From NCBI RefSeq assembly GCF_031585635.1, contig NZ_CP134195.1, forward strand, positions 3,782,001 to 3,846,000: a DNA stretch of 64,000 bases. Direction: 5' to 3'. Origin of the DNA: Paraburkholderia sp. FT54. GTDB lineage: Bacteria; Pseudomonadota; Gammaproteobacteria; Burkholderiales; Burkholderiaceae. Shown piece after piece: positions 1-64,000 of this stretch (its first letter is position 1; every line of letters starts with the position of its first letter). The notes beneath the pieces are model-generated. The model worked only from the letters and a program-made list of their open reading frames with translations, searched no databases and was not told where the DNA came from. Position numbers and translations under genes: made by a program.

Positions 1-122
1 GTCGGCTGGCCGGAGTCCTGCGCTTTCGGACTCCAACGCACGTCGCCGCAAGCATCAAACGAATGGAACGCCACTCAAACGCCCCAGCGAGGAGAACCCA
101 GGCCACGTTTTCGCCTGTCAAC
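1..122. other. upstream region of ptsN with short inverted repeat
   Basis: No complete gene is visible here. An inverted repeat GGAGTCC (11-17) and GGACTCC (27-33) could be the remains of a terminator for a gene left of the window, but no T-tract follows. In related genomes hpf usually lies just upstream of ptsN; that cannot be confirmed from these bases. Confidence 0.3.
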
Positions 123-578
123 ATGAATCGTTTAGCCAAATTTCTTCCCCTCGAGAACGTCGTCGTCGGACTATCGGTCACCAGCAAGAAACGTGTGTTC
201 GAGCAAGCGGGCCTGATCTTCGAGAACCAGAACGGCATCGCCCGTAGCACGGTCACTGACAATCTGTTCGCGCGCGAGCGCCTCGGATCGACTGGCCTCG
301 GTGAAGGCGTGGCGATTCCGCATGGCCGGATCAAAGGCTTGAAGCAGCCGCTCGCCGCATTCGTCCGTCTTGCCGAACCCATCCCCTTCGAATCGCCCGA
401 CGGTCAGCCGGTCTCGCTGCTCATCTTCCTGCTCGTGCCCGAACAGGCCACTCAACAGCACCTCGAAATCCTTTCGGAAATCGCGCAGTTGCTGTCCGAC
501 CGCGAAGCCCGCGAGCGCCTGCATACGGAAGAAGACCGCGAATCATTGCATCGCCTGCTCACTCAGTGGCAACCTTGA
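123..578 (+). CDS. ptsN: PTS IIA-like nitrogen regulatory protein PtsN (EIIA-Ntr)
   Basis: This 151-residue protein is a EIIA-Ntr phosphocarrier, the last step of the regulatory nitrogen PTS (PtsP-NPr-PtsN), which controls potassium transport and other functions rather than sugar import. The phosphorylatable histidine lies in IPHGRI at about residue 67, within the family's EGVAIPHGR signature. The ATG at 123 (MNRLAKFLPL) is chosen because the reading frame opens 20 codons earlier with low-complexity sequence not typical of the family. It is followed by hprK and rapZ, the usual order in Burkholderiaceae, so the three genes form a PTS-linked regulatory cluster. Confidence 0.95.
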   Translation: MNRLAKFLPLENVVVGLSVTSKKRVFEQAGLIFENQNGIARSTVTDNLFARERLGSTGLGEGVAIPHGRIKGLKQPLAAFVRLAEPIPFESPDGQPVSLLIFLLVPEQATQQHLEILSEIAQLLSDREARERLHTEEDRESLHRLLTQWQP

Positions 579-705
579 TGCATCGGCGGTTATCCGCACG
601 CCGGTGATCCGCGCGCACGCGGATACCGTCTGGCAAGGTAAGCGGCCCGCGCTAGCGCGGCCGTTGCTTTGTCCGGCAAGCGGCCCACACTGGAGTCACT
701 GACTC

Positions 706-1674
706 ATGGATACGTCCAGCATCAACGCCCAAAGCATTTTCGACGATAACGCAGCCATGCTGAAGCTCAGCTGGCTGACGGGGCATGAAGGCTGGGAGCG
801 CGGCTTTTCTTCGGAATCGGTCGCCAATGCCACGTCGAGCGCCGACCTCGTCGGTCACTTGAACCTGATCCACCCGAACCGGATCCAGGTGCTCGGCGAC
901 GCCGAAATCGACTACTACAAGCGCCAAACCGACGAAGACCGCTCGCGCCACATGGCCGAGCTGATCGCGTTGGAGCCGCCGTTTCTGGTGGTGGCGGGCG
1001 GCGTCGCCGCGCCGCCCGAACTGGTCCTGCGCTGCACGCGCTCGTCAACGCCGCTGTTTACCACGCCGATGTCCGCCGCTGCGGTGATCGACAGCCTGCG
1101 CCTGTACATGTCGCGCATTCTGGCGCCGCGCGCCACGCTGCATGGCGTGTTTCTCGACATCCTCGGCATGGGTGTGCTGCTCACCGGCGACTCCGGCCTC
1201 GGCAAGAGCGAACTCGGCCTGGAACTGATCAGCCGCGGCCACGGCCTGGTTGCCGACGACGCGGTGGATTTCGTGCGCCTCGGTCCCGACTTCGTCGAAG
1301 GGCGTTGTCCGCCGTTGCTGCAAAACCTGCTGGAAGTGCGCGGCCTTGGCCTGCTCGATATCAAGACCATTTTCGGTGAAACCGCGGTGCGCCGAAAAAT
1401 GAAGCTCAAGCTGATCGTGCAACTGGTCCGCCGTCCTGATGGCGAATTCCAACGCCTGCCGCTTGAGAGCCAGACCGTCGACGTGCTCGGCCTGCCGATC
1501 AGCAAGGTCACGATTCAGGTGGCTGCCGGCCGAAATCTCGCCGTGCTGGTGGAAGCCGCGGTGCGCAACACGATCCTGCAACTGCGCGGTATCGACACCC
1601 TGCGCGACTTCATGGATCGCCAGCGCCTGGCCATGCAGGACCCCGACAGCCAGTTTCCAGGCAAACTGATCTGA
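706..1674 (+). CDS. hprK: HPr kinase/phosphorylase
   Basis: The 322-residue protein phosphorylates and dephosphorylates a serine of HPr using ATP or pyrophosphate, linking energy state to PTS signalling. The P-loop GDSGLGKS is at residues 161-168. The HprK signature [12 protein letters not shown] is at about 208-219, followed by the basic RRKMKLKL stretch. Length matches the family (about 310-330). The ATG at 706 follows a GGAG ribosome site at about 693. In proteobacteria without classical carbon catabolite repression the enzyme is thought to work on the regulatory PTS, which fits its place between ptsN and rapZ. Confidence 0.96.
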
Positions 1675-1771
1675 GTCCGCAAGAGCGTGCCGTGCCCGCA
1701 GGCACCGGCAGGCCGCGGGTACACGCACGGAGACCAGATGCTATGATGAACTGTACGGTTTTGACGACTCC

Positions 1772-2665
1772 ATGCGCATAATCCTGATCACCGGTATATC
1801 CGGCTCCGGCAAATCAGTTGCCCTGAACGCGCTTGAAGACGCAGGCTATTACTGCGTCGACAACCTGCCGCCGCGTTTCCTGCCGCAACTGGCTTCCTAT
1901 CTCGCCGAGGACGGGCAAGATCGCCTCGCGGTCGCGATCGACGCGCGTTCGAGCGCCTCGCTCGATGAAATGCCCGCCATGATCCGCGACCTGTCGCGTG
2001 CCCACGACGTGCGCGTACTGTTCCTGAACGCGAGCACGCAGTCGCTGATTCAGCGCTTCTCGGAAACGCGCCGCCGCCATCCGCTGTCCGGCTCCACTTC
2101 GCACGACGCCGACGTCGGCCTGCTCACCTCGCTTGCGGAAGCGATCGAACGCGAACGTGAACTGGTGGCAGGGCTGGCCGAATTCGGCCATCAGATCGAC
2201 ACCAGCAATCTGCGCGCAAACGTGCTGCGCGCATGGGTCAAGCGCTTCATCGAACAGAAAGATTCGGGGCTCGTGCTGATGTTCGAGTCGTTCGGCTTCA
2301 AGCGCGGTGTGCCGCTCGACGCGGATTTCGTGTTCGACGTCCGCACCTTGCCGAACCCGTACTACGATCATGAATTGCGGCCGCTCACGGGCCTCGACAA
2401 ACCGGTGATCGACTTTCTCGATGCACTGCCGGTCGTGCATGAAATGATCGACGACATCGAGAACTTTCTGGCCAAGTGGCTCCCGCATTTCCGCGACGAC
2501 AACCGTAGTTATCTGACCGTCGCGATCGGTTGCACGGGCGGCCAACACCGTTCGGTATTCATTGCGGAGACGCTCGCCGCGCGTCTCGCATCGTCGGCGA
2601 ATGTCATTGTGCGGCACCGCGATGCGCCGGTCGAAACCGGCGAATCATCGAAGTTAGTGGCTTAA
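1772..2665 (+). CDS. rapZ: RNase adapter protein RapZ
   Basis: A 297-residue P-loop protein of the RapZ (YvcJ) family. The Walker A motif GISGSGKS is at residues 8-15. The C-terminal domain contains the conserved [11 protein letters not shown] stretch that distinguishes the family. In enterobacteria RapZ delivers the GlmZ small RNA to RNase E and senses glucosamine-6-phosphate; whether it does so here cannot be read from sequence. A GlcNAc/GlcN-6-P catabolic operon lies 35 kb away (nagA, nagB), so the metabolite is relevant in this genome. It is the third gene of the ptsN-hprK-rapZ cluster. Confidence 0.95.
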
Positions 2666-2704
2666 CCGGCCGCGTCGCGCGGCCTCAACTCGAAGCGTTG
2701 CGCC

Positions 2705-3337
2705 ATGTCTTCTACTACTGTGCTTGCCGATGTGCCGCTGTTTCCGCTGCATACGGTGCTGTTTCCCGATGGACTGCTGCCGCTGAAGATTTTCGAAGCA
2801 CGCTACCTCGACATGGCGCGCGACTGTTTGCGCGAGAAAACGCCGTTCGGCGTGTGCCTGCTGAAAAGCGGCGCGGAAGTGGCACGCGAAGAAGAGCCTT
2901 CGGTGCCCGAAGCAATCGGCTGTCTTGCTGAAATCGACGAGTGCGACGTCGAAGCCTTCGGCATGCTGCTGATTCGCGCACGCGGCACGCGGCGTTTTCG
3001 CCTGCTGTCGCATCGCGTCGAATCGAGTGGCTTGCTGGTCGGCATGGCGGAACCGCTCGGCGAGGACATGCCGCTCGAAGGCAACGAGCAGCTGGCCAAG
3101 TTCGGCGCATGCGCGGAAGTGCTCGAACGCATCATCGCGACGATCCGCGAGCGGGATCCGGAAAGTTTGCCGTTCGCGGAACCGTTCAGGCTCGAGGATC
3201 CGTCCTGGGTGTCGAACCGTCTTGCCGAAGTGCTGCCGATCGCGCTGCGTGCTCGCCAGAAACTGATGGAGTTGCTGGACGCCGGCGCGCGGATCGACGT
3301 GGTTCATCACTACATGCAGCAGCATCAGCTGCTTTGA
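2705..3337 (+). CDS. LON peptidase substrate-binding domain protein
   Basis: A 210-residue stand-alone LON N-terminal (PUA-like) domain protein. The opening LFPLHTVLFPDGLLPLKIFE motif is the hallmark of this domain. No AAA+ ATPase or Ser-Lys protease domain is present, so it is not a Lon protease; the role of such free-standing domains is poorly defined. It starts 39 bases after rapZ and may be co-transcribed with it. A perfect 20-bp palindrome follows its stop codon and separates it from the convergent mutY. Confidence 0.9.
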   Translation: MSSTTVLADVPLFPLHTVLFPDGLLPLKIFEARYLDMARDCLREKTPFGVCLLKSGAEVAREEEPSVPEAIGCLAEIDECDVEAFGMLLIRARGTRRFRLLSHRVESSGLLVGMAEPLGEDMPLEGNEQLAKFGACAEVLERIIATIRERDPESLPFAEPFRLEDPSWVSNRLAEVLPIALRARQKLMELLDAGARIDVVHHYMQQHQLL

Positions 3338-3357
3338 CGGCGGCCGCGCGGCCGCCG
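3338..3357. repeat. perfect 20-bp GC palindrome between convergent genes
   Basis: CGGCGGCCGC followed directly by GCGGCCGCCG forms a perfect palindrome just after the LON-domain gene and before the mutY stop. It lies where a bidirectional terminator is expected, but there is no T-tract on either side. It may act as an RNA 3'-end stabilising hairpin. Confidence 0.5.
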
Positions 3358-3363
3358 GATTGA

Positions 3364-4425
3364 TCAGATCAGCGAGCCCTGCAAACCGTCCAGCAACTTG
3401 CGCACCGGCGCGGGCACACCGAACGAATCGAGATCGCTGAGCGCGACCCACGCGGTATCGGCGTCGCCCAGCGCGGCGAGAGTGCCCACGCCACGATCCA
3501 GCTCGGCGAGCCGCGGCTCGATATCCAGTTTGAAATGCGTGAACACATGCGTGAGCGGCGCAAGCGGCGAGACCGCACCGTCGCCGCCGAAGGCCCGCGC
3601 ACGCTCGGCGAGCGCGGCTTCGTCGGCCGCTTCGGGCAGGCTCCATAGGCCGCCCCAGATACCGGACGGCGGGCGCTTTTCCAGCATCACCGCGTTGCCG
3701 TCGCGCAGCACCAGCATCCATGTGCGGCGTGTCGGCACGGTCTTCTTCGGACGCGCCGTGGGCAGAACGCGCTGACGTCCGGTGACATTGGCGACGCAGT
3801 CGGCGGCGAACGGGCAGCGCGAGCAGTCGGGCTTGCCGCGCACGCACAGGGTCGCGCCGAGATCCATCAAGCCTTGCGTGTACGCGCTGACCTCGGCATC
3901 CGATGCGTTCGACGGAAGCAGCGACTCCGCCAGCGTCCACATTGCGTTTTCGACTTTCTTTTCACCCGGGAAACCTTCGACGCCGAACACGCGCGCCAGC
4001 ACGCGCTTCACGTTGCCGTCGAGAATCGTCGCGCGCGCGCCGAACGCGAATGACGCGATCGCCGCCGCCGTCGACCGACCGATGCCCGGCAACTCCGCTA
4101 GTTCCTCGACCGATGCCGGAAATGCGCCACCGTGCTGCTCGACCACGACCTGCGCGCAGCGATGCAGATTGCGGGCACGCGTGTAATAGCCAAGGCCGGC
4201 CCACAATGCCATCACGTCGTCAGACGGCGCGGCGGCGAGCGCGGCGACGGTCGGGAAGCGCGCGAGGAACTTCGCGTAGTACGGAATCACCGTCGACACC
4301 TGGGTCTGCTGCAACATGATTTCCGACAGCCAGATGCGATACGGATCACGCGTGTTCTGCCACGGCAGATCATGCCGGCCATGCTGACGCTGCCACGCGA
4401 TCAGACGCGTGGAAAAATCAGACAT
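3364..4425 (-). CDS. mutY: A/G-specific adenine DNA glycosylase MutY
   Basis: MutY removes adenine mispaired with 8-oxoguanine. The 353-residue protein has the glycosylase catalytic Glu in SEIMLQQTQV (about residue 35), the helix-hairpin-helix ELPGIGRSTAAAI, the conserved Asp of ILDGNVKRVLAR, and the [4Fe-4S] cysteine cluster CVRGKPDCSRCPF...C. The C-terminal third is the NUDIX-like domain that reads 8-oxoG. I chose MSDFSTRLIAWQ at 4425; an upstream ATG at 4491 would add 22 low-complexity residues. mutM lies directly upstream on the same strand, so the two oxidised-guanine repair enzymes probably share a transcript. Confidence 0.95.
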   Translation of the reverse strand: MSDFSTRLIAWQRQHGRHDLPWQNTRDPYRIWLSEIMLQQTQVSTVIPYYAKFLARFPTVAALAAAPSDDVMALWAGLGYYTRARNLHRCAQVVVEQHGGAFPASVEELAELPGIGRSTAAAIASFAFGARATILDGNVKRVLARVFGVEGFPGEKKVENAMWTLAESLLPSNASDAEVSAYTQGLMDLGATLCVRGKPDCSRCPFAADCVANVTGRQRVLPTARPKKTVPTRRTWMLVLRDGNAVMLEKRPPSGIWGGLWSLPEAADEAALAERARAFGGDGAVSPLAPLTHVFTHFKLDIEPRLAELDRGVGTLAALGDADTAWVALSDLDSFGVPAPVRKLLDGLQGSLI

Positions 4426-4498
4426 GACCGGAACAGCAGCCGCTTGAGGTGCGGCGGACGAGGTTGAACGCGGAGTTAAGCGTGAAGGCATTGACTAT

Positions 4499-5329
4499 TT
4501 AGCGCTGGCAGGTGGGACAGAAATACGTTGAACGCTGCCCCTGCACGATCTGTTTGATCGGCGTTCCACACACGCGGCATGGCAGCCCCGCGCGATCATA
4601 GACGAAATAGTCGAGCTGGAAGTAACCACTCTCGCCGTTGCTGCCGACGAAATCGCGCAGCGTGCTGCCGCCCTTCTCGATCGCGGCGGCGAGCGTCACT
4701 CGCACGGCATCCGCCAGCAACTCGTAGCGCACGAGCGAAACGCGCCCCGCCGCGGTAGTCGGCCGGATGCCGGCACGAAACAGGCTCTCCGACGCGTAGA
4801 TATTGCCCACGCCGACCACGATTTCACCGGCCAGCAGTGCCTGCTTCACCGAGACTTTGCGCCCGCGCGTGAGCCGGTGCATCAACGCGCCGGAGAACGC
4901 GGGTGAAAACGGTTCGACGCCGAGGCTCGCGAGCAAGGGATGCTCGAGCACGTCGCCGGCTTCGCGCGGGTGCCACAGCACGGCGCCGAAGCGGCGCGGA
5001 TCGCGATAGCGCAAAATGAACTCGTCGAAAATCCAGTCGATGTGATCGTGTTTCGCCGCGGCTGGCGGATGCGGCACATGCCGCAACACCCTCAACGTCC
5101 CAGTCATGCCAAGATGCACAATGAACCAGCCAGCGTCGATCTCGAACAGCAGGTACTTGCCGCGCCGCTCGACCCTGCGCACCACGTGGCCGCGCAAGGT
5201 TTTCGCAAGGTCGACCGGAATCGGCCAGCGCAATGCGGGCGTACGCACGTCCACGCGCTCAACCTTGCGCCCGGACACATACGGTTCGATCCCCCGTCGG
5301 GTAACCTCAACTTCTGGCAACTCTGGCAT
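4499..5329 (-). CDS. mutM: formamidopyrimidine-DNA glycosylase MutM (Fpg)
   Basis: Bifunctional glycosylase/AP lyase that excises 8-oxoguanine. The 276-residue protein begins MPELPEVE, whose Pro2 is the catalytic nucleophile, which fixes the start at 5329. The C-terminal zinc finger is CRVCG...CPTC at the very end, as in all Fpg proteins. It runs into mutY on the same strand, giving a compact GO-repair operon. It is divergent from the TPR-protein gene at 5417, so the 87 bases between them hold promoters for both directions. Confidence 0.97.
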
Positions 5330-5416
5330 GTCTAACTGGTCTGCAACTTGCGTGAGTGGTTGTGCGCGTATTGTAGCGAGCGCGTTACAATCGTCCGAAA
5401 CATTGAACGGATTTCC

Positions 5417-7258
5417 ATGAACTTGTCCTTCGTGAAGCTGTTTTTGAAGCGCCCGGCTAGCGCATTCCGCGTACCGCACGCCGTGTCCGCTCGCCGGATG
5501 CTCGGCGCGGCGGCGCTCGCAGTCTGGGCGCTGGCTGCCGTGCCCGCGCACGCGCAGGATCCATCGCCGGACTCGGACGACACCTCGGTCACCCTGCCGG
5601 ACCCGCTCGGCCCGGCCTCGGCGGAAGACCAGAAGTCCCTGCCTGGCGTACCGCTGACGAGCCAGATCGTATTCCAGGTGCTCGCCGCCGAAGTTGCGCT
5701 GCAGCGCGACCAGCCGGCGCCCGCCTATCAGACCTACCTCGCCCTCGCGCGCGACACGCACGATCCACGCATGGCGCAGCGTGCCACGGAGATCGCGCTG
5801 GCCGCGCAGAGCCCGTCGGACGCTTTGGCCGCCGCCCAACTGTGGCAGCAGTATGCGCCGAACTCGGAACGCGCCGCGCAACTCGACGCGTCGCTGCTCG
5901 TGCTGTCCGGCAAACCTGATGATGCGGCACCGATCCTCGCGCGCGAACTCGCACGGGTGCCCGCCGACAATCGCGGCAGCGCGATTCTGGCGCTGCAGTT
6001 GCTGCTCTCGCGCGGCCCGAACCGGATTGGCGGCCTGCACGTGCTGCAGGATCTGCTGAAGAACGACCTGAACCGGCCCGAAGCACAACTGGCCATCGCA
6101 CGCCAGCAGCTCGTGTCCGACGACGCGCCGGGCGCGCGCAAGTCGCTCGAACAGGCGCTCACGCTCAAGCCCGACTATTTGCCGGCCGCGCTGATGCTCT
6201 CGCAAATGGGCCCGGAAGAGCGCAAGGAAGGCATCGCCTCGCTCGAAAAGTACGTACAGCAGAATCCGAAATCGCATGACGCGCGTCTCGCGCTCGCGCA
6301 GATGTATCTCGCCAGCGACCGTCTGGACGACGCCCAGAAGCAGTTCGAGATCATGCACAAGAACAACGCGAACGAACTGACGCCGCTCATGGCGCTCGCG
6401 CTGATCAAGATCCAGCAGAAGAATTTCAACGATGCGCAAACCTACCTGACCCAGTACGCGAGCCAGGCCGAAAAGACGCCGGGCGCCGATCCGGGCCAGG
6501 CCTATATCTACCTTGCGCAGTTGTCGCTCGAACAGAAGAACGAAGCGGCCGCGAGCGATTGGCTGAACAGGATTTCGCCGTCGAGCCAGCAATATGTGCC
6601 GGCGCAGATCACACGCGCGCAATTGCTCGCCAAGCAGGGCAAGGCCGACGACGCGCGCAAGCTGCTGGCTAACCTGCAGGCGCCCGACCCGCGCGACCAG
6701 GCGCTGATCGCACGCACCGACGCGGCGATCCTGTTCGACGCGAAGCGCTACCCGGAAGCGGAAACACGCCTGCAACAAGCCACGGCGCAGTTCCCCGACG
6801 ACCCCGATCTGACCTACGACTACGCGATGTCCGCCGAAAAAACCGGCCATTACGACGTCATGGAAGCGCAGTTGCGCAAGCTGATCCAGACACAGCCCGA
6901 CAATCCGCAAGCGTATAACGCGCTCGGCTACTCGCTGGCAGATCGCAATCAGCGCCTCGCCGAAGCGGACAAGCTGGTCGAGAAGGCATCCTCATTGGCG
7001 CCGAACGACGCGTTCATCCTGGACAGCGTCGGCTGGGTCAAATACCGGATGGGCGATACGTCGGACGCCATCAAGCTGCTGCGCAAAGCATATGACATGC
7101 AGCCGAACGCCGAGATCGGCGCGCACCTCGGCGAAGTGTTGTGGAAAACCGGCAATCAGGATCAGGCACGCGCTGCGTTCCGCGATGCGCGCAAGCTCGA
7201 ACCGGACAACGACACGCTTGTCAAAACGCTCCAACGTCTTCAGGTGAACGATCTTTGA
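5417..7258 (+). CDS. tetratricopeptide repeat protein with signal peptide
   Basis: A 613-residue exported TPR protein. The N-terminus has a basic patch, then a hydrophobic core ([19 protein letters not shown]) ending in an AHA cleavage site, so it is probably periplasmic. The rest is many degenerate 34-residue TPR helices (for example [32 protein letters not shown]), a protein-protein interaction scaffold. Start ATG at 5417 is chosen because the signal peptide begins there. Its stop overlaps the lolB start (TGATG at 7256-7260), so the two are translationally coupled; a link to lipoprotein sorting or envelope assembly is inferred from that only. Confidence 0.9.
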
Positions 7259-7890
7259 TGCGTCTTTCCCGTCTGATTTCCTTTCCCCGGGCGCCGCGTG
7301 GCGCGGCGCTCGGGTTCGCAGCGGCAGCGGTCGTCGCATTGGCCGGTTGTGCATCGGTGAAACCGCAGGGACCGTCCACGTCGAATGCCGCAACCTCGGT
7401 CACCGCGCAGACGAGCCGTGCTTACCAAGGCCGCTTCGCGGTCCAGTACAACGATCAGAACGGCCAACAGCGCAATGCCTACGGCAACTTCACGTGGCAG
7501 GAAACCGGCGACACCGTGACTCTGCAATTGCGCAATCCGCTCGGCCAGACGCTGGCGGTGGTGACGTCGTCGCCCGCTTCGGCCACGCTGGAACTGCCGA
7601 ATCGCCAGCCGCTCACCGCGGATAACGTCTCCACGCTGATGCAGAATGCGCTCGGCTTCGCGCTGCCGGTCGAAGGCCTGCGCTATTGGCTGCAACCGTC
7701 GCCGGCGCCCACCTCGCGCGCCAAAACCGAGAAGGATCCGGAGCAACCATCGCGACTGAAGCAGATCACGCAGGACGGCTGGACGATCGACTATCTGGCC
7801 TATGCCGATGCGCCCGCCACCGGCGTGAAGCGCATCAACCTGACTCGCTCGGAGCCGCCGCTCGACATCAAACTCGTGCTGGATCAGTAA
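7258..7890 (+). CDS. lolB: outer membrane lipoprotein LolB
   Basis: LolB receives lipoproteins from LolA and inserts them into the outer membrane. This 210-residue protein has a signal peptide ending in a lipobox (ALAGC), making it a lipoprotein itself. The sequence YQGRFAVQYND...NFTWQ and GNAFGxP-like NALGFALPVEGLRYWL match the LolB beta-barrel family. The ATG at 7258 overlaps the stop of the upstream TPR gene by one base. ispE follows 64 bases later, which is the conserved lolB-ispE-tRNA-prs order of proteobacteria. Confidence 0.94.
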   Translation: MRLSRLISFPRAPRGAALGFAAAAVVALAGCASVKPQGPSTSNAATSVTAQTSRAYQGRFAVQYNDQNGQQRNAYGNFTWQETGDTVTLQLRNPLGQTLAVVTSSPASATLELPNRQPLTADNVSTLMQNALGFALPVEGLRYWLQPSPAPTSRAKTEKDPEQPSRLKQITQDGWTIDYLAYADAPATGVKRINLTRSEPPLDIKLVLDQ

Positions 7891-7954
7891 CCCGCGCCTC
7901 GTCGCGCGACCTTGCCGCTTCTTCGGCGCCATCTGGCGCATGTAGCCTCGACTC

Positions 7955-8836
7955 ATGATTGAAACGACCGATTCGCTGCGCGACTGCCTCGCGCCAGCGA
8001 AACTCAACCTCTTCCTGCACATCACCGGCCGTCGGCCGGATGGCTATCACACGCTGCAAACGGTCTTCCAGTTGCTCGACTGGGGCGACACGCTGCACTT
8101 CACGCGACGTAACGACGGACTCATCACGCGCAGCACCGAAATCGCCGACGTGCCACCGGAACACGACCTGACCGTACGCGCCGCCACGCTGCTCAAAACG
8201 CATACGGGCTCGCCTGAAGGCGTCGATATCGAAATCGACAAGCGTCTGCCGATGGGCGCAGGCCTCGGCGGCGGCAGCTCGGATGCAGCGACGACACTGC
8301 TAGCATTGAACCGTCTGTGGAAGCTCAACCTGCCGCGCCTCGAATTGCAGGCACTTGCATTGAAACTTGGTGCTGACGTGCCATTTTTTGTTTTTGGAAA
8401 AAATGCGTTCGCCCAGGGTGTCGGAGAAGCATTAGACGTTGTACAATTGCCGCCGCGCCATTTCCTGGTAGTGACGCCGAGGGTTCATGTTCCGACTGCA
8501 GCGATTTTTTCTGAAAAAGCGTTGACACGAGATTCAAAACCCCTCACAATTACGGACTTTCCTGCAGAACTTAGCTGCAACACTGAATGGCCAGAAAGTT
8601 TTGGCCGGAATGACATGCAGCAGGTTGTCGTCGGAAAGTACGCGGAAGTAGCGCAAGTGTTGCGATGGTTTGAAAACATCGCGCCAGCGCGGATGTCTGG
8701 ATCAGGTGCAAGTGTTTTTGCAGCGTTCCGTAGTAAAGCTGAAGCAGAAGCGGTGCAAGCCAAACTGCCAGCCGAATGGAACAGCGCAGTGGCCGCAAGT
8801 CTCGATCAGCATCCACTCTTTACTTTCGCGTCATAA
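7955..8836 (+). CDS. ispE: 4-diphosphocytidyl-2-C-methyl-D-erythritol kinase IspE
   Basis: GHMP kinase of the MEP isoprenoid pathway, phosphorylating CDP-ME at its 2-hydroxyl. The 293-residue protein has [21 protein letters not shown] near the start, the ATP-binding GHMP motif [17 protein letters not shown], and the C-terminal [12 protein letters not shown] loop. The second half of the gene (from about 8370) is visibly richer in A and T than its neighbours and holds a near-consensus promoter that faces the downstream tRNA and prs genes. Confidence 0.96.
8522..8550 (+). promoter_or_regulatory. candidate promoter inside ispE facing tRNA-Gln/prs
   Basis: A perfect -35 box TTGACA (8522-8527) is followed after 17 bases by CACAAT (8545-8550). 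It sits in the AT-rich 3' half of ispE, about 340 bases before the tRNA gene. It could drive tRNA-Gln and prs separately from ispE. This rests on sequence match alone. Confidence 0.4.
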
Positions 8837-8888
8837 GTTTTGCATCGTCGAACGAAACTCCACGTTCGGCGGAGCTCAGAGTTAGTGT

Positions 8889-8965
8889 AGGGGAGTCGCC
8901 AAGCTGGTTAAGGCACCGGATTTTGATTCCGGCATGCAAAGGTTCGAATCCTTTCTCCCCTGCCA
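8889..8965 (+). tRNA. tRNA-Gln (anticodon TTG)
   Basis: A 77-nt tRNA including an encoded CCA. The acceptor stem AGGGGAG (8889-8895) pairs with CTCCCCT (8955-8961), followed by discriminator G and CCA. The anticodon stem CCGGA/TCCGG encloses loop TTTTGAT, giving anticodon TTG for glutamine (CAA). The T arm is AAAGG-TTCGAAT-CCTTT. The location between ispE and prs is conserved in proteobacteria. Confidence 0.97.
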
Positions 8966-9012
8966 AAATTTCTCGCATTTCCCCTCGCCCCCCAGCCTGA
9001 AGTAGGTGCACG

Positions 9013-9969
9013 ATGAGCAGCCATGACGGCCTGATGGTTTTTACTGGCAACGCAAATCCCGCGCTTGCACAGGAAGTCGTCAAAATCCTCGGTATTCCCC
9101 TCGGCAAAGCAATGGTCAGCCGTTTCTCGGACGGTGAAATCCAGGTCGAGATTCAGGAAAACGTGCGTGGCAAGGATGTCTTCGTCCTGCAGTCCACGTG
9201 CGCACCTGCGAACGACAATCTGATGGAACTGATGATCATGGTCGATGCGCTCAAGCGCGCATCCGCCGGCCGGATCACCGCAGCCATCCCCTACTTCGGT
9301 TATGCCCGTCAAGATCGCCGCCCGCGTTCCGCGCGCGTCGCCATCTCGGCGAAGATCGTGGCGAACATGCTGGAAATCGCCGGCGTCGAGCGGATCATTA
9401 CGATGGATCTGCACGCCGACCAGATTCAAGGCTTCTTCGACATTCCGGTGGACAACATCTACGCTACGCCCGTGCTGCTCGGCGATCTGCGCAAGCAGAA
9501 CTACGAGAACCTGCTGGTCGTTTCGCCGGACGTCGGCGGCGTGGTGCGCGCCCGGGCATTGGCAAAGCAACTGAATTGCGATCTTGCAATCATCGACAAA
9601 CGCCGCCCGAAGGCGAACGTTGCCGAAGTGATGAACATCATCGGTGAAGTCGAAGGCCGGACCTGCGTGATCATGGACGACATGGTCGATACCGCCGGCA
9701 CGCTCTGTAAGGCAGCACAAGTTTTGAAGGAACGCGGCGCGAAACAGGTGTTCGCTTACGCCACGCACCCTGTTCTGTCGGGCGGCGCTGGCGAGCGTAT
9801 CGCCGCTTCCGCACTCGACGCACTCGTAGTGACGGACACGATCCCTCTCGGCGAAGAAGCCCGCTCGTGCGCGAAGATCCGTTCGTTGACCAGCGCCGGC
9901 CTCCTTGCCGAAACATTCTCGCGGATTCGCCGCGGCGATTCGGTGATGTCGCTGTTCGCTGAAAGTTAA
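9013..9969 (+). CDS. prs: ribose-phosphate pyrophosphokinase
   Basis: Makes PRPP from ribose-5-phosphate and ATP for nucleotide, histidine and tryptophan synthesis. The 318-residue protein contains the N-terminal [13 protein letters not shown], the [19 protein letters not shown]-binding flexible loop region, [11 protein letters not shown], and the PRPP-binding loop [18 protein letters not shown]. Length and motifs match class I PRPP synthases. A strong terminator hairpin follows before rplY, so prs is not simply co-transcribed with it. Confidence 0.98.
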
Positions 9970-10060
9970 GTATTTGCGAAGGCACAGCGCGCCGCGTCAT
10001 GCGGCATGCTGCGCTTTTGCACAATCGGCATGAACGAACGAAGGTTCGTGCCGCAGCTCT

Positions 10061-10096
10061 GGGGCCTCAGCCATGTGGCTTGGAGGCCCCATTTTT
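10061..10096 (+). terminator. Rho-independent terminator of prs
   Basis: GGGGCCTC (10061-10068) pairs with GAGGCCCC (10083-10090), extended inward by AGCC/GGCT around an ATGT loop, and is followed by ATTTTT. It lies 90 bases after prs and ends 36 bases before rplY. Confidence 0.85.
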
Positions 10097-10132
10097 ACTG
10101 CCTGGTCGCGGGCAGTGCATTGGAGATTCAAA

Positions 10133-10756
10133 ATGAAAGTAGTCGCTTTCGAGCGTTCTTTGCAAGGTACGGGTGCGAGCCGCCGCCTGCGTAACTCGGG
10201 CAAGACCCCGGGCATCGTATATGGCGCTGGTGCTGAAACGCAATTGGTCGAACTGGACCACAACGCGCTGTGGCACGCGCTGAAGAAAGAAGTTTTCCAC
10301 TCGTCGATTCTCGACCTGGAAGTGGCCGGCAAGTCGCAACAGGTTCTGCTGCGCGACGTGCAATACCATCCGTTCCGTCAGCTCGTGCTGCACGTGGACT
10401 TCCAACGCGTCGACGCGAAGAAGAAGCTGCACACCAAGGTGCCGCTGCACTTCATGAACCAGGAATCGAACCCGGCAGTGAAGCTGTCGAGCGCGGTGAT
10501 CTCGCACGTCATCAACGAAATCGAAATCGAGTGCCTGCCGTCTGCACTGCCGGAATTCCTCGAAGTTGATCTGGCGACGATCGAAGCGGGTCACTCGGTT
10601 CACGCAAAGGACATCAAGCTGCCGGCAGGTGTGTCGCTGGTCGCTCACGTCGAAGCAGAAAACCCGGTGGTCGCAGCTGCAACGATCCCGGCTGGTGCAA
10701 TCGCTGAAGGCGACGCCGCTACTGCTGCGGGCGAAGGCGAAACGCCGGCTGCTTAA
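10133..10756 (+). CDS. rplY: 50S ribosomal protein L25/general stress protein Ctc
   Basis: A 207-residue long-form L25 (CTC family) that binds 5S rRNA in the large subunit. The N-terminal L25 domain begins [20 protein letters not shown] with GIVYG, and the C-terminal TL5-like beta domain ends in an Ala/Gly-rich tail. Longer than the E. coli L25 (94 residues), as usual in beta-proteobacteria. The start at 10133 follows TGGAG at 10121-10125. A terminator precedes and another follows the gene. Confidence 0.96.
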
Positions 10757-10817
10757 GGGCGCCTCAGGTAAAGAGCAAGAAATCCTCTCGATCCGTTTCA
10801 ATGAAACGGTCGATGTG

Positions 10818-10850
10818 ACCCGCCGAGGTTCGCCCCGGCGGGTTTTTTTT
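10818..10850 (+). terminator. Rho-independent terminator of rplY
   Basis: CCCGCCG (10819-10825) pairs with CGGCGGG (10836-10842), followed by eight T residues (10843-10850). It lies 62 bases after rplY and before pth. Confidence 0.9.
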
Positions 10851-10907
10851 CAGCTTTTTTTCGGCCCGGCCGCGTTTGCGCGTCGAGCCAGACGGACCTA
10901 CGCAATC

Positions 10908-11510
10908 ATGATCAAGCTGATCGTCGGCCTCGGCAATCCGGGCGCCGAATACACCGCGACGCGCCATAACGCCGGCTTCTGGCTGGTCGATCAACTGGCG
11001 CGCGACGCTGGCACGACGCTGCGCGACGAGCGGCGTTTCCATGGTTTCCATGCCAAGGCGCGGCTTCACGGCGAGGAAGTGCATCTTCTGGAACCGCAGA
11101 CGTATATGAACCGCTCGGGCCAATCGGTCGTTGCGGTTGCGCAGTTCTTCAAGATTCTCCCCGACGAAATTCTGGTCGCGCACGACGAACTCGACATGCC
11201 GCCCGGCAGCGTCAAGCTGAAGCTCGGCGGCGGCAGCGGCGGCCACAATGGACTCAAGGACATCACCGCGCATTTGTCGTCGCAACAGTACTGGCGGCTG
11301 CGGATCGGCATCGGTCATCCGCGGGATCTGATTCCCGAAAGCGCGCGCGCCGGCGCCAAGCCGGACGTCGCCAATTACGTGCTGAAACCGCCGCGTCGGG
11401 AAGAGCAGGACGTGATCGATGCATCGATCGAGCGCGCGCTCGCCGTCATGCCGCAAATCATCAAGGGCGAGCTTGAACGCGCGATGATGCAACTGCATCG
11501 CAATTCCTAG
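10908..11510 (+). CDS. pth: peptidyl-tRNA hydrolase
   Basis: Hydrolyses peptidyl-tRNA released from stalled ribosomes. The 200-residue protein starts [23 protein letters not shown], containing the catalytic His of RHNAG and the conserved Asn residues. The second signature [16 protein letters not shown] is at about residues 104-119. The open frame extends far upstream through the rplY region, but the family start is clearly ATG at 10908. It is separated from rplY by a strong terminator. Confidence 0.96.
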
Positions 11511-11567
11511 ATTCCCCGCTGGAAGCAGTATTGCCGTACTGTCTTCGACAGCTACTATCTTGCATGG

Positions 11568-11665
11568 GACCGCCTTGCATGGGACCGGAGTAAGCGCTGA
11601 AGCGCTAACTCCGATCGACCGCCTTGCATGGGATCGGAGTAAGCGCTAAAGCGCTAACTCCGATC
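11568..11665 (+). repeat. two tandem 49-bp hairpin repeats upstream of hisC
   Basis: Two 49-base units (11568-11616 and 11617-11665) are nearly identical, differing by a C/T and a G/A. Each contains an inverted repeat: GATCGGAGT and ACTCCGATC flank a core of two AGCGCT palindromes. A partial copy of the unit's first part (CTTGCATGGGACCG) also occurs at 11559-11572. The layout resembles REP/BIME-type intergenic repeats. The second unit ends six bases before the hisC ribosome site. Confidence 0.85.
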
Positions 11666-11681
11666 GACACAGGAGAATCGC

Positions 11682-12761
11682 TTGAGCCGCTATTGGAGTG
11701 ACATCGTCCACCGTCTGATGCCATATGTGCCGGGCGAACAGCCCGTGGTTGCACATCCGGTGAAGCTGAATACCAACGAGAATCCGTATCCGCCGTCCCC
11801 GCGCGTGCTCGAGGCCATCCGGCAGGAACTAGGCGATGCGGCCGAATCGCTGCGGCGCTATCCCGATCCGACAGCGCAAAGGCTCCGCGAAACAGTCGCG
11901 GCGTACCACGGCATCCGCGCGGAACAGATTTTTGCAGGTAACGGCTCGGACGAAGTGCTCGCACTCACGTTCCAGGCCTTGCTCAAGCACGACAAACCTT
12001 TGCTGTTCCCGGATATCACGTACAGCTTCTATCCGACGTACGCGCGGCTTTTCGAAGTCGACTACCGGACCGTCCCGCTCGATGAGAGCTTTGCGATCAA
12101 CGTCGACGATTACGCGTCGCCGAATGGCGGCATCCTGTTCCCGAACCCCAACGCGCCGACCGGCCGTCCGCTGCCGCTTGCCGATATCGAGCGCCTCGTG
12201 GCCGGCAACCCCGATTCCGTGGTGGTGATCGACGAGGCCTACGTGGATTTCGGCGCCGAATCGGCTATCCGTCTGATCGACCGTTATCCGAATCTGCTGG
12301 TCGTTCAGACTGTGTCGAAATCGCGTTCGCTGGCCGGAATGCGCGTCGGCTTCGCATTCGGCAATCCGGAGTTGATCGGCGCGCTGAACCGCGTAAAGGA
12401 CAGTTTCAACTCGTATCCGTTGGACCGCCTCGCGCAAGTCGCGGCTGCGGCGGCATACGAAGACGACGCCTGGTTTCGCGACACCTGCGCCAAGGTCATC
12501 GCAAGCCGCGAGCGGCTGGCCGCGGGGCTGACGGCGTTGGGCTTCGAGGTGGTGCCGTCGGCGGCGAATCTGCTGTTCGCCCGCCACGAAGGCTACGACG
12601 CCGCAACGCTCGTGCTGCGTCTAAGGGAAAAGGAGATTTTCGTGCGCCATTTCAAGGCGCCACGCATCGACCAGCATCTGCGCATCTCCGTCGGCACCGA
12701 CGCCGAATGCGACATTCTGCTGGACGCGTTGCGCGACATCTTCAGCGCGTACGTCGGATAG
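11682..12761 (+). CDS. hisC: histidinol-phosphate aminotransferase
   Basis: PLP enzyme converting imidazole acetol phosphate to histidinol phosphate in histidine synthesis. The 359-residue fold-type I aminotransferase shows [14 protein letters not shown], the [11 protein letters not shown] stretch, [19 protein letters not shown], and the PLP-lysine motif [15 protein letters not shown]. The start is a TTG at 11682 preceded by AGGAG at 11671-11675, giving MSRYWSDIV. It is not in a his operon here. The family also takes part in aromatic amino acid transamination in some bacteria, so a second hisC elsewhere is possible. Confidence 0.93.
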
Positions 12762-12789
12762 CACAGCGCAAAAGCGTGGCTGAAAAGAA

Positions 12790-12820
12790 AACGGCGAGGC
12801 CAAGACCTCGCCGCTTTTAG
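12790..12820. terminator. bidirectional terminator between hisC and ferredoxin gene
   Basis: CGGCGAGG (12792-12799) pairs with CCTCGCCG (12806-12813), flanked by AAAAGAAAA on the left and CTTTT on the right. Both convergent genes, hisC and the ferredoxin gene, can use it. Confidence 0.8.
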
Positions 12821-12833
12821 ACTTCTTCGTACC

Positions 12834-13103
<270 letters not shown>

Positions 13104-13156
13104 TCACGCCGGCCGCAGCTGGCTTTTTGATCCGTCAAACCGACAGTTTACGCCGG

Positions 13157-13672
13157 TTACGGCTGTCCCGCCGACACGCCGCTAGCCGGATCCATCGCGG
13201 CGACCTTTTCCGTCAGCCATTTTTCAACCGACGGGAACACAAACTTGCTGACGTCGCCGCCGAGTTGCGCGATTTCACGCACGATCGTGCCCGAGATGAA
13301 CTGGTACTGATCGGACGGCGTCATGAACATGGTTTCGACATCGGGCAACAGATAGCGATTCATGCCGGCCATCTGGAACTCATATTCGAAGTCCGACACG
13401 GCGCGCAGACCGCGCACGATCACCCGCGCGTTATTGGTGCGCACGAAATCCTTCAGCAGCCCCTTGAAGCTCATCACCTGAACGTTCGGGTAGTGCCCGA
13501 GCACTTCGTGAGCAATGTCGAGGCGCTCTTCGAGCGTGAAAAATGGTTTCTTGTTACGGCTGTCGGCAACACCGACCACCAGCGTGTCGAAGATGCTCGA
13601 CGCGCGCCGAACGAGGTCTTCGTGACCGCGCGTCAGCGGGTCGAACGTGCCCGGGTACACGGCGACTACCAT
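13157..13672 (-). CDS. coaD: phosphopantetheine adenylyltransferase
   Basis: Penultimate enzyme of coenzyme A synthesis, joining 4'-phosphopantetheine and ATP to dephospho-CoA. The 171-residue nucleotidyltransferase starts [20 protein letters not shown], with the TxGH-type motif TRGH, and later has [12 protein letters not shown] and the ISGTIVREI motif near residue 130. A GAGGAGAA ribosome site lies just upstream of the ATG at 13672. rsmD is the next gene upstream on the same strand, a conserved rsmD-coaD pair. Confidence 0.97.
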
Positions 13673-13783
13673 GAGAGTTCTCCTCTTTCAGACAATGGGG
13701 CACGTCAAAGCGTCCACGCGACGCATTTGGCACCGACCGCGCACGTGACGGCAAACCGCCCGGCGCTTGTTTTGGAACGCGCA

Positions 13784-14398
13784 TTATTCCTTATTTTCGC
13801 GCTGCAGCAAATGAAAGTGGACAGCACCCGCTTTACCTTGCCGCACGATTTCCCACCCGGTGAGCGTCTCATTCCCATCGAGTTCGAGCGCCTCGCCCGC
13901 TTCCACATACAGAAATCCGTCAGCGCTCACGAGCGGCACGGCCAGCGCCAGCGCTTTGCCGAGCAGATCGTCGCCGAACGGCGGGTCGAGAAACACCACG
14001 TCAAACGATCCGGGTGCGAGACTCGCGGCCAGGCGCAAACCGTCCGCTTCAGCGATTTCGATCGTGCGCGCCGACAGGCGTTCCTGGTTTGCGCGCAACT
14101 GGCTGGCGGCCCGCGCATTGCGCTCCACCATCAACACCCGCGCCGCGCCGCGCGATGCCGCCTCGAAACCCAGCGCACCGCTGCCGGCGAACAGATCGAG
14201 GCAGCGCTGGCCGTCCAGATTCTGCCCGAGCCAGTTGAACAGCGTCTCGCGCACGCGATCGGGCGTGGGGCGCAGGCCGTCGAGGTCGAGCACGGGCAAA
14301 GGCGTGCGCTTCCAGTCGCCGCCGATAATACGGATGGCGTGCGGCTTGCCGCCTTTGGACGAAGCGCCGTGGGCGCGTGAAGGTGCGGAACGGGGCAT
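13784..14398 (-). CDS. rsmD: 16S rRNA (guanine(966)-N(2))-methyltransferase RsmD
   Basis: Methylates G966 of 16S rRNA in the 30S subunit. The 204-residue Rossmann methyltransferase has IRIIGGDWKRTPLPV, RPTPDRVRETLFNWLG, the SAM motif LDLFAGSGALGFEAASRGA and the catalytic DPPFG motif. It lies upstream of coaD and is divergent from ftsY, the standard ftsY/rsmD/coaD order. The 241 bases to ftsY contain the divergent promoter region. Confidence 0.96.
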   Translation of the reverse strand: MPRSAPSRAHGASSKGGKPHAIRIIGGDWKRTPLPVLDLDGLRPTPDRVRETLFNWLGQNLDGQRCLDLFAGSGALGFEAASRGAARVLMVERNARAASQLRANQERLSARTIEIAEADGLRLAASLAPGSFDVVFLDPPFGDDLLGKALALAVPLVSADGFLYVEAGEALELDGNETLTGWEIVRQGKAGAVHFHLLQRENKE

Positions 14399-14639
14399 GC
14401 AGTTTCGATTACGTTGTTAAAGCGCCCGCGACGACGAAGGATGCGGGCCGGAGCGCCAACGTTACCACAGCGACGCCCGGCGTCCAGCCTGGCCATTCGG
14501 CCGATACGACGGTCGGCGGCGCGCCTGATAAAATGTGCGGCTTCCAGCGCCTTGCATCCCGCATCGCAACGCTGCCTGCCGCTCCCGCCGGCCTTGTGCC
14601 GGCTGCGCGCATCGGCGCGCGCTCTCACCATGCCAGATC

Positions 14640-15815
14640 ATGTTCAGCTTTTTCAAACGATTCAAGGGTTCGAAAGAGTCCGATAACGCGCCAGAAGAGT
14701 CGCAAACAGCGCCAGAAGGCTCTACGCTCGAAGCGGCCGTTCAGGCGCCTGCGCCCGTCGCGCCGGCTGCCCCGCGCCCGGCCGCTGCGCCGGTTCGCGT
14801 CGAGACGCCGCCCGTGGCCACCCCATCCGCGCTCGAGCCCGAACCCGATCCGGAAGCATTCGCGCTCGAAGAAACGGTCGAAATCGTCCCACCACCGCTG
14901 CCGGACGCGGGCGCGAAGCGTTCGTGGTTGACGCGACTGAAAACCGGCCTGTCGAAGACGAGTTCGAGCCTGACCGGCATTTTCGTCGGCACGAAGATCG
15001 ACGAAGACCTGTACGAAGAGCTCGAAACCGCGCTGCTGATGTCGGACGCGGGCGTCGACGCCACCGAATTCCTGCTCGAAGCGCTGCGCGAAAAAGTGCG
15101 CGCCGAGCGCCTCTACGACCCGCAGCAGGTCAAAACGGCGCTGCGCACGCTGCTGATCGAGCTGCTCAAGCCGCTGGAAAAATCGCTCATGCTCGGCCGC
15201 GCGCAGCCGCTCGTGATGATGATCGCCGGCGTCAACGGCGCGGGCAAGACTACCAGCATCGGTAAGCTCGCCAAGCATCTGCAGAGTTTCGACCAGTCGG
15301 TGCTGCTTGCCGCGGGCGACACGTTCCGCGCCGCCGCCCGAGAGCAACTCGCCATCTGGGGCCAGCGCAACAACGTGACCGTGGTATCGCAGGAAAGCGG
15401 CGATCCGGCGGCGGTGATCTTCGACGCCGTCGGCGCCGCGCGTGCGCGCAAGATCGACGTGATGATGGCGGACACGGCCGGCCGTCTGCCGACGCAATTG
15501 CATCTCATGGAAGAACTGCGCAAGGTGAAGCGCGTGATCGGCAAGGCGCAAGACGGCGCGCCGCACGAGGTGCTGCTGGTGATCGACGCCAACACCGGCC
15601 AGAACGCGCTCGCGCAAGTAAAGGCTTTCGACGACGCGCTCGGCCTCACCGGCCTGATCGTCACCAAACTCGACGGCACGGCGAAGGGCGGTATTCTGGC
15701 GGCGATCGCGCGGCAGCGTCCGATTCCGGTGTACTTCATCGGCGTCGGCGAAAAGGTCGAAGACTTGCAGCCGTTCAGCGCGGAAGAGTTTTCCGACGCG
15801 CTGCTGGGCGGCTGA
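14640..15815 (+). CDS. ftsY: signal recognition particle receptor FtsY
   Basis: GTPase that docks SRP-ribosome complexes at the membrane. The 391-residue protein begins MFSFFKRFKG, has an acidic Pro/Ala-rich A domain (about residues 10-90), then the NG domain with G1 GVNGAGKTTSIGKLA, DTFRAAAREQL, the DTAGR motif, TKLDGTAKGG and GVGEKVEDLQPF at the end. The ATG at 14640 is chosen over the longer open frame because it gives the canonical start. The mobile element begins 41 bases past the stop codon, so the native ftsY 3' flank is displaced. Confidence 0.96.
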   Translation: MFSFFKRFKGSKESDNAPEESQTAPEGSTLEAAVQAPAPVAPAAPRPAAAPVRVETPPVATPSALEPEPDPEAFALEETVEIVPPPLPDAGAKRSWLTRLKTGLSKTSSSLTGIFVGTKIDEDLYEELETALLMSDAGVDATEFLLEALREKVRAERLYDPQQVKTALRTLLIELLKPLEKSLMLGRAQPLVMMIAGVNGAGKTTSIGKLAKHLQSFDQSVLLAAGDTFRAAAREQLAIWGQRNNVTVVSQESGDPAAVIFDAVGAARARKIDVMMADTAGRLPTQLHLMEELRKVKRVIGKAQDGAPHEVLLVIDANTGQNALAQVKAFDDALGLTGLIVTKLDGTAKGGILAAIARQRPIPVYFIGVGEKVEDLQPFSAEEFSDALLGG

Positions 15816-15856
15816 GCGCCCCCGGCGTTTGCGGCTGATCGTGGCTGCATCAGCAA

Positions 15857-15882
15857 AAAGGGCACTCCACGGTTATCTGGGG
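15857..15882 (+). repeat. left terminal inverted repeat of the GMT-like element
   Basis: The 26 bases starting AAAGGGCACTCC match the reverse complement of 23868-23893 at 20 of 26 positions, with the first 12 identical. Position relative to ftsY and the five-gene operon marks this as the left end of the mobile element. Confidence 0.75.
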
Positions 15883-15912
15883 TAGTTTTCTGCTAATAAT
15901 TCATCGCGCCTA

Positions 15913-15943
15913 AGCCCACTTGGACTCCTCAAGTGGGCTTTTT
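15913..15943 (+). terminator. Rho-independent terminator at the left end of the element
   Basis: AGCCCACTTG (15913-15922) pairs perfectly with CAAGTGGGCT (15930-15939), followed by TTTT. It lies inside the element, between the left repeat and the first element gene, so it would stop transcription entering from ftsY. Confidence 0.8.
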
Positions 15944-15955
15944 ACCACACATCAG

Positions 15956-15984
15956 TTGACGTTCTTGGGGGTAATATAAATACT
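15956..15984 (+). promoter_or_regulatory. candidate promoter of the element operon
   Basis: A -35-like TTGACG at 15956-15961 is followed by an AT-rich stretch containing TATAAA (15975-15980) and TAAATA (15977-15982). Spacing is 13-15 bases, or 17 to the weaker AATACT. It lies just downstream of the element's terminator and about 30 bases before the first gene. Confidence 0.45.
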
Positions 15985-16012
15985 ATTAACAAAACGATGC
16001 GGGGCGGAAAGG

Positions 16013-16492
16013 ATGGCCAGCGGCAAACAAATCGCAGAGCAGAATCTCCAACTCTTCCAAACTTGGCTGGCAAGCAAGACAGACGCCGATTTCCGGCAGA
16101 TGGTCAGTCGCGGGGTTCTGTCGCGAAAGGAGATGGCCAAAGAATGCGGGTTCGCCAAGTCCGCCCTCGACCAAAATCCACGCATCAAGGCGACACTCAA
16201 GGCGGTTGAAGACGGCTTGCGAGACCGTGGCATTCTGCCGGCACTCGAAGAAAAGCTGACGATTGACGGCGCTGCCCCGCCGATGCGCGAGATGGGCCAG
16301 CAACGCGCCGCACGTGATAGTGAGCGCCTAAAGCGGCTAGAGCTAGAGAACGCCAGCCTGCGTGCAGAGAAAGACGAGCTCAGGCGAGAAAACACCAACC
16401 TGCGCGCAGAGAAGGACGACCTCAAGCGTCAACTGGAAAGATATGCCGTTCTTGAGGAGGCCCTTTCCCTAACCGGGAGGCTGCCCCGATGA
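16013..16492 (+). CDS. VPA1267-like protein, coiled-coil
   Basis: A 159-residue protein resembling the VPA1267 family that accompanies GMT genes in Vibrio. The N-terminal half (FQTWLASKTDADFRQ, VSRGVLSRKEMAKECGFAKSAL) looks like a helix-turn-helix DNA-binding region. The C-terminal half (about residues 100-150) is a clear coiled coil with the repeated LRAEKDEL/LRAEKDDL heptads. AAAGG precedes the ATG at 16013. Its stop overlaps the helicase start (ATGA at 16489-16492). A role as DNA-binding accessory factor for recombination is inference; family assignment rests on my recognition of the sequence pattern. Confidence 0.75.
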   Translation: MASGKQIAEQNLQLFQTWLASKTDADFRQMVSRGVLSRKEMAKECGFAKSALDQNPRIKATLKAVEDGLRDRGILPALEEKLTIDGAAPPMREMGQQRAARDSERLKRLELENASLRAEKDELRRENTNLRAEKDDLKRQLERYAVLEEALSLTGRLPR

Positions 16493-18762
16493 GCGAGCAG
16501 ACTCTGCGGGTGTCCACCATTCGCAGCCAAAATCCGCAGGGAACTGGCGGCTGCATTTTTACTGGCGCGCCCATTGATGAACAAGGCAATGTGTTGGATG
16601 CGCGAGCCTACTTTGTTGTTCGAGCATCGAACCGGGTTCTAGACGGTACGCTTGTGCAGGTGGGCCAGTGGTGGCGAGTCGCCGGCGAGCCCAAGCATAA
16701 CGCCATTACCGTCAACGGCTACCATCTGAACGAGTGGCAAATCGCCCCCAGAGAGGCAGAACTGCTGCTCCCGTCAGGCGAGCACATCATTACGCTGATG
16801 GCCGAGAGCTCTGACTTCCAAGGCATTGGCCTGGTCAAGGCCCGCAAGCTCTGGGAGACATTTGGCAACGACTTGTACGACATTCTTGACCGAGGCGATG
16901 TCGCATCATTGGGCAAGGTACTGACCGAAGACAGTGCGCGGCAAGTTGTGGCTTCGTGGACATTGTACGGCAACACGCGCACGCTCCAGTGGCTACATGC
17001 CAAGGGTTTCGATAAGGCGACCGGCCGTAAGGTCCTTGCCTTCTTCGGGGCCCAGGCAGCGGAAAAGATTGAAGCGGACCCCTACCGCCTCTTGAGTTTC
17101 TGCGCGTCGTGGCAGCAAGTGGATAATCTCGCTCGCCATGATTTCGGCGTTGAAGAACATGATGTTCGGCGCCTGCAAGGGGCCATCGAAGAAAGCTGTT
17201 ATCGCCTGTTCGGCGACGGCCATACCATGGCCACGCGTCCCAATCTCGTTGAACGCTTGACCTCTGTCCTTGGCGAGCAAAATCGAACGTCCTCCTGGCG
17301 CAATCTAATATCGGACGCGCTATCACGAGGGTTGACGAACGGCAGCTATGTGATTGAGGCCGACAGTTGCGTCCGACCAATGGGGCCCTTTGTCATGGAA
17401 ACCGAGGTGGCGCTCGCAATCGCCGGCCGACTCCAGCATACAGATAGTTCACAGTTGTTGTCTGAGGATGAGGTTCTCACACTGTTGGCTGCTTACGAGG
17501 CACGTGAGAGCATCAGTCTCAACGACGAACAGCGCGCCGGCGCTCTAGAGGCTGCGGCACATGCGTTCGCGCTGATTACCGGCGGTGCGGGGGTCGGTAA
17601 GACAACCGTTTTAAAGGCGCTCTACGAAATCTACGACCGAGCCGGCCTTCGTATCTATCAAATGGCGTTGGCTGGCCGTGCCGCCAAACGCATGCAAGAG
17701 GCCACAGGTCGCCCTGCCTCTACGATTGCCAGTTTCCTCAGAAACGCAAAGCAAGACGAACTGGTCGCGCCCTGCGTCGTTGTGGTCGATGAAGCTTCAA
17801 TGGTCGACATCATTTCCATGAGTCGCCTCTGTGCTCTGCTTCCCCGTAATGTTCGCTTGTTGCTGGTGGGTGACCCACATCAGTTGATGCCGGTCGGCCC
17901 GGGACTCGTCCTTCATGCATTGGTTGAAACGCCGGGCATTCCCAATGTTGAACTCAAGGTCGTAAAGCGTTACGGCGGCGAGATTGCCGCTGCCGCATAC
18001 GCAATCCGTGACGGTGCTTGGCCGGATTTGCGGGATGTCGAATCAGCGCCCGTCGCGTTCGTTCCATGGTTGGCGCCCAGCGGACGAAGTTCTGAGCATT
18101 CGAGATGCACGCTCGCGGCGGAAATTCTAAGGCTCTATCTGCAAAGCCCCGCCAACACCCAGATACTGTCGTCGCGCCGCAATGGTAGTGACGGAACCAA
18201 GGGGCTTAACGCCCTGTGTCAGCAGCGGCTTACAGGAAATGCCAGGCCGCTCCTTACGTGGAGCATCGAACACGCAACGCATGTTCATACTGGCTTCCAT
18301 CAGGGCGACCTATTGCTCTGTACCCGCAACCTTTGGGAATGGGGCCTGCAGAACGGCTCGCTCGGAAAACTCGTGCAGATTGAAGACGAACCTCGCCTCC
18401 TCCAGAGCGATGATGGAGAGGAGATAGGCTATGCCTTAGCTTGGGTCGAGTGGGATGACGGAGAGCGCCGGCCAGTACTGGAAGTCATGCTTGATGACCT
18501 GGAACTCGGCTACGCCATCACCGTACACAAGGCACAAGGGTCGCAATGGGAACGCATTCTTGTGTCTGTCACTGGAAATAGATTACTCGACCGTACTCTA
18601 ATCTATACAGCCATCACGAGAGCTCAGCGGCAAGTAATACTAATTGGCGATGAAGCCGCCGCCAGACGGGCTGTCGAGAACTTGCCGAGAGCACATCGTC
18701 GACGAGTCGCATTAGGCTCTACTGTAGCGCGCCAGTTGGCCATTGCGGAGGCCCTGCCATGA
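16489..18762 (+). CDS. RecD2-like SF1B DNA helicase
   Basis: A 757-residue ATP-dependent helicase of the RecD2/TraA type. The N-terminal third has RecD2-like features, including ITLMAESSDFQGIGLVKARKLW, a helix-hairpin-helix-like segment. Helicase motifs follow: Walker A ITGGAGVGKTT at about residue 364, Walker B VVVVDEASMVD, motif III LLLVGDPHQLMPVGPG, the UvrD_C_2-type YAITVHKAQGSQWE and motif VI YTAITRAQRQV. It overlaps its neighbours by 4 bases on both sides, so it is produced with the recombinases. Processing of transposition or replication intermediates is a reasonable inference. Confidence 0.9.
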   Translation: MSEQTLRVSTIRSQNPQGTGGCIFTGAPIDEQGNVLDARAYFVVRASNRVLDGTLVQVGQWWRVAGEPKHNAITVNGYHLNEWQIAPREAELLLPSGEHIITLMAESSDFQGIGLVKARKLWETFGNDLYDILDRGDVASLGKVLTEDSARQVVASWTLYGNTRTLQWLHAKGFDKATGRKVLAFFGAQAAEKIEADPYRLLSFCASWQQVDNLARHDFGVEEHDVRRLQGAIEESCYRLFGDGHTMATRPNLVERLTSVLGEQNRTSSWRNLISDALSRGLTNGSYVIEADSCVRPMGPFVMETEVALAIAGRLQHTDSSQLLSEDEVLTLLAAYEARESISLNDEQRAGALEAAAHAFALITGGAGVGKTTVLKALYEIYDRAGLRIYQMALAGRAAKRMQEATGRPASTIASFLRNAKQDELVAPCVVVVDEASMVDIISMSRLCALLPRNVRLLLVGDPHQLMPVGPGLVLHALVETPGIPNVELKVVKRYGGEIAAAAYAIRDGAWPDLRDVESAPVAFVPWLAPSGRSSEHSRCTLAAEILRLYLQSPANTQILSSRRNGSDGTKGLNALCQQRLTGNARPLLTWSIEHATHVHTGFHQGDLLLCTRNLWEWGLQNGSLGKLVQIEDEPRLLQSDDGEEIGYALAWVEWDDGERRPVLEVMLDDLELGYAITVHKAQGSQWERILVSVTGNRLLDRTLIYTAITRAQRQVILIGDEAAARRAVENLPRAHRRRVALGSTVARQLAIAEALP

Positions 18763-20252
18763 GCCATGTCCGCGTCACCGCCTCTGTCATTACCGATGAG
18801 ACCGGTATCAAAAGCAAAATACCGGTGATTATGGTTGAGGAAGGGGGCAAGCTCAAGGAACTCCTGCCGCTGGTGGACTATCTGATTGCCAACTATCAGG
18901 CCAAGAGCCTAGCTTGGATGAACAAGCTGTGTCAGGTCGTGGAAATGCTTCTCGACTATATGGCAGTGAATCACTCACATTTCGAGAAACCGGAAGACTT
19001 GTTCGAGATGTTCACTCAACGCGTCTATGCCGGCACCATTGGCGAAGACGGTCGAGACCCAAGCAATCTGTACTGGTTCCCCAGGCGCACGAAGACTGCC
19101 AGACAATTGTTGACCACTCTGAGCGAGTTCTCGGACTGGATGCATAGAAAGTATGGTGCCACGCCCCTCAACCCTTGGCGCGAGGCTACCCTCTTCGAGC
19201 AACGGCTAAACTGGGCGGCGTTTATCAACAAGTCACAACGCTCGTTTCTCGGACACCTCGATAGCTACGCAGATGCCGCTTTAACCGCCAAGCAAGCTCG
19301 CAATACGCGCCAGCGTAGAGCTCCGACAGGCGACAGCGGGGAAACCAAGGCATTCCCGGATAGCCGATTCATGGAGCTCTTGTTTGTGGGATTTACTGTG
19401 CCCGGCAAGCAGGACAGCCCTGACATTGTCGAGCGTTACGATTGGCGTGGCATCTGTATCGCGATACTTTTGCATTGGGGCGGATTGCGTATCTCGGAGC
19501 CATTTCACCTCTGGGTCGGTGACGTTACGAACGACCCGCTGAAGCCGGACGAAGCTTGCGTCCGCGTCTACCACCCTATTGATGGGGTCGCTCCAAGAGA
19601 TTTTAAAGGTCCTGATGGGCGGTATATGCCTAATCGGGAGGCTTACCTTCGGGCTCGGCATCCGGGCTACCGCCCGCGCCACAAAGAGACAGGAAACCGC
19701 AGGGCCGGCTGGAAGAATCCGAGGCTGGACGATACGACACAGAACTTCATGCATGTTCATTGGCTTCCGTCTGGTATTGGCGGCCGCCTCTTTATGCAAG
19801 CGTGGAAGCTTTATATGTATCAGCGCATGCGCGCAAGGATTGGAGCAGACCAGCATCCATTCTTGTTCGTATCGTTTCGAGGCCCTCAGTACGGAGAGCC
19901 CTACACGATAGACGCGTATAGGGATGCGCATGCCCGGGCGGTCCGCCGCATCGGTCTGACGCCCGCGAAGATGAACGGCACGACCGAGCACGGCCATCGC
20001 CATGCCTATGGTCAGCGCGCCAGGCGCGGTGCCGTTGACGACATCGTCACCCAAAGGGGCTTGCATCACAAGTCCATCGAATCCCAAGCCGTGTACACCG
20101 AGCCGTCCATCGCGGAAGTCACTTCCGCACTGGAAAGCGCGACTGAAGCTCTGTCCTCGGGACAGTCCCTTCCAATGGTGCCAGACCTTGATGCATTGGG
20201 ATTGTCGGCGCGAAGAGAAAAATCCGTATTTCTAACGAAAAAGAGCAAATGA
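18759..20252 (+). CDS. gmtY: GmtY-like tyrosine recombinase
   Basis: A 497-residue site-specific recombinase with a complete tyrosine recombinase active site: Arg244 in GGLRISE, the HxxR pair His411/Arg414 in HGHRHAYGQ, His436/437 in HHKS, and the nucleophile Tyr446 in QAVYTEP. The N-terminal 200 residues include a SAM-like core-binding region. In GMT elements GmtY is the first gene of the trio. Start ATG at 18759 overlaps the helicase stop; the stop overlaps the gmtZ start. The gene name is by similarity of pattern and context, so I hold it with less certainty than the recombinase call. Confidence 0.85.
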   Translation: MSHVRVTASVITDETGIKSKIPVIMVEEGGKLKELLPLVDYLIANYQAKSLAWMNKLCQVVEMLLDYMAVNHSHFEKPEDLFEMFTQRVYAGTIGEDGRDPSNLYWFPRRTKTARQLLTTLSEFSDWMHRKYGATPLNPWREATLFEQRLNWAAFINKSQRSFLGHLDSYADAALTAKQARNTRQRRAPTGDSGETKAFPDSRFMELLFVGFTVPGKQDSPDIVERYDWRGICIAILLHWGGLRISEPFHLWVGDVTNDPLKPDEACVRVYHPIDGVAPRDFKGPDGRYMPNREAYLRARHPGYRPRHKETGNRRAGWKNPRLDDTTQNFMHVHWLPSGIGGRLFMQAWKLYMYQRMRARIGADQHPFLFVSFRGPQYGEPYTIDAYRDAHARAVRRIGLTPAKMNGTTEHGHRHAYGQRARRGAVDDIVTQRGLHHKSIESQAVYTEPSIAEVTSALESATEALSSGQSLPMVPDLDALGLSARREKSVFLTKKSK

Positions 20253-22852
20253 CGATGGCAGCCAAAAACGAGGGAGTCAAAAAAATGGTGCGCGGCGCGA
20301 CAATAGATACGGAGTGTCTCTACGCCACAGCGATTGACCCTAGGCTCGAGCAATGGAGAGTCTTGGCGGCAGAATGGCTCGCTACCATGAAAGAGGGAAA
20401 GGCTGCGGCAATGGAGTCCATGAAGATATTTCTAGTCGATTATGTACATGGACAGGCTCTGGACCGAGACCCTGCAAAATTTCTCAGCGCGAATAACTCG
20501 ACTCCCTGCCTGTACGACAGTTATTTCTCGCACTTTAAAACAAAAAAAGAAATAATAAAACGCTACGGTAAAATTACCGATTTTGTCAACTATGTTTTGA
20601 GAAACTATTTCTCGGTGGACGATGATAACGGGAATGCTATCATTTCCCCGGCTTTCCGAAATCCGATTCCACCACTTCCTGAATCGGTAGATGCCAAGCA
20701 TACAAACGGGAATAACAACGAGTCAAATAAACCCGTCCTGCCTCACTATTTCATCACGCGTCTGCGTCATCTGCTGTGCCCTGCCCAAGCAAAGAGCTTC
20801 GTTGATTGGAGTTGGGCACAATCAGCGGAAGAGAAGAGTGGTTGGTTTGTCGTGCCAGCCAACTGCATAGACAAGACCGACCCAGACTGCGTCTGGCGCT
20901 GTCGCACGACGTCACAGCACGAGCGAAACACGTACGGTTATGGTGAATCAGTGCATGAAATGTGGAACCCCGTAAGAGCCGTTGCGCTCTATTTGAAACT
21001 GCAATTGCCCCTACGAACCTTCCAGGTGCGGATGCTCGATAGCGGCGAGGCGGACACTCGTCGCTACGTGAAAGGGGAATGGGTCAAAAACAAAAACGTG
21101 TTGGCGAAAGGCAATGACAGAAATCCTTGTCGGCGAGGCGTATTCCGTCAAATGACAGATGACATCAAACATCGTCCGATGACGGGATTGTTTGTCAACA
21201 CCAACAAGACCGCCGACAGGGGGAAGGACGAGTGGAGCAAGGGCTATTCGATTCCCTGGGAGCACCACGAGGTGCTGTATTGGCTCGAAAAACTCAGAGA
21301 CTGGCAAGAAAAATACAATCCAATTTCCGCTCCCATGGCTTGGACGGATTTGGAGCGCAAGCATCTCGGTCACGCAAAGGCTGACGTGCAACTGAAAGCC
21401 ATGGGCGCCACCTGCTTCTTGTTTCGGGATGCCGCTGCCCAAGGCACAGACAAAGCAAAACCTATTGCTGTAACAAACACTCTTGACGCCCTTTGGTACA
21501 AGTTACTAGCAACCTTAGAGCACCAGTGCGAGGCGGAGCAGCTTCGCGACCTTGCTGACAAGCCATTGATATTCGTAAGGAAAGATACGCAAGCAACCAC
21601 CTATTATCCGCTGCACTCGCTGCGCGTCTCGCTCATTACAGCGTATGCGCTGGAAGGTGGTGTGCCGATGGCGATTCTGTCGAAATGCATCGCGGGCCAC
21701 GCAAGACTGGTGATGACGCTCTACTACACGAAAGCCGGAATTACCTATTGCACTGAGACCATGGATGCGGCCACCAAGCGCTTGATGGTGGATGAGCAGG
21801 AAAACTATGCGCGCTGGTTGAAGGACAAAACCTACCAGCAATTGGAAGCACACGGCGCGTATCAAGACCCGGCCGCGATTTCCGCGATGATGCTGGCGAT
21901 GCAGAACGGAGGGGCAAGCCTAACGAAGGATGACAAGGGTTTTTGCCCGAAGGGGGGATGGGGGTGCGATTCGGGTGGCGTTTATGTCAACGAGGATACT
22001 GGGAAGGTGACGTACGGCGAGGTGCCGGGTTATCCCCAGAAGAACTGTCCGCGATGCCGCTGGTTTTTCACTGGTCCGGCCTTTCTCGATGGGCTGAACA
22101 ATCACTGGAACAATATCCAGTTACAGATGGGCGATGTCGGTGAACGCATCGTGAAGCTCGAAGGCCAGATTGCCGCGTTGGAGGATGAACTATTCGAGTG
22201 TCAGGAAAATGGCCTGCTGTTCATGGAGCATGACAAGCTCAATACGCTGCGCAAAGTCCATCAAAGCGAGTATGAGAAGAACAACAAATATGCGGAAGAC
22301 TCTAGCGCCACCTTTCGACTCATAGCCAGGTGTACAGCCTTGGCCAAGAGTGGGCCGCAAGATGATGGCGTCCAGTTGGTTGCCGTTGGCGGTTTGAAGG
22401 ATGTGCGCGTCGCCGTCGAAGAATGCAGCAAGTTGCGCCAAGTACTCACAGCCGTTGCGGGCTCTACCGTGTACCCAGAGCACGACGTGAGCAAGGCTGT
22501 CCTGCAGGCTGGCAAGGCCTTTGACATGATGCTGGCGCGCAACGGAAAGGCGCCCGTTCTCTTCCGCCTCCCAGACGACGAATTCGCTTCCATGATTCAG
22601 CACATCACAAGATTGCTCATTGCTGAAGCGGGCAGCATCAAGGATGCACTGCCCTTCATTGAAGGGGCACGGAAGCTCGCAGAGCTTGGCCTCGACCTGA
22701 ACATGGAGCAATTGGCACAGGAGATGGCCTCCAGCCACGTCGTGCAATGGGATGCAGCGCAACGGTTCGGAAATTCGGAAAAGGGCCGACCCGCTTTGCC
22801 GTATGTCTCGCCAAAGGACGCCGAAGAGGAAGATGCCAATGTCGCCGAGTAA
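20249..22852 (+). CDS. gmtZ: GmtZ-like (VPA1269 family) large recombinase
   Basis: An 867-residue protein of the VPA1269/GmtZ type. A second, divergent tyrosine recombinase core is visible: LPLRTFQVR (Arg256 candidate), the HxxR pair His456-Arg459 in YPLHSLRVS, and GH484ARLVMTLYY with Tyr492/493 as likely nucleophile. A C-terminal cysteine pattern (C566, C573, C600, C603 in CPKGGWGC and CPRC) may bind zinc. A coiled-coil stretch lies at about residues 630-690. Its 5' end (20420-20700) is strikingly AT-rich compared with the chromosome. The start overlaps gmtY by 4 bases; an ATG two codons later is an alternative. Confidence 0.85.
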   Translation: MTMAAKNEGVKKMVRGATIDTECLYATAIDPRLEQWRVLAAEWLATMKEGKAAAMESMKIFLVDYVHGQALDRDPAKFLSANNSTPCLYDSYFSHFKTKKEIIKRYGKITDFVNYVLRNYFSVDDDNGNAIISPAFRNPIPPLPESVDAKHTNGNNNESNKPVLPHYFITRLRHLLCPAQAKSFVDWSWAQSAEEKSGWFVVPANCIDKTDPDCVWRCRTTSQHERNTYGYGESVHEMWNPVRAVALYLKLQLPLRTFQVRMLDSGEADTRRYVKGEWVKNKNVLAKGNDRNPCRRGVFRQMTDDIKHRPMTGLFVNTNKTADRGKDEWSKGYSIPWEHHEVLYWLEKLRDWQEKYNPISAPMAWTDLERKHLGHAKADVQLKAMGATCFLFRDAAAQGTDKAKPIAVTNTLDALWYKLLATLEHQCEAEQLRDLADKPLIFVRKDTQATTYYPLHSLRVSLITAYALEGGVPMAILSKCIAGHARLVMTLYYTKAGITYCTETMDAATKRLMVDEQENYARWLKDKTYQQLEAHGAYQDPAAISAMMLAMQNGGASLTKDDKGFCPKGGWGCDSGGVYVNEDTGKVTYGEVPGYPQKNCPRCRWFFTGPAFLDGLNNHWNNIQLQMGDVGERIVKLEGQIAALEDELFECQENGLLFMEHDKLNTLRKVHQSEYEKNNKYAEDSSATFRLIARCTALAKSGPQDDGVQLVAVGGLKDVRVAVEECSKLRQVLTAVAGSTVYPEHDVSKAVLQAGKAFDMMLARNGKAPVLFRLPDDEFASMIQHITRLLIAEAGSIKDALPFIEGARKLAELGLDLNMEQLAQEMASSHVVQWDAAQRFGNSEKGRPALPYVSPKDAEEEDANVAE

Positions 22853-23504
22853 TCTATCCCCCGAAGAGGTATTGGCTGCTTTGCAGCAGGATGCCACCAA
22901 GCGCACCCGACAATCGCTGGAGCTTATCCATACTTTGTGCAAGGAGCAGTATGAAGCGGGCAACCTCGATTTCTCAGTCGCGACTATTGGTCGACTCTCG
23001 GCGGCACGCGGAGGACCGTCCACCGGAGCAATCCACAATTCGACCGGAGAACACTATCGGGCATTGTTGAAGGCGTGGGCTAACCATGCCAACGGCGCCA
23101 CCCGGAAACCAGCTGTCAGGCCAGAGCCAGGTGTGGCCGACGACGTGTTGGCGATGATACCTGACGCTTCGGTGCGCGCTCTTGTGGGTAGCTTCCTTGC
23201 AGAGAATCGCAAACTCAGAGCTGAGAACACTTTGCTTAAGTCGCAAGCGCAAGTCGTAATCGACCGCCGGCCAAAATCCGCAATGTCGGAATCCACATCT
23301 CAGTCGGGCGTTCAAGTGCTACCAGCGCTGAGTACGCTGTTGCCGTTGGAGGTTGATGCGCTTCGCCACGCCCTCTCTGAGGAGTTGCTTGCCAAGATGG
23401 GCTGGAGGGTCGACGCGAAGACAGGTCGGGTATCGAAGGATGGACATGCCATCTTCAGAGCAGGGTTTGCCACCGCTATCAAGAAAGTCTTGAATGCGGT
23501 GTAG
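22839..23504 (+). CDS. gmtX: GmtX-like accessory protein
   Basis: A 221-residue protein resembling GmtX, the third member of the Gamma-Mobile-Trio. The N-terminal domain (SPEEVLAALQQDATKRTRQSL..SVATIGRLSAARGGPSTGAIHN) looks like a winged helix DNA-binding unit. A short coiled coil follows (FLAENRKLRAENTLLKSQ, about residues 110-130). The start ATG at 22839 lies inside the end of gmtZ, 9 bases after GAGG at 22826-22829; ATG 22833 is too close to that site. A small accessory protein after two tyrosine recombinases recalls TnpA/TnpB/TnpC of Tn554, which suggests a helper role. Confidence 0.8.
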   Translation: MSPSNLSPEEVLAALQQDATKRTRQSLELIHTLCKEQYEAGNLDFSVATIGRLSAARGGPSTGAIHNSTGEHYRALLKAWANHANGATRKPAVRPEPGVADDVLAMIPDASVRALVGSFLAENRKLRAENTLLKSQAQVVIDRRPKSAMSESTSQSGVQVLPALSTLLPLEVDALRHALSEELLAKMGWRVDAKTGRVSKDGHAIFRAGFATAIKKVLNAV

Positions 23505-23867
23505 GAAGTGCGGTCTGGATACTGGATTGCCGCCCACAAAAGTCTTGGAGCGAAGGGCAGTCAAGAGCACCGTGGAATAAATGGAAGGGGCCCACGCTTG
23601 CGTGGGAAGGATTCCGTTTATGCCGCGAAAGGCTCTTGACGGACCGGAGCGGCTAACGCTCGTGGCTGTCGGGGTGGGTTGCTGTTTAACCCGCCCCGGC
23701 TGCCCAACGGCGAGTGCGGGGTATCGGGAGCGAAGCTCCCGAGTTCGTAGTTCCCTAGAGCCAGTTACGTTCGAAATGGAGCCATGGAGATATTAGATAA
23801 AAATGTTGCATATAATATTTCGCAAGCCCTTCTGCAACTCAGTCACATCGTAATAGTAGAGTTTTTT
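23505..23867. other. structured non-coding region at the right end of the element
   Basis: No convincing gene is found in these 363 bases. They hold several strong inverted repeats. The largest, 23560-23640, pairs GTCAAGAGC with GCTCTTGAC, then CGTGGAATAAATGGAA with TTCCGTTTATGCCGCG (with G-T wobbles), capped by CCCACG-CTTG-CGTGGG. Then GAGCG/CGCTC (23647-23661), GGGGTGGGTT/AACCCGCCCC (23671-23697) and TCGGGAGC-GAA-GCTCCCGA (23724-23742). This may be a structured RNA or a recombination/cargo site; no function is known to me. Confidence 0.6.
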
Positions 23868-23893
23868 CCCTGAATAGCCTCGGAGTGCCCTTT
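23868..23893 (-). repeat. right terminal inverted repeat of the GMT-like element
   Basis: Read on the minus strand this starts AAAGGGCACTCC and matches the left repeat at 20 of 26 positions. It lies 30 bases before the maiA stop codon, so the element ends right at the edge of the convergent gene. Confidence 0.75.
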
Positions 23894-23922
23894 GTTCATC
23901 CCGCCAGCCGGACCAGGAAAGA

Positions 23923-24567
23923 TTACTCTGCGTCCGGCTGCGCGCCCGGCGCCGCGCGCGCAAACGCGTCGAGTTGCATCGCGTGATCGTAGATGCGCTG
24001 AATGGTCGGAAACTTCGCTGTGTCGACCTTGAAGCGCTGCGCGTTGAACACCTGTGGAATCAGACAGGTGTCGGCAATGGTCGGCGTATCGCCGAAACAC
24101 AGCTTGCCAGTGCGCGAATCGGCCGCCAGATGCGTTTCGAACGTCGCGAAACCGGCTTCCACCCAGTGCCGGTACCAAGCGTCCTTGGCATAGTCGTCGA
24201 CGCCCAACGTGTGCTTCAGATACTTCAGCACACGCAGATTGTTCAGCGGATGAATCTCGCACGCCACCTGCAGCGCCAGCGCCCGCACGTACGCGCGATC
24301 GACCGGCGCCTTGGGCAAAAGCGGCGGCTCGGGATGCATTTCTTCCAGATACTCGATGATCGCGAGCGACTGCGGCATCACCTCATTGCCGTCGACGAAG
24401 GTCGGCACGATCCCGTCTGCATTCACCTTGCGGTACTCGGGCTTCAACTGCTCGCCGCCGTCGCGCACGAGGTGCACCGGCACGTAGTCGTACGGCAGAT
24501 TCTTCAAATTCAGCGCGATACGCACGCGATAGGACGCCGAACTACGGAAATAGCTGTAGAGCTTCAT
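23923..24567 (-). CDS. maiA: zeta-class glutathione transferase, maleylacetoacetate isomerase-like
   Basis: A 214-residue glutathione transferase of the zeta class. It begins MKLYSYFRSSASYRVRIALNL with the SSxSYRVRIAL glutathione-binding signature, has the PQSLAIIEYLEE motif, and HPLNNLRVLKYL in the helical domain. Such enzymes isomerise maleylacetoacetate (tyrosine breakdown) or maleylpyruvate (gentisate pathway). It follows an FAH-family hydrolase gene on the same strand, the expected partner in either pathway, so substrate is unresolved. The mobile element ends 30 bases downstream. Confidence 0.88.
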   Translation of the reverse strand: MKLYSYFRSSASYRVRIALNLKNLPYDYVPVHLVRDGGEQLKPEYRKVNADGIVPTFVDGNEVMPQSLAIIEYLEEMHPEPPLLPKAPVDRAYVRALALQVACEIHPLNNLRVLKYLKHTLGVDDYAKDAWYRHWVEAGFATFETHLAADSRTGKLCFGDTPTIADTCLIPQVFNAQRFKVDTAKFPTIQRIYDHAMQLDAFARAAPGAQPDAE

Positions 24568-24595
24568 GTTGTCTGTCTCCCCCAACCGGCCGCCG

Positions 24596-25294
24596 TCAGA
24601 CGACGCGCACGCTGAACTCGCCGAGCCCGTCCACGCCACCCTTCATCAGATCGCCCTGCACCACCGCGCCGACGCCTTCCGGCGTGCCGGTGAAGATCAG
24701 ATCGCCAGGTTGCAGTTCGAACAGCGTCGACAGATAAGCGATCGTCTCGGCCACCGACCAGATCAACTGCGACACGTCCGAGCTTTGCTTCTCCTCGCCG
24801 TTCACCGACAACCAGATCGTGCCTTTGTCGACATGGCCGACCGTCGCCGCCGGATGAATAGGACCGAGCGGCGCCGAGTGATCGAAGCCCTTCGCGGTAT
24901 CCCAGGGACGGCCCAGCTTCTTCGCTTCGGCCTGCAGATCGCGGCGCGTCATGTCGAGACCGAGCGCATACCCGTAGACGTGGCCAAGCGCGCTTTCGGC
25001 TGGAATGTTCTTGCCGCCCTTGCCGATCGCCGCCACCATTTCCATTTCGAAATGGACGTTTTTCGACTGCGACGGATACGGAAACTCGCCGGTGGCGCCG
25101 GGCGCGACGTACAGCACGGCATCGGCCGGCTTGGTAAAGAAGAACGGCGGCTCGCGGTCGGGATCGTGCCCCATCTCGCGCGCGTGCGCCTCGTAGTTGC
25201 GGCCCACACAGTAGATGCGACGCACCGCGAACTGCTCGTTGGACCCCACGACCGGCACCGCGACCACCGGTGCGGGTGCAAATACGTAACTCAT
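24596..25294 (-). CDS. fumarylacetoacetate hydrolase family protein
   Basis: A 232-residue FAH-fold hydrolase of the short type. It has [30 protein letters not shown], the metal-binding EFPYPSQ...[11 protein letters not shown], and the terminal [15 protein letters not shown] motif. Short FAH proteins of this kind act on fumarylpyruvate or related dicarboxylic keto acids. It is separated from the zeta glutathione transferase by only 28 bases, so the pair likely isomerises and then cleaves a ring-cleavage product. ATG at 25294 gives [10 protein letters not shown], the family start. Confidence 0.88.
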
Positions 25295-25533
25295 CCCGTT
25301 CTCCGTTCCTTGATGTGTGCCGCCAGCGCGACAATAAAACATCGAGTGTAACGCGCGACAAAGCGGCGCGCGCGCCAGTTCAGCGTGGACCGCGCACGGA
25401 CCGGCGCGGCCGGCGGCGCGGGGGCGGTGTCTCGCGGGATCGCCATAGATGCGATACTCACACTCAATAGCGTCCCTTGAATACCGTGCCCGACCGCTTC
25501 GAGGCGGCGCGCCAACACGTCCCACTGCGCCCG

Positions 25534-26505
25534 ATGACCGACTCCGCCGACACCGCCAATCCCTTCCCCTGCGCCCGCTTCATCAAGGAAATCGGCCGCG
25601 GCCCGAATGGCGCCCGCGCGCTGACCGCCGACGATACGCGCGCGCTCTATACCGCGATGCTCGACGGCCGCGTGGCCGAACTCGAACTCGGCGCGGTGCT
25701 GCTCGCGTACCGCGTGAAGGGCGAAACCGCCGACGAACTCGCCGCGATGCTGGCGGGAGCCCATGCGTCGTTCGAGCCGGTTCATCTGCCGCACGGCGCG
25801 TTCCGGCCCGTGTCGATACCCAGCTACAACGGCGCGCGCAAGCAGCCGAATCTGGTGCCGCTGCTCGCCCTGCTGCTGGCGCGCGAGGGCGTGCCGGTAT
25901 TGGTGCACGGCGTCACCGAAGATCCGGGCCGCGTGACGAGCGCGGAGATCTTCACGCATCTGCAGATTCCGCACGCGCGATCGCACGCCGATATCGAAGA
26001 CGGTCTCGCCGAGCGCCGTCTTGCGTTTGCGCCGATCGACGTGCTCGCGCCGAAGCTCGCGCGCCTGCTCGCGCTGCGCCGGCGCATGGGCGTGCGCAAT
26101 TCGACGCACACACTGGTGAAAATTCTGCAGCCGTTCGCGCCCCCAGGTTTGCGCCTCGTGAACTACACGCACCCGCCGTATCGCGACAGCCTCACGCAAC
26201 TGTTCAACACACATCCGGACGCGGCCGTCGGCGGCGCGTTGCTTGCGCGCGGCACCGAGGGCGAAGCGGTGGCCGATACACGGCGTCAGGTGCAGGTCGA
26301 CTGGCTGCACGACGGCGTCTGCGAAACGCGCGTGCCGCATGAACGCTCGTCGCCCGATGCGCCGGAAGTGGACTTGCCAGAGGCTAAAGACGCACCGACG
26401 ACAGCCGCCTGGATCAGCGCCGTATTGCGCGGCGAAGCGCCTGTGCCGAGCGCGATCGAACGGCAGGTCGAGCTGATCGCGGACGTCGCAAGAATGCCGG
26501 CGTAA
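25534..26505 (+). CDS. ybiB: YbiB/TrpD2-family DNA-binding protein
   Basis: A 323-residue protein with the anthranilate phosphoribosyltransferase-like fold, but the YbiB (TrpD2) branch binds nucleic acids rather than making tryptophan. Supporting segments are [68 protein letters not shown], and [21 protein letters not shown]. In E. coli YbiB is an LexA-regulated DNA-binding protein. I take ATG at 25534 ([11 protein letters not shown]); an ATG at 25477 would add 19 residues. Confidence 0.9.
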
Positions 26506-26598
26506 CGGTCGCGGCGTCAGCGCTGCGGCACGCTTGCCGTCGCCCGCTGCGACCCGCGCGGGTTGACACGCCGCAACGCGCCGTCATACATTAGACCC

Positions 26599-26673
26599 AT
26601 GCGTTCCCTTCCGAACACCCTCCGAATTACCTCCGGCCGCCTCGCGCGGCCACTATCGCTACGCCTAGCGTAA
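26599..26673 (+). CDS. leucine-rich leader peptide (leuL-like)
   Basis: A 24-residue open frame reading MRSLPNTLRITSGRLARPL then SLRLA. Six residues are leucine, and the last three leucines are CTA, a codon avoided in this GC-rich genome. The stretch covering these codons forms a perfect 10-bp hairpin with the bases after the stop. It lies 345 bases upstream of leuA. This is the layout of a leucine attenuation leader, with ribosome stalling at scarce Leu-tRNA altering the RNA fold. No ribosome site of good quality is seen before the ATG. Confidence 0.6.
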   Translation: MRSLPNTLRITSGRLARPLSLRLA

Positions 26674-26686
26674 GTCAGGCGTAGCG
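26657..26686 (+). promoter_or_regulatory. attenuator-type hairpin overlapping leader peptide codons
   Basis: CGCTACGCCT (26657-26666) pairs perfectly with AGGCGTAGCG (26677-26686). The left arm contains the end of the leader peptide with its last CTA codons and the right arm follows the stop codon. A second hairpin, GGCCGC/GCGGCC (26635-26651), lies just upstream. No T-tract follows, so the mechanism could be translational or Rho-linked. Confidence 0.55.
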
Positions 26687-27018
26687 CCGCGCGGTGGCAG
26701 CTCAGGTTGTCCATCAAGTTGCTCAAAGCGCGGTCCCTCAAGCAGTTCCGCTGTTCCCGTTTCATCCCCAAAGCGTAGTTCTTCACAACCTGTAGTCGTT
26801 TGCATTCGTCCGTTTACCGCGCGGACGAAGCGCGAGGATCAAATGCACGCCGCATGGGCCTTATCCACGTCCGTTTTCGCCGTCACGATGACGCCGTTCA
26901 TTCGCGCCCGTTCGTTGTTGCCGCTAGCTACCGGCTGGCGGACCGTGCACCCCGTGGCAGTCCGCCAACCGCTCGACGCCACACCCTTTCGCAGACGACT
27001 CAACGAACGAGGCTCACC

Positions 27019-28128
27019 ATGTTGCAGAATCCCGCTGAAAAATATCGCCCCTTTCCCACCGTGCGTCTGACCGGCCGCAAATGGCCGAGCCGCACGATCA
27101 ACCACGCGCCGGTCTGGATGAGCACCGATCTGCGCGACGGCAATCAGGCGCTGATCGAGCCGATGAACGCCGCGCAAAAGCTCGAATTCTTCGAGATGCT
27201 GGTCGCGATCGGTTTCAAGGAGATCGAGGTCGGCTATCCGTCGGCGTCGCAAACGGATTTCGATTTCGTCCGCAAGCTGATCGAGGAAAACCGCATTCCC
27301 AACGACGTGACCATCGAGGTGTTCATGCCGTCAAGAGCTGAACAGATCGCGCGCGCGTTTGAAGCGCTGGAAGGCGCGCCGCGCGCCATCGTGCATTTGT
27401 ACAACGCGATCTGCCCGTCGTTTCGGCAGATCGTCTTCAACCAGTCGAAAGCCGGGATCAAAGCGCTGGCCGTGGAAGGCACGCAGATTATCAAGGAGCA
27501 TGCGCAGGCGCGACCCGGCACGCACTGGACCTTCCAGTACTCGCCCGAAACTTTCAATGCGGCCGAACTGCCGTTTTCACGCGAGGTGTGCGATGCGGTG
27601 GCGCAGACGTGGCGGCCCACGCGCGATCACAAGATGATCGTCAACCTGCCCGCGAGCGTGGAGGCGGCGACACCGAACGTATTCGCCGACCAGATCGAAT
27701 GGATGGACCGCAATCTCGGCTATCGCGACAGCATCGTGCTGTCGGTGCATCCGCATAACGATCGCGGCACGGCAGTGGCCGCCGCGGAACTGGCGCTGCT
27801 GGCTGGCGCGGACCGTGTCGAGGGCTGTCTGTTCGGCAACGGCGAGCGCACCGGCAACGTCGATCTCGTCGCACTCGCGATGAATCTGGACGCGCAAGGC
27901 GTCGATACGGGGCTCGATTTCGCGGATATCGGGGCAGTCCGGCGCGTCGTAGAGCGCTGTAATCAGTTGCCGGTGCATCCGCGGCATCCGTATGCAGGCG
28001 ATGCGGTGATGCTGGCGAAGAACAGGGAGCTACAAGGCGTCGCGGCGCATGAGCCGGAAGTGGCCGAAACTGGCGCAACGGATCGTCGCGAGAGGAGCGG
28101 CGTGGATCAGGAGAGCGTGGCTGCGTAA
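27019..28128 (+). CDS. leuA: 2-isopropylmalate synthase, type 2, C-terminally truncated
   Basis: A 369-residue LeuA of the long (type 2) subfamily, condensing acetyl-CoA with 2-ketoisovalerate. The HMGL-like barrel is intact: [62 protein letters not shown] and [15 protein letters not shown]. Normal type 2 enzymes continue with LVFTAFSGSHQDAI and about 200 residues including the leucine-sensing domain, for a total near 560. Here the family match stops at HPYAGD (about residue 338) and a short unrelated tail follows. It may be a deletion pseudogene or a feedback-free variant. Confidence 0.8.
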
Positions 28129-28251
28129 GAATCAGGGCGAGGTGATAGACGCAACAAACCTACCCGCAAGCGCGCTACCCGCTCGCTTGCGTCAGCTGGA
28201 GCAGCCCGCTCAAAAGGCGCGGCCGACCCGGACTGAGTGAGCTCAAAAGGC
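28129..28251. other. 3' region of truncated leuA with hairpin
   Basis: The inverted repeat GAGTGAGC/GCTCACTC at about 28235-28257 spans the convergent boundary with the next gene and may serve both as a transcript end; no T-tract. A second open frame (28049-28240), ending in GEVIDATNLPASALPARLRQ, overlaps the leuA tail and could be the 3' end of another gene left by a deletion. Confidence 0.35.
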
Positions 28252-28635
28252 TCACTCGATTGCGCAACGCGTGGCCTGCCAGGCAATCAGGCGCCACCGT
28301 CCGTCTTCCTGCGTATGGATCGCCGTGTAGGCGATCGGAAACAGCAGCGCCCCGTTATTGGCTTCCATCTCGATCAGCGCCCGGCCGGTCACCACGCAGG
28401 TCTCACGCCCGACCGGCAGCACCTCTTGCGACTGGATCTCGATCTGCCGATAGCGGCGGCGCCCCGCGGTAATCCCGTCGATGAACTGCCGTTTCGTTTC
28501 CCGCTTGCCGTTCGTGTGAACGTAGCTCACGTTGTCCGCGAGCAGCGTGTCGAGCGATTGCCCGTCGCCGTCGACCATCGCACGAAAACGCTCTCGCTCA
28601 AGCTCACGAACCGCTTCGATTATCTTTGCCGCCAT
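28252..28635 (-). CDS. NTF2-like (DUF4440) protein
   Basis: A 127-residue protein of the nuclear transport factor 2-like fold: helix (IIEAVRELERERFRAMVDGD), then LDTLLADNVSYVHTNGKRETKRQFID, and strands ending in DGRWRLIAWQATR. This is the DUF4440/SnoaL-like pattern, used as small enzymes or binding proteins with very varied functions. It stands alone on the minus strand, convergent with the truncated leuA. I cannot assign a substrate. Confidence 0.85.
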   Translation of the reverse strand: MAAKIIEAVRELERERFRAMVDGDGQSLDTLLADNVSYVHTNGKRETKRQFIDGITAGRRRYRQIEIQSQEVLPVGRETCVVTGRALIEMEANNGALLFPIAYTAIHTQEDGRWRLIAWQATRCAIE

Positions 28636-28678
28636 CGCTCAGCCCCTTGCACCGGTGAGCCAGACGTGGCCACGGTTG

Positions 28679-29242
28679 TCAGAAGTTATATTGCAGATAT
28701 AGCTGGTGGAAATTTATACCAGGATTCGGCTCATTGATACCGCCGTTGGAAACATGCTGGAAGCGATAGCCCGCCTGGTACTGCTGGTGGCTGCCGAACT
28801 GCATGCCCGTGCCGGCCATGTCGGCGAACTGGAACGCAGTGCCCAGGGTGAAGGTCGAAGAAATCCGTGGACTGGACAGCAGCCGGATGCCCGCGCCCAC
28901 TTCGGCATAGGGGCGGATCGAGCCCGATCCCTTGATGAAGCGGATGATCGGCGTCAAGCCGACCTCTCCAATGTTGTCGTGCACATTACCTTCGTTGGTG
29001 TGCCACCAGGCCACATGCGCCTCGCCGATCAGCGCGAAATGCCAGTCACCGATCTGCCACCAGGTCAGATCCGGATCCCACACGAATCCGAGATCCAGTT
29101 TCTTGACGTGGTGATCACCCAAGGCACCGGCCACCTGCACGCCGAACTGGTCCGCCGAAGCCCATCCAGATGTCCCCACCAGCACGGCTCCGGCCGTGAT
29201 TTTTAGAGCCAGACCACGCAAAGCATTCTTTTTGTTGTCCAT
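28679..29242 (-). CDS. pagL: lipid A 3-O-deacylase PagL
   Basis: Outer membrane enzyme that removes the 3-O acyl chain from lipid A, tuning immune recognition and permeability. The 187-residue protein has a signal peptide ending ASA (about residue 30), alternating beta-barrel segments, and the active-site stretch FQHVSNGGINEPNPG with His163 and Ser165; Glu171 is a possible third residue, though its spacing is shorter than in the Pseudomonas enzyme. It ends in YNF, the C-terminal aromatic needed for BAM insertion. It is divergent from rpoH. Confidence 0.9.
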   Translation of the reverse strand: MDNKKNALRGLALKITAGAVLVGTSGWASADQFGVQVAGALGDHHVKKLDLGFVWDPDLTWWQIGDWHFALIGEAHVAWWHTNEGNVHDNIGEVGLTPIIRFIKGSGSIRPYAEVGAGIRLLSSPRISSTFTLGTAFQFADMAGTGMQFGSHQQYQAGYRFQHVSNGGINEPNPGINFHQLYLQYNF

Positions 29243-29604
29243 CTAACACCCGAGTTCCGTCGAACGTTGAACAATCCATAACTGTTTTGCGTATTGTAAA
29301 GACAAACGCAATTTAGTGAGTTGCATGAAAATCCCGACTTTCCGCAATTAGTCACTTCAAAATCGGCAAAAACAGATTATTTATAGCTGGAAAGGCGGCT
29401 TGCTAGGTAAGTTCTACACCTCATGCGAGGATGGCAGGATCAGCGTACCATGGCTATTGAATTGTGAATTTCAATAGGAATTTGCGGAACTTGGATGCCC
29501 CTACATCCTCTAAGTATTAGCACTCGACAAATCAGAGTGCTAACATCCAACGCTGGAGTCGTTACCTGAATAAGCTTTTGTCTGATTCCAAAGGAGTTTC
29601 CTAC
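29243..29604. other. divergent intergenic region pagL/rpoH
   Basis: Besides the CIRCE operator, this 362-base region is AT-rich and contains the divergent promoters of pagL and rpoH. A possible sigma70-type rpoH promoter is TTGGAT (29491-29496) with TATTAG (29515-29520), spacing 18, overlapping the left arm of CIRCE. No small gene is evident. Confidence 0.5.
29517..29543 (+). promoter_or_regulatory. CIRCE operator (HrcA binding site) upstream of rpoH
   Basis: TTAGCACTC, nine bases, GAGTGCTAA: a perfect match to the CIRCE consensus bound by the heat-shock repressor HrcA. It ends 61 bases before the rpoH start and overlaps the candidate -10 region. This puts sigma32 synthesis itself under HrcA repression. 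Confidence 0.92.
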
Positions 29605-30540
<936 letters not shown>

Positions 30541-30879
30541 AGCTTGAAGATCGTCAGCATGCCGGTTCACCCGGCGCGCGGTAGCCAGCCGCCAAGCCCC
30601 GCCCTCGCAAGACGGCGGGGCTTTTTTTCGCCCACGCCACGGCGTTTTTCGCGCACGCTCACATTGACGCAAGAACATAAGCGCGCAACATGCGTTTCTT
30701 GACGTATCGCAAACCAGATAGCAATACTGGTTGAACGGGGCAAGTCTCGCGACCCAATGCCGCAGCGCCGATCAGTTGCGCGCGAGGTTCTACTCCTAGA
30801 ATCGGGATGCACTCGCCAAACCGCGGAAGCGGCCTGGCGCCAGCCGGTTTCACCGGTGTGAAGTTGCCTTCTACCGATC
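30541..30879. other. rpoH-cydP intergenic region
   Basis: After the rpoH terminator this region holds the promoter area of the cyd operon. A candidate -35 TTGACG near 30699 followed after 17 bases by CAATAC is visible. The same TTGAC is part of TTGAC-N4-CGCAA, an imperfect FNR/ANR-like half match, too weak to call. No gene is seen. Confidence 0.4.
30595..30628 (+). terminator. Rho-independent terminator of rpoH
   Basis: AGCCCCGCC (30595-30603) pairs perfectly with GGCGGGGCT (30614-30622) and is followed by a run of T to 30628. Confidence 0.92.
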
Positions 30880-31140
30880 ATGACCATAGCCCTCAATCGC
30901 AACACCACCCGTCGCCCGAACCTGCGCAAACGGTTCCATGGCTGGGTGCGCGGTCCGACGCTGGCGCGCGATATCACCATCGTCCTCGCCATCAAATTCG
31001 TACTGCTGATGGCGCTCAAGTACACGTTTTTCAATCATCCACAGGCGGAGCACATGTCGCTCCCGCCTGAGCAAGTCGCGCAGGCGCTGCTGTCCGTGCC
31101 TGCCTCGCATCCGTCCCAAGGTGATCAACATGCCCGTTAG
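30880..31140 (+). CDS. cydP: cytochrome oxidase putative small subunit CydP
   Basis: An 86-residue membrane protein with a basic N-terminus (RRPNLRKRFHGWVRG) and one transmembrane segment (ITIVLAIKFVLLMALKYTFF), then a periplasmic-type tail. This is the CydP family, encoded immediately before cydA in many beta- and gammaproteobacteria and believed to support cytochrome bd. Its 3' end overlaps the cydA start region by 11 bases, so translation is coupled. Confidence 0.88.
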   Translation: MTIALNRNTTRRPNLRKRFHGWVRGPTLARDITIVLAIKFVLLMALKYTFFNHPQAEHMSLPPEQVAQALLSVPASHPSQGDQHAR

Positions 31141-32722
31141 CGAAGTCGTAGAACTGTCGCGCCTCCAGTTCGCCATCACCGCGCTTTACCACTTCCTGTT
31201 CGTCCCACTCACGCTGGGCCTGTCGTGGCTCCTCGTCATCATGGAATCGGTCTACGTGATGACCGGCAAGCAGATCTATAAGGACATGACCCAGTTCTGG
31301 GGCAAGCTGTTCGGCATCAACTTTGCGATGGGCGTCACCACCGGTCTCACGCTCGAATTCCAGTTCGGCACCAACTGGTCGTACTACTCGCACTATGTCG
31401 GCGACATTTTCGGCGTGCCGCTCGCCGTCGAAGGGTTGATGGCATTCTTCCTGGAGTCGACCTTCGTCGGCCTGTTCTTCTTCGGCTGGAACCGGCTCTC
31501 GAAGGTCCAGCACGTGTTCGTCACGTTCCTCGTCGCACTCGGCTCGAACCTGTCGGCGCTGTGGATTCTGGTGGCCAATGGCTGGATGAACAATCCGGTC
31601 GGCGCCACCTTCAACTACCAGACCATGCGCATGGAGCTCGACAGCATCTTCTCCGTGCTGTTCAATCCGGTTGCGCAAGTGAAGTTCGTGCATACCGTGT
31701 CGGCCGGCTACGTGACAGCGTCGATGTTCGTGCTCGGCGTGTCGTCGTGGTATCTGCTGAAGCGCCGCGACACTGAATTTGCGTTGCGCTCGTTCGCGAT
31801 TGCCGCCGGTTTCGGTTTGGCCTCCACGTTGTGCGTGATCGTGCTCGGCGACGAATCCGGCTACCGCACCGGCGAAGTCCAACAGGTCAAGCTGGCCGCG
31901 ATCGAATCCGAATGGGAAACCGCGCCCGCGCCGGCTCCTTTCACGATCATCGGGATTCCGAATCAGAAGGAAGAGCGCACCGATTACGCCATCAAGATTC
32001 CGTATGCGCTCGGCCTGATCGCCACACGTTCGCTCGATGAACCCGTGGTCGGCCTGAAGGACCTGATGGCGCGCAACGAAGTGCGCATCAAGAACGGCAT
32101 GCTCGCCTACGCCGCGCTGCAGAAGCTGAAACAAGGCGACATCACCGACGAAGCCAAAGCCGCCTTCGACGCGCACAAACAGGATCTCGGCTACGGCCTG
32201 ATGCTCAAGCAGTTCACCGCGAACGTCACCGACGCCACACCGGATCAGATCGCCCAGGCCGCGAAGAAAACGATCCCACCTGTAGCACCTGTGTTCTTCT
32301 CATTCCGCTTGATGGTGGGCCTCGGCATATTGTTCCTCGCCACCTTCGTGCTGGCGTTCTGGTTCTGCGCGCAGCGCTCCCTGTTGCTGGAGAAGCGCCG
32401 CTGGTTTTTGCGCTGGGCCGTGTGGGCGATTCCGCTGCCCTGGCTCGCAGCCGAGTTCGGCTGGATCGTCGCTGAAGTGGGCCGTCAGCCGTGGACGATT
32501 GCGGGCATTCTGCCGACCAACCTGTCGGCCTCGAGCCTGACGCCGAGTGACCTGTATCTGAGTATCGCGGGCTTCGTGGTGTTCTACACGGTGTTGTTCA
32601 TCATCGAAATCATGCTGATGTTCAAGTATGCGCGGCTCGGACCCTCGTCACTGCACACGGGCCGCTATCACCACGAACAACAGCCGCTGAATCAGCCGCT
32701 GCCGACCAACACGGCCGCATGA
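31130..32722 (+). CDS. cydA: cytochrome bd ubiquinol oxidase subunit I
   Basis: Heme-bearing quinol oxidase subunit of the high-affinity terminal oxidase. The 530-residue protein begins MPVSEVVELSRLQFAITALYHFLFVPLTLGLSW, with the heme-ligand His in LYHFLFVPLT, has GTNWSYYSHYVGDIFGVPLAVEG and the family motif GRQPWTIAGILPT. The Q-loop between about residues 250 and 390 is long, as in E. coli CydA, unlike the short-loop cyanide-insensitive type. ATG 31130 is preferred to GTG 31121 by its AAGG ribosome site at 31118. First of cydA-cydB-cydX. Confidence 0.95.
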   Translation: MPVSEVVELSRLQFAITALYHFLFVPLTLGLSWLLVIMESVYVMTGKQIYKDMTQFWGKLFGINFAMGVTTGLTLEFQFGTNWSYYSHYVGDIFGVPLAVEGLMAFFLESTFVGLFFFGWNRLSKVQHVFVTFLVALGSNLSALWILVANGWMNNPVGATFNYQTMRMELDSIFSVLFNPVAQVKFVHTVSAGYVTASMFVLGVSSWYLLKRRDTEFALRSFAIAAGFGLASTLCVIVLGDESGYRTGEVQQVKLAAIESEWETAPAPAPFTIIGIPNQKEERTDYAIKIPYALGLIATRSLDEPVVGLKDLMARNEVRIKNGMLAYAALQKLKQGDITDEAKAAFDAHKQDLGYGLMLKQFTANVTDATPDQIAQAAKKTIPPVAPVFFSFRLMVGLGILFLATFVLAFWFCAQRSLLLEKRRWFLRWAVWAIPLPWLAAEFGWIVAEVGRQPWTIAGILPTNLSASSLTPSDLYLSIAGFVVFYTVLFIIEIMLMFKYARLGPSSLHTGRYHHEQQPLNQPLPTNTAA

Positions 32723-32758
32723 TTCGCCGCCACTGAGCTTCAAAGGGAAAAGATCATC

Positions 32759-33895
32759 ATGGATTACGCAACCCTCAAACTGATCTGGTGGGCACTGATC
32801 GGCGTGCTGCTGATCGGCTTCGCGCTCACTGACGGCTTCGACATGGGCGCGGCGATTCTGCTGCCGTTCATCGGCAAAACCGACGCCGAGCGTCGCATCG
32901 TCGTGAACACGGTAGGCGCGACGTGGGAAGGAAATCAGGTCTGGCTCATCACGGCGGGCGGCGCGATGTTCGCCGCGTGGCCGCTGGTGTACGCGGCGTC
33001 GTTCTCCGGCTTCTATTTCGCCATGCTGCTGGTGCTGTTCGCGCTGTTCTTCCGGCCGGTTGGCTTCGACTATCGCGGCAAACGTGAAGACCCGCGCTGG
33101 CGCACGGCGTGGGACTGGGCGCTATTCGTCGGCGGCTTCGTGCCGGCACTGGTGTTCGGCGTCGCGTTCGGCAACCTGCTGCAAGGCGTGCCGTTCTCGT
33201 TCGATACCGACCTGCGCGTCACTTACCACGGCGGCTTCTTCGAATTGCTCAACCCCTTCGCGGTGTTGTGCGGCCTCGTCAGCGTTTCGATGCTGGCCGC
33301 GCACGGCGCAGCCTTCGTCAAGATGAAAGCGGACGACATCGTCGCCGTGCGAGCTTCGCTGGCGCTGCGAATTGCCTCATTGGCGACCGTGGTGTTGTTC
33401 CTGATTGCCGGCGCGCTGATCGCAACGATGATCGGCGGCTACCAGGTGATCGACGCCCCGCCGCTCGACACGGTCGCCAATCCGTTGATGAAGAACGTGA
33501 TCGGCGCACCCGGACTGTGGCTCACCAACTACGCCAACTATCCGTGGATGGCGAGCGCGCCGGTGGCGGGTCTCGTCGGCGGCGTACTGGCCACGTTGCT
33601 TGCGCGCTCACGCTTCGAAAAGAGCGCCTTTCTGTCGACCTCGCTGATGATCATCGGCGTGATCCTGACGGCGGGCTTCTCGATGTTCCCATTCATCATG
33701 CCCTCCTCGCTGGACGGCCGCAGCAGCCTCACCGTATGGGATTCGACTTCGAGCCGCATGACGCTGCAGATCATGCTGATCGCCGTGATCGTGTTTCTGC
33801 CGATCGTCCTGATCTACACCAGCTGGGTGTATCGCGTGATGCGCGGCAAGGTGACCGCCGCAGCGCTTCAAGAAAATCACCATACGATGTATTGA
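32759..33895 (+). CDS. cydB: cytochrome bd ubiquinol oxidase subunit II
   Basis: The second bd subunit, 378 residues with eight or more membrane helices. It begins [37 protein letters not shown], the family start, with GFDMG conserved, then [23 protein letters not shown] and [12 protein letters not shown] near the end. It does not bind heme but is needed for assembly and stability of the complex. It is 36 bases after cydA and 28 bases before cydX. Confidence 0.97.
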
Positions 33896-33923
33896 CCGGC
33901 AATACGCTCAACAGGAGTTTGCG

Positions 33924-34040
33924 ATGTGGTATTTCAGTTGGATTCTCGGAATCGGCGCGGCGTTGGCCTTCGGTATCATCAACGTGATGTGGCTGGAGTC
34001 ACGCCGGCCGTCGGAAGCAGGCGTGCAGAAAACACGCTAA
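33924..34040 (+). CDS. cydX: cytochrome bd small subunit CydX
   Basis: A 38-residue single-helix subunit reading MWYFSWILGIGAALAFGIIN followed by VMWLESRR and a short polar tail. The MWYFSWILG opening is the hallmark of CydX (YbgT), required for stability and activity of cytochrome bd. It has an AGGAG ribosome site at 33913-33917 and is the last gene of the operon. The transcription terminator beyond it has been split by an insertion sequence. Confidence 0.95.
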   Translation: MWYFSWILGIGAALAFGIINVMWLESRRPSEAGVQKTR

Positions 34041-34121
34041 GACATCATGTGCCGGTGGCGCGCCGGTAAACGGAAAAGCGGCAGCTTGTGAACTGACCCC
34101 GCAAAGTTGGACAGTTTGAGT

Positions 34122-34958
34122 TCAGGTTTGAGCGGGCTGGGTTCTGTACATCACAGGACTCAGCCCGTTCAGTTTGAGCTTGATGCGTTTGTGGTTGTAG
34201 TAGTGAATGTATTGTCTGATGCCAGCCTTCAACTCGTCGATACTTTCAAACCTGCTCAGCCGGAAGAACTCCGCCTTGAGCGTGCCAAAGAAGCTTTCCA
34301 TTGCCGCATTGTCGTAGCAGTTTGCCTTGCGCGACATGCTCTGCGTCAGGCCGTGTTGATCCAGCAGCCTCCGGTAAGCAGGCATCTGGTACTGCCAGCC
34401 CTGGTCTGAATGCAGCAGCGGGGTCTCCTGGGGACCAAGCTTTGCCAGCGCTTTTTTTAGCATGCTGCTGACCAGATCGAAGACCGGTCGGGTGTTCATC
34501 TGATAAGCCACGATCTCGCCGTTATACAGATCCATGATCGGCGAGAGATACAGCTTCTGACCCAGCACGTTGAACTCCGTCACGTCCGTCACCCACTTCT
34601 GATTGGGCTGCTGTGCGCTGAACTCGCGGTTTAACAGGTTCGGCGCAATACGGCCGACTTCGCCGCGCCATGAGCGGTATTTCTTCGCGCGCACCAGCGA
34701 TTTCAGTTTCAGTTCTCCCATCAGACGTTGCACCGTCTTGTGGTTCACGCTCGGGCCTGCCTGCCGGATCGCCGCCGTGATGCGCCGGTAGCCATAACGG
34801 CCCTTGTGGCGTTCATACACAGTCTTGATGCGGGTTTTGAGGTCCTTGTGCCGCTCACCGGCATCCGGCACGCTCAACTGGTAATAGAACGTGCTGCGCG
34901 CCAGACCCGCTGCCTTCAGCAAAGCGGGCATCGGGTGGTGCTGCCGGAGCTCCTGCAC
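34122..34958 (-). CDS. IS3-family transposase OrfB
   Basis: A 278-residue DDE transposase catalytic subunit. The N-terminal HTH_21 region (RHKGRYGYRRITAAIRQAG) precedes the integrase core with catalytic residues in WVTDVTEF, LLHSDQGWQYQ and NAAMESFFGTLKAE, the D,D(35)E triad of the IS3 family. The N-terminal SVPDAGERHKDLKTRI segment follows an orfA-overlapping start. The frame begins at the end of orfA, and the A-rich stretch GAAGAAAAAG near the orfA stop is a possible -1 frameshift site for an OrfAB fusion. Confidence 0.95.
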   Translation of the reverse strand: MQELRQHHPMPALLKAAGLARSTFYYQLSVPDAGERHKDLKTRIKTVYERHKGRYGYRRITAAIRQAGPSVNHKTVQRLMGELKLKSLVRAKKYRSWRGEVGRIAPNLLNREFSAQQPNQKWVTDVTEFNVLGQKLYLSPIMDLYNGEIVAYQMNTRPVFDLVSSMLKKALAKLGPQETPLLHSDQGWQYQMPAYRRLLDQHGLTQSMSRKANCYDNAAMESFFGTLKAEFFRLSRFESIDELKAGIRQYIHYYNHKRIKLKLNGLSPVMYRTQPAQT

Positions 34959-35494
34959 TATTTGCGCTTTTTCTTCTGCACGCCCTGCTTCTTTGCCTGA
35001 AGCAGGGCATCGAGCTTTTTTAGATAGGCCACCTCCGCGCGCAGGTACTCGTTTTCCTTGAGCAACTGCTCACGCGTGCGCTTATCTGGCGCACTGTCTT
35101 CGGTCGGCTTTTCAGGAACTGGCTGGGTCATGGTTTTGCGGCGCCATCGTGGACGAGGCGCCAGTGCGTCGATACCGCCTTCATGATACCGGCGTTCCCA
35201 TTGCGCTATGCAGCCCGGACTGCGGATGTCGAACACCGCAGCCACCTGCCGGTATGGCAAATCCTTCTGCCACATGTGCATGAGTACCGACATCCTGAAC
35301 TGCGCGTCATAGTGACTGAATTTCTTGCGCAGTCCGTCCTGTCCATGTTGCTCGTAGGCCGAAATCCACAGCTGTAAAACCGAGCGACTCACTCCATACC
35401 GCTTTGCAAGTACCTCGACACCAGCCGAACCGGCCACGTACTGCTTCACCAGCTTCAGCTTTAACTGCTCACTGTACTTCGTCATGAAAAACAC
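34958..35494 (-). CDS. IS3-family transposase OrfA
   Basis: A 178-residue DNA-binding partner of OrfB. It has two helix-turn-helix units, one in LKLVKQYVAGSAGVEVLAKRYGVSRSVLQLWI and another around MWQKDLPYRQVAAVFDIRSPGCIAQWERRYHEGG, and a C-terminal leucine-zipper-like coiled coil (REQLLKENEYLRAEVAYLKKLDALLQ). The double HTH and length are typical of the IS150 group. It ends in KKKRK at an A-rich stretch where frameshifting into orfB can be expected. Confidence 0.93.
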   Translation of the reverse strand: MFFMTKYSEQLKLKLVKQYVAGSAGVEVLAKRYGVSRSVLQLWISAYEQHGQDGLRKKFSHYDAQFRMSVLMHMWQKDLPYRQVAAVFDIRSPGCIAQWERRYHEGGIDALAPRPRWRRKTMTQPVPEKPTEDSAPDKRTREQLLKENEYLRAEVAYLKKLDALLQAKKQGVQKKKRK

Positions 35495-35618
35495 CCCAAA
35501 AGGTTGGATCGGTGTCCAACTTTTGGGGTGCAGTTCACTTGAATCAATCGAGCTGCCGCTTTTTTATTGCCGGGTTATCTGAAGAGACGCCGCGCGCCGC
35601 TCCTTCATCAGCACAGCA

Positions 35619-37391
35619 TCATGCCGGCAAAGGCGTTGCGCCGCCGCTTGGCGCCGTGCGCGTTGCCAGCTTTTCAGCATAGCGTTGCGCCGCGTCGCCG
35701 ACGACGATATGGAACGTGTCAGCAGAAATCCACGCCGTATCGAGCGTCGCCAGACGCTGACGATCGACCGCCGACGGATCGCGCACGACGATACGCAAAC
35801 GCGTTGCGGCCACCGCATCCAGCGACACCACGTTGCCCGCGCCACCGAACACGGCGAGCCAGCGCAGCGGATCCGGGTCGAGCGGACCGCCCTGAGCGTC
35901 CGATGCCGCAACCGGCGCCGGCGCAGCCGCCACAGCCGAAGCGGCTGCCGCCGGCTTCACCGCATCGCCGCCACCTTGCGCGATCACCGTGCGGATTTCG
36001 TCCGCGATGATGTCCGCCTCCGGTCCGATGATCACCTGCACATTGGTCGAGCCGCGCTTGAGAACGCCACGCGCGCCGATCGTCTTCAGTTCGTTTTCGG
36101 AGACCTTATTCGAATCGACCACCGACAAACGCAGACGCGTCGTGCAGGCATCCACCACCGACAGATTCGACGCGCCGCCCAGCGCCGCGATATAACGCTG
36201 CGCACGCGGCACAGCCGCACCGGCGACCGGCGAAACGAAACCACCCGCGGCGAACGAGTCGACTTGTTCGTCGGCTGTAGCGGGTTCGCGGCCCGGCGTT
36301 GCCATGTTGAATTTGCGGATGAAGAAACGGAACAGGCCGTAGTACACCACCATGTAGACGAGGCCGAGCGGGATCGCCCACCAGCCCTTGGTCGACAGGC
36401 CGTAGTTCAACACGTAGTCGATTGCGCCCGCGGAGAACGTGAAGCCGAGGTGAATGCCGAGCGCCGAACAGATGGCGAGCGAGAGGCCCGTCAACAGCGC
36501 GTGGATCACGTACAGCACCGGTGCGAGGAACATGAAGCTGAATTCGATCGGCTCGGTCACACCCGTCAGGAACGACGTGAGCGCCATCGAGAACAGCAGG
36601 CCGCCGACCACCGCGCGGCGTTCCTTCGGCGCTTCATGGAACATGGCCAGGCACGCAGCCGGCAGGCCGAACATCATGACCGGGAAGAAGCCCGTCATGA
36701 AGGTGCCCGCAGTCGGGTCGCCCGCGAAGAAGCGATGCAGGTCGCCCGTCACCGCAGCGCCGCCCGGCGGCGTGAACGTGCCGAACACGAACCACGTCAG
36801 CGAATTGAGGATGTGATGCAAACCCGTGACGAGCAGCAAGCGGTTCAGCACGCCGAACACGAACGCGCCGAGCGCGCCGGCCGTGGTCAACCAGTGGCCG
36901 GCCGTATCGATCACGGCCTGCACCGGTTGCCACACGTAGCCGAACACGATGCCGAGCACGAGGCAGACCACCCCCGTGACAATCGGCACGAAGCGTTTCC
37001 CTCCGAAGAAGGCGAGGTAGTCGGGCAGCTTGATGTCTTTGTACCGGTTGTACAGCAAGCCCGCGACGATACCCGCCACGATCCCGGACAACACGCCCAT
37101 GCTGAGCTTGTCGTTGATATCCTTCATCACGGCGACTTCGACCAGATAACCGATCGCGCCCGCCAGACCCGCCACGCCGTTGTTGTCCTTCGCGAAACCG
37201 ACCGCCACGCCGATCGCGAACAGCAGCGGCAGGTTGTCGAAGATCGCGCCGCCAGCGTCGGCGATCATCTTGATGTTGAACACATCGGGTTGGCCGAGGC
37301 GAAGCAGCAGGCCGGCAACCGGCAGCACCGCAATCGGCAGCATCAGCGCGCGTCCCAGGCGCTGAATCTTCAGAAACGGATTCCCATCCAT
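35619..37391 (-). CDS. nagE: PTS N-acetylglucosamine transporter EIICBB, NagE-type
   Basis: A 590-residue sugar transporter: a ten-helix IIC domain (about 1-370, with GVTEPIEFSFMFLAP) imports and phosphorylates GlcNAc, followed by two IIB domains. The first (about 395-470) has the phosphorylatable cysteine in VVDACTTRLRL. The second (about 510-585) has the same fold, but the cysteine position reads DAVAATRLRI, so it cannot carry phosphate there. The ATG at 37391 follows GGAGG at an ideal distance. It is the last gene of the nag operon and relies on the fused EIIA-HPr-EI protein encoded just upstream. Confidence 0.93.
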   Translation of the reverse strand: MDGNPFLKIQRLGRALMLPIAVLPVAGLLLRLGQPDVFNIKMIADAGGAIFDNLPLLFAIGVAVGFAKDNNGVAGLAGAIGYLVEVAVMKDINDKLSMGVLSGIVAGIVAGLLYNRYKDIKLPDYLAFFGGKRFVPIVTGVVCLVLGIVFGYVWQPVQAVIDTAGHWLTTAGALGAFVFGVLNRLLLVTGLHHILNSLTWFVFGTFTPPGGAAVTGDLHRFFAGDPTAGTFMTGFFPVMMFGLPAACLAMFHEAPKERRAVVGGLLFSMALTSFLTGVTEPIEFSFMFLAPVLYVIHALLTGLSLAICSALGIHLGFTFSAGAIDYVLNYGLSTKGWWAIPLGLVYMVVYYGLFRFFIRKFNMATPGREPATADEQVDSFAAGGFVSPVAGAAVPRAQRYIAALGGASNLSVVDACTTRLRLSVVDSNKVSENELKTIGARGVLKRGSTNVQVIIGPEADIIADEIRTVIAQGGGDAVKPAAAASAVAAAPAPVAASDAQGGPLDPDPLRWLAVFGGAGNVVSLDAVAATRLRIVVRDPSAVDRQRLATLDTAWISADTFHIVVGDAAQRYAEKLATRTAPSGGATPLPA

Positions 37392-37473
37392 TGATACCTC
37401 CAATCCTGTCTCGTTGTTGAGTTTGTAGCTAGTCGTAGTGGTTGAGCGAAGCTGGCTGCGGACCGTGTGGGGT

Positions 37474-40041
37474 TCAGTCCAAAGGCCAGGTTTCGCGGCT
37501 TGCTGCTCTTACCGCCTGCGCCGATTCGAGCGCCAGAGCATCCTGGGCGCGTTGACGGCACAGCTGATAATCGAGGTTGCGCACCCGCGCCTTGATGCCC
37601 GGCACGGAGACGGGATCCACCGAGAGCTCGGTCACGCCGAGGCCGACGAGCAGCGGCACGGCGAGCGGATCGCCCGCCAGCGCGCCACATACGCCGACCC
37701 ATTTGCCGTGCTTGTCCGCGCCTTGCACGGTGGTCGCGATCAAACGCAGTACAGCCGGGTGCAAGCCGTCCGCCTGGGCGGCGAGGTCGGCCTGGCAACG
37801 GTCCATGGCGAGCGTGTATTGCGTCAGATCGTTGGTGCCGATCGAGAGGAAATCCGCGTGTTGCGACAGTTGATCGGCCAGCAGCGCCGCCGACGGCACT
37901 TCGATCATCACGCCGACTTCAATCGGTTCCGTGCGGCCCGACTCGCGCGCGAATTCGTCGATGCGCTTGCGGATACGGATCAACTCGCCGACGTCGGTCA
38001 CCATCGGCAGCAGAATGCGCACGGCGCCGAGCGGCTGCACCGCCAGCAGGCCGCGCAACTGATCGTCGAGCAGATCGGGGCGCACTTGCGCGAGACGGAT
38101 GCCGCGCAAGCCGAGCGCGGGATTCGGTTCGGGCGGCAGCGTCAGATAGTCGACTTCCTTGTCCGCGCCGACATCCAGCGTGCGAATGATCGCGGTGCGG
38201 CCGCTCAATGCGTCGGCGATTGCCTGGTAGCTCTGACGATGTTCGTCCGTGGTCGGCGCGGCCGCGCGGTGAATGAACAGCAGTTCGGTGCGCAACAGGC
38301 CGACGGAATCGGCGCCGTTTTCAACCGCGGTTTTCGCGTCGTCGAGCGTGGCGATGTTCGCGGCCACTTCGATCGCGCGGCCGTCGGACGTGGCCGCCGC
38401 TTGTTGCGAGGTGCGGCGGTTTGCTTCGCGCACATCGGCCAAACGCGTGCGCTCCAGGCGCGCGCGTTCGACGTCGAGTTCGGTCGGTGCGAACTCGAGG
38501 CGGCCAGTCGTGGCGTTCACCACCACTTGCGTGCCTTCGGGGATCGCGTGCAGCGCGTCGCCGACTGCCACCAGCGCGGGAATGCCCGCCTGACGCGCGA
38601 GAATCGCCGCGTGCGAGGTGGCGCCGCCACGCGCCATCACCAATGCCGTGACGCGCGAGCGATCCAGCGTGGACAGGTCGGACGGCGTGAACTCTTCCGC
38701 CGCCAGCACAGCCTCTTCCGGCAACGTGCGCGCCGTGGCGTTCGTGTAACCCAGCGCGCGCAGCACGCGTTTTTCGATGTCGCGTAGATCGGCGGCACGT
38801 TCGGCGAGCAACATGTCTTCGATATTGGTCAGGATGGCGATCTGTGCGCGGATTGCTTCGCGCCACGCAAACCCGGCGCTCTTGCCGAGGCTAATCAGAT
38901 CCCGCGCGGCGTCGAGCAGTGTGGGATCTTCCAGCAACACGCGATGCACCGCGAAAATGCCCGCTTCGCCGACCGCGCCGCGTTGCGACGCGTCACGCAC
39001 GGTCGTGCCGAGGTCGGCATCGACGGTGGCAATCGCCTTGTCGAGCAGACGGCTTTCCGCCGCGGACGTGCCGTTCGCCTTTTCGGGCGGATCGATGTCC
39101 GCGTCGTCCCAGCGCACCAGCTTGCCGACCGCGACGCCCGGCGCGGCGCAGACGCCGGCGAGCGTATTCGGCGCGAGTGCCTCTCCTGCCGGACGCGCGA
39201 CGGCTTGCGGCGCCGGCGAGCTTTGGCGCGCCGGTTTTTCTTCGACTTCGCCGTGTGCTTCACGCGTCAGTTCATGCGCTATCGCTTCGATCGCAGCTTT
39301 TGCTTGCGGACCGACGCCGAGCAACTCGATGGTCGCGCCTTCGCCTGCACCGAGGCCAAGCAAACCGACCACGCTTTCGATCGCCGCCTTGCGTCCTTCG
39401 TAACGCACTTCGACGCGTGCATCGAAGCCGCGTGCCGCTTCACGCGCACGCGCCGCCGGACGCGCATGCAGACCGCCTGCGTGAACCAGCGTGACTTGCT
39501 GACGGGCTTCTTCCGCCACGTTCGTCGCGCTGGCCTGGCGCGAGGCCTCGGCCGCCGCGCCGCCGCGCGCGCGCAGCACCAGCAGCGGTGTTTTACCCGC
39601 CTTCAGCAAACCGCCTTGCACGCGTTCGACGATCTCGAACGCATCCGAATTGGCGATTGCGATCACCGACACGAGGCTCGGCGCATTCAACGCGACCTGG
39701 TCCTGATCGAACTCGATCAGCACGTCGCCGGCGCGCACGTGAGCGCCTTGAGCGACCATTGGCGCGAAGCCCTTGCCATTCAGTTCGACCGTATCGATAC
39801 CGATATGCAGCAGAATCTCGGCGCCCTCGGCGGTGGCCAGCGTCACGGCGTGGCCGGTGCGCGCGAGATGGGTGACAGTACCGTCGCACGGCGCGACGAG
39901 CCGGCCCTCGAGCGGGTCGATGCCGATGCCGTCACCGAACATGCCGCCCGAAAACACAGGGTCGGGCACGTTCGCGAGCGGCACGACCGGACCGGTCATG
40001 GGCGCGAGCAAAACAATATGGCCTTCAGAATGGCTCTTCAA
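37474..40041 (-). CDS. nagF: fused PTS EIIA-Glc/HPr/enzyme I protein, NagF-type
   Basis: An 855-residue fusion of all soluble PTS parts. Order: EIIA-Glc domain (about 1-160, with the active His in ILLHIGIDTVELNGKGF), HPr (about 175-265, His in VHAGGLHARPAA), and enzyme I (about 300-855, with the phosphohistidine motif GGATSHAAILAR and the PEP-binding LLRTELLF...FLSIGTNDLTQY). Phosphate from PEP thus flows within one chain to NagE. I choose the TTG at 40041 (LKSHSEGHIVLL) because GAGGAG lies 8 bases upstream; an ATG at 40065 adds 8 residues. Confidence 0.94.
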   Translation of the reverse strand: MKSHSEGHIVLLAPMTGPVVPLANVPDPVFSGGMFGDGIGIDPLEGRLVAPCDGTVTHLARTGHAVTLATAEGAEILLHIGIDTVELNGKGFAPMVAQGAHVRAGDVLIEFDQDQVALNAPSLVSVIAIANSDAFEIVERVQGGLLKAGKTPLLVLRARGGAAAEASRQASATNVAEEARQQVTLVHAGGLHARPAARAREAARGFDARVEVRYEGRKAAIESVVGLLGLGAGEGATIELLGVGPQAKAAIEAIAHELTREAHGEVEEKPARQSSPAPQAVARPAGEALAPNTLAGVCAAPGVAVGKLVRWDDADIDPPEKANGTSAAESRLLDKAIATVDADLGTTVRDASQRGAVGEAGIFAVHRVLLEDPTLLDAARDLISLGKSAGFAWREAIRAQIAILTNIEDMLLAERAADLRDIEKRVLRALGYTNATARTLPEEAVLAAEEFTPSDLSTLDRSRVTALVMARGGATSHAAILARQAGIPALVAVGDALHAIPEGTQVVVNATTGRLEFAPTELDVERARLERTRLADVREANRRTSQQAAATSDGRAIEVAANIATLDDAKTAVENGADSVGLLRTELLFIHRAAAPTTDEHRQSYQAIADALSGRTAIIRTLDVGADKEVDYLTLPPEPNPALGLRGIRLAQVRPDLLDDQLRGLLAVQPLGAVRILLPMVTDVGELIRIRKRIDEFARESGRTEPIEVGVMIEVPSAALLADQLSQHADFLSIGTNDLTQYTLAMDRCQADLAAQADGLHPAVLRLIATTVQGADKHGKWVGVCGALAGDPLAVPLLVGLGVTELSVDPVSVPGIKARVRNLDYQLCRQRAQDALALESAQAVRAASRETWPLD

Positions 40042-40076
40042 GCGGGACTCCTCGACACGTCGCATCTGATTTCTCG

Positions 40077-41093
40077 TCAGTGAGTTTCGGTGACTTTGTT
40101 GAGATGGCGCGGCGCATCGGGATTGCGCCCGCGCGCGGCGGCAAGGCCGGCGGCCATCACGTAAAAGGACAGGATGGCGGCGATCGGATCGAGCGCCGCA
40201 TGAGCGGTGGTGGCAAGCGGCAGCGTGGCTTCCGGCACGTCGGCCGGCGCCGCGAGCAGAACGCGGGCGCCGCGCGCCTTCATGTCGCGCGCGAGTTGCA
40301 GCAATCCGGCCTGCTCGGGTCCGCGCGGTGCGAAGACCAGCAGCGGGTAGTCGCGGTCGATCAATTCCATCGGACCGTGACGCACTTCCGCGCTCGAAAA
40401 CGCTTCGGCCTGAATGCCGGAGGTTTCCTTCAGTTTCAGCGCGGCTTCCTGCGCGATCGCAAGACCCAGGCCGCGGCCGATGACGATCATGCGCTCGATA
40501 CCGCGCAATTCCTCCACGGCTGCCGACCAGTCGAGTTCACCCGCGGCACGCAGCGCTTCGGGTAGCGTCTTCAACGCGGCAAGCAGTTCAGCGTCTTTCT
40601 GCCAATGCGCGACGAGTTGCGCGGAGATCGACAGCATTGCGATGTAGCTCTTGGTGGCCGCGACGCTGATCTCCGGACCGGCGACGAGCGGCAACTCGAA
40701 TTCGCACGCGTCGGCCAAGGGCGAACCCGGCACGTTCACGGCGGCGACGGTTAACGCGCCCGCTTTGCGCAGCGCTTCCATGGTGCCGATGAGGTCCGGG
40801 CTCTTGCCCGATTGCGAGAACGCCAGCGCGAGCTGATCGCGCACTTGCAGCGGCGCTTGCTGGAGCGTGGCGACCGACATCGGCAGCGACGCGACCGGCA
40901 CGCCGAGGCGGCTCATCGTCAGGCTTGCGAAGTAACTCGCCGCGTGATCGGAGCTGCCGCGCGCGACCGTCAGCGCGACATGGCGCGGCTGCTGCGCGAG
41001 CTTCGCCGCCAGCGCCTCGACGCGCTTGGTGTCCGTGAGTTGCGCGGCGACCGTTTCAGCGGACGCCAGCGCCTCTTTAAGCATATTCGACAA
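40077..41093 (-). CDS. nagB: SIS-domain glucosamine-6-phosphate deaminase NagB-II
   Basis: A 338-residue protein with two SIS sugar-isomerase domains, like the isomerase half of GlmS but without the glutaminase part. Motifs: VARGSSDHAASYF, AFSQSGKSPDL, GRGLGLAIAQEAALKLKETSGIQAEAFSSAEVRHGPMELI. Together with NagA it turns GlcNAc-6-P into fructose-6-P; NagB-II is the non-homologous replacement of classical NagB. The TTG at 41093 has AAGGAG at 6 bases; ATG at 41084 is an alternative. Either start overlaps the nagA stop, implying translational coupling. Confidence 0.9.
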   Translation of the reverse strand: MSNMLKEALASAETVAAQLTDTKRVEALAAKLAQQPRHVALTVARGSSDHAASYFASLTMSRLGVPVASLPMSVATLQQAPLQVRDQLALAFSQSGKSPDLIGTMEALRKAGALTVAAVNVPGSPLADACEFELPLVAGPEISVAATKSYIAMLSISAQLVAHWQKDAELLAALKTLPEALRAAGELDWSAAVEELRGIERMIVIGRGLGLAIAQEAALKLKETSGIQAEAFSSAEVRHGPMELIDRDYPLLVFAPRGPEQAGLLQLARDMKARGARVLLAAPADVPEATLPLATTAHAALDPIAAILSFYVMAAGLAAARGRNPDAPRHLNKVTETH

Positions 41094-42180
41094 TTGCTTC
41101 TCCTTCGACGTAAGTCGCGCTCAACGCCAGTTCACGATCGAACACGACCACATCGGCCCATGCACCGCGCGCGATGCGCCCGCGGTCTTCGATGCCCAGG
41201 TAGTCGGCGGCGTAGCGCGACAAACGGTTCGATACATCGGCGATCGGCAAGCCGATCGACACAAGATTGCGCAGCGCCTGATCCATGGTCAGGGTGCTGC
41301 CGGCGAGCGTGCCGTCGGCGAGACGCACGCCGCCGAGGCACTTCGTCACGTGCTGGCTGCCGAGGCGGTATTCGCCGTCGGGCATGCCGGTGGCCGAGGT
41401 GCTGTCCGTGACCACATACAAACGCGGGATCGCGCGCAACGCAGCGCGGATCGCGCCCGGATGGACGTGCAGCAGATCGGGAATGATTTCGGCGAACTCG
41501 GCGTGGGCGAGCGCCGCGCCGACCAGGCCGGGATTGCGATGGTGCAGCGGCGACATGGCGTTGAACAGGTGTGTGAAGCCGCAGGCACCGTGCTTGAGCG
41601 CGGCGACGGCGTCGTCGTAGGTGCCGAGGGAATGGCCCAGTTGCACGCGCACGCCGCGCGCCGCCATCTCGGAGATGATCTCCATATGGCCGGCAATTTC
41701 CGGCGCGAGCGTGACCACGCGGATCGGGGCGATGGACAGATACTTCAGCACTTCGTCCATCACTGCGGAAACCGCCGCGTCCGGTTGGGCGCCGAGCTTG
41801 CCGGGGTTGATATACGGCCCTTCCAGATGCACACCCAGCACGCGCGCGCCGCCGGGCGTGCGGATGCGCGCGTTGTTGCCCAGCTCCGCGACGACGGCCA
41901 TCAGCTCAGCGCGTGGCGCGGTCATGGTCGTGGCGAGCAGGCTGGTCGTGCCGTAACGCGCATGCGTGCGCGTGATGGTTTCGATCGCGTTGCCGCCTTC
42001 CATCACGTCGGAGCCGCCGCCGCCATGCACGTGCAGATCGATGAAGCCCGGCAGGATGTACGGCGCGTCGTTGGTCGACGGATCGACGCGTTCGCCGGTG
42101 AGCGCCGTGATGCGGCCGTTTTCGTATTCGAGCGTGCCGTGAATCCACCCATCGGTGGTGAGTATGTTTCCGGTCAGCAT
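41077..42180 (-). CDS. nagA: N-acetylglucosamine-6-phosphate deacetylase
   Basis: The 367-residue amidohydrolase removes the acetyl group from GlcNAc-6-phosphate, the first intracellular step. Motifs: YILPGFIDLHVHGGGGSDVM (metal-binding HxH), GVHLEGPYINPGKLGA, VQLGHSLGTYDDAVAALKHGACGFTHLFNAMSPLHHRNPG, and VTDSTSATGMPDGEY with the catalytic Asp. It is the second gene of the nag operon, 102 bases after nagR, and overlaps nagB. Confidence 0.96.
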   Translation of the reverse strand: MLTGNILTTDGWIHGTLEYENGRITALTGERVDPSTNDAPYILPGFIDLHVHGGGGSDVMEGGNAIETITRTHARYGTTSLLATTMTAPRAELMAVVAELGNNARIRTPGGARVLGVHLEGPYINPGKLGAQPDAAVSAVMDEVLKYLSIAPIRVVTLAPEIAGHMEIISEMAARGVRVQLGHSLGTYDDAVAALKHGACGFTHLFNAMSPLHHRNPGLVGAALAHAEFAEIIPDLLHVHPGAIRAALRAIPRLYVVTDSTSATGMPDGEYRLGSQHVTKCLGGVRLADGTLAGSTLTMDQALRNLVSIGLPIADVSNRLSRYAADYLGIEDRGRIARGAWADVVVFDRELALSATYVEGEAIVEYA

Positions 42181-42282
42181 GAGTCTCTCTGGTGAGGCGT
42201 GATACGGGGCATGACTGAATGGCGCTTTTTCTGCGCGGCGCCTGGATTTTTCAGGCTGCGCGCACGGGCTCAGCCGAGCCGC

Positions 42283-43017
42283 TCAGGTGCGCAATTCAGC
42301 GACGAAGTCGTAGTAATCGTCGCGGCAATAGGTGTCGGTCAACTCAATTGCGCGCTGGTCGGCGCTGTAGCCGATACGGGTAATGACCAGCAGCGCCGAG
42401 CGCGGTTCGATGTCCATCAACGAAGCGATCTCGCTCGAAGCGTTGACCGCGCGAAAGTGCTGCAAGGCGCGCACCACAGCGGCGCCACGGCGTTCGAGAT
42501 AGCTGTAAAGCGAGTCGCCGATGGCGTGCGGATCGGGCACGATCGCCGCCGGCAACGCCGAATGCTCGACCGCCATGACGATGCCGTCCGCGCGCCGCAG
42601 GCGCCGCAGACTCGTCACGGCCGCACCGGGCGACAGCCCGAGGTGCACCAGTTCGTCACGGTTGGCGGCGCGGATATCGCGCTCGAGCCACACCGAATCC
42701 GGCCGGAAACCGCGCTGCTGCATCTTCTTCGTGAAACCGGTGAGCCGGGAAAGCGGGTCTTCGACGCGCGGCGTGATGAAGCTGCCCGCGCCGCGCGCAC
42801 GCCGGATCAAACCTTGCTCGACCAGCAACTCGATCGCCTTGCGCGCCGTGATGCGCGACACGCCGATCGCGTCCGAAAGCGTGCGCTCCGAGGGCAGCGC
42901 CTCACCAGCCGACCACACGCCGCAGTGGATCGCTGTCGCAAGATTGCGCGCGAGCTGCAAATAGAGCGGCGTGACGTTGCGGGCGTCAGGCATCAGTGCG
43001 GACCAGCGAGTTTCCAT
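42283..43017 (-). CDS. nagR: GntR/UTRA-family regulator of GlcNAc catabolism
   Basis: A 244-residue repressor. The N-terminal GntR winged helix is TPLYLQLARNLATAIHCGVWSAGEALPSERTLSDAIGVSRITARKAIELLVEQGLIRRARGAGSF; the C-terminal UTRA effector domain (HutC/DasR type) follows. DasR-like regulators respond to amino-sugar phosphates. It is the first gene of the nag operon, and ATACCAG half-sites in the promoter region suggest autoregulation. Start at 43017 (METRW) is uncertain; no strong ribosome site is seen, and 42996 is an alternative. Orthologues are also named NagQ. Confidence 0.85.
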   Translation of the reverse strand: METRWSALMPDARNVTPLYLQLARNLATAIHCGVWSAGEALPSERTLSDAIGVSRITARKAIELLVEQGLIRRARGAGSFITPRVEDPLSRLTGFTKKMQQRGFRPDSVWLERDIRAANRDELVHLGLSPGAAVTSLRRLRRADGIVMAVEHSALPAAIVPDPHAIGDSLYSYLERRGAAVVRALQHFRAVNASSEIASLMDIEPRSALLVITRIGYSADQRAIELTDTYCRDDYYDFVAELRT

Positions 43018-43038
43018 GGGCTCGGGCGGCCTTCGCAA

Positions 43039-43386
43039 AAAGGTAGGCCTACGAAAAATGAGAGCCCATTATATAACCAACATAATACCAGTCAATCGAT
43101 TGGTTCCATGCTGGTATGAATTGGCGCAAAGCCTTGATGAATAAGGCTTTGAGGGGAACACAGAGGCGTTGGAGACGGGTTTTCGGAGCCCAGGATTTAC
43201 CCGTACTGGGCTTCGGGAAGCCAGCTGGTGGGCTCGAACATGGTTTCAACACGCTGACAACCGGCCGTGATCGATACCTTTTTGATACCAGTTCCAGTCG
43301 GCCCTTTGCCGGCGTGGCTTTTGTAATGGGGCGCGTTCCAATATAGTGCTGGGTAGCAAGCTATAAAAAATCCCCTGGGAGCAGCT
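43039..43386. other. regulatory region between nagR and MarR-GNAT gene
   Basis: This AT-richer 348-base divergent region contains inverted-repeat operator candidates (43085-43117), an isolated third half-site at 43285, and AACCAA/TTGGTT at 43075-43080 and 43100-43105. Apart from these, no gene is seen. Confidence 0.5.
43085..43117. promoter_or_regulatory. candidate NagR operator, inverted ATACCAG
   Basis: ATACCAG (43085-43091) and CTGGTAT (43111-43117) form an inverted repeat with 19 bases between arms, 68 to 100 bases upstream of nagR. The TGGTAT core agrees in kind with sites of GntR-type amino-sugar regulators. A third identical ATACCAG lies at 43285-43291. Confidence 0.5.
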
Positions 43387-44313
43387 TTGACAGATTCCGA
43401 GGCGCTGCGGCGTGCTCAGGCCGTCCGCCATTTCAACCGCTTCTACACCCGACACATTGGCGCGCTGCACGAGCATTTGACAAAGAGCGCGTTCTCACTG
43501 ACCGAGGTGCGCGTACTGCACGAGCTCTCCCGCGAACGTGCGCAAACGGCATCGGTGCTCGGGCGTTCCCTCGGTCTCGACAGCGGTTATCTCAGCCGTC
43601 TCCTGACCAGCTTCGAACGACGCGATCTGATCACGCGCCGCCCGTCCAGAACAGACGCGCGCCAGTCGCTGATCGCGCTCACGGACCGCGGCCACGCCGC
43701 GTACGCGCCGCTCGATAACGCGGCGATCGAAGAAGTGTCGACATTGCTTTCCGGCCTCACGGTCCTCTCCCAGGATCAGCTGATCGCCGCGATGAAGATC
43801 ATCGAGCGGCTGCTCGGCGACAAGCCGAAGCACGAACTCATCGTGCTCCGCCAGCCGCGCCCAGGTGAATGCGGCTGGCTCGTGCATCGACAGGCGCAAT
43901 GGTTCGCCGCGGAATACGACTGGGATCGATCGTTCGAGGGATTGCTCGCGCGGGTCGTCGCCGATTACACGCAACGCAACGATCCGGTGCGCGAGATGTG
44001 CTGGGTCGCCGATCAGGAAGGCATGGTGGTCGGCTCGGTCTGCATCGTCGGAGTCTCGACGACGGTGGCGGGCGTGCGGCTTTTGTGGGTCGAGCCGGAT
44101 GTGCAGCGTCTGGGCATCGGCACGCAGTTGCTTGGCGAATGCGTGCGCTTTGCGAGGCGCGCGGGCTATACGAAGCTCACGCTGACAACGGCTGCCTCGC
44201 TCGAACAACCGCGGCGCCTGTGCGAGCGCGCCGGGTTCAGGCTCGCCGGCACGGCGGCTGAGCGCCGTTTTGGCAAGGACCTGATGATCGAGCGATGGGA
44301 ATTGAGCTTGTAG
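43387..44313 (+). CDS. MarR-type regulator fused to GNAT acetyltransferase
   Basis: A 308-residue two-domain protein. The first half (about 1-145) is a MarR winged helix: AFSLTEVRVLHELSRE, ASVLGRSLGLDSGYLSRLLTSFERRDLITRRPSRTDARQSLIALTDRG. The second half (about 155-305) is a GNAT N-acetyltransferase with the acetyl-CoA motif VEPDVQRLGIGTQLLGECV and RRLCERAGFRL. The start is a TTG at 43387 with GGGAG about 7 bases upstream. Neither DNA target nor substrate can be inferred. It is not clearly linked to the nag operon, from which it diverges. Confidence 0.9.
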   Translation: MTDSEALRRAQAVRHFNRFYTRHIGALHEHLTKSAFSLTEVRVLHELSRERAQTASVLGRSLGLDSGYLSRLLTSFERRDLITRRPSRTDARQSLIALTDRGHAAYAPLDNAAIEEVSTLLSGLTVLSQDQLIAAMKIIERLLGDKPKHELIVLRQPRPGECGWLVHRQAQWFAAEYDWDRSFEGLLARVVADYTQRNDPVREMCWVADQEGMVVGSVCIVGVSTTVAGVRLLWVEPDVQRLGIGTQLLGECVRFARRAGYTKLTLTTAASLEQPRRLCERAGFRLAGTAAERRFGKDLMIERWELSL

Positions 44314-44325
44314 AGACGTCGTTGC

Positions 44326-45138
44326 TTAGAACGACGGCACCACCGAACCCTTGAACTGCGTCTTGATGAACTGTCGCACGTCTTCCGACTGGTAAGCGGC
44401 AACCAGTTTCTTGACCCACGGCTTGTCCTTGTCCTGCGTGCGCACGGCGACTAGGTTCGCATACGGGCTATGCACGTCTTCGAGCGCGATCGCATCTTTA
44501 GTCGGCTGCAGGCCGGCGGCCAGCGCGAAATTCGTGTTGATCGCGGCGGCGTCGACGTCCGACAGCGAACGCGGAAGTTGCGCGGCGTCGAGTTCGACCA
44601 GCTTGATCTTCTTCGGATTGTCGGCGACGTCGAGCGGCGTCGCGTTATTGCCGTTCGTGCCCGCACCGGCCTTCAGCTTGATCACGCCTTGAGTTTGCAG
44701 CAACAGCAGCGCGCGGTTTTCGTTCGACGGATCATTCGGCACCGCGACTTTCGCGCCTTGCGGCAGATCCTTCAGCGACTTCAGCTTCTTCGAATAGATG
44801 CCGAGCGGGGAGATGTACGTGAGGCCGGCATTGACGATCTTATAGCCGCGCTGCTTGATCTGGCTATCGAGGTACGGCTGATGCTGGAAGCTGTTCGCGT
44901 CGAGATCGCCTGCGTCGAGCGCGGCGTTCGGCTGCACGTAGTCGTTGAATTCGACGACCTTGACGTTCAGGCCTTCGCGCTTCGCTACTTTCGTGACGAC
45001 TTCCCAGATCTGCGCGTCCGGACCGCCGATGGTGCCGACCTTGATCACTTTGTCGTCGGCGTGCGCGCCGAAGCTGGTGAAGATCGCCGTAGCGGCGACG
45101 ACTGCGGAGAGGGCTTTGAGGATGTTTCTGCGCTGCAT
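44326..45138 (-). CDS. metQ: MetQ/NlpA-family substrate-binding protein
   Basis: A 270-residue periplasmic binding protein of the methionine ABC importer type. Motifs: KVGTIGGPDAQIWEVV, EFNDYVQPNAALDAGDLDANSFQHQPYLD and INTNFALAAGLQPTKDAI. The signal sequence (MQRRNILKALSAVVAATAIF) ends in FGAHADD with no cysteine, so unlike E. coli MetQ it is not a lipoprotein. The ABC genes metN and metI are not adjacent, so either they lie elsewhere or this is a second copy. The ATG at 45138 begins the signal peptide. Confidence 0.88.
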   Translation of the reverse strand: MQRRNILKALSAVVAATAIFTSFGAHADDKVIKVGTIGGPDAQIWEVVTKVAKREGLNVKVVEFNDYVQPNAALDAGDLDANSFQHQPYLDSQIKQRGYKIVNAGLTYISPLGIYSKKLKSLKDLPQGAKVAVPNDPSNENRALLLLQTQGVIKLKAGAGTNGNNATPLDVADNPKKIKLVELDAAQLPRSLSDVDAAAINTNFALAAGLQPTKDAIALEDVHSPYANLVAVRTQDKDKPWVKKLVAAYQSEDVRQFIKTQFKGSVVPSF

Positions 45139-45570
45139 GTGATTCTCGCTTGTTTCTAATCGACGGCTTGATCGATGACTTGATGAATGGCTCATCGATT
45201 TCTGATCGGTGTCAGATTCGGGTGGAAGCCAGCGGCAAACATGGCTCGTGGTCATGCGCCGCCAACTGGACCTGAAATGGTCTCATAGTCCCGGCGAGAT
45301 GGGAAATATCACAATCGCATATGGTTATGCGCCGCGGACGGCGCGGGCGGCGGCATCATTCTGGCGGTGCGCATCGAGCGCGATAAGCGGGACGAGATTC
45401 TCGCCAGCGACCCGTTCGCGCAGCAGAACCTTGCGCGTTACGAGGTGACGGAGTTCAAGACCACGCGGCTAGCGCCCGGATTGAATTTGCCGGTTCCGCT
45501 TGAGTCTTGAAGCGCAGAGGAATTTGAAACCGGACGCGTGATACGACACGCGCCCTTACGGCTGCGCGTG
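45139..45570. other. metQ-sco intergenic region with gene remnant
   Basis: This 432-base stretch lies upstream of metQ and downstream of sco. It contains the YciI-like fragment (45289-45510) and otherwise nothing recognisable. Confidence 0.5.
45289..45510 (+). pseudogene. remnant of a YciI-like protein gene
   Basis: One frame from 45289 to the TGA at 45508 reads GGGIILAVRIERDKRDEI then LASDPFAQQNLARYEVTEFK and a short tail. This resembles the C-terminal half of the YciI-like fold (DPF-x-x-x-x-x-ARYEV-x-EF). An in-frame stop (TAG at 45286) and no start or N-terminal half lie upstream. It appears to be a 5'-deleted relic. Family assignment is from pattern alone. Confidence 0.4.
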
Positions 45571-46188
45571 TCAGTCCAGCAGCAGCTTGATGTCATGCAC
45601 CCACGGCGTTGCGCCCTGGCCGTCACGCGCGAACAGACGCAGCTTGCCGTCCGTGTCGAACACATAGCTCGCCGCCGTGTGATCCATCGTGTAACTGTCA
45701 GGCGTCTTGCCCGGCACCTTCGCGTAGTAGACGCGGAAGTCCTTCGTGATCTTTGTGAGTTGCGCCTGGTCGGCCGGACGCAAGCCAACGAACGTCGGGT
45801 TGAACGCCGGCACGTATTGCGCGAGCAAGACCGGCGTATCACGCTCCGGATCGACGGTGACGAACAGCACCTGCACGCGTTTCGCGTCTTCCGGACCGAG
45901 TTGCTGCAACGCTTGCGAGAGCTCGGCCATGGTGGTCGGACAAACGTCCGGGCAATGCGTGTAGCCGAAGAACAGCACCACCACCTTGCCCTTATAGTCC
46001 GCCATGCTGCGGACGTGGCCGGACGTGTCGGGCAACGAGAAGTTGCTCCCGAACTGGGTATTGCCCGTGATATCGAGATTCTGGAACGCCGGCGGCTGCT
46101 TGCCGCAGCCTGCGACCAGCAAGGCGCCACCGAGCGCACAAGCGATCACAACAGCACGCGCTGTGCGCGCGAAGCGGTTATTGAACAT
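45571..46188 (-). CDS. SCO1/SenC copper chaperone
   Basis: A 205-residue thioredoxin-fold protein that helps build the CuA centre of cytochrome oxidase subunit II. A lipobox (LLVAGC, about residue 28) makes it a membrane-anchored lipoprotein. The copper site is CPDVCP in YTHCPDVCPTTMAELS, with the distal His in YTMDHTAASYVFD. It follows ctaB on the same strand with only 4 bases between, and the cox structural genes lie upstream. Confidence 0.95.
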   Translation of the reverse strand: MFNNRFARTARAVVIACALGGALLVAGCGKQPPAFQNLDITGNTQFGSNFSLPDTSGHVRSMADYKGKVVVLFFGYTHCPDVCPTTMAELSQALQQLGPEDAKRVQVLFVTVDPERDTPVLLAQYVPAFNPTFVGLRPADQAQLTKITKDFRVYYAKVPGKTPDSYTMDHTAASYVFDTDGKLRLFARDGQGATPWVHDIKLLLD

Positions 46189-46192
46189 GGTA

Positions 46193-47098
46193 TTACGCGC
46201 CGATCAGGACGCGCGCATAGTGGTCGATCAGCAGCGCGGCGAACAGCAGCGAGAGATAGACGATCGAATAACGGAAGGTCTTGCGCGCCAGATCGTCCGA
46301 ATACTCGCGATAGATCTTCCACGCATAGGCGAGGAACACAGCACCCAGCAGCACGGCCGCCGCGAGGTACACCACGCCGCTCATGCCGGAGATGAAGGGC
46401 ATCATGGTGACCGCGAACAGGATCACCGTGTACAGCAGAATATGCAGACGCGTGTACTTCTCGCCGTGCGTGTTCGGCAGCATTGGCAGGCCGGCGTTTT
46501 CGTAGTCTTTGCGGCGATACAGCGCGAGCGCCCAGAAATGCGGCGGCGTCCACACGAAGATGATCAGCACGAGAATCCAGGCGTCGCCCGGTACGTGGCC
46601 GGTGACCGCGGCCCAGCCGAGCGCCGGCGGCATGGCGCCCGACGCGCCGCCGATCACGATGTTCTGCGGGGTGGCGGGCTTGAGCAGCAGCGTATAGATG
46701 ACGGCATAGCCGACAAACGTGGCCAGCGTGAGCCACATGGTGAGCGGATTGGCGAACGTATAAAGCGTCCACATGCCGAGGCCGCCGAGCACGGCCGAAA
46801 ACAGCAGAATCTGCGTGGTGGTGATTTCACCGCGCGCGGACGGCCGCCACGAGGTGCGCCGCATCTTGGCGTCGATTTTCTGTTCGACGAGGCAATTGAT
46901 GGCGAACGCCGCGCCGGCCAGCAACCAAATGCCGACCGTGCCGCCGATCAGCGGAGTCCAGGGCACCATGCCGGGCGTCGACAGGAACATGCCGATGACG
47001 GCGCAGAACACGGCGAGTTGCGTGACGCGCGGCTTCGTCAGGGCGATGTACTGGGAGACCCGGCTACCGGGCGTTTGGGAGAGTGTTGTGCTGTCCAT
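46193..47098 (-). CDS. ctaB: protoheme IX farnesyltransferase (heme o synthase)
   Basis: A 301-residue polytopic UbiA-family prenyltransferase that adds farnesyl to heme b. The first Asp-rich prenyl-binding motif appears as [26 protein letters not shown], and the second region is around [17 protein letters not shown]. Eight or more membrane helices are visible. It lies between sco and ctaA (heme a synthase), giving the two consecutive steps of heme a synthesis side by side. Confidence 0.95.
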
Positions 47099-47104
47099 GT
47101 GGAG

Positions 47105-48214
47105 TCACGCTGGCGCGGCATCGCGCGCAGGGAGCACGGCGCGGCCGGGACGGCTATAAGCGATCCGAAAGTTTAACATAACGAGCAGAAGCAGCAGGAT
47201 CGCGGCCCCGCCGTTATGCGCGACCGCAATGGGCAACGGCCATTGCAGAACGATGTTCGACAACCCGGTGATGAACTGGATCAGCACGACCAGCAGCACG
47301 CCGTTTGCCGGGCGCCGCAGCGATTCGAAGCGGCGCAGTTTGAGGGCGAACCACACCAGATAAGCGACCACGACGATCGCGAACGTGCGGTGCGTCCAGT
47401 GAATCGCCACCAGCGCATCCTGCGTGATCATCTCGCCGTCGCCGGTCATGCCGAGCGCGCGCCACAAATGGAAGCCGTGGGCGAAGTCCATCGGCGGGAC
47501 CCATTGGCCGTTGCAGGTCGGGAAATCCGTGCACGCGAGTACGGCGTAATTCGTGCTCACCCAGCCGCCCAGCGCAATTTGCGCGATCAGCAGCACCAGA
47601 CCCGCGATCGCCGCCGCGCGCCAGCGCGCGGCTTCGGGTTCGTAAGCGGGCAACGGCGTCTGCCGCGCGGCGAGCCAGCCGAGCGTGCCCAGCAGCGCAA
47701 GTCCGAGCAGCAGGTGCGTGGTCACGATGATCGGTTGCAGCTTCATCGTCACCGTCCAGGCGCCGAACGCGCCTTGCACCAGAATCAGCATCAACAGCGA
47801 GGTCGGCCACCACGGCGATACATGCAACGGACGCCGCTTGATGCGCGCCGTCCACGCGATGAGGGTCTGCGCGATGATCAGCACGCCGATCGCCATCGCA
47901 AAGTAACGGTGAATCATTTCGATCCAGGCCTTCGTCATGCTGACCGGGCCAGTGGGCATTGCCTGATGCGCGGCCGTGATCGCCGCATGCGCGATGAACG
48001 GCGACGAAGTGCCATAGCAACCCGGCCAGTCCGGACAGCCGAGCCCGGAATCGGTGAGCCGCGTGAAACCGCCGAACATCACCAGATCGAGCGTGAGGAA
48101 GGTGGTGAGCCAGACCAGTTTGCGGAATTTGTTGTCGTCGGCCTTGACCCACACGTAGGACAGCGGCAACAACGCGATACACAAGCCGATCAGGGCCAGT
48201 TGCAGTACGAACAT
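47105..48214 (-). CDS. ctaA: heme A synthase (COX15/CtaA)
   Basis: A 369-residue membrane protein that oxidises the heme o methyl group to formyl, giving heme a. It has eight membrane segments, GGFTRLTDSGLGCPDWPGCYG, EMIHRYFA with a heme-ligand His, LAVIHWTHRTFA-like AIHWTHRTFAIVV, and the paired cysteines CTDFPTCNG. It is six bases upstream of ctaB on the same strand. Confidence 0.95.
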   Translation of the reverse strand: MFVLQLALIGLCIALLPLSYVWVKADDNKFRKLVWLTTFLTLDLVMFGGFTRLTDSGLGCPDWPGCYGTSSPFIAHAAITAAHQAMPTGPVSMTKAWIEMIHRYFAMAIGVLIIAQTLIAWTARIKRRPLHVSPWWPTSLLMLILVQGAFGAWTVTMKLQPIIVTTHLLLGLALLGTLGWLAARQTPLPAYEPEAARWRAAAIAGLVLLIAQIALGGWVSTNYAVLACTDFPTCNGQWVPPMDFAHGFHLWRALGMTGDGEMITQDALVAIHWTHRTFAIVVVAYLVWFALKLRRFESLRRPANGVLLVVLIQFITGLSNIVLQWPLPIAVAHNGGAAILLLLLVMLNFRIAYSRPGRAVLPARDAAPA

Positions 48215-48236
48215 CTCTCTTACCTATGTTGCGGCA

Positions 48237-48899
48237 TCAGCCGATACGCGACCATTTGAGCAGCTTGGTCACGTCGCCTTTGATCTTGCTGGGGTTCGGA
48301 TCTTTCGGGAAACGCATCATCAGATTGCCGTTCGGATCGACCATGTAGATGTGGTCGGTGACCTGGGAGCCATTATCCGTGGGCAGCCATGCGGACACCT
48401 GCGCCGGATCAACAATCATCATGTTGGTGTCGGGATACGCTTTTTGTATTACGTCGGCGACGTTGCCGGCATCGGTGCGCAGCCACACTTCCACAACGCG
48501 CTCCCGTTCCGGACCCTGAGCTGCGCGGATTTGTCGCATGAAGTAGAGCTTGGTGACGCACGCTTTGTCGCATGCGCTGTTGTCGACCGAAATCAGCAAC
48601 CAGCGGCCGCGCAGCGTGGCGAGCTTGACGGGCTTGCCGTCCTCGCCGGTGACGACCAGGGAATCGGGAATCGGGCGCTGCGGTTCGATCAACGTGCCGT
48701 AGCTCGTGGTGCCGCCGGTCGGCCGGATCACGTAGTACGTGAAATACGACACGGCGATCGGCGCGGCACAGATGATCGCCACTAGCAGCAGCATCCAGCG
48801 GCCGCGCTTCCACGAACCTTTGCCGTTGGGTTGGCCGGGCATGGCTCGGGGCGCTGCGGGTTTGCCGGCTTGCGGCGAACGGGGAGATTGCGTCGACAC
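48237..48899 (-). CDS. membrane-anchored SCO/thioredoxin-like protein of the cox cluster
   Basis: A 220-residue protein with a basic, Pro-rich start, one membrane helix (RWMLLLVAIICAAPIAVSYFTYY, about residues 36-58), and a periplasmic domain resembling the SCO fold (VVTGEDGKPVKLATLRGRWLLISVDNSACDKACVTKLYFMRQI). The two cysteines in CDKAC sit where SCO proteins have CxxxC, so copper handling is plausible. It is conserved between surf1 and ctaA in Burkholderiaceae. GTG 48899 is chosen because AAAGAGG lies 7 bases upstream. The exact function is unknown. Confidence 0.75.
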   Translation of the reverse strand: MSTQSPRSPQAGKPAAPRAMPGQPNGKGSWKRGRWMLLLVAIICAAPIAVSYFTYYVIRPTGGTTSYGTLIEPQRPIPDSLVVTGEDGKPVKLATLRGRWLLISVDNSACDKACVTKLYFMRQIRAAQGPERERVVEVWLRTDAGNVADVIQKAYPDTNMMIVDPAQVSAWLPTDNGSQVTDHIYMVDPNGNLMMRFPKDPNPSKIKGDVTKLLKWSRIG

Positions 48900-48967
48900 T
48901 ACTGAACCTCTTTCAATGATTGCGCAGCTTGTGGCTCGAACCCGGGCCACAAACCGCATGTGCTGCG

Positions 48968-49684
48968 TTACACGCCCGGCGCGTGCTCTTTCTTCGCTGC
49001 GCGGCGCGCGGCATACAGGCCGAAGACCAGCGCCGCAGCCGCCATGCCCCACCACTGGAACATATAGCCATAGTTACGCTCGACTCCGCTAGTGGGCGCG
49101 GGCCAATCGCGCACCAGTCTGTCGCCGTCGTCGCTTAACTGCTGAATCACGAACGATTGCAGCGGCAGGCCGGTTTCCGCGGCGTACGCGGCGACATCCA
49201 GATTCTGTCGGATCAGTTGATGCTCGGCCGAGCCGCCCTGCCCCAACTCGAAAGCACGCGAGGCGTCGGCCCGCGCAATGCCTTCGATTTCGATTTCGCC
49301 TTGCGGCGTGGTGTACGGCGCGATGGTCTCGCGATTGTTCATGTTGCGCGGCAACCAGCCCCGATTGACCAGCACGTAGCCGCCATCGGCCAGTTTAAAA
49401 GGCATCACGACGTAAAAGCCCGGCTGGTCGTTATACGGACGATTGTCGAGATAGACGACCTTGTCCGCGACGAAACTGCCGCGCGCCTTCACGCGATGAA
49501 ACTCGATGTCCTTCAATTGAACCGGCGCGGCGCTCACCGGCTGCGCGGGCGCGTTCTCGAACTGCGTGATCTGCGCTTCGAGCGCCTCCTTCTGATGCGC
49601 GCGGTCGCGCTGCCAGAATCCGAGCCGCACCGTCACCACGATCACTAGCAGAATCAATAGCGCGGGAACGAGGCGGAACTTCAT
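48968..49684 (-). CDS. SURF1 family cytochrome oxidase assembly protein
   Basis: A 238-residue protein with helices near each end (about 4-22 and 210-230), the SURF1 layout. Conserved pieces include LGFWQRDRAHQKEALE, NRPYNDQPGFYVVMPF, VNRGWLPRN and NYGYMFQWWGMAAAALVFG. It assists heme a insertion into subunit I. The start ATG at 49684 is the first good one after the divergent gap. It lies between the CtaE-side genes and the heme a genes. Confidence 0.93.
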   Translation of the reverse strand: MKFRLVPALLILLVIVVTVRLGFWQRDRAHQKEALEAQITQFENAPAQPVSAAPVQLKDIEFHRVKARGSFVADKVVYLDNRPYNDQPGFYVVMPFKLADGGYVLVNRGWLPRNMNNRETIAPYTTPQGEIEIEGIARADASRAFELGQGGSAEHQLIRQNLDVAAYAAETGLPLQSFVIQQLSDDGDRLVRDWPAPTSGVERNYGYMFQWWGMAAAALVFGLYAARRAAKKEHAPGV

Positions 49685-49795
49685 TGCGCACGCTCCAGCG
49701 GCACCGGCGGCGTCACGGGGAACCCACGGCACACGCAGGCCCGCGGTGCGATAATAAACGTCTTGCCTCTGCGCTTCCTGGTTTCAGCTGGTTCC

Positions 49796-50005
49796 ATGCA
49801 CATTCTCGTTCCCATCGCCTTCGTCCTGATCATCGCCAGCATGGTGTCGGCGCTGTATTTCATGATGCATGACAAGGGCAAAACCAAGCGGATGGTCTGG
49901 TCGCTCGCCACGCGGGTGGGCCTGTCGATCTCGCTGTTCCTGTTCATCCTGTTCGCTCACTGGATGGGCTGGATTCAGTCGACCGGTATTCCTTACGGGC
50001 GCTGA
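49796..50005 (+). CDS. twin transmembrane protein (DUF2909-like)
   Basis: A 69-residue protein with two membrane helices (HILVPIAFVLIIASMVSALYF and LATRVGLSISLFLFILFAHW) joined by a basic loop (HDKGKTKRMVW). This is the twin-helix DUF2909 family encoded beside cytochrome oxidase genes. It is the only rightward gene in the cox cluster, divergent from surf1. A role in oxidase assembly is inferred from neighbours only. Confidence 0.8.
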   Translation: MHILVPIAFVLIIASMVSALYFMMHDKGKTKRMVWSLATRVGLSISLFLFILFAHWMGWIQSTGIPYGR

Positions 50006-50032
50006 GCCCGGCGGAAAAATCTCCACGCCGCC

Positions 50033-50068
50033 AAACAAAACGCCGCCCTGACAGGGTCGAGGGCGGCG
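50033..50068 (-). terminator. terminator for the leftward cox transcript
   Basis: CGCCGCCCT (50041-50049) pairs with AGGGCGGCG (50060-50068). On the minus strand the hairpin is followed by TTTTGTTT (50040-50033), so it terminates transcripts from ctaE. Confidence 0.8.
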
Positions 50069-50190
50069 CTGCGTAAGTCTTACGTACTGCTGCTGTCTTG
50101 CGTTGTTGCTCGTGTGCCGCCCCCCGCAGGATCTGGCGCGAACGGCCTGCACACATTCCGAGGCTATCGGTCGGCGCGGGCCGGATTGCG

Positions 50191-51048
50191 TTACAGCCAG
50201 TACACGACGACGTACAGCCCGAGCCACACGACGTCCACAAAGTGCCAATACCAGGCGGCGCCTTCGAACGCGAAGTGATGCTCTGCTGTGAAGTGACCTC
50301 GGATCATACGCACCAACACCACCGCCAGCATCGTGCCGCCCAGGAACACGTGGAAACCGTGGAAGCCGGTCAGCAGGAAGAACGTCGAACCGTACACGCC
50401 CGACGACAGCGTCAGATTCAGTTCGTTGTACGCGTGGAAGTACTCGAAGCCTTGCAGGAACAGGAAGCAGACGCCGAGCACGAGCGTTGCGGCCAGCCAG
50501 ATGATGGCCTTCTTGCGATGATCTTCACGCAACGCGTGGTGCGAGACCGTGAGCGTCGCGCCCGAGGAGAGCAGCAGCGCCGTGTTGATGGTCGGCACCG
50601 GCCACGGTTGCATCGACTTGAAGGTCGAGACCAGCGCTGCCGGACCGTTGTTCGGCCACACCGCCGAGAAGTCCGGCCAGATCAGTTTGTAATCGAGGCT
50701 GCCCAGTTGATGCAGCGCGATTTCACGCGCATAGAACAGCGCGCCGAAGAATGCACCGAAGAACATCACTTCGGAGAAGATGAACCAGCTCATGCTCCAG
50801 CGGTACGACTTGTCGACGTTCTTGCCGTACATGCCGCCTTCCGACTCGGCGATCGCGTCGCCGAACCAGTGCCACAGCGTAAAGAGCAGCCACAACAAAC
50901 CGGCGACGACGCCTATCGGCGCCCAGTCATGGTCGTTGATCCAGGCCGCAAGCGATCCGAGCATGACCAGCAACCCAACAGCGGCGCTAATCGGATGCCG
51001 CGACGGATGCGGTACGAAATAGTACGGGCTCTCGTTTTGACCGCTCAT
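50191..51048 (-). CDS. ctaE: cytochrome c oxidase subunit III
   Basis: A 285-residue seven-helix subunit of the aa3 oxidase. Typical pieces: YYFVPHPSRHPI, MSWFIFSEVMFFGAFFGALFYAREIA, LTLSSGVYGSTFFLLTGFHGFHVFLGG and the ending AAWYWHFVDVVWLGLYVVVYWL. It has no redox centre but stabilises the complex and proton uptake. It is the last structural gene of the leftward ctaC-ctaD-ctaG-ctaE cluster and is followed by a terminator. Confidence 0.97.
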   Translation of the reverse strand: MSGQNESPYYFVPHPSRHPISAAVGLLVMLGSLAAWINDHDWAPIGVVAGLLWLLFTLWHWFGDAIAESEGGMYGKNVDKSYRWSMSWFIFSEVMFFGAFFGALFYAREIALHQLGSLDYKLIWPDFSAVWPNNGPAALVSTFKSMQPWPVPTINTALLLSSGATLTVSHHALREDHRKKAIIWLAATLVLGVCFLFLQGFEYFHAYNELNLTLSSGVYGSTFFLLTGFHGFHVFLGGTMLAVVLVRMIRGHFTAEHHFAFEGAAWYWHFVDVVWLGLYVVVYWL

Positions 51049-51179
51049 TCTTGATTCTCCACTTCAGTCCAGTTGTTCCGGAATCTCCGGCTGTATCTTC
51101 GGCGGCGCGTCGATACCGCACCGCTTCACTCTAATTCCTGGGCACTGCTTCGCCCGATTCCACGTGTACCGCTGTTGCT

Positions 51180-51389
51180 TCAACCTACTACGGCGCGCAC
51201 GATCAGAATCAGCACCACGATAAAAATTGCCGCGCAGATCAAGGCTGCCGCGATCACGTGCAGCGGGTTCAGCTGCGTGGCGTCCGCCTCCAGATCGCGA
51301 CGCTTGCGCACGCCGAAAAACGACCAGAACACCGCGCGCATCGACTGACCAAAACTGCTCTTGCGCGGGCTGCCGCCGTTGTCGCTCAT
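51180..51389 (-). CDS. DUF2970 small membrane protein
   Basis: A 69-residue protein with a polar N-terminus and one C-terminal helix (HVIAAALICAAIFIVVLILIVRAVVG). MRAVFWSFFGVRKRRDLEADA is the DUF2970 pattern. It always occurs in beta- and gammaproteobacterial cox clusters between ctaG and ctaE. Start ATG at 51389. The role is unknown, presumably assembly or stability. Confidence 0.85.
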   Translation of the reverse strand: MSDNGGSPRKSSFGQSMRAVFWSFFGVRKRRDLEADATQLNPLHVIAAALICAAIFIVVLILIVRAVVG

Positions 51390-51424
51390 CTTGTTTCTTC
51401 TTCCTTCGCTTGCGGCGCGAGCCA

Positions 51425-52051
51425 TCAGGCGGGATTGGCGGCGGTGGCTGGCGCGCCTGTCGCCGTGTTGGCCGTGGGCGCCGCGCTACCGGCCGTCGCC
51501 GCTGACGGCGTATTCAATTCGAAGAACGTGTACGACAACGTGATCGTTTTCACGTCCTTCGGCAACTTCGGATCGACCACGAACACCACCGGCATGCGCT
51601 TCGTCTGATTCGCCGTCAAAGTTTGCTGCGTAAAGCAAAAACACTCGATCTTCTTGAAGTACTCAGTGGCCTGCTTCGGTGCGTAGCTCGGAATGGCTTG
51701 CGCCTGAATCGTGCGCGCCTGTTCGTTGCTCACCTCGTACATCACCGTCGTCACTTCGCCCGGATGCACGTCGAGGCTGCGCTGCTCCGGCTTGAAACCC
51801 AGCGGGCCGCGCGCATTCGCATCGAATTCGATCGAAATCGTGCGGCTCATGTCGACCTGCGTATTCTTCGCCTCGCGCACCGTCGCATCACGCTGCACGA
51901 GGTTGTTGATGCCGGTGATCTGGCAGATTGCGCGGTACATCGGCACCAGCGCGAAACCGAAACCGAACATCATCAACGCGACGATGAACAGCTTGATCAG
52001 CATCGAACGGTTAAAAGAGCGGTCGGCCTGAGCCGGCGGTTGCGTCGACAT
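51425..52051 (-). CDS. ctaG: cytochrome c oxidase assembly protein CtaG (Cox11-type)
   Basis: A 208-residue copper chaperone delivering CuB to subunit I. It has one N-terminal helix (LIKLFIVALMMFGFGFALVPMY), VPMYRAICQITG, and the copper-binding KIECFCFTQQTL (CFCF motif) in the periplasmic immunoglobulin-like domain. An Ala/Thr-rich tail ends the protein. ATG 52051 gives MSTQPPAQADRS. It follows ctaD on the same transcript via a tiny membrane protein gene. Confidence 0.95.
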   Translation of the reverse strand: MSTQPPAQADRSFNRSMLIKLFIVALMMFGFGFALVPMYRAICQITGINNLVQRDATVREAKNTQVDMSRTISIEFDANARGPLGFKPEQRSLDVHPGEVTTVMYEVSNEQARTIQAQAIPSYAPKQATEYFKKIECFCFTQQTLTANQTKRMPVVFVVDPKLPKDVKTITLSYTFFELNTPSAATAGSAAPTANTATGAPATAANPA

Positions 52052-52093
52052 CTCAATCCTCAACAAACCTGCAAACAGACTCGGACCACCTGG

Positions 52094-52228
52094 TCAGGAG
52101 AACCACTTCTGATGAATGATGACGCTCGCGAAAAAGACCGCGGCGATCACGAACATCACAAAACCGATCCGCCGGTTGCCCGCGCGAATCTGCTCGGGCG
52201 TACGTCTTTCTTGAGGATTGCGCGTCAT
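52094..52228 (-). CDS. cytochrome oxidase small assembly protein (44 residues)
   Basis: A 44-residue frame reading MTRNPQERRTPEQIRAGNRR then one membrane helix (IGFVMFVIAAVFFASVIIHQ) and ending KWFS. Homologues with this polar-helix layout occur between ctaD and ctaG in Burkholderiales and are labelled small assembly proteins. Position and reading frame support it, but the function is only inferred from context. Too short for ordinary gene finders. Confidence 0.78.
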   Translation of the reverse strand: MTRNPQERRTPEQIRAGNRRIGFVMFVIAAVFFASVIIHQKWFS

Positions 52229-52343
52229 GCTCGACTTTCTGAATACTTTTCGTGACTACGAATGCCGTCACTGCTTTCTTGATCGCCGACTCCGGTAGCA
52301 AACTGCTGCACTGCCAGAGCCGGTGAATCTCAGCGACTACCGA

Positions 52344-53957
52344 CTACTCGACGGTCGGCGGGTTTTCGAACGTGTGGAACGGAGCCGGGCTCGGCACGGT
52401 CCATTCGAGGCCCGTTGCGCCGTCCCACGGCTTGTCGCCAGCCTTTTCGAGTTCGCCGCCGCCACGGTAAGCCGGCAGTGCAACCGCGAACAGGAAGTAG
52501 ACCTGCGCGAGACCGAAGCCGAACGCGCCGATCGAGATGACCTGGTTCCAGTCCGTGAACTGCGCCGGGTAGTCAGCATAACGACGCGGCATACCTGCGA
52601 GACCCACGAAGTGCATCGGCAGGAATGCGAGGTTGAAGAAGAACAGCGACGCCCAGAAATGGATCTTGCCGCGCGTTTCGTTGTACATCCAGCCGGTCCA
52701 CTTCGGCGACCAGTAGTACCAGCCGGAGAACAGCGCGAAGAGCGAGCCCGCCACCAGCACGTAGTGGAAGTGCGCGACCACGAAATAAGTACCGTGATAC
52801 TGGATGTCGAGCGGCGCCATTGCCAGCATGAGACCCGACAGACCACCGAACGTGAACACGATCAGGAAGCCGACCGCGAACAACATAGGCGTTTCGAAGC
52901 TCAGCGAACCGCGCCACATCGTTGCGACCCAGTTGAACACCTTCACGCCAGTGGGCACGGCGATCAGCATGGTGGCGTACATAAAGAAGAGCTGGCCCGT
53001 CACCGGCATGCCGGTTGCGAACATGTGGTGCGCCCAGACCATGAACGACAGAATCGCGATCGACGAGGTTGCGTACACCATCGAGCTATAGCCAAACAGC
53101 GGCTTGCGCGAGAACGCCGGAATCACCTGCGAGACGATCCCGAACGCCGGCAAGATCATGATGTACACCTCGGGGTGCCCGAAGAACCAGAAGATGTGCT
53201 GGTACATGACCGGGTCGCCGCCGCCTGCCGCATTGAAGAACGACGTGCCGAAGTGGCGGTCGAACAGCACCATGGTGATCGCGCCTGCCAGAACCGGCAT
53301 CACGGCGATCAGCAGGTATGCGGTGATCAGCCACGTCCAGACGAACATCGGCATTTTCATCAGCGTGAGGCCGGGCGCGCGCATGTTCAGGATCGTCACG
53401 ACGATGTTGATGCCGCCCATGATCGACGAAGCGCCCATCAAGTGGACCGCGAAAATCGCGAAGTCCATGCCCGGGCCCATCTGCGTGGAGAGCGGAGCAT
53501 AGAGCGTCCAGCCCGCGGCGGTCGCACCGCCCGGCGCGAAGAACGAACCGACCAGCAGGACAGCCGCCACCGGCAGAAGCCAGAAGCTGAAGTTGTTCAT
53601 GCGGGCAAAAGCCATGTCCGATGCGCCGATCTGCAGCGGCACCATCCAGTTCGCGAAGCCGACGAACGCCGGCATGATCGCGCCGAACACCATGATCAGG
53701 CCGTGCATGGTGGTCAACTGGTTGAAGAACTCGGGACGCATGATCTGCAGGCCCGGCTCGAACAGCTCGGCACGGATCATCAGCGCCATCACGCCCCCGG
53801 AGAGGAACATGGTGAACGAGAAGATCAGGTACAGCGTACCGATGTCCTTGTGATTGGTTGCGAACAGCCAACGGCGCCAGCCATGCGGCGTTTCGTGGGC
53901 ATGGTCGCCGTGCACGTGTTCGTGGCCTGCGACTACATCGTGTCCGATGCTAGACAT
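52344..53957 (-). CDS. ctaD: cytochrome c oxidase subunit I
   Basis: The 537-residue catalytic subunit carrying heme a and the heme a3/CuB site. Twelve helices are visible, with the heme a ligand in TMHGLIMVFG, the CuB/heme a3 motif FWFFGHPEVYIMILPAFG, THF-type YFVVAHFHYVLVAGS, and the K-channel region TGVKVFNWVATMW. It begins MSSIGHDVVAGHEHVHGDHAHE, a His-rich start often seen in this group. ctaC lies upstream on the same strand, 44 bases away. Confidence 0.98.
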   Translation of the reverse strand: MSSIGHDVVAGHEHVHGDHAHETPHGWRRWLFATNHKDIGTLYLIFSFTMFLSGGVMALMIRAELFEPGLQIMRPEFFNQLTTMHGLIMVFGAIMPAFVGFANWMVPLQIGASDMAFARMNNFSFWLLPVAAVLLVGSFFAPGGATAAGWTLYAPLSTQMGPGMDFAIFAVHLMGASSIMGGINIVVTILNMRAPGLTLMKMPMFVWTWLITAYLLIAVMPVLAGAITMVLFDRHFGTSFFNAAGGGDPVMYQHIFWFFGHPEVYIMILPAFGIVSQVIPAFSRKPLFGYSSMVYATSSIAILSFMVWAHHMFATGMPVTGQLFFMYATMLIAVPTGVKVFNWVATMWRGSLSFETPMLFAVGFLIVFTFGGLSGLMLAMAPLDIQYHGTYFVVAHFHYVLVAGSLFALFSGWYYWSPKWTGWMYNETRGKIHFWASLFFFNLAFLPMHFVGLAGMPRRYADYPAQFTDWNQVISIGAFGFGLAQVYFLFAVALPAYRGGGELEKAGDKPWDGATGLEWTVPSPAPFHTFENPPTVE

Positions 53958-54001
53958 GACAATCTCCTAAAGCGAATACTGCGGTGCTGACCATGAACAC
54001 G

Positions 54002-55612
54002 TCAGGCAGCCGGGCTGATCTGAACACGCCGGGCTTCTTTCGCGTCACTGCCGCCCGTGATCGTTTCCGGCTTCTTTAAAATAATATGGTCTTCGGCAAT
54101 GCCGGCTGCTTTCAGCGCGTCGCGCACGGCTTCGGCACGGCTCTTCGCGAGCTTCGCGTTGAGGTCGGCGGAGCCAGTGGCGTCGGTGAAGCCCGACAGC
54201 GTGAATTTCGCGTCCGGATGGGCCTTCGCATAGGCCGCGGCCGCCTCGACCGCCGCTTTCGCGTCGGCCGGCAAGGTGCTCTTGCCGGTCTCGAAGTAGA
54301 TGCTCGCCGGGAGCGCCGCTTGCGTTGCCGCGGCGCTGTCCGAACCGGCCGCTGCCGCTTCAGCACCAGAGGCACCCGAAGCCGCCGCACCCGAAGCCGC
54401 TCCTGCGCCGCTCGCCGCCGCGCCTGCGTCGGCCAGGTGGTTACCGCCTTCCGGCAGCTTGCCGTTACGGGCGTCCGCGACCTGCTTCGGCTGGAGAATG
54501 TCGCCGGTGTGGTTGCCCCACGAGTTGCGTTCGTACGTGACCACCGAAGCGATTTCGACGTCGTTCAGCGTAGGCGCCCACGCCGGCATTGCGTTCTTGC
54601 CCTTCAGCACCAAGCTGACGTGCTCGGCGATCGCGCCGTTGGCGATCTTGCTGCCGTCGAGCGCCGGGAATGCGCCCGCGCCCTTGCCGGTCGGCTGGTG
54701 GCAGACCGCGCAGTTCGCCGCGTAGACCTTGCCGCCGCGCTCCATCAGTTCGGCCATCGTGTAGGTCTTGTTCGGATCGTCCTGGCCGGCGGCCATTTTC
54801 TTCTTCTGCGTGTCGACCCACTTCGCGTAGTCGTCGGCGGACAGCACTTCGACCACCACCGGCATGAACGCGTGTTCCTTGCCGCACAGCTCGGTACAGA
54901 AGCCGCGGAACGTGCCGGTCTTGTCAGCCTTGAACCACGTGTCGCGCACGAAGCCCGGAATCGCGTCCTGCTTCACGCCGAAAGCCGGCACGTACCAGGA
55001 GTGGACCACGTCATTCGCGGTGGTGATGATGCGGATTTTCTTGTCGACCGGGACGACCAGCGGATTGTCGACTTCCTGCAGATACGTGGTGGAAATTGGC
55101 TGGCGGCCATCGGTTTCCGCACGCGGCGTGGCCAGCGTGGACAGGAAGTTGATGCCCTCGCCCGGGCCCTTCACGTAGTCGTAGCCCCATTTCCACTGAT
55201 AACCGGTGACCTTGATGGTGACGTCGGCGTTGGTGGTGTCTTTCATCGCGACCACCGTCTTGGTGGCGGGCAGCGCCATCAGCACGACGATGATGAACGG
55301 CACGATCGTCCAGATGATTTCGACGGTGGTGCTTTCGTGGAAGTTGGAAGCTTTGTGGCCTTTCGATTTGCGGTGAGCAAAGATCGAATAGAACATCACG
55401 CCGAACACGCCGACGAAGATGACCAGGCAAAGAACCAGCATGAACATGTGGAGGCTGAAGAGCTCCTCAGCGATCTTGGTCGCAGGCGGCTGGAGATTGA
55501 TCTCGTTGACGGCAGGGCCGCCCGGAACATCGCCCACTGCCAGGGCCGCGCCGGCGAAAAGCAGTCCGCTCATCGCCAGCACGCCCATGAGGGCTCGCTT
55601 GATTGTTTTCAT
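54002..55612 (-). CDS. ctaC: cytochrome c oxidase subunit II with cytochrome c and OmpA-like domains
   Basis: A 536-residue fusion. Residues 1-25 are a signal/first helix; two membrane helices (about 50-115) precede the CuA domain, whose ligands lie in CTELCGKEHAFM (about 245). A cytochrome c domain follows with CAVCH heme attachment (about 305), then an Ala/Gly/Ser-rich linker (about 395-435), and an OmpA-like C-terminal domain (YFETGKSTLPADAKAAVE...GFTDATGSADLNAKLAKSRAEAVRDAL, about 440-530). The OmpA part may bind peptidoglycan and anchor the complex. AAGGAAG precedes ATG 55612. A CuA/cytochrome c pairing is usual; the OmpA domain is not. Confidence 0.95.
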   Translation of the reverse strand: MKTIKRALMGVLAMSGLLFAGAALAVGDVPGGPAVNEINLQPPATKIAEELFSLHMFMLVLCLVIFVGVFGVMFYSIFAHRKSKGHKASNFHESTTVEIIWTIVPFIIVVLMALPATKTVVAMKDTTNADVTIKVTGYQWKWGYDYVKGPGEGINFLSTLATPRAETDGRQPISTTYLQEVDNPLVVPVDKKIRIITTANDVVHSWYVPAFGVKQDAIPGFVRDTWFKADKTGTFRGFCTELCGKEHAFMPVVVEVLSADDYAKWVDTQKKKMAAGQDDPNKTYTMAELMERGGKVYAANCAVCHQPTGKGAGAFPALDGSKIANGAIAEHVSLVLKGKNAMPAWAPTLNDVEIASVVTYERNSWGNHTGDILQPKQVADARNGKLPEGGNHLADAGAAASGAGAASGAAASGASGAEAAAAGSDSAAATQAALPASIYFETGKSTLPADAKAAVEAAAAYAKAHPDAKFTLSGFTDATGSADLNAKLAKSRAEAVRDALKAAGIAEDHIILKKPETITGGSDAKEARRVQISPAA

Positions 55613-55702
55613 AGCTTCCTTACCCAAATTTTCCATTCAAACCCTCGACCCCGCTGGCAGGTGGCCTCGCGCTCCCCGTGAACGCCGCGCTGCTCGACGC
55701 GT

Positions 55703-56176
55703 CTAACAACGCGTGAGCCACATACGCAGTTCGCCTGCGAACTGCGCGCGCCGATACTGCGCGAGATGTTGCCCAATCATGATCGTCTGCCCACGCGAGA
55801 CCAGTTTGATCTGGTCACGCGGTGTTGCGCCCGCCTCTATTCGCACCCAGCGCGGATTGAACTCGACCTGCGTGAGCTGCTCGGCGCTGACCTGCTCGAT
55901 GACGAGCCGGTTCTGAAACAGCCGGATACGCTCGTAATCCACAGCATGACGCGCATAGATGGCAAACGCGATGCCCACCGCCAGTAACTCGACGCCGGTG
56001 AACGGCAACACCAGCCAGGCGCCGACCAGAACCAGCATGAAAGCAATTGCCAACGAGAACAACGCAAGCGACACATAGAAATACACGAACTGCCGCGGCG
56101 ATATCGAACAGTTGCGTTTCATCGTCCAGTCTTTGAGAACTGGTTCTGAATCCGCCAGCAGATCTGATGCTTCCAT
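55703..56176 (-). CDS. DUF2244 membrane protein
   Basis: A 157-residue protein with two close membrane helices (about 30-75: FVYFYVSLALFSLAIAFMLVLVGAWLVLPF, ELLAVGIAFAIYA) and a soluble end. The CSISPRQFVYFY start and VVEFNPRWVRIE-type VEFNPRWVRIEAG are DUF2244 marks. It is the first gene after the cox promoter, so it is a regular though uncharacterised member of the oxidase transcript. GGGAGG lies just upstream of ATG 56176. Confidence 0.85.
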   Translation of the reverse strand: MEASDLLADSEPVLKDWTMKRNCSISPRQFVYFYVSLALFSLAIAFMLVLVGAWLVLPFTGVELLAVGIAFAIYARHAVDYERIRLFQNRLVIEQVSAEQLTQVEFNPRWVRIEAGATPRDQIKLVSRGQTIMIGQHLAQYRRAQFAGELRMWLTRC

Positions 56177-56490
56177 CGCTGCCTCCCACTGATCGTCTCC
56201 AATCGCCGCCAGCGGTCATTTCTTGCGACCGTTATGCCGGCCGCTCGGTCACCGCCGCGTCATCTTGTCTTGCTGCCCCTGTGCCTCGGGCCTGCCGCCC
56301 CAAATGTGGGAACTCCGGGCGACAAACTGACGCATTATAGGCGCGATCCATAGCATCCACAAGCAAGCCTCAATTGGCCCACAAGCCAGGCGCGACAAGC
56401 CTCCGCGCCGTTTCGACACAGCTTTTGCGGGTCTTTTGAAGCGGTAATTTCAGACATAACAGATGTCCTCTTTACCGCCTCGTCGATTCC
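56177..56490. other. cox promoter intergenic region
   Basis: The 314 bases between the DUF2244 gene and the methyltransferase gene contain a strong leftward promoter and nothing else recognisable. Confidence 0.5.
56334..56362 (-). promoter_or_regulatory. sigma70-type promoter of the cox cluster
   Basis: On the minus strand TTGTGG (56362-56357) and a perfect TATAAT (56339-56334) are separated by 17 bases. The start would lie near 56327, about 150 bases upstream of the first gene. It is one of the best -10 matches in the window. Confidence 0.65.
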
Positions 56491-57456
56491 TCAACGACTC
56501 CTCGACGAACCTCGTCCGATGTCCTCGATTCGCACGATGCCATGACCTTCCGCCGTGGTGCGCGGCACGGCTTTCCATGCGTGTCCGTAGATCACTTCGA
56601 AGGTCAGTGCAATCGTGCCGTCGGCGCGGCGGCGGGCTTCGAGCGCCGCCAGCAAAGCCTTGTGCAGCCGACGCGCGGCGGCGCTCGACGACGCTTCGCG
56701 CTCGAACGGATAGGCACCCCAGCGACGCACGTCGGCGAGCAACGACTGCGGCGACTGATAGGTAATGGTGAGAACTTCCTGGTCCATCACGGGTATCTCG
56801 AAGCCGCTTTCGACCAGCATGTCGCCCAGATCGTGCATGTCGACGAAATCGATCACGTGCTTGCGCGAGGCGACGCCATGTGCGGCCTCGACTTCGGCAT
56901 ACGCGCCGCGCAATTCCTTGAGCGAGTCGGGGCCGAGGGTGCTGAACATCAGCAGGCCGTTGACCTTGAGCACACGCTGCCACTCGGGAAACACGAGGTC
57001 GGGCCGCGAGTGCCAATGGAGCGCCAGATTGGACCAGATGAATTCGAAGGCGCCGGCCGCGAACGGCAACACCGAAAAGTCGGCTTGCGCGAACCGCGGA
57101 CCACGGGCGCCGAGCGCCTTGCCGAGCGAGGCCGGCAGAAAGCGCCGCCAGCTCGTGTCGCCGGCATCGTGCTGCAGCGCCCGCGTAAGCATGCCGTGCG
57201 ATAGATCGGAGCCGAACACCGGCGCTTCGGGAAAACGCTCGCGCAAAGCGGGAATGTCCTCGCCCGCGCCGCAACCGGCGTCGAGCACGCTCGCCGGCGT
57301 GACCTTGATGTAGTCGAGGCGCTCGCGCATGCGTTGCGCAATTTCGCGAGGCAGGAACGCGACGTCGTCGAAAGTCGCCGCGCGACGGTCGAAGATCCGC
57401 CGGAGGCGCCGGGAATCATAGGCCGGACGGCCTGTTTGAGCGGAAGTTGGGGACAT
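56491..57456 (-). CDS. SAM-dependent methyltransferase, BioC-like
   Basis: A 321-residue methyltransferase with the SAM motif VLDAGCGAGEDIPAL (about residue 54) and RRIFDRRAATFDDVAFLPREIAQRMRERLDYI before it, the start typical of BioC (malonyl-ACP O-methyltransferase, first step of biotin synthesis). FIWSNLALHWHSRPDLVFPEWQRVLK is also BioC-like. There are no bio genes beside it, so the biotin role is inferred. ATG 57456 gives MSPTSAQTG. It is divergent from comF. Confidence 0.8.
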   Translation of the reverse strand: MSPTSAQTGRPAYDSRRLRRIFDRRAATFDDVAFLPREIAQRMRERLDYIKVTPASVLDAGCGAGEDIPALRERFPEAPVFGSDLSHGMLTRALQHDAGDTSWRRFLPASLGKALGARGPRFAQADFSVLPFAAGAFEFIWSNLALHWHSRPDLVFPEWQRVLKVNGLLMFSTLGPDSLKELRGAYAEVEAAHGVASRKHVIDFVDMHDLGDMLVESGFEIPVMDQEVLTITYQSPQSLLADVRRWGAYPFEREASSSAAARRLHKALLAALEARRRADGTIALTFEVIYGHAWKAVPRTTAEGHGIVRIEDIGRGSSRSR

Positions 57457-57540
57457 GAGTGTCGTGCTGGCGTGGAGCAGGAAGTATACTCGCTCGCTTC
57501 CTTCCATTCAGCGTGAAAGGCCTTCACGGGCGGTTCCACC

Positions 57541-58326
57541 GTGCCATTCCGACCCATTTCGTCATTCTCCGGCGGCAAATTCGCGCGTTTCGCGCGCGGC
57601 TTACATTCAGCCTGGCCGCGCGTGATGCGCGCCGCGTTGCCGAACCTCTGCGCGTTGTGCGGCAATTTGTCGCATACCACACTGTGCGTCGGTTGCGACG
57701 AAGCCTACTGGAACGAAAGCCGGTTGCGCTGCACCGTCTGCGCCGTGCCTTTATCCAGTTCGCGATGGGCGGCGCACACGCAATATCGCTGCGCGGATTG
57801 CATCGGCGAGCCGCCGCCGTTCGACGCGACCTTCGCGCTCGCCGACTACCGCGCTCCGCTCGACACTCTGGCGGTCGGCCTGAAATTTCGCGCCCGGCTG
57901 ATGCTGGCGCGCGAGTTCGCGCAACGGCTCGCACGTCTCGCACAAGACTCCCGGCAAGACCTCGCTGAATGGCCCGATGTGATCGCGCCCGTGCCGCTTG
58001 CCAGCAAACGTCTCACTGAGCGCGGCTACAACCAGGCCTGGCAGATCGCGAGACCGCTGGCTCGCGCGCTGAAAGTACCCAGCGACGCGACCTTGCTGAA
58101 TCGGGTGATTCATACCGCGCCGCAATCGCGGCTCGATCTCGACGCCCGCCGCCTGAACGTAGGCCGCGCCTTCAAGGTCGCCGGGCCGGTGCAGGGCCTG
58201 CACGTCGGCATCGTCGACGACGTGATGACGACCGGCGCCACGCTCGAAGCGCTGGCGCGCACGCTCAAGGCTGCCGGCGCGCGGCGGGTCACCAACTTCG
58301 TCGCGCTGCGCACACCGAAAAACTAG
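57541..58326 (+). CDS. ComF family phosphoribosyltransferase-like protein
   Basis: A 261-residue ComF/GntX protein. It opens with a zinc-finger-like cysteine region (CALCGNLSHTTLCVGCDEAYW, LRCTVCAVPL, YRCADC), followed by a phosphoribosyltransferase fold with PVPLASKRLTERGYNQAWQIAR and the PRPP loop GIVDDVMTTGATLEAL. ComF proteins act in DNA uptake in competent bacteria and have unclear roles in others. The start is a GTG at 57541 giving MPFRPISSFSG. trmL follows 18 bases later. Confidence 0.88.
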   Translation: MPFRPISSFSGGKFARFARGLHSAWPRVMRAALPNLCALCGNLSHTTLCVGCDEAYWNESRLRCTVCAVPLSSSRWAAHTQYRCADCIGEPPPFDATFALADYRAPLDTLAVGLKFRARLMLAREFAQRLARLAQDSRQDLAEWPDVIAPVPLASKRLTERGYNQAWQIARPLARALKVPSDATLLNRVIHTAPQSRLDLDARRLNVGRAFKVAGPVQGLHVGIVDDVMTTGATLEALARTLKAAGARRVTNFVALRTPKN

Positions 58327-58344
58327 TCTCCACCTGAGCTCACC

Positions 58345-58815
58345 ATGTTCAATGTCGTTCTCGTAGAACCGGAAATCCCGCCGAACACCGGCAACGTGAT
58401 CCGGCTGTGCGCCAACACCGGCGCCCGCTTGCATCTGATCGAGCCGCTCGGCTTTCCACTCGACGACGCCAAGTTGCGCCGCGCCGGCCTCGACTACCAC
58501 GAGTACGCGCAAATGAACGTGCACGCCGACTGGGCGGCGTTCGTCGCCAGGGAATCGCCGGACCCGGCGCGCATGTTCGCGTTCACCACGCGCGGCTCGG
58601 GCCGATTTCACGAGCACGTGTTTCAATCCGGCGACTGGTTCGTGTTCGGTGCCGAAACGCGCGGCCTGCCCGACCCGGTGCTCGACCAGTTCGCCAACGA
58701 GCAACGCGTGCGTCTGCCGATGCGTCCGGGCAACCGCAGCCTCAATCTGTCGAATACCGTCGCGGTCGTGGTGTTCGAAGCGTGGCGTCAGACCGGCTTC
58801 GAGGGTGGCGCCTGA
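58345..58815 (+). CDS. trmL: tRNA (cytidine(34)-2'-O)-methyltransferase TrmL
   Basis: A 156-residue SPOUT methyltransferase, modifying the wobble base of tRNA-Leu. It begins [26 protein letters not shown], has [14 protein letters not shown], and the knotted-end [27 protein letters not shown], all typical of TrmL. Its last 28 bases overlap the convergent macrodomain gene. Confidence 0.96.
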
Positions 58816-59336
58816 CGGCGTTCCAATTCGGCCTCGTAGCGCGCGAACATGGCGTCGTCGAAACAGGCGAACACCACCTGTTGGATCTGCGGCGTGCGCG
58901 GCAACGTGTCGAGCACCGTGCCGACCGCGATCCGCACGGCCTCGTCAGCGGGGAAATGGTAGATGCCGCAACTGATCGCGGGGAATGCAATGCTTTTGCA
59001 CTGCGCCTCGCGCGCCACCTCCAGCGAGCGCCGATAGCAGGAAGCGAGCAAGTCAGCCTCGCCATCCGTTCCGCCCCGCCAGACCGGGCCGACGGCATGA
59101 ATCACATGTTTAGCCGGTAGACGGTAGCCGGCGGTCAGCTTCGCGTCGCCAGTCGCGCAGCCACCCAGCGTTTGGCACTCGCGCAGCAAATCCTTGCCGG
59201 CCGCGCGATGAATCGCGCCATCCACGCCGCCTCCACCCAACAACGAGGTATTCGCGGCGTTGACGATCGCATCCACAGCGAGCTTGGTGATGTCGACCAC
59301 GCGTGCTTCCAGCGTGCAACGACTGAATCTGGACAT
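58788..59336 (-). CDS. macrodomain protein, O-acetyl-ADP-ribose deacetylase type
   Basis: A 182-residue single macrodomain (YmdB/MacroD type). Key stretches: [25 protein letters not shown] (adenosine-binding loop), [27 protein letters not shown], and [17 protein letters not shown]. It binds and hydrolyses ADP-ribose esters. ATG 59336 is preferred over 59429. It lies between trmL and gpsA and overlaps the end of trmL. Confidence 0.92.
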
Positions 59337-59432
59337 GGGAACCTCGCTGATCCGAAGCGTCGATAAAAACGTGGACAGCGAGAGCGGGCAGCCGTTCAGC
59401 GCTTTGCTCGCTAAACGGCTGAAAGACAAGGC

Positions 59433-60431
59433 TTATTCAGCTTTGGAGTCGCGCCGCAACAGGGCACTGACAGCGTCGCGCGGAGCCACGCCGTCGAATA
59501 GCACGGCACAGACCGCCTGCGTGATCGGCATCTCGATTGAATGAGCGCGGGCAATCGCGAGGACTGCTTGCGCGCAACGCACGCCTTCGGCCACATGACC
59601 GAGGGCGCCGAGAATATCGTCGAGCGTGCGGCCCGCTGCGAGTTGCACGCCGACCGTGCGATTGCGCGACAGGTCGCCGGTCGCGGTCAGGATCAGATCG
59701 CCCAAGCCGGTCAAACCGGTGAACGTTTCCGCCCGTCCGCCGAGCGTCACGCCTAGGCGCGACATTTCAGCGAGGCCGCGCGTGATCAGCGCCGCGCGCG
59801 CGTTGAGACCGAGTCCGAGGCCGTCGGCGATGCCCGTTGCAATGGCCAGCACGTTTTTCACCGCGCCGCCCACCTCCACGCCGACGACGTCGTCGCCGGT
59901 ATAGATGCGCATGGCGCCATGATGAAACGCGGCGACCGTGCGCTCGCGACATGCCGCCGACGCGCTCGCGATGGTCAGCGCGACCGGCAAACCCTGCCCG
60001 ACTTCGCGCGCGAAGCTCGGACCGGACAGCACGCCATTGCTGCCATGCTCCGGCAATTCGGCTGCTACCACCTGATGCGGCATCAGTTGCGAATCGGCTT
60101 CGAAACCTTTGCACAACCACACGACATGCGTGGGCACTTTGCCTGCGTCGCGCATCGCCTGAAACAGACCGCGCAGTCCGGCGACGGGCGTCGCCACGAC
60201 GCATAACGCGTCGTCGGCGAGCGCGTGGTCGAGCGCTGCGTTCAGATCGGCTTCATAGCGAAGCGCCGGCGGCAAAGCAACGCCCGCCAGATAGCGGGCG
60301 TTTTCGTGTGAAGCGGAGAGTTCGGCAATGAGCGCGGGCTCGCGCGCCCACAACACCGTGTCGTGCTTGACGGCCAGATGGCCGGCGAGGGCTGTGCCCC
60401 ATGCGCCGGCGCCGAGGACAGCAACCTTCAT
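59433..60431 (-). CDS. gpsA: NAD(P)-dependent glycerol-3-phosphate dehydrogenase
   Basis: A 332-residue enzyme making glycerol-3-phosphate for phospholipids. The start [20 protein letters not shown] carries the Rossmann GxGxxG, followed by [19 protein letters not shown], the catalytic-lysine region [43 protein letters not shown], and [27 protein letters not shown] 60431 is the family start. secB lies 22 bases upstream on the same strand, a conserved secB-gpsA pair. Confidence 0.97.
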
Positions 60432-60453
60432 AGCCGGCACCGCCTGCGGCACG

Positions 60454-60924
60454 TTAGTGCGTGACGCCGTTCTGCGCCGCGCCGTCCTGGCCGCCCATCT
60501 GCGCGAGGCGTTGCTCGTACAGCGCCTGGAAGTTGATCTCGGCGAGGTGGATCGGCGGGAAACCGGCGCGGGTGATCGCGTCGGCGATGTTCGAGCGCAG
60601 GTACGGGAACAGGATGGTCGGGCAGGCAATGCCGACCAACGGGTCGATCTGCTCAGCCGGAATGTTGCGGATGTCGAAAATGCCGGCTTGCTTGGCTTCG
60701 ATCAGGAATGCCACCTTGTCCGAAACCTTGGCCGTGACCGTGCCCGTGACGAGGATTTCGAACACGGTGTCGGCGAGGCGCTCGGCCTTCACGTCGACTT
60801 CGACTTCGACCGACGGCATTTCCTGTTCGAGGAAGATGCCAGGCGAATTCGGCTGCTCGAGCGACATGTCCTTCAAATAGATGCGCTGGATGTTGAAGAA
60901 CGGCTGGTTATTCTCGTCGGACAT
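60454..60924 (-). CDS. secB: protein-export chaperone SecB
   Basis: A 156-residue chaperone keeping preproteins unfolded for SecA. Marks: [42 protein letters not shown], and the ending [41 protein letters not shown] 60924 is chosen; the frame extends 14 codons upstream. The 5' leader contains a 12-bp perfect hairpin (60957-60982). The minus-strand order is rhodanese, grxC, secB, gpsA. Confidence 0.97.
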
Positions 60925-60956
60925 GATGAAGTGATTCCCTGATAGGTATGCATGGC

Positions 60957-60982
60957 GGCGGCCCATGCAAGCATGGGCCGCC
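60957..60982. repeat. 12-bp perfect inverted repeat upstream of secB
   Basis: GGCGGCCCATGC (60957-60968) and GCATGGGCCGCC (60971-60982) are separated by only two bases. It lies 33 bases upstream of the secB start, in its leader or in the grxC 3' flank. No T-tract is next to it. Confidence 0.55.
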
Positions 60983-61072
60983 AGATCGTTGCGGCGCGCC
61001 GCCCGCCCTGATGGGGCGAGGCCGCGCCGGCTTATGGTTCACCCGCCTTCATGCGCCCGTGGGCGCGCGAAT

Positions 61073-61336
61073 TCAGGCGGTTGCTTCGAGCAGCGGCATC
61101 AAACCGCCCGCGCGATCGAGCGCGGAAAGGTCATCGTACCCGCCCACATGCGTCTCGCCGATGAACACTTGCGGCACCGTGCGGCGACCGGTCCGGGTCA
61201 TCATTTCCTCACGACGGGCCGGGTCTTTGTCGATCAGTACCTTTTCAACGTGCTCGACGCCGCGCGACTTTAAAAGACGTTCGGCCATCTGGCAATACGG
61301 GCACACCTGGGTGCTGTACATGATCACTTTGTTCAC
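61073..61336 (-). CDS. grxC: glutaredoxin 3
   Basis: An 87-residue glutaredoxin with the active site CPYCQM, TVPQVFIGETHVGGYDDL (cis-Pro and glutathione-binding GG) and the reading VNKVIMYSTQVCPYC. The GTG at 61336 is chosen because AAGGAG lies about 8 bases upstream and the family starts here; an ATG five codons in is too late. Its start overlaps the rhodanese stop by 4 bases. Confidence 0.95.
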   Translation of the reverse strand: MNKVIMYSTQVCPYCQMAERLLKSRGVEHVEKVLIDKDPARREEMMTRTGRRTVPQVFIGETHVGGYDDLSALDRAGGLMPLLEATA

Positions 61337-61758
61337 TTGGCTGCTCCTTGTTTCACAACCGGCATACCGGCTTTCTGCCAGGCGTCGACACCGCCTTCGA
61401 GAACGTGGACTTCCGCATATCCCGCATCCTGCACGATACGCGCTGCCTTGTTCGACTGCTGGCCGGTCTGGCATACCAGCAGCACCGGGTTGCTCTTGTT
61501 CTTCACGAGTTGCGCGACCTTCGCCTGCAACTCTGCAAATTCAAGGTGCCGTGCCGCGGGCAAATGCCCTTTGGCGTAGTCGGCGGACGGACGCAGGTCG
61601 ATGACCGCCGCATTGCGCCGGTTGATCAGTTGCGTGGCTTCAGCGGCCGACAGGCCGCCACGGCCGCGCCGGCTGATCGTCGGCCACAGCAGCAACCCAC
61701 CGGAGATGAGGACGATCGCGATCAGTACAAGGTTTGTGTAATCAGTGAAAAACTTCAC
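61333..61758 (-). CDS. membrane-anchored rhodanese-like protein
   Basis: A 141-residue protein: one N-terminal helix (LVLIAIVLISGGLLLW, about residues 10-25) and a rhodanese domain with the active-site Cys in LLVCQTGQQSNKAARI. Such YibN-type proteins transfer sulfur or act in redox chemistry; the linked grxC and secB are typical neighbours of yibN in proteobacteria. The GTG at 61758 gives the sequence start before the helix; the ribosome site is weak. A TATAAT-like -10 lies at 61805-61810 on the minus strand. Confidence 0.88.
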   Translation of the reverse strand: MKFFTDYTNLVLIAIVLISGGLLLWPTISRRGRGGLSAAEATQLINRRNAAVIDLRPSADYAKGHLPAARHLEFAELQAKVAQLVKNKSNPVLLVCQTGQQSNKAARIVQDAGYAEVHVLEGGVDAWQKAGMPVVKQGAAK

Positions 61759-61895
61759 GGAAAATCCGCCGAAAAAGAGAGAAATCGAAAAGGGCAATCC
61801 AGGCATTATAAAATAACCGTCTGACGCGATGGCGGCGCTCCTCCAGAGGACCCCCGCAGCGCTTGACGGCTTCCTCACTACCGACCGGCAATCTC

Positions 61896-62642
61896 ATGTA
61901 CAAACTCGTTCTCATCCGCCACGGCGAATCGACGTGGAACAAGGAAAACCGCTTCACGGGCTGGGTCGACGTCGACCTCACCGAACAGGGCAACAATGAG
62001 GCGCAACAGGCGGGCGCGCTGCTGAAGGAATCGGGCTACACGTTCGACATCGCCTACACGTCGGTGCTCAAGCGCGCGATCCGCACTTTGTGGCACGTGC
62101 AGGACAAGATGGATCTGATGTACCTGCCGGTGGTGCATTCGTGGCGTCTGAATGAACGCCACTACGGCGCGCTGTCGGGTCTGAACAAGGCGGAAACGGC
62201 CGCCAAGTTCGGCGACGAGCAGGTGCTGGTCTGGCGCCGCAGCTACGATACGCCGCCGCCGGCGCTCGAACCGACGGACGAGCGCGCGCCCTACGACGAT
62301 CCGCGCTACGCCAAGGTGCCGCGCGAGCAGCTGCCGCTCACCGAATGTCTAAAAGACACGGTCGCGCGCGTTCTGCCCCTGTGGAACGAGTCGATTGCGC
62401 CGGCCATCAAGTCGGGCCGCAAGGTTGTGATCGCCGCGCACGGCAACTCGATCCGCGCCCTGGTGAAATACCTGGACAATATTTCGGACGACGACATCGT
62501 CGGCCTGAATATTCCGAACGGCGTGCCGCTCGTTTATGAGCTCGACGAGAACCTGAAGCCCATCAAGCACTACTATCTGGGCGACCAGGAAGCGATCGCC
62601 AAGGCACAAGCCGCCGTTGCCAAGCAAGGCAAGGCGGGCTGA
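61896..62642 (+). CDS. gpmA: 2,3-bisphosphoglycerate-dependent phosphoglycerate mutase
   Basis: A 248-residue glycolytic enzyme interconverting 3- and 2-phosphoglycerate. It begins [23 protein letters not shown], with the phosphorylated His in RHGE, then [19 protein letters not shown] and [15 protein letters not shown]. Length and motifs match GpmA. ATG 61896 is preferred to 61863. It diverges from the rhodanese gene. Confidence 0.98.
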
Positions 62643-62943
62643 TCTGCCATCTTGCCGCCATGCTGCCGTCAGAATGCGGTGAATGGCGGCCCACGGGCCG
62701 CGTGGACCGGCAAGACCTACCGGTCAGCGCGGCTCGCCTCATTCGAGCGCGCCTTGCTGTCCACCATCAATCGGTTACGGCACATTACTTCGCCGTTGTG
62801 CGCGCAATCCCACGAACCAGCCCCGGCGAGTGCTGTCGAATCACGATTGCCTGCGCCGCGCCCTGACTTGGCGGGTGTGCAGTTATACTTGTCCGTCCCC
62901 ATCTCTATCGACGCTGCCACGCGCTTCCGACCGCAACAGACTC
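62643..62943. other. gpmA-ctpA intergenic region
   Basis: In these 301 bases GCGGCC-CACG-GGCCGC (about 62687-62702) is a possible gpmA transcript-end hairpin without T-tract. A TATACT near 62884 is a possible -10, but no good -35 is found. No gene is evident. Confidence 0.4.
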
Positions 62944-64000
62944 TATGCGAAAGAACCTGAAAAATATCGGCCTGATTGCCGCGGGCCTTGCTACCGGCGT
63001 ATTTGCCACCCTGCAACTCTCGGCTTCAGCCCAGCAACCCGCCAGCGCAGCGTCGAACGCTGTGGCTCCGCTGCCGCTGGACCAGCTCAGGCTCTTTGCC
63101 GAAGTCTTCGGGCAAATCAAGCACGAGTACGTCGAACCGGTCGACGATAAAAAGCTTCTCACCGCCGCCATCAAGGGCATGGTGTCGAGCCTCGACCCGC
63201 ACTCGTCGTATCTCGACAAGACCGATTACGAGGAACTGCAGGAGCAGACCAAGGGTCGCTTCGCCGGTCTCGGCATCGAAATTTCGTCGGAAGACGGCCT
63301 GATCAAGGTGATTTCGCCGATCGAAGATACGCCCGCGTTCCGCGCCGGCATCCGTCCGGGCGACCTGATCACGCGTATCAACGACAAGCCCGTGCGCGGC
63401 ATGACGCTCGACCAGGCGGTCAAGCAGATGCGCGGCGACCCGGGCACCAAGGTCACGCTCACCATCTTCCGCAAGACCGACGACCGCACGTTCCCGCTCA
63501 CCGTGACGCGCGCGATCATCAAGGTCCAGTCGGTCAAGATGAAGATCCTCGCGCCGGGCTACGCCTATGTGCGGATCACCAGCTTCCAGGAACGCACCAC
63601 GCCTGATCTGGCCGCGAAACTGCAAGACATCGCGCGTCAGCAGCCGAATCTGAAGGGCCTCGTGCTCGACCTGCGCAATAACGGCGGCGGCCTGCTGCAA
63701 AGCGCGGTCGGCGTGGCCGGCGCGTTCCTGCCGCCGAATTCGGTTGTGGTGTCCACCAACGGCCAGATTCCGGATTCGAAACAGGTCTATCGCGACACTT
63801 ACGACAACTACCGCCTGCAATCCTTCGACAGCGATCCGCTGAAGGACGAAGCGCCGATCTTCAAGACCGTGCCGATGATCGTGCTGACCAACGCGTACTC
63901 CGCGTCGGCGTCGGAAATCGTCGCGGGCGCGCTGCAGGATCAGCATCGCGCGTTGATCGTCGGCAAGACGACCTTCGGCAAGGGTTCGGTGCAAACCGTG
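62944..64000 (+). CDS. ctpA: S41 family C-terminal processing peptidase, partial
   Basis: The first 352 codons of a periplasmic tail-specific protease; the gene continues past the window. A signal peptide ([21 protein letters not shown]) ends near ASA. A PDZ domain follows (about 95-175, [35 protein letters not shown]), then the S41 catalytic core with the nucleophile Ser in [15 protein letters not shown] and Lys in [13 protein letters not shown] at the edge. LRNNGGGLL is the family oxyanion/substrate loop. Confidence 0.95.

Follow-up and report, generated by a model that had tools for sequence, protein, structure and literature searches.

The interval between ftsY and maiA in the soil bacterium Paraburkholderia sp. 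FT54 holds about 8 kb of mobile DNA. It lies within the 64,000-nucleotide stretch that was analysed as a whole (the window) and has the following features:

14535-15815, plus strand: ftsY, the left flank
15857..15866, plus strand: host DNA that forms the 5' arm of the ftsY/maiA terminator hairpin, which is split here; the same or similar stems are intact in relatives with an empty site
15867..15872, plus strand: left hexamer CCACGG, kept at attL and, judged from related copies, presumed to have been the middle of the target hairpin
15873..23877, plus strand: bare GMT (Gamma-Mobile-Trio) element of 8005 bp, with TTATCTGGGG at its left end and CCCTGAATAG at its right
15911..15941, plus strand: intrinsic terminator carried by the element, with 11 pairs and a loop of 7; it lies 38 nt in from the left end
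15956..15984, plus strand: TTGACG-17-AATACT, which resembles a promoter by pattern match only and precedes the operon
16013..16492, plus strand: VPA1267-family protein (NF040697), from the ORF list and NCBIfam
16489..18762, plus strand: RecD2-like SF1B helicase, a profile match below the NCBIfam equivalog cut-off
18759..20252, plus strand: GmtY, a tyrosine recombinase of ordinary size, from NCBIfam and conserved residues
20249..22852, plus strand: GmtZ, a large recombinase (Integrase_2, PF13009), from NCBIfam and Pfam
22752..23504, plus strand: GmtX, from NCBIfam
23558..23745, plus strand: conserved structured-RNA-like block with core 23560-23640, from sequence conservation and not GMT-specific
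23878..23883, plus strand: right hexamer at attR, CCTCGG, which on the model of L056, L057, eno and IncHI2 should derive from the previous site
23884..23893, plus strand: host DNA that forms the 3' arm of the same hairpin (at first read as the right terminal inverted repeat), from the inverted repeat and empty relatives
23923-24639, minus strand: maiA, the right flank

In the ORF list the five genes overlap on one strand (16013-23504, +), with gmtY, gmtZ and gmtX contiguous (18759-23504, +) and gmtY overlapping gmtZ with no intervening gene. The GC content falls from about 0.62-0.66 in the adjacent flanks to about 0.50-0.59 within the element. The first-pass annotation had assigned all five genes to GMT and named a profile search of the three Gmt proteins as a check. 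This search bears the assignment out, as each of the three matched its family above the NCBIfam equivalog cut-off (GmtY 509 bits, cut-off 340; GmtZ 920 bits, cut-off 600; GmtX 219 bits, cut-off 40); the VPA1267-family protein also exceeded its NCBIfam cut-off (184 bits, cut-off 90), and the helicase resembles RecD2, with a score of 347 bits that stays below the equivalog cut-off of 500. GmtY has the conserved residues R244, K319, H411, R414, H437 and Y446 (catalytic). In GmtZ, R256, H456-R459, H484, Y492/Y493, C566, C573, C600 and C603 are invariant in 12 sequences and the R-HxxR-H-Y set is present, with a weak XerC-like match (residues 428-501, E 0.018). Because the GmtX family match begins at residue 38, the true start of this protein is probably later than the annotated 22752; its AF2 model is weak (mean pLDDT 69.7), with an N-terminal helical region, a long helix and a small C-terminal domain, and gave no PDB match at E ≤ 0.001. 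A single GmtY in the genome exceeds the NCBIfam cut-off, and this lack of a second copy would fit a decayed remnant that is fixed in its host and immobile. Such a remnant is unlikely, however, as all five reading frames are open, the recombinase residues of GmtY and GmtZ are intact and related copies are found at other loci.

Downstream of gmtX, up to the right end, no ORF of at least 80 aa starts on the plus strand, which is in line with the original description of the copy as bare, i.e., without evident protein cargo. Defence or offence cargo is typical of GMT elements but does not define them. The RNA-like block found there was considered as a part of the GMT core and ruled out: it has a strong match in 4 of the 51 sources searched (some of which stop short of the element's right end) and is present as well in plasmids and genomes at positions that showed no GMT. 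The promoter-like pattern was found once against 0.2 expected. Three bare five-gene copies of 7.9-8.0 kb were found, together with two identical 5.4-kb copies which, of the five genes searched for, carry only Y-Z-X. With these, the proposal of a minimal unit defined by bare copies holds; the ends first proposed for it do not (see below). The first-pass annotation had placed GMT elements mainly in Vibrio and other gammaproteobacteria. A betaproteobacterial host is not unusual: a GmtY above the NCBIfam cut-off is found in 15 of 299 sampled genomes of the host's family (the window's genome counted), and there are copies that are 48-69% identical in Bacillota and in one Nitrospiraceae MAG. No GmtY match at E ≤ 1e-5 was found in the phage collection.

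The ftsY-maiA interval is empty in all 28 same-genus relatives with both flanks readable (in a 29th, L009, a contig end cuts the locus, which places it outside this count). The element is thus an insertion in a housekeeping interval, as had been proposed, rather than a set of genes present at this locus in all Paraburkholderia. A strict terminator scan was positive in 15 of the 28 empty intervals and failed in 13. The window's own rejoined site fails the same scan, with only three T past the stem, and passes a second strict scan that also accepts an A run preceding the 5' arm. From these comparisons it is highly likely, as part of the best explanation given below, that the element was inserted in the centre of the ftsY/maiA intrinsic-terminator hairpin. 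An inverted repeat (15857-15876 and 23874-23893, 85% matching) does exist, and it was at first taken for the terminal inverted repeats that bound the element. The presence of repeats at both ends and their 85% complementarity would agree with this, but in relatives without the element the repeats adjoin as a single hairpin (GGGCACTC-CTCG-GAGTGCCC in L015, GGGCACTC-CGCG-GAGTGCCC at the empty site of L018) and, because they are joined in this way, belong to the target and not to the element. Furthermore, different stems flank other GMT copies, and the homology between copies stops within the repeats. That they are termini of the element itself is hardly credible and was ruled out; they are the two halves of the stem of the ftsY/maiA terminator, a hairpin that several relatives have intact, and the left repeat as first read consists of the host 5' arm plus the first bases of the core. 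The true ends are imperfect. They were checked independently against the copy in P. elongata, with which an 81% homology is confined to 15872-23876.

Two close relatives split two further terminators, in E. coli the terminators of eno and of cspE/crcB are interrupted by copies, and further copies split plasmid terminators. In their empty form the sites used by related copies are hairpins (L145, L170, eno and cspE/crcB of E. coli K-12, IncHI2 and IncC), and 5/6 of them pass the strict scan. Seven of ten rejoined targets, the window's included, pass as well, against 86 of 113,533 background positions; the misses are L056/L145, where the T run was taken as part of the stem, L205, on account of one mismatch, and L206, which lacks TTTT. 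The paired flanks gave stems of 6-14 bp in all ten copies of the window's type and the gamma type, whereas among 272 mismatched pairings drawn from the 17-site table only 11 reached 6 bp, and in the exact 6+6 register a stem was seen in 8/10 copies against 3/90, where the ten copies and the internal terminators are not fully independent. One of the ten, L207, is possibly a rearranged site, and the register of the cspE/crcB copy is shifted by one base. A blind stem-core-repeat scan of whole flanks placed the true pair at the top score in all three loci tried, and was rejected as too permissive since chance pairs tied with the true pair in two of the three. A third GMT type (Burkholderiaceae, ends TATTCCCCCC) is mixed in its target sites: two terminators have their halves exchanged between two copies (one of these, T1, has just 3 bp in the stem scan), L081 has an imperfect repeat without a T run, L076/L077 use the palindrome of one host sequence twice and L087 has no clear repeat. 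The last is also true of L058, which is closer to the window's type. For L081, L076/L077, L087, L058 and T1 the ends were found and the hairpin rule holds in part or not at all. A single end was found for L059, which sits within a gdh-like gene, and for L195 and L204; boundaries are approximate for the Bacillota copies, and copies whose ends were not identified were left out (L065-L075, most of L078-L095, most of L125-L144, L208-L211).

Terminators are non-essential intergenic DNA, and it is conceivable that insertion is near-random and that purifying selection keeps only the harmless insertions in them. This is very unlikely, as the ten copies sit at the hairpin centre or no more than a few bases away, and positions of this kind account for about 0.08% of the sampled background, far below the share of neutral intergenic DNA. 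It is tempting to speculate, though we would not call it probable, that GMT recombinases recognise the shape of the hairpin, as an extruded cruciform or as single-stranded terminator DNA, with any stem sequence, and that they insert centrally, with the element's own terminator taking the place of the split one. A further possibility, to be held just as tentatively, is that they read sequence motifs and that terminators are used only because they are rich in such motifs (G+C-rich arms, C..G closing pairs). GCCAGC/GCTGGC is common to the eno and IncHI2 sites and the first and last bases of the left hexamer pair in 9/10 copies, as would be expected from the latter, while the wide variation of stems among copies of one type speaks against it.

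The left hexamer is identical to the centre of the empty site in four copies, L056 (compared with L145), eno, IncHI2 and cspE/crcB, and is one base off in two further copies. The right hexamer of the eno copy, AAGTAT, is the left hexamer of the IncHI2 copy, and the two elements are 98-99% identical. In SE (strand-biased circularizing elements) and Tn554, according to passages of PMC10214605, 6 bp of the target are found at attL and 6 bp from the left of the donor at attR. Both parts of this rule are seen for the eno/IncHI2 pair alone, and the left part also for L056 and cspE/crcB. The left hexamer is the target's own and the right hexamer appears to be imported, and by analogy the same origin would apply to the window's own two hexamers. 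A terminator inside the left end was found in 16 of 21 copies, as a raw count; the general terminator scan omits that of the window's element, probably because its stem takes part of the T run.

The best reading is that GMT elements move like SE and Tn554 and target terminator hairpins. We give a probability of about 0.84 to the account as a whole, i.e., a bare GMT element, integration at the hairpin centre, SE-like carry-over of a hexamer and a terminator of its own; within it, sequence comparison shows that the element belongs to GMT, that it is an insertion and where it ends, and also shows the terminator sites, the internal terminators and, for related copies, the position of the hexamers. 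GmtY and GmtZ would act as a tyrosine recombinase pair with GmtX as accessory, and movement may follow a copy-out route in which a circle carries 6 bp of the left flank of the donor site. The circle would enter between the arms of a hairpin-forming inverted repeat, preferably a terminator, so that the stem is split, the central 6 bp of the target remain on the left and the imported 6 bp go to the right. The internal terminator at the left end may then take over termination and, as it would replace the split one, landing would be nearly harmless.

GMT elements were reportedly first described by Mahata et al. 2024 (Nat Microbiol). They are named in passages of PMC12715929, PMC12259885, PMC12039261 and PMC11888443. 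No paper on GMT target sites was among the matches listed, the founding paper being outside this scope, and with that paper set aside terminator targeting by GMT seems new. The window's element shares GmtX, GmtY, GmtZ, the VPA1267 protein and the RecD2-like helicase with GMT, and differs in being bare and betaproteobacterial, with target rule and ends defined here; its gene order is VPA-RecD2-Y-Z-X, whereas in the gamma type Y-Z-X come first and VPA/helicase follow. SE have in common with it an ordinary and a large tyrosine recombinase, a small accessory protein, imperfect ends and, judged from related GMT copies, the 6-bp attL/attR rule. SE have a four-gene core, intA-tfp-intB-srap, that includes Tfp, and are marked by a strand-biased circle that leaves no empty donor site; in the window's element gmtY and gmtZ overlap with nothing between. 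From the parts of the sources at hand, the Tn6283 site in bcp is without an inverted repeat (PMC5991714), and SE-6945 lies just downstream of the yjjN termination site, outside its loop (PMC9345347). Tn554 is similar by description in its TnpA/TnpB recombinases, small TnpC and 6-bp carry-over, and differs in its hosts, with hairpin targets unmentioned in passages of PMC10214605. GInts and RIT are also recombinase operons that move genomic islands, but by description in passages of PMC5385486 and PMC10214605 have ginABCD or three recombinases. The words "terminator", "hairpin" and "palindrom" are absent from the main texts of PMC5991714, PMC9345347 and PMC5385486, and "terminator" and "palindrom" from PMC10214605. 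No Tn554 model was among the listed profile matches of the element's proteins. Integron attC sites likewise combine a tyrosine recombinase with a hairpin-forming site, but attC is single-stranded with conserved features. Tn7 also lands in a terminator region, that of glmS, via attTn7, but its transposase is of the DDE type and the target is read in the glmS gene.

The rule locates exact ends and landing sites in at least two GMT types, explains how GMT elements can land beside housekeeping genes without breaking them and ties GMT to the mode of movement of SE and Tn554. If it is true, the right-hand hexamer of each copy records its previous address and the history of GMT becomes readable, as for the copy in the eno terminator of E. 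coli, which seems to have come from an IncHI2-type site. If, in addition, the hairpin shape is what is recognised, intrinsic terminators would be a near-universal landing site for defence islands.

A search for the ftsY flank in 59 genomes, counting the window's own, gave matches in 58. Loci were fetched from 29 relatives, each a member of the same genus; both flanks are visible in 28, and L009 ends at a contig edge. In all 28, maiA lies close behind ftsY and the element is absent, i.e., the interval is an empty site, and by this comparison the five-gene unit of the window is an insertion. The terminal inverted repeats that the first-pass annotation took for the element ends adjoin in element-free relatives (L006, L007, L011, L015, and L018, among others) and form one intact hairpin there; the repeats are therefore the arms of a host terminator. 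A strict terminator scan (perfect stem of at least 6, loop of 3–8, TTTT near the stem end) found a terminator-like hairpin in 15 of the 28 empty intervals; some of the 13 that failed, e.g., L015, have hairpins without the required T run, and in L013, L026, and L030 no hairpin was seen by eye. Homology between the window and the Paraburkholderia elongata copy L056 ends at 15872 and 23876. The features of the insertion are:

15873-23877: the element
16013-23504, forward strand: five closely spaced genes, flanked by ftsY and maiA (open reading frames of the window)
23558-23745, core 23560-23640: structured-RNA-like block between gmtX and the right end

The NCBIfam names of the five products are, in order, VPA1267 family, RecD2-like helicase, GmtY, GmtZ, and GmtX, and four of them exceed the curated cut-offs, which bears out the Gamma-Mobile-Trio (GMT) gene set recognized earlier; the helicase is RecD2-like and below its cut-off. 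The GmtY is the only one above the cut-off in the host genome. GmtY residues R244, K319, H411, R414, H437, and Y446 are each kept in 97–100% of 64 aligned sequences, and R256, H456-x-x-R459, H484, Y492/Y493, and four cysteines of GmtZ are present in 12 of 12; judged by residue pattern, these are probably catalytic residues. The GmtZ profile matches a XerC-like recombinase weakly across residues 428-501 (E 0.018). The longest gmtX frame begins 101 bp before gmtZ ends (window 22752-22852), and as the GmtX family match begins at residue 38 the true start is probably later.

A GmtY relative (E <= 1e-60) was found in 20 of 144 genomes of the genus, three of which, including the window's, carry the close type (GmtY identity 74% or more) at three separate loci. 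The other two, L056 (GmtY 84%) and L057 of Paraburkholderia BCC1884 (74%), are 7964 and 7936 bp long, contain the same five genes, and are each bordered by a different stem. The empty site of L056 is the hairpin GGCCTG-CAAATG-CAGGCC in the relative L145, and that of L057 is GGAGC-CTTCGG-GCTCC in L170. Between element end and hairpin arm L056 has the hexamers CAAATG at left (retained from the target) and CGTTTG at right, and L057 has CTGCGG (one base off the L170 centre) and CCCCAG.

Searched with gmtZ of an IncC copy, a gamma-type query, 5 of 5426 E. coli genomes gave a match. The eno terminator, ATGCCAGC-CCGGAG-GCTGGCAT in K-12, is interrupted by the element in E. coli TW05614, with CCGGAG at left and AAGTAT at right. 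In S1-CAM-01-A the cspE/crcB terminator is split with the target's GATTAA at left and the register one base off, and an IncHI2 plasmid copy splits GCCAGC-AAGTAT-GCTGGC, leaving AAGTAT at left and ACAAAG at right. Split stems also flank the copies of IncC pKAZ1, IncC pKAZ2, and Vibrio pL280; in L197, a different IncC plasmid, the pKAZ1 site is an unbroken terminator, and its centre CTTCGA is one base away from CTTCGG, the left hexamer of pKAZ1. The left flank of the PROV224 copy (L207) equals the right flank of the copy L206 in opposite sense over 40 nt, so the two are not independent, and the L207 site may be rearranged.

Across the window's and gamma types, when a core of 3–9 nt is allowed, stems occur in all ten copies (6, 7, 8, 10, 12 in five copies, and 14 bp), and 11 of 272 mismatched pairings of a 17-site table, not split by type, reach at least 6 bp. 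In the strict 6+6 register 8 of 10 copies reach at least 6 bp (L205, with a mismatch, has 1 and L207 has 5), as do 3 of 90 mismatched pairings, all between related sites (eno/IncHI2 in both directions and L207/L206). The centre of a terminator-like hairpin lies within 3 bp of 86 of 113,533 background positions (0.08%), in a sample of the window and Burkholderiales loci that includes GMT elements. The same test was passed by 7 of 10 rejoined targets and 5 of 6 real empty sites, the ten copies having been chosen for findable ends on both sides and the L057 ends having been spotted via the repeat itself and later confirmed by empty sites. The misses were L056/L145, where the T run was counted as part of the stem, L205, with one mismatch, and L206, which lacks TTTT. 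Four copies (L056, eno, IncHI2, and cspE/crcB) have a left hexamer identical to the centre of the empty site, and two (L057 and pKAZ1), whose empty sites come from another strain or species, are one base off.

The right hexamer appears to be imported. In strand-biased circularizing elements (SEs) and Tn554, the 6 bp of the donor's left flank are copied and end up on the right side of the next insertion (PMC10214605). The eno and IncHI2 elements are 98.7% and 97.9% identical across two aligned parts, and the eno right hexamer AAGTAT is the IncHI2 left hexamer, the sole such match among the ten copies; on these sequences the match is the SE/Tn554 rule. Any copy with the same left hexamer would do as donor and the IncHI2 plasmid is not required. 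If right hexamers derive from hairpin centres their outer bases are expected to pair; they do so in 5 of 10 by Watson-Crick rules (P 0.078) and in 8 of 10 with G-T allowed (P 0.008), the left hexamers in 9 of 10, which lends weak support to such an origin. The eno and IncHI2 copies (L199 and L196) also share annotated cargo, a multiubiquitin-domain protein, a ThiF-type adenylyltransferase, and DUF6527, a possible defence operon.

The hairpin rule is weaker elsewhere. Two identical bare 5409-bp copies on contig 5 of genome G354 (L136 and L137) have flanks that give two terminators only after halves are swapped between copies, as if a cointegrate had formed via homologous recombination through the shared element, or as if the contig were misassembled; in the 3–9 nt core scan one terminator reaches 14 bp and the other, owing to a core beyond that size limit, gets 3. 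L076 (9068-14449) and L077 (9050-15722, both oriented), from two species, are 99% alike; both are inserted at the palindrome CAACATGTTG of the same host sequence, and they face opposite ways. The repeat of L081 is longer and imperfect and lacks a T run, and no stem repeat was found in the flanks of L087 and L058. In L059 the copy breaks a glutamate-dehydrogenase-like (gdh-like) gene at 7098-7112, and a second, divergent gdh-like gene lies past gmtX from about 15960, which recalls Tn6283, whose map shows a bcp homologue (PMC5991714). Hairpin targeting thus holds for two types; in the third, Burkholderiaceae type, the use of palindromes may be looser. The contigs L063 and L135 (5415 and 5358 bp) have both termini at element ends or close to them, which a repeated or circular form might produce.

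Just within the left end, 16 of 21 copies carry a rightward intrinsic terminator, a raw count in which related copies enter separately. It lies 33–38 nt from the end in 14 copies and 56–57 nt in two, and is present in three Bacillota copies (L060–L062); none was found at the left end of L057, L059, L063, L076, and L087. It probably ends transcripts coming from the host gene with the split terminator, or else shields the operon.

The structured-RNA-like block is a finding separate from GMT targeting. It is conserved in L056, L057, and L126, was seen also in L213–L216, and folds much better than shuffles (z -7.4). Among eight aligned sequences (four plasmid-borne), 12 of 29 predicted pairs have two-sided changes in at least one sequence; the outer helix covaries and the GTGGAATAAATGG / TTATGCCGCGAAAG strands are near-invariant. 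An Rfam search gave nothing better than one chance-level match (E 0.6). Of 300 Burkholderiales genomes searched with a model of the block, 16 contain it, the window's among them and five with multiple copies, and it occurs in 14 plasmid records of several classes.

A 2025 report mentions one Vibrio isolate with a GMT island in two identical copies at separate regions (PMC12039261). The Tn6283 site in bcp is reported without an inverted repeat (PMC5991714) and SE-6945 sits just downstream of a termination site (PMC9345347), so that hairpin-centre targeting is not deducible from the site descriptions in these SE reports. GMT elements are already known, and what appears to be added here is their ends, their target rule, and a link to SE/Tn554-type movement.
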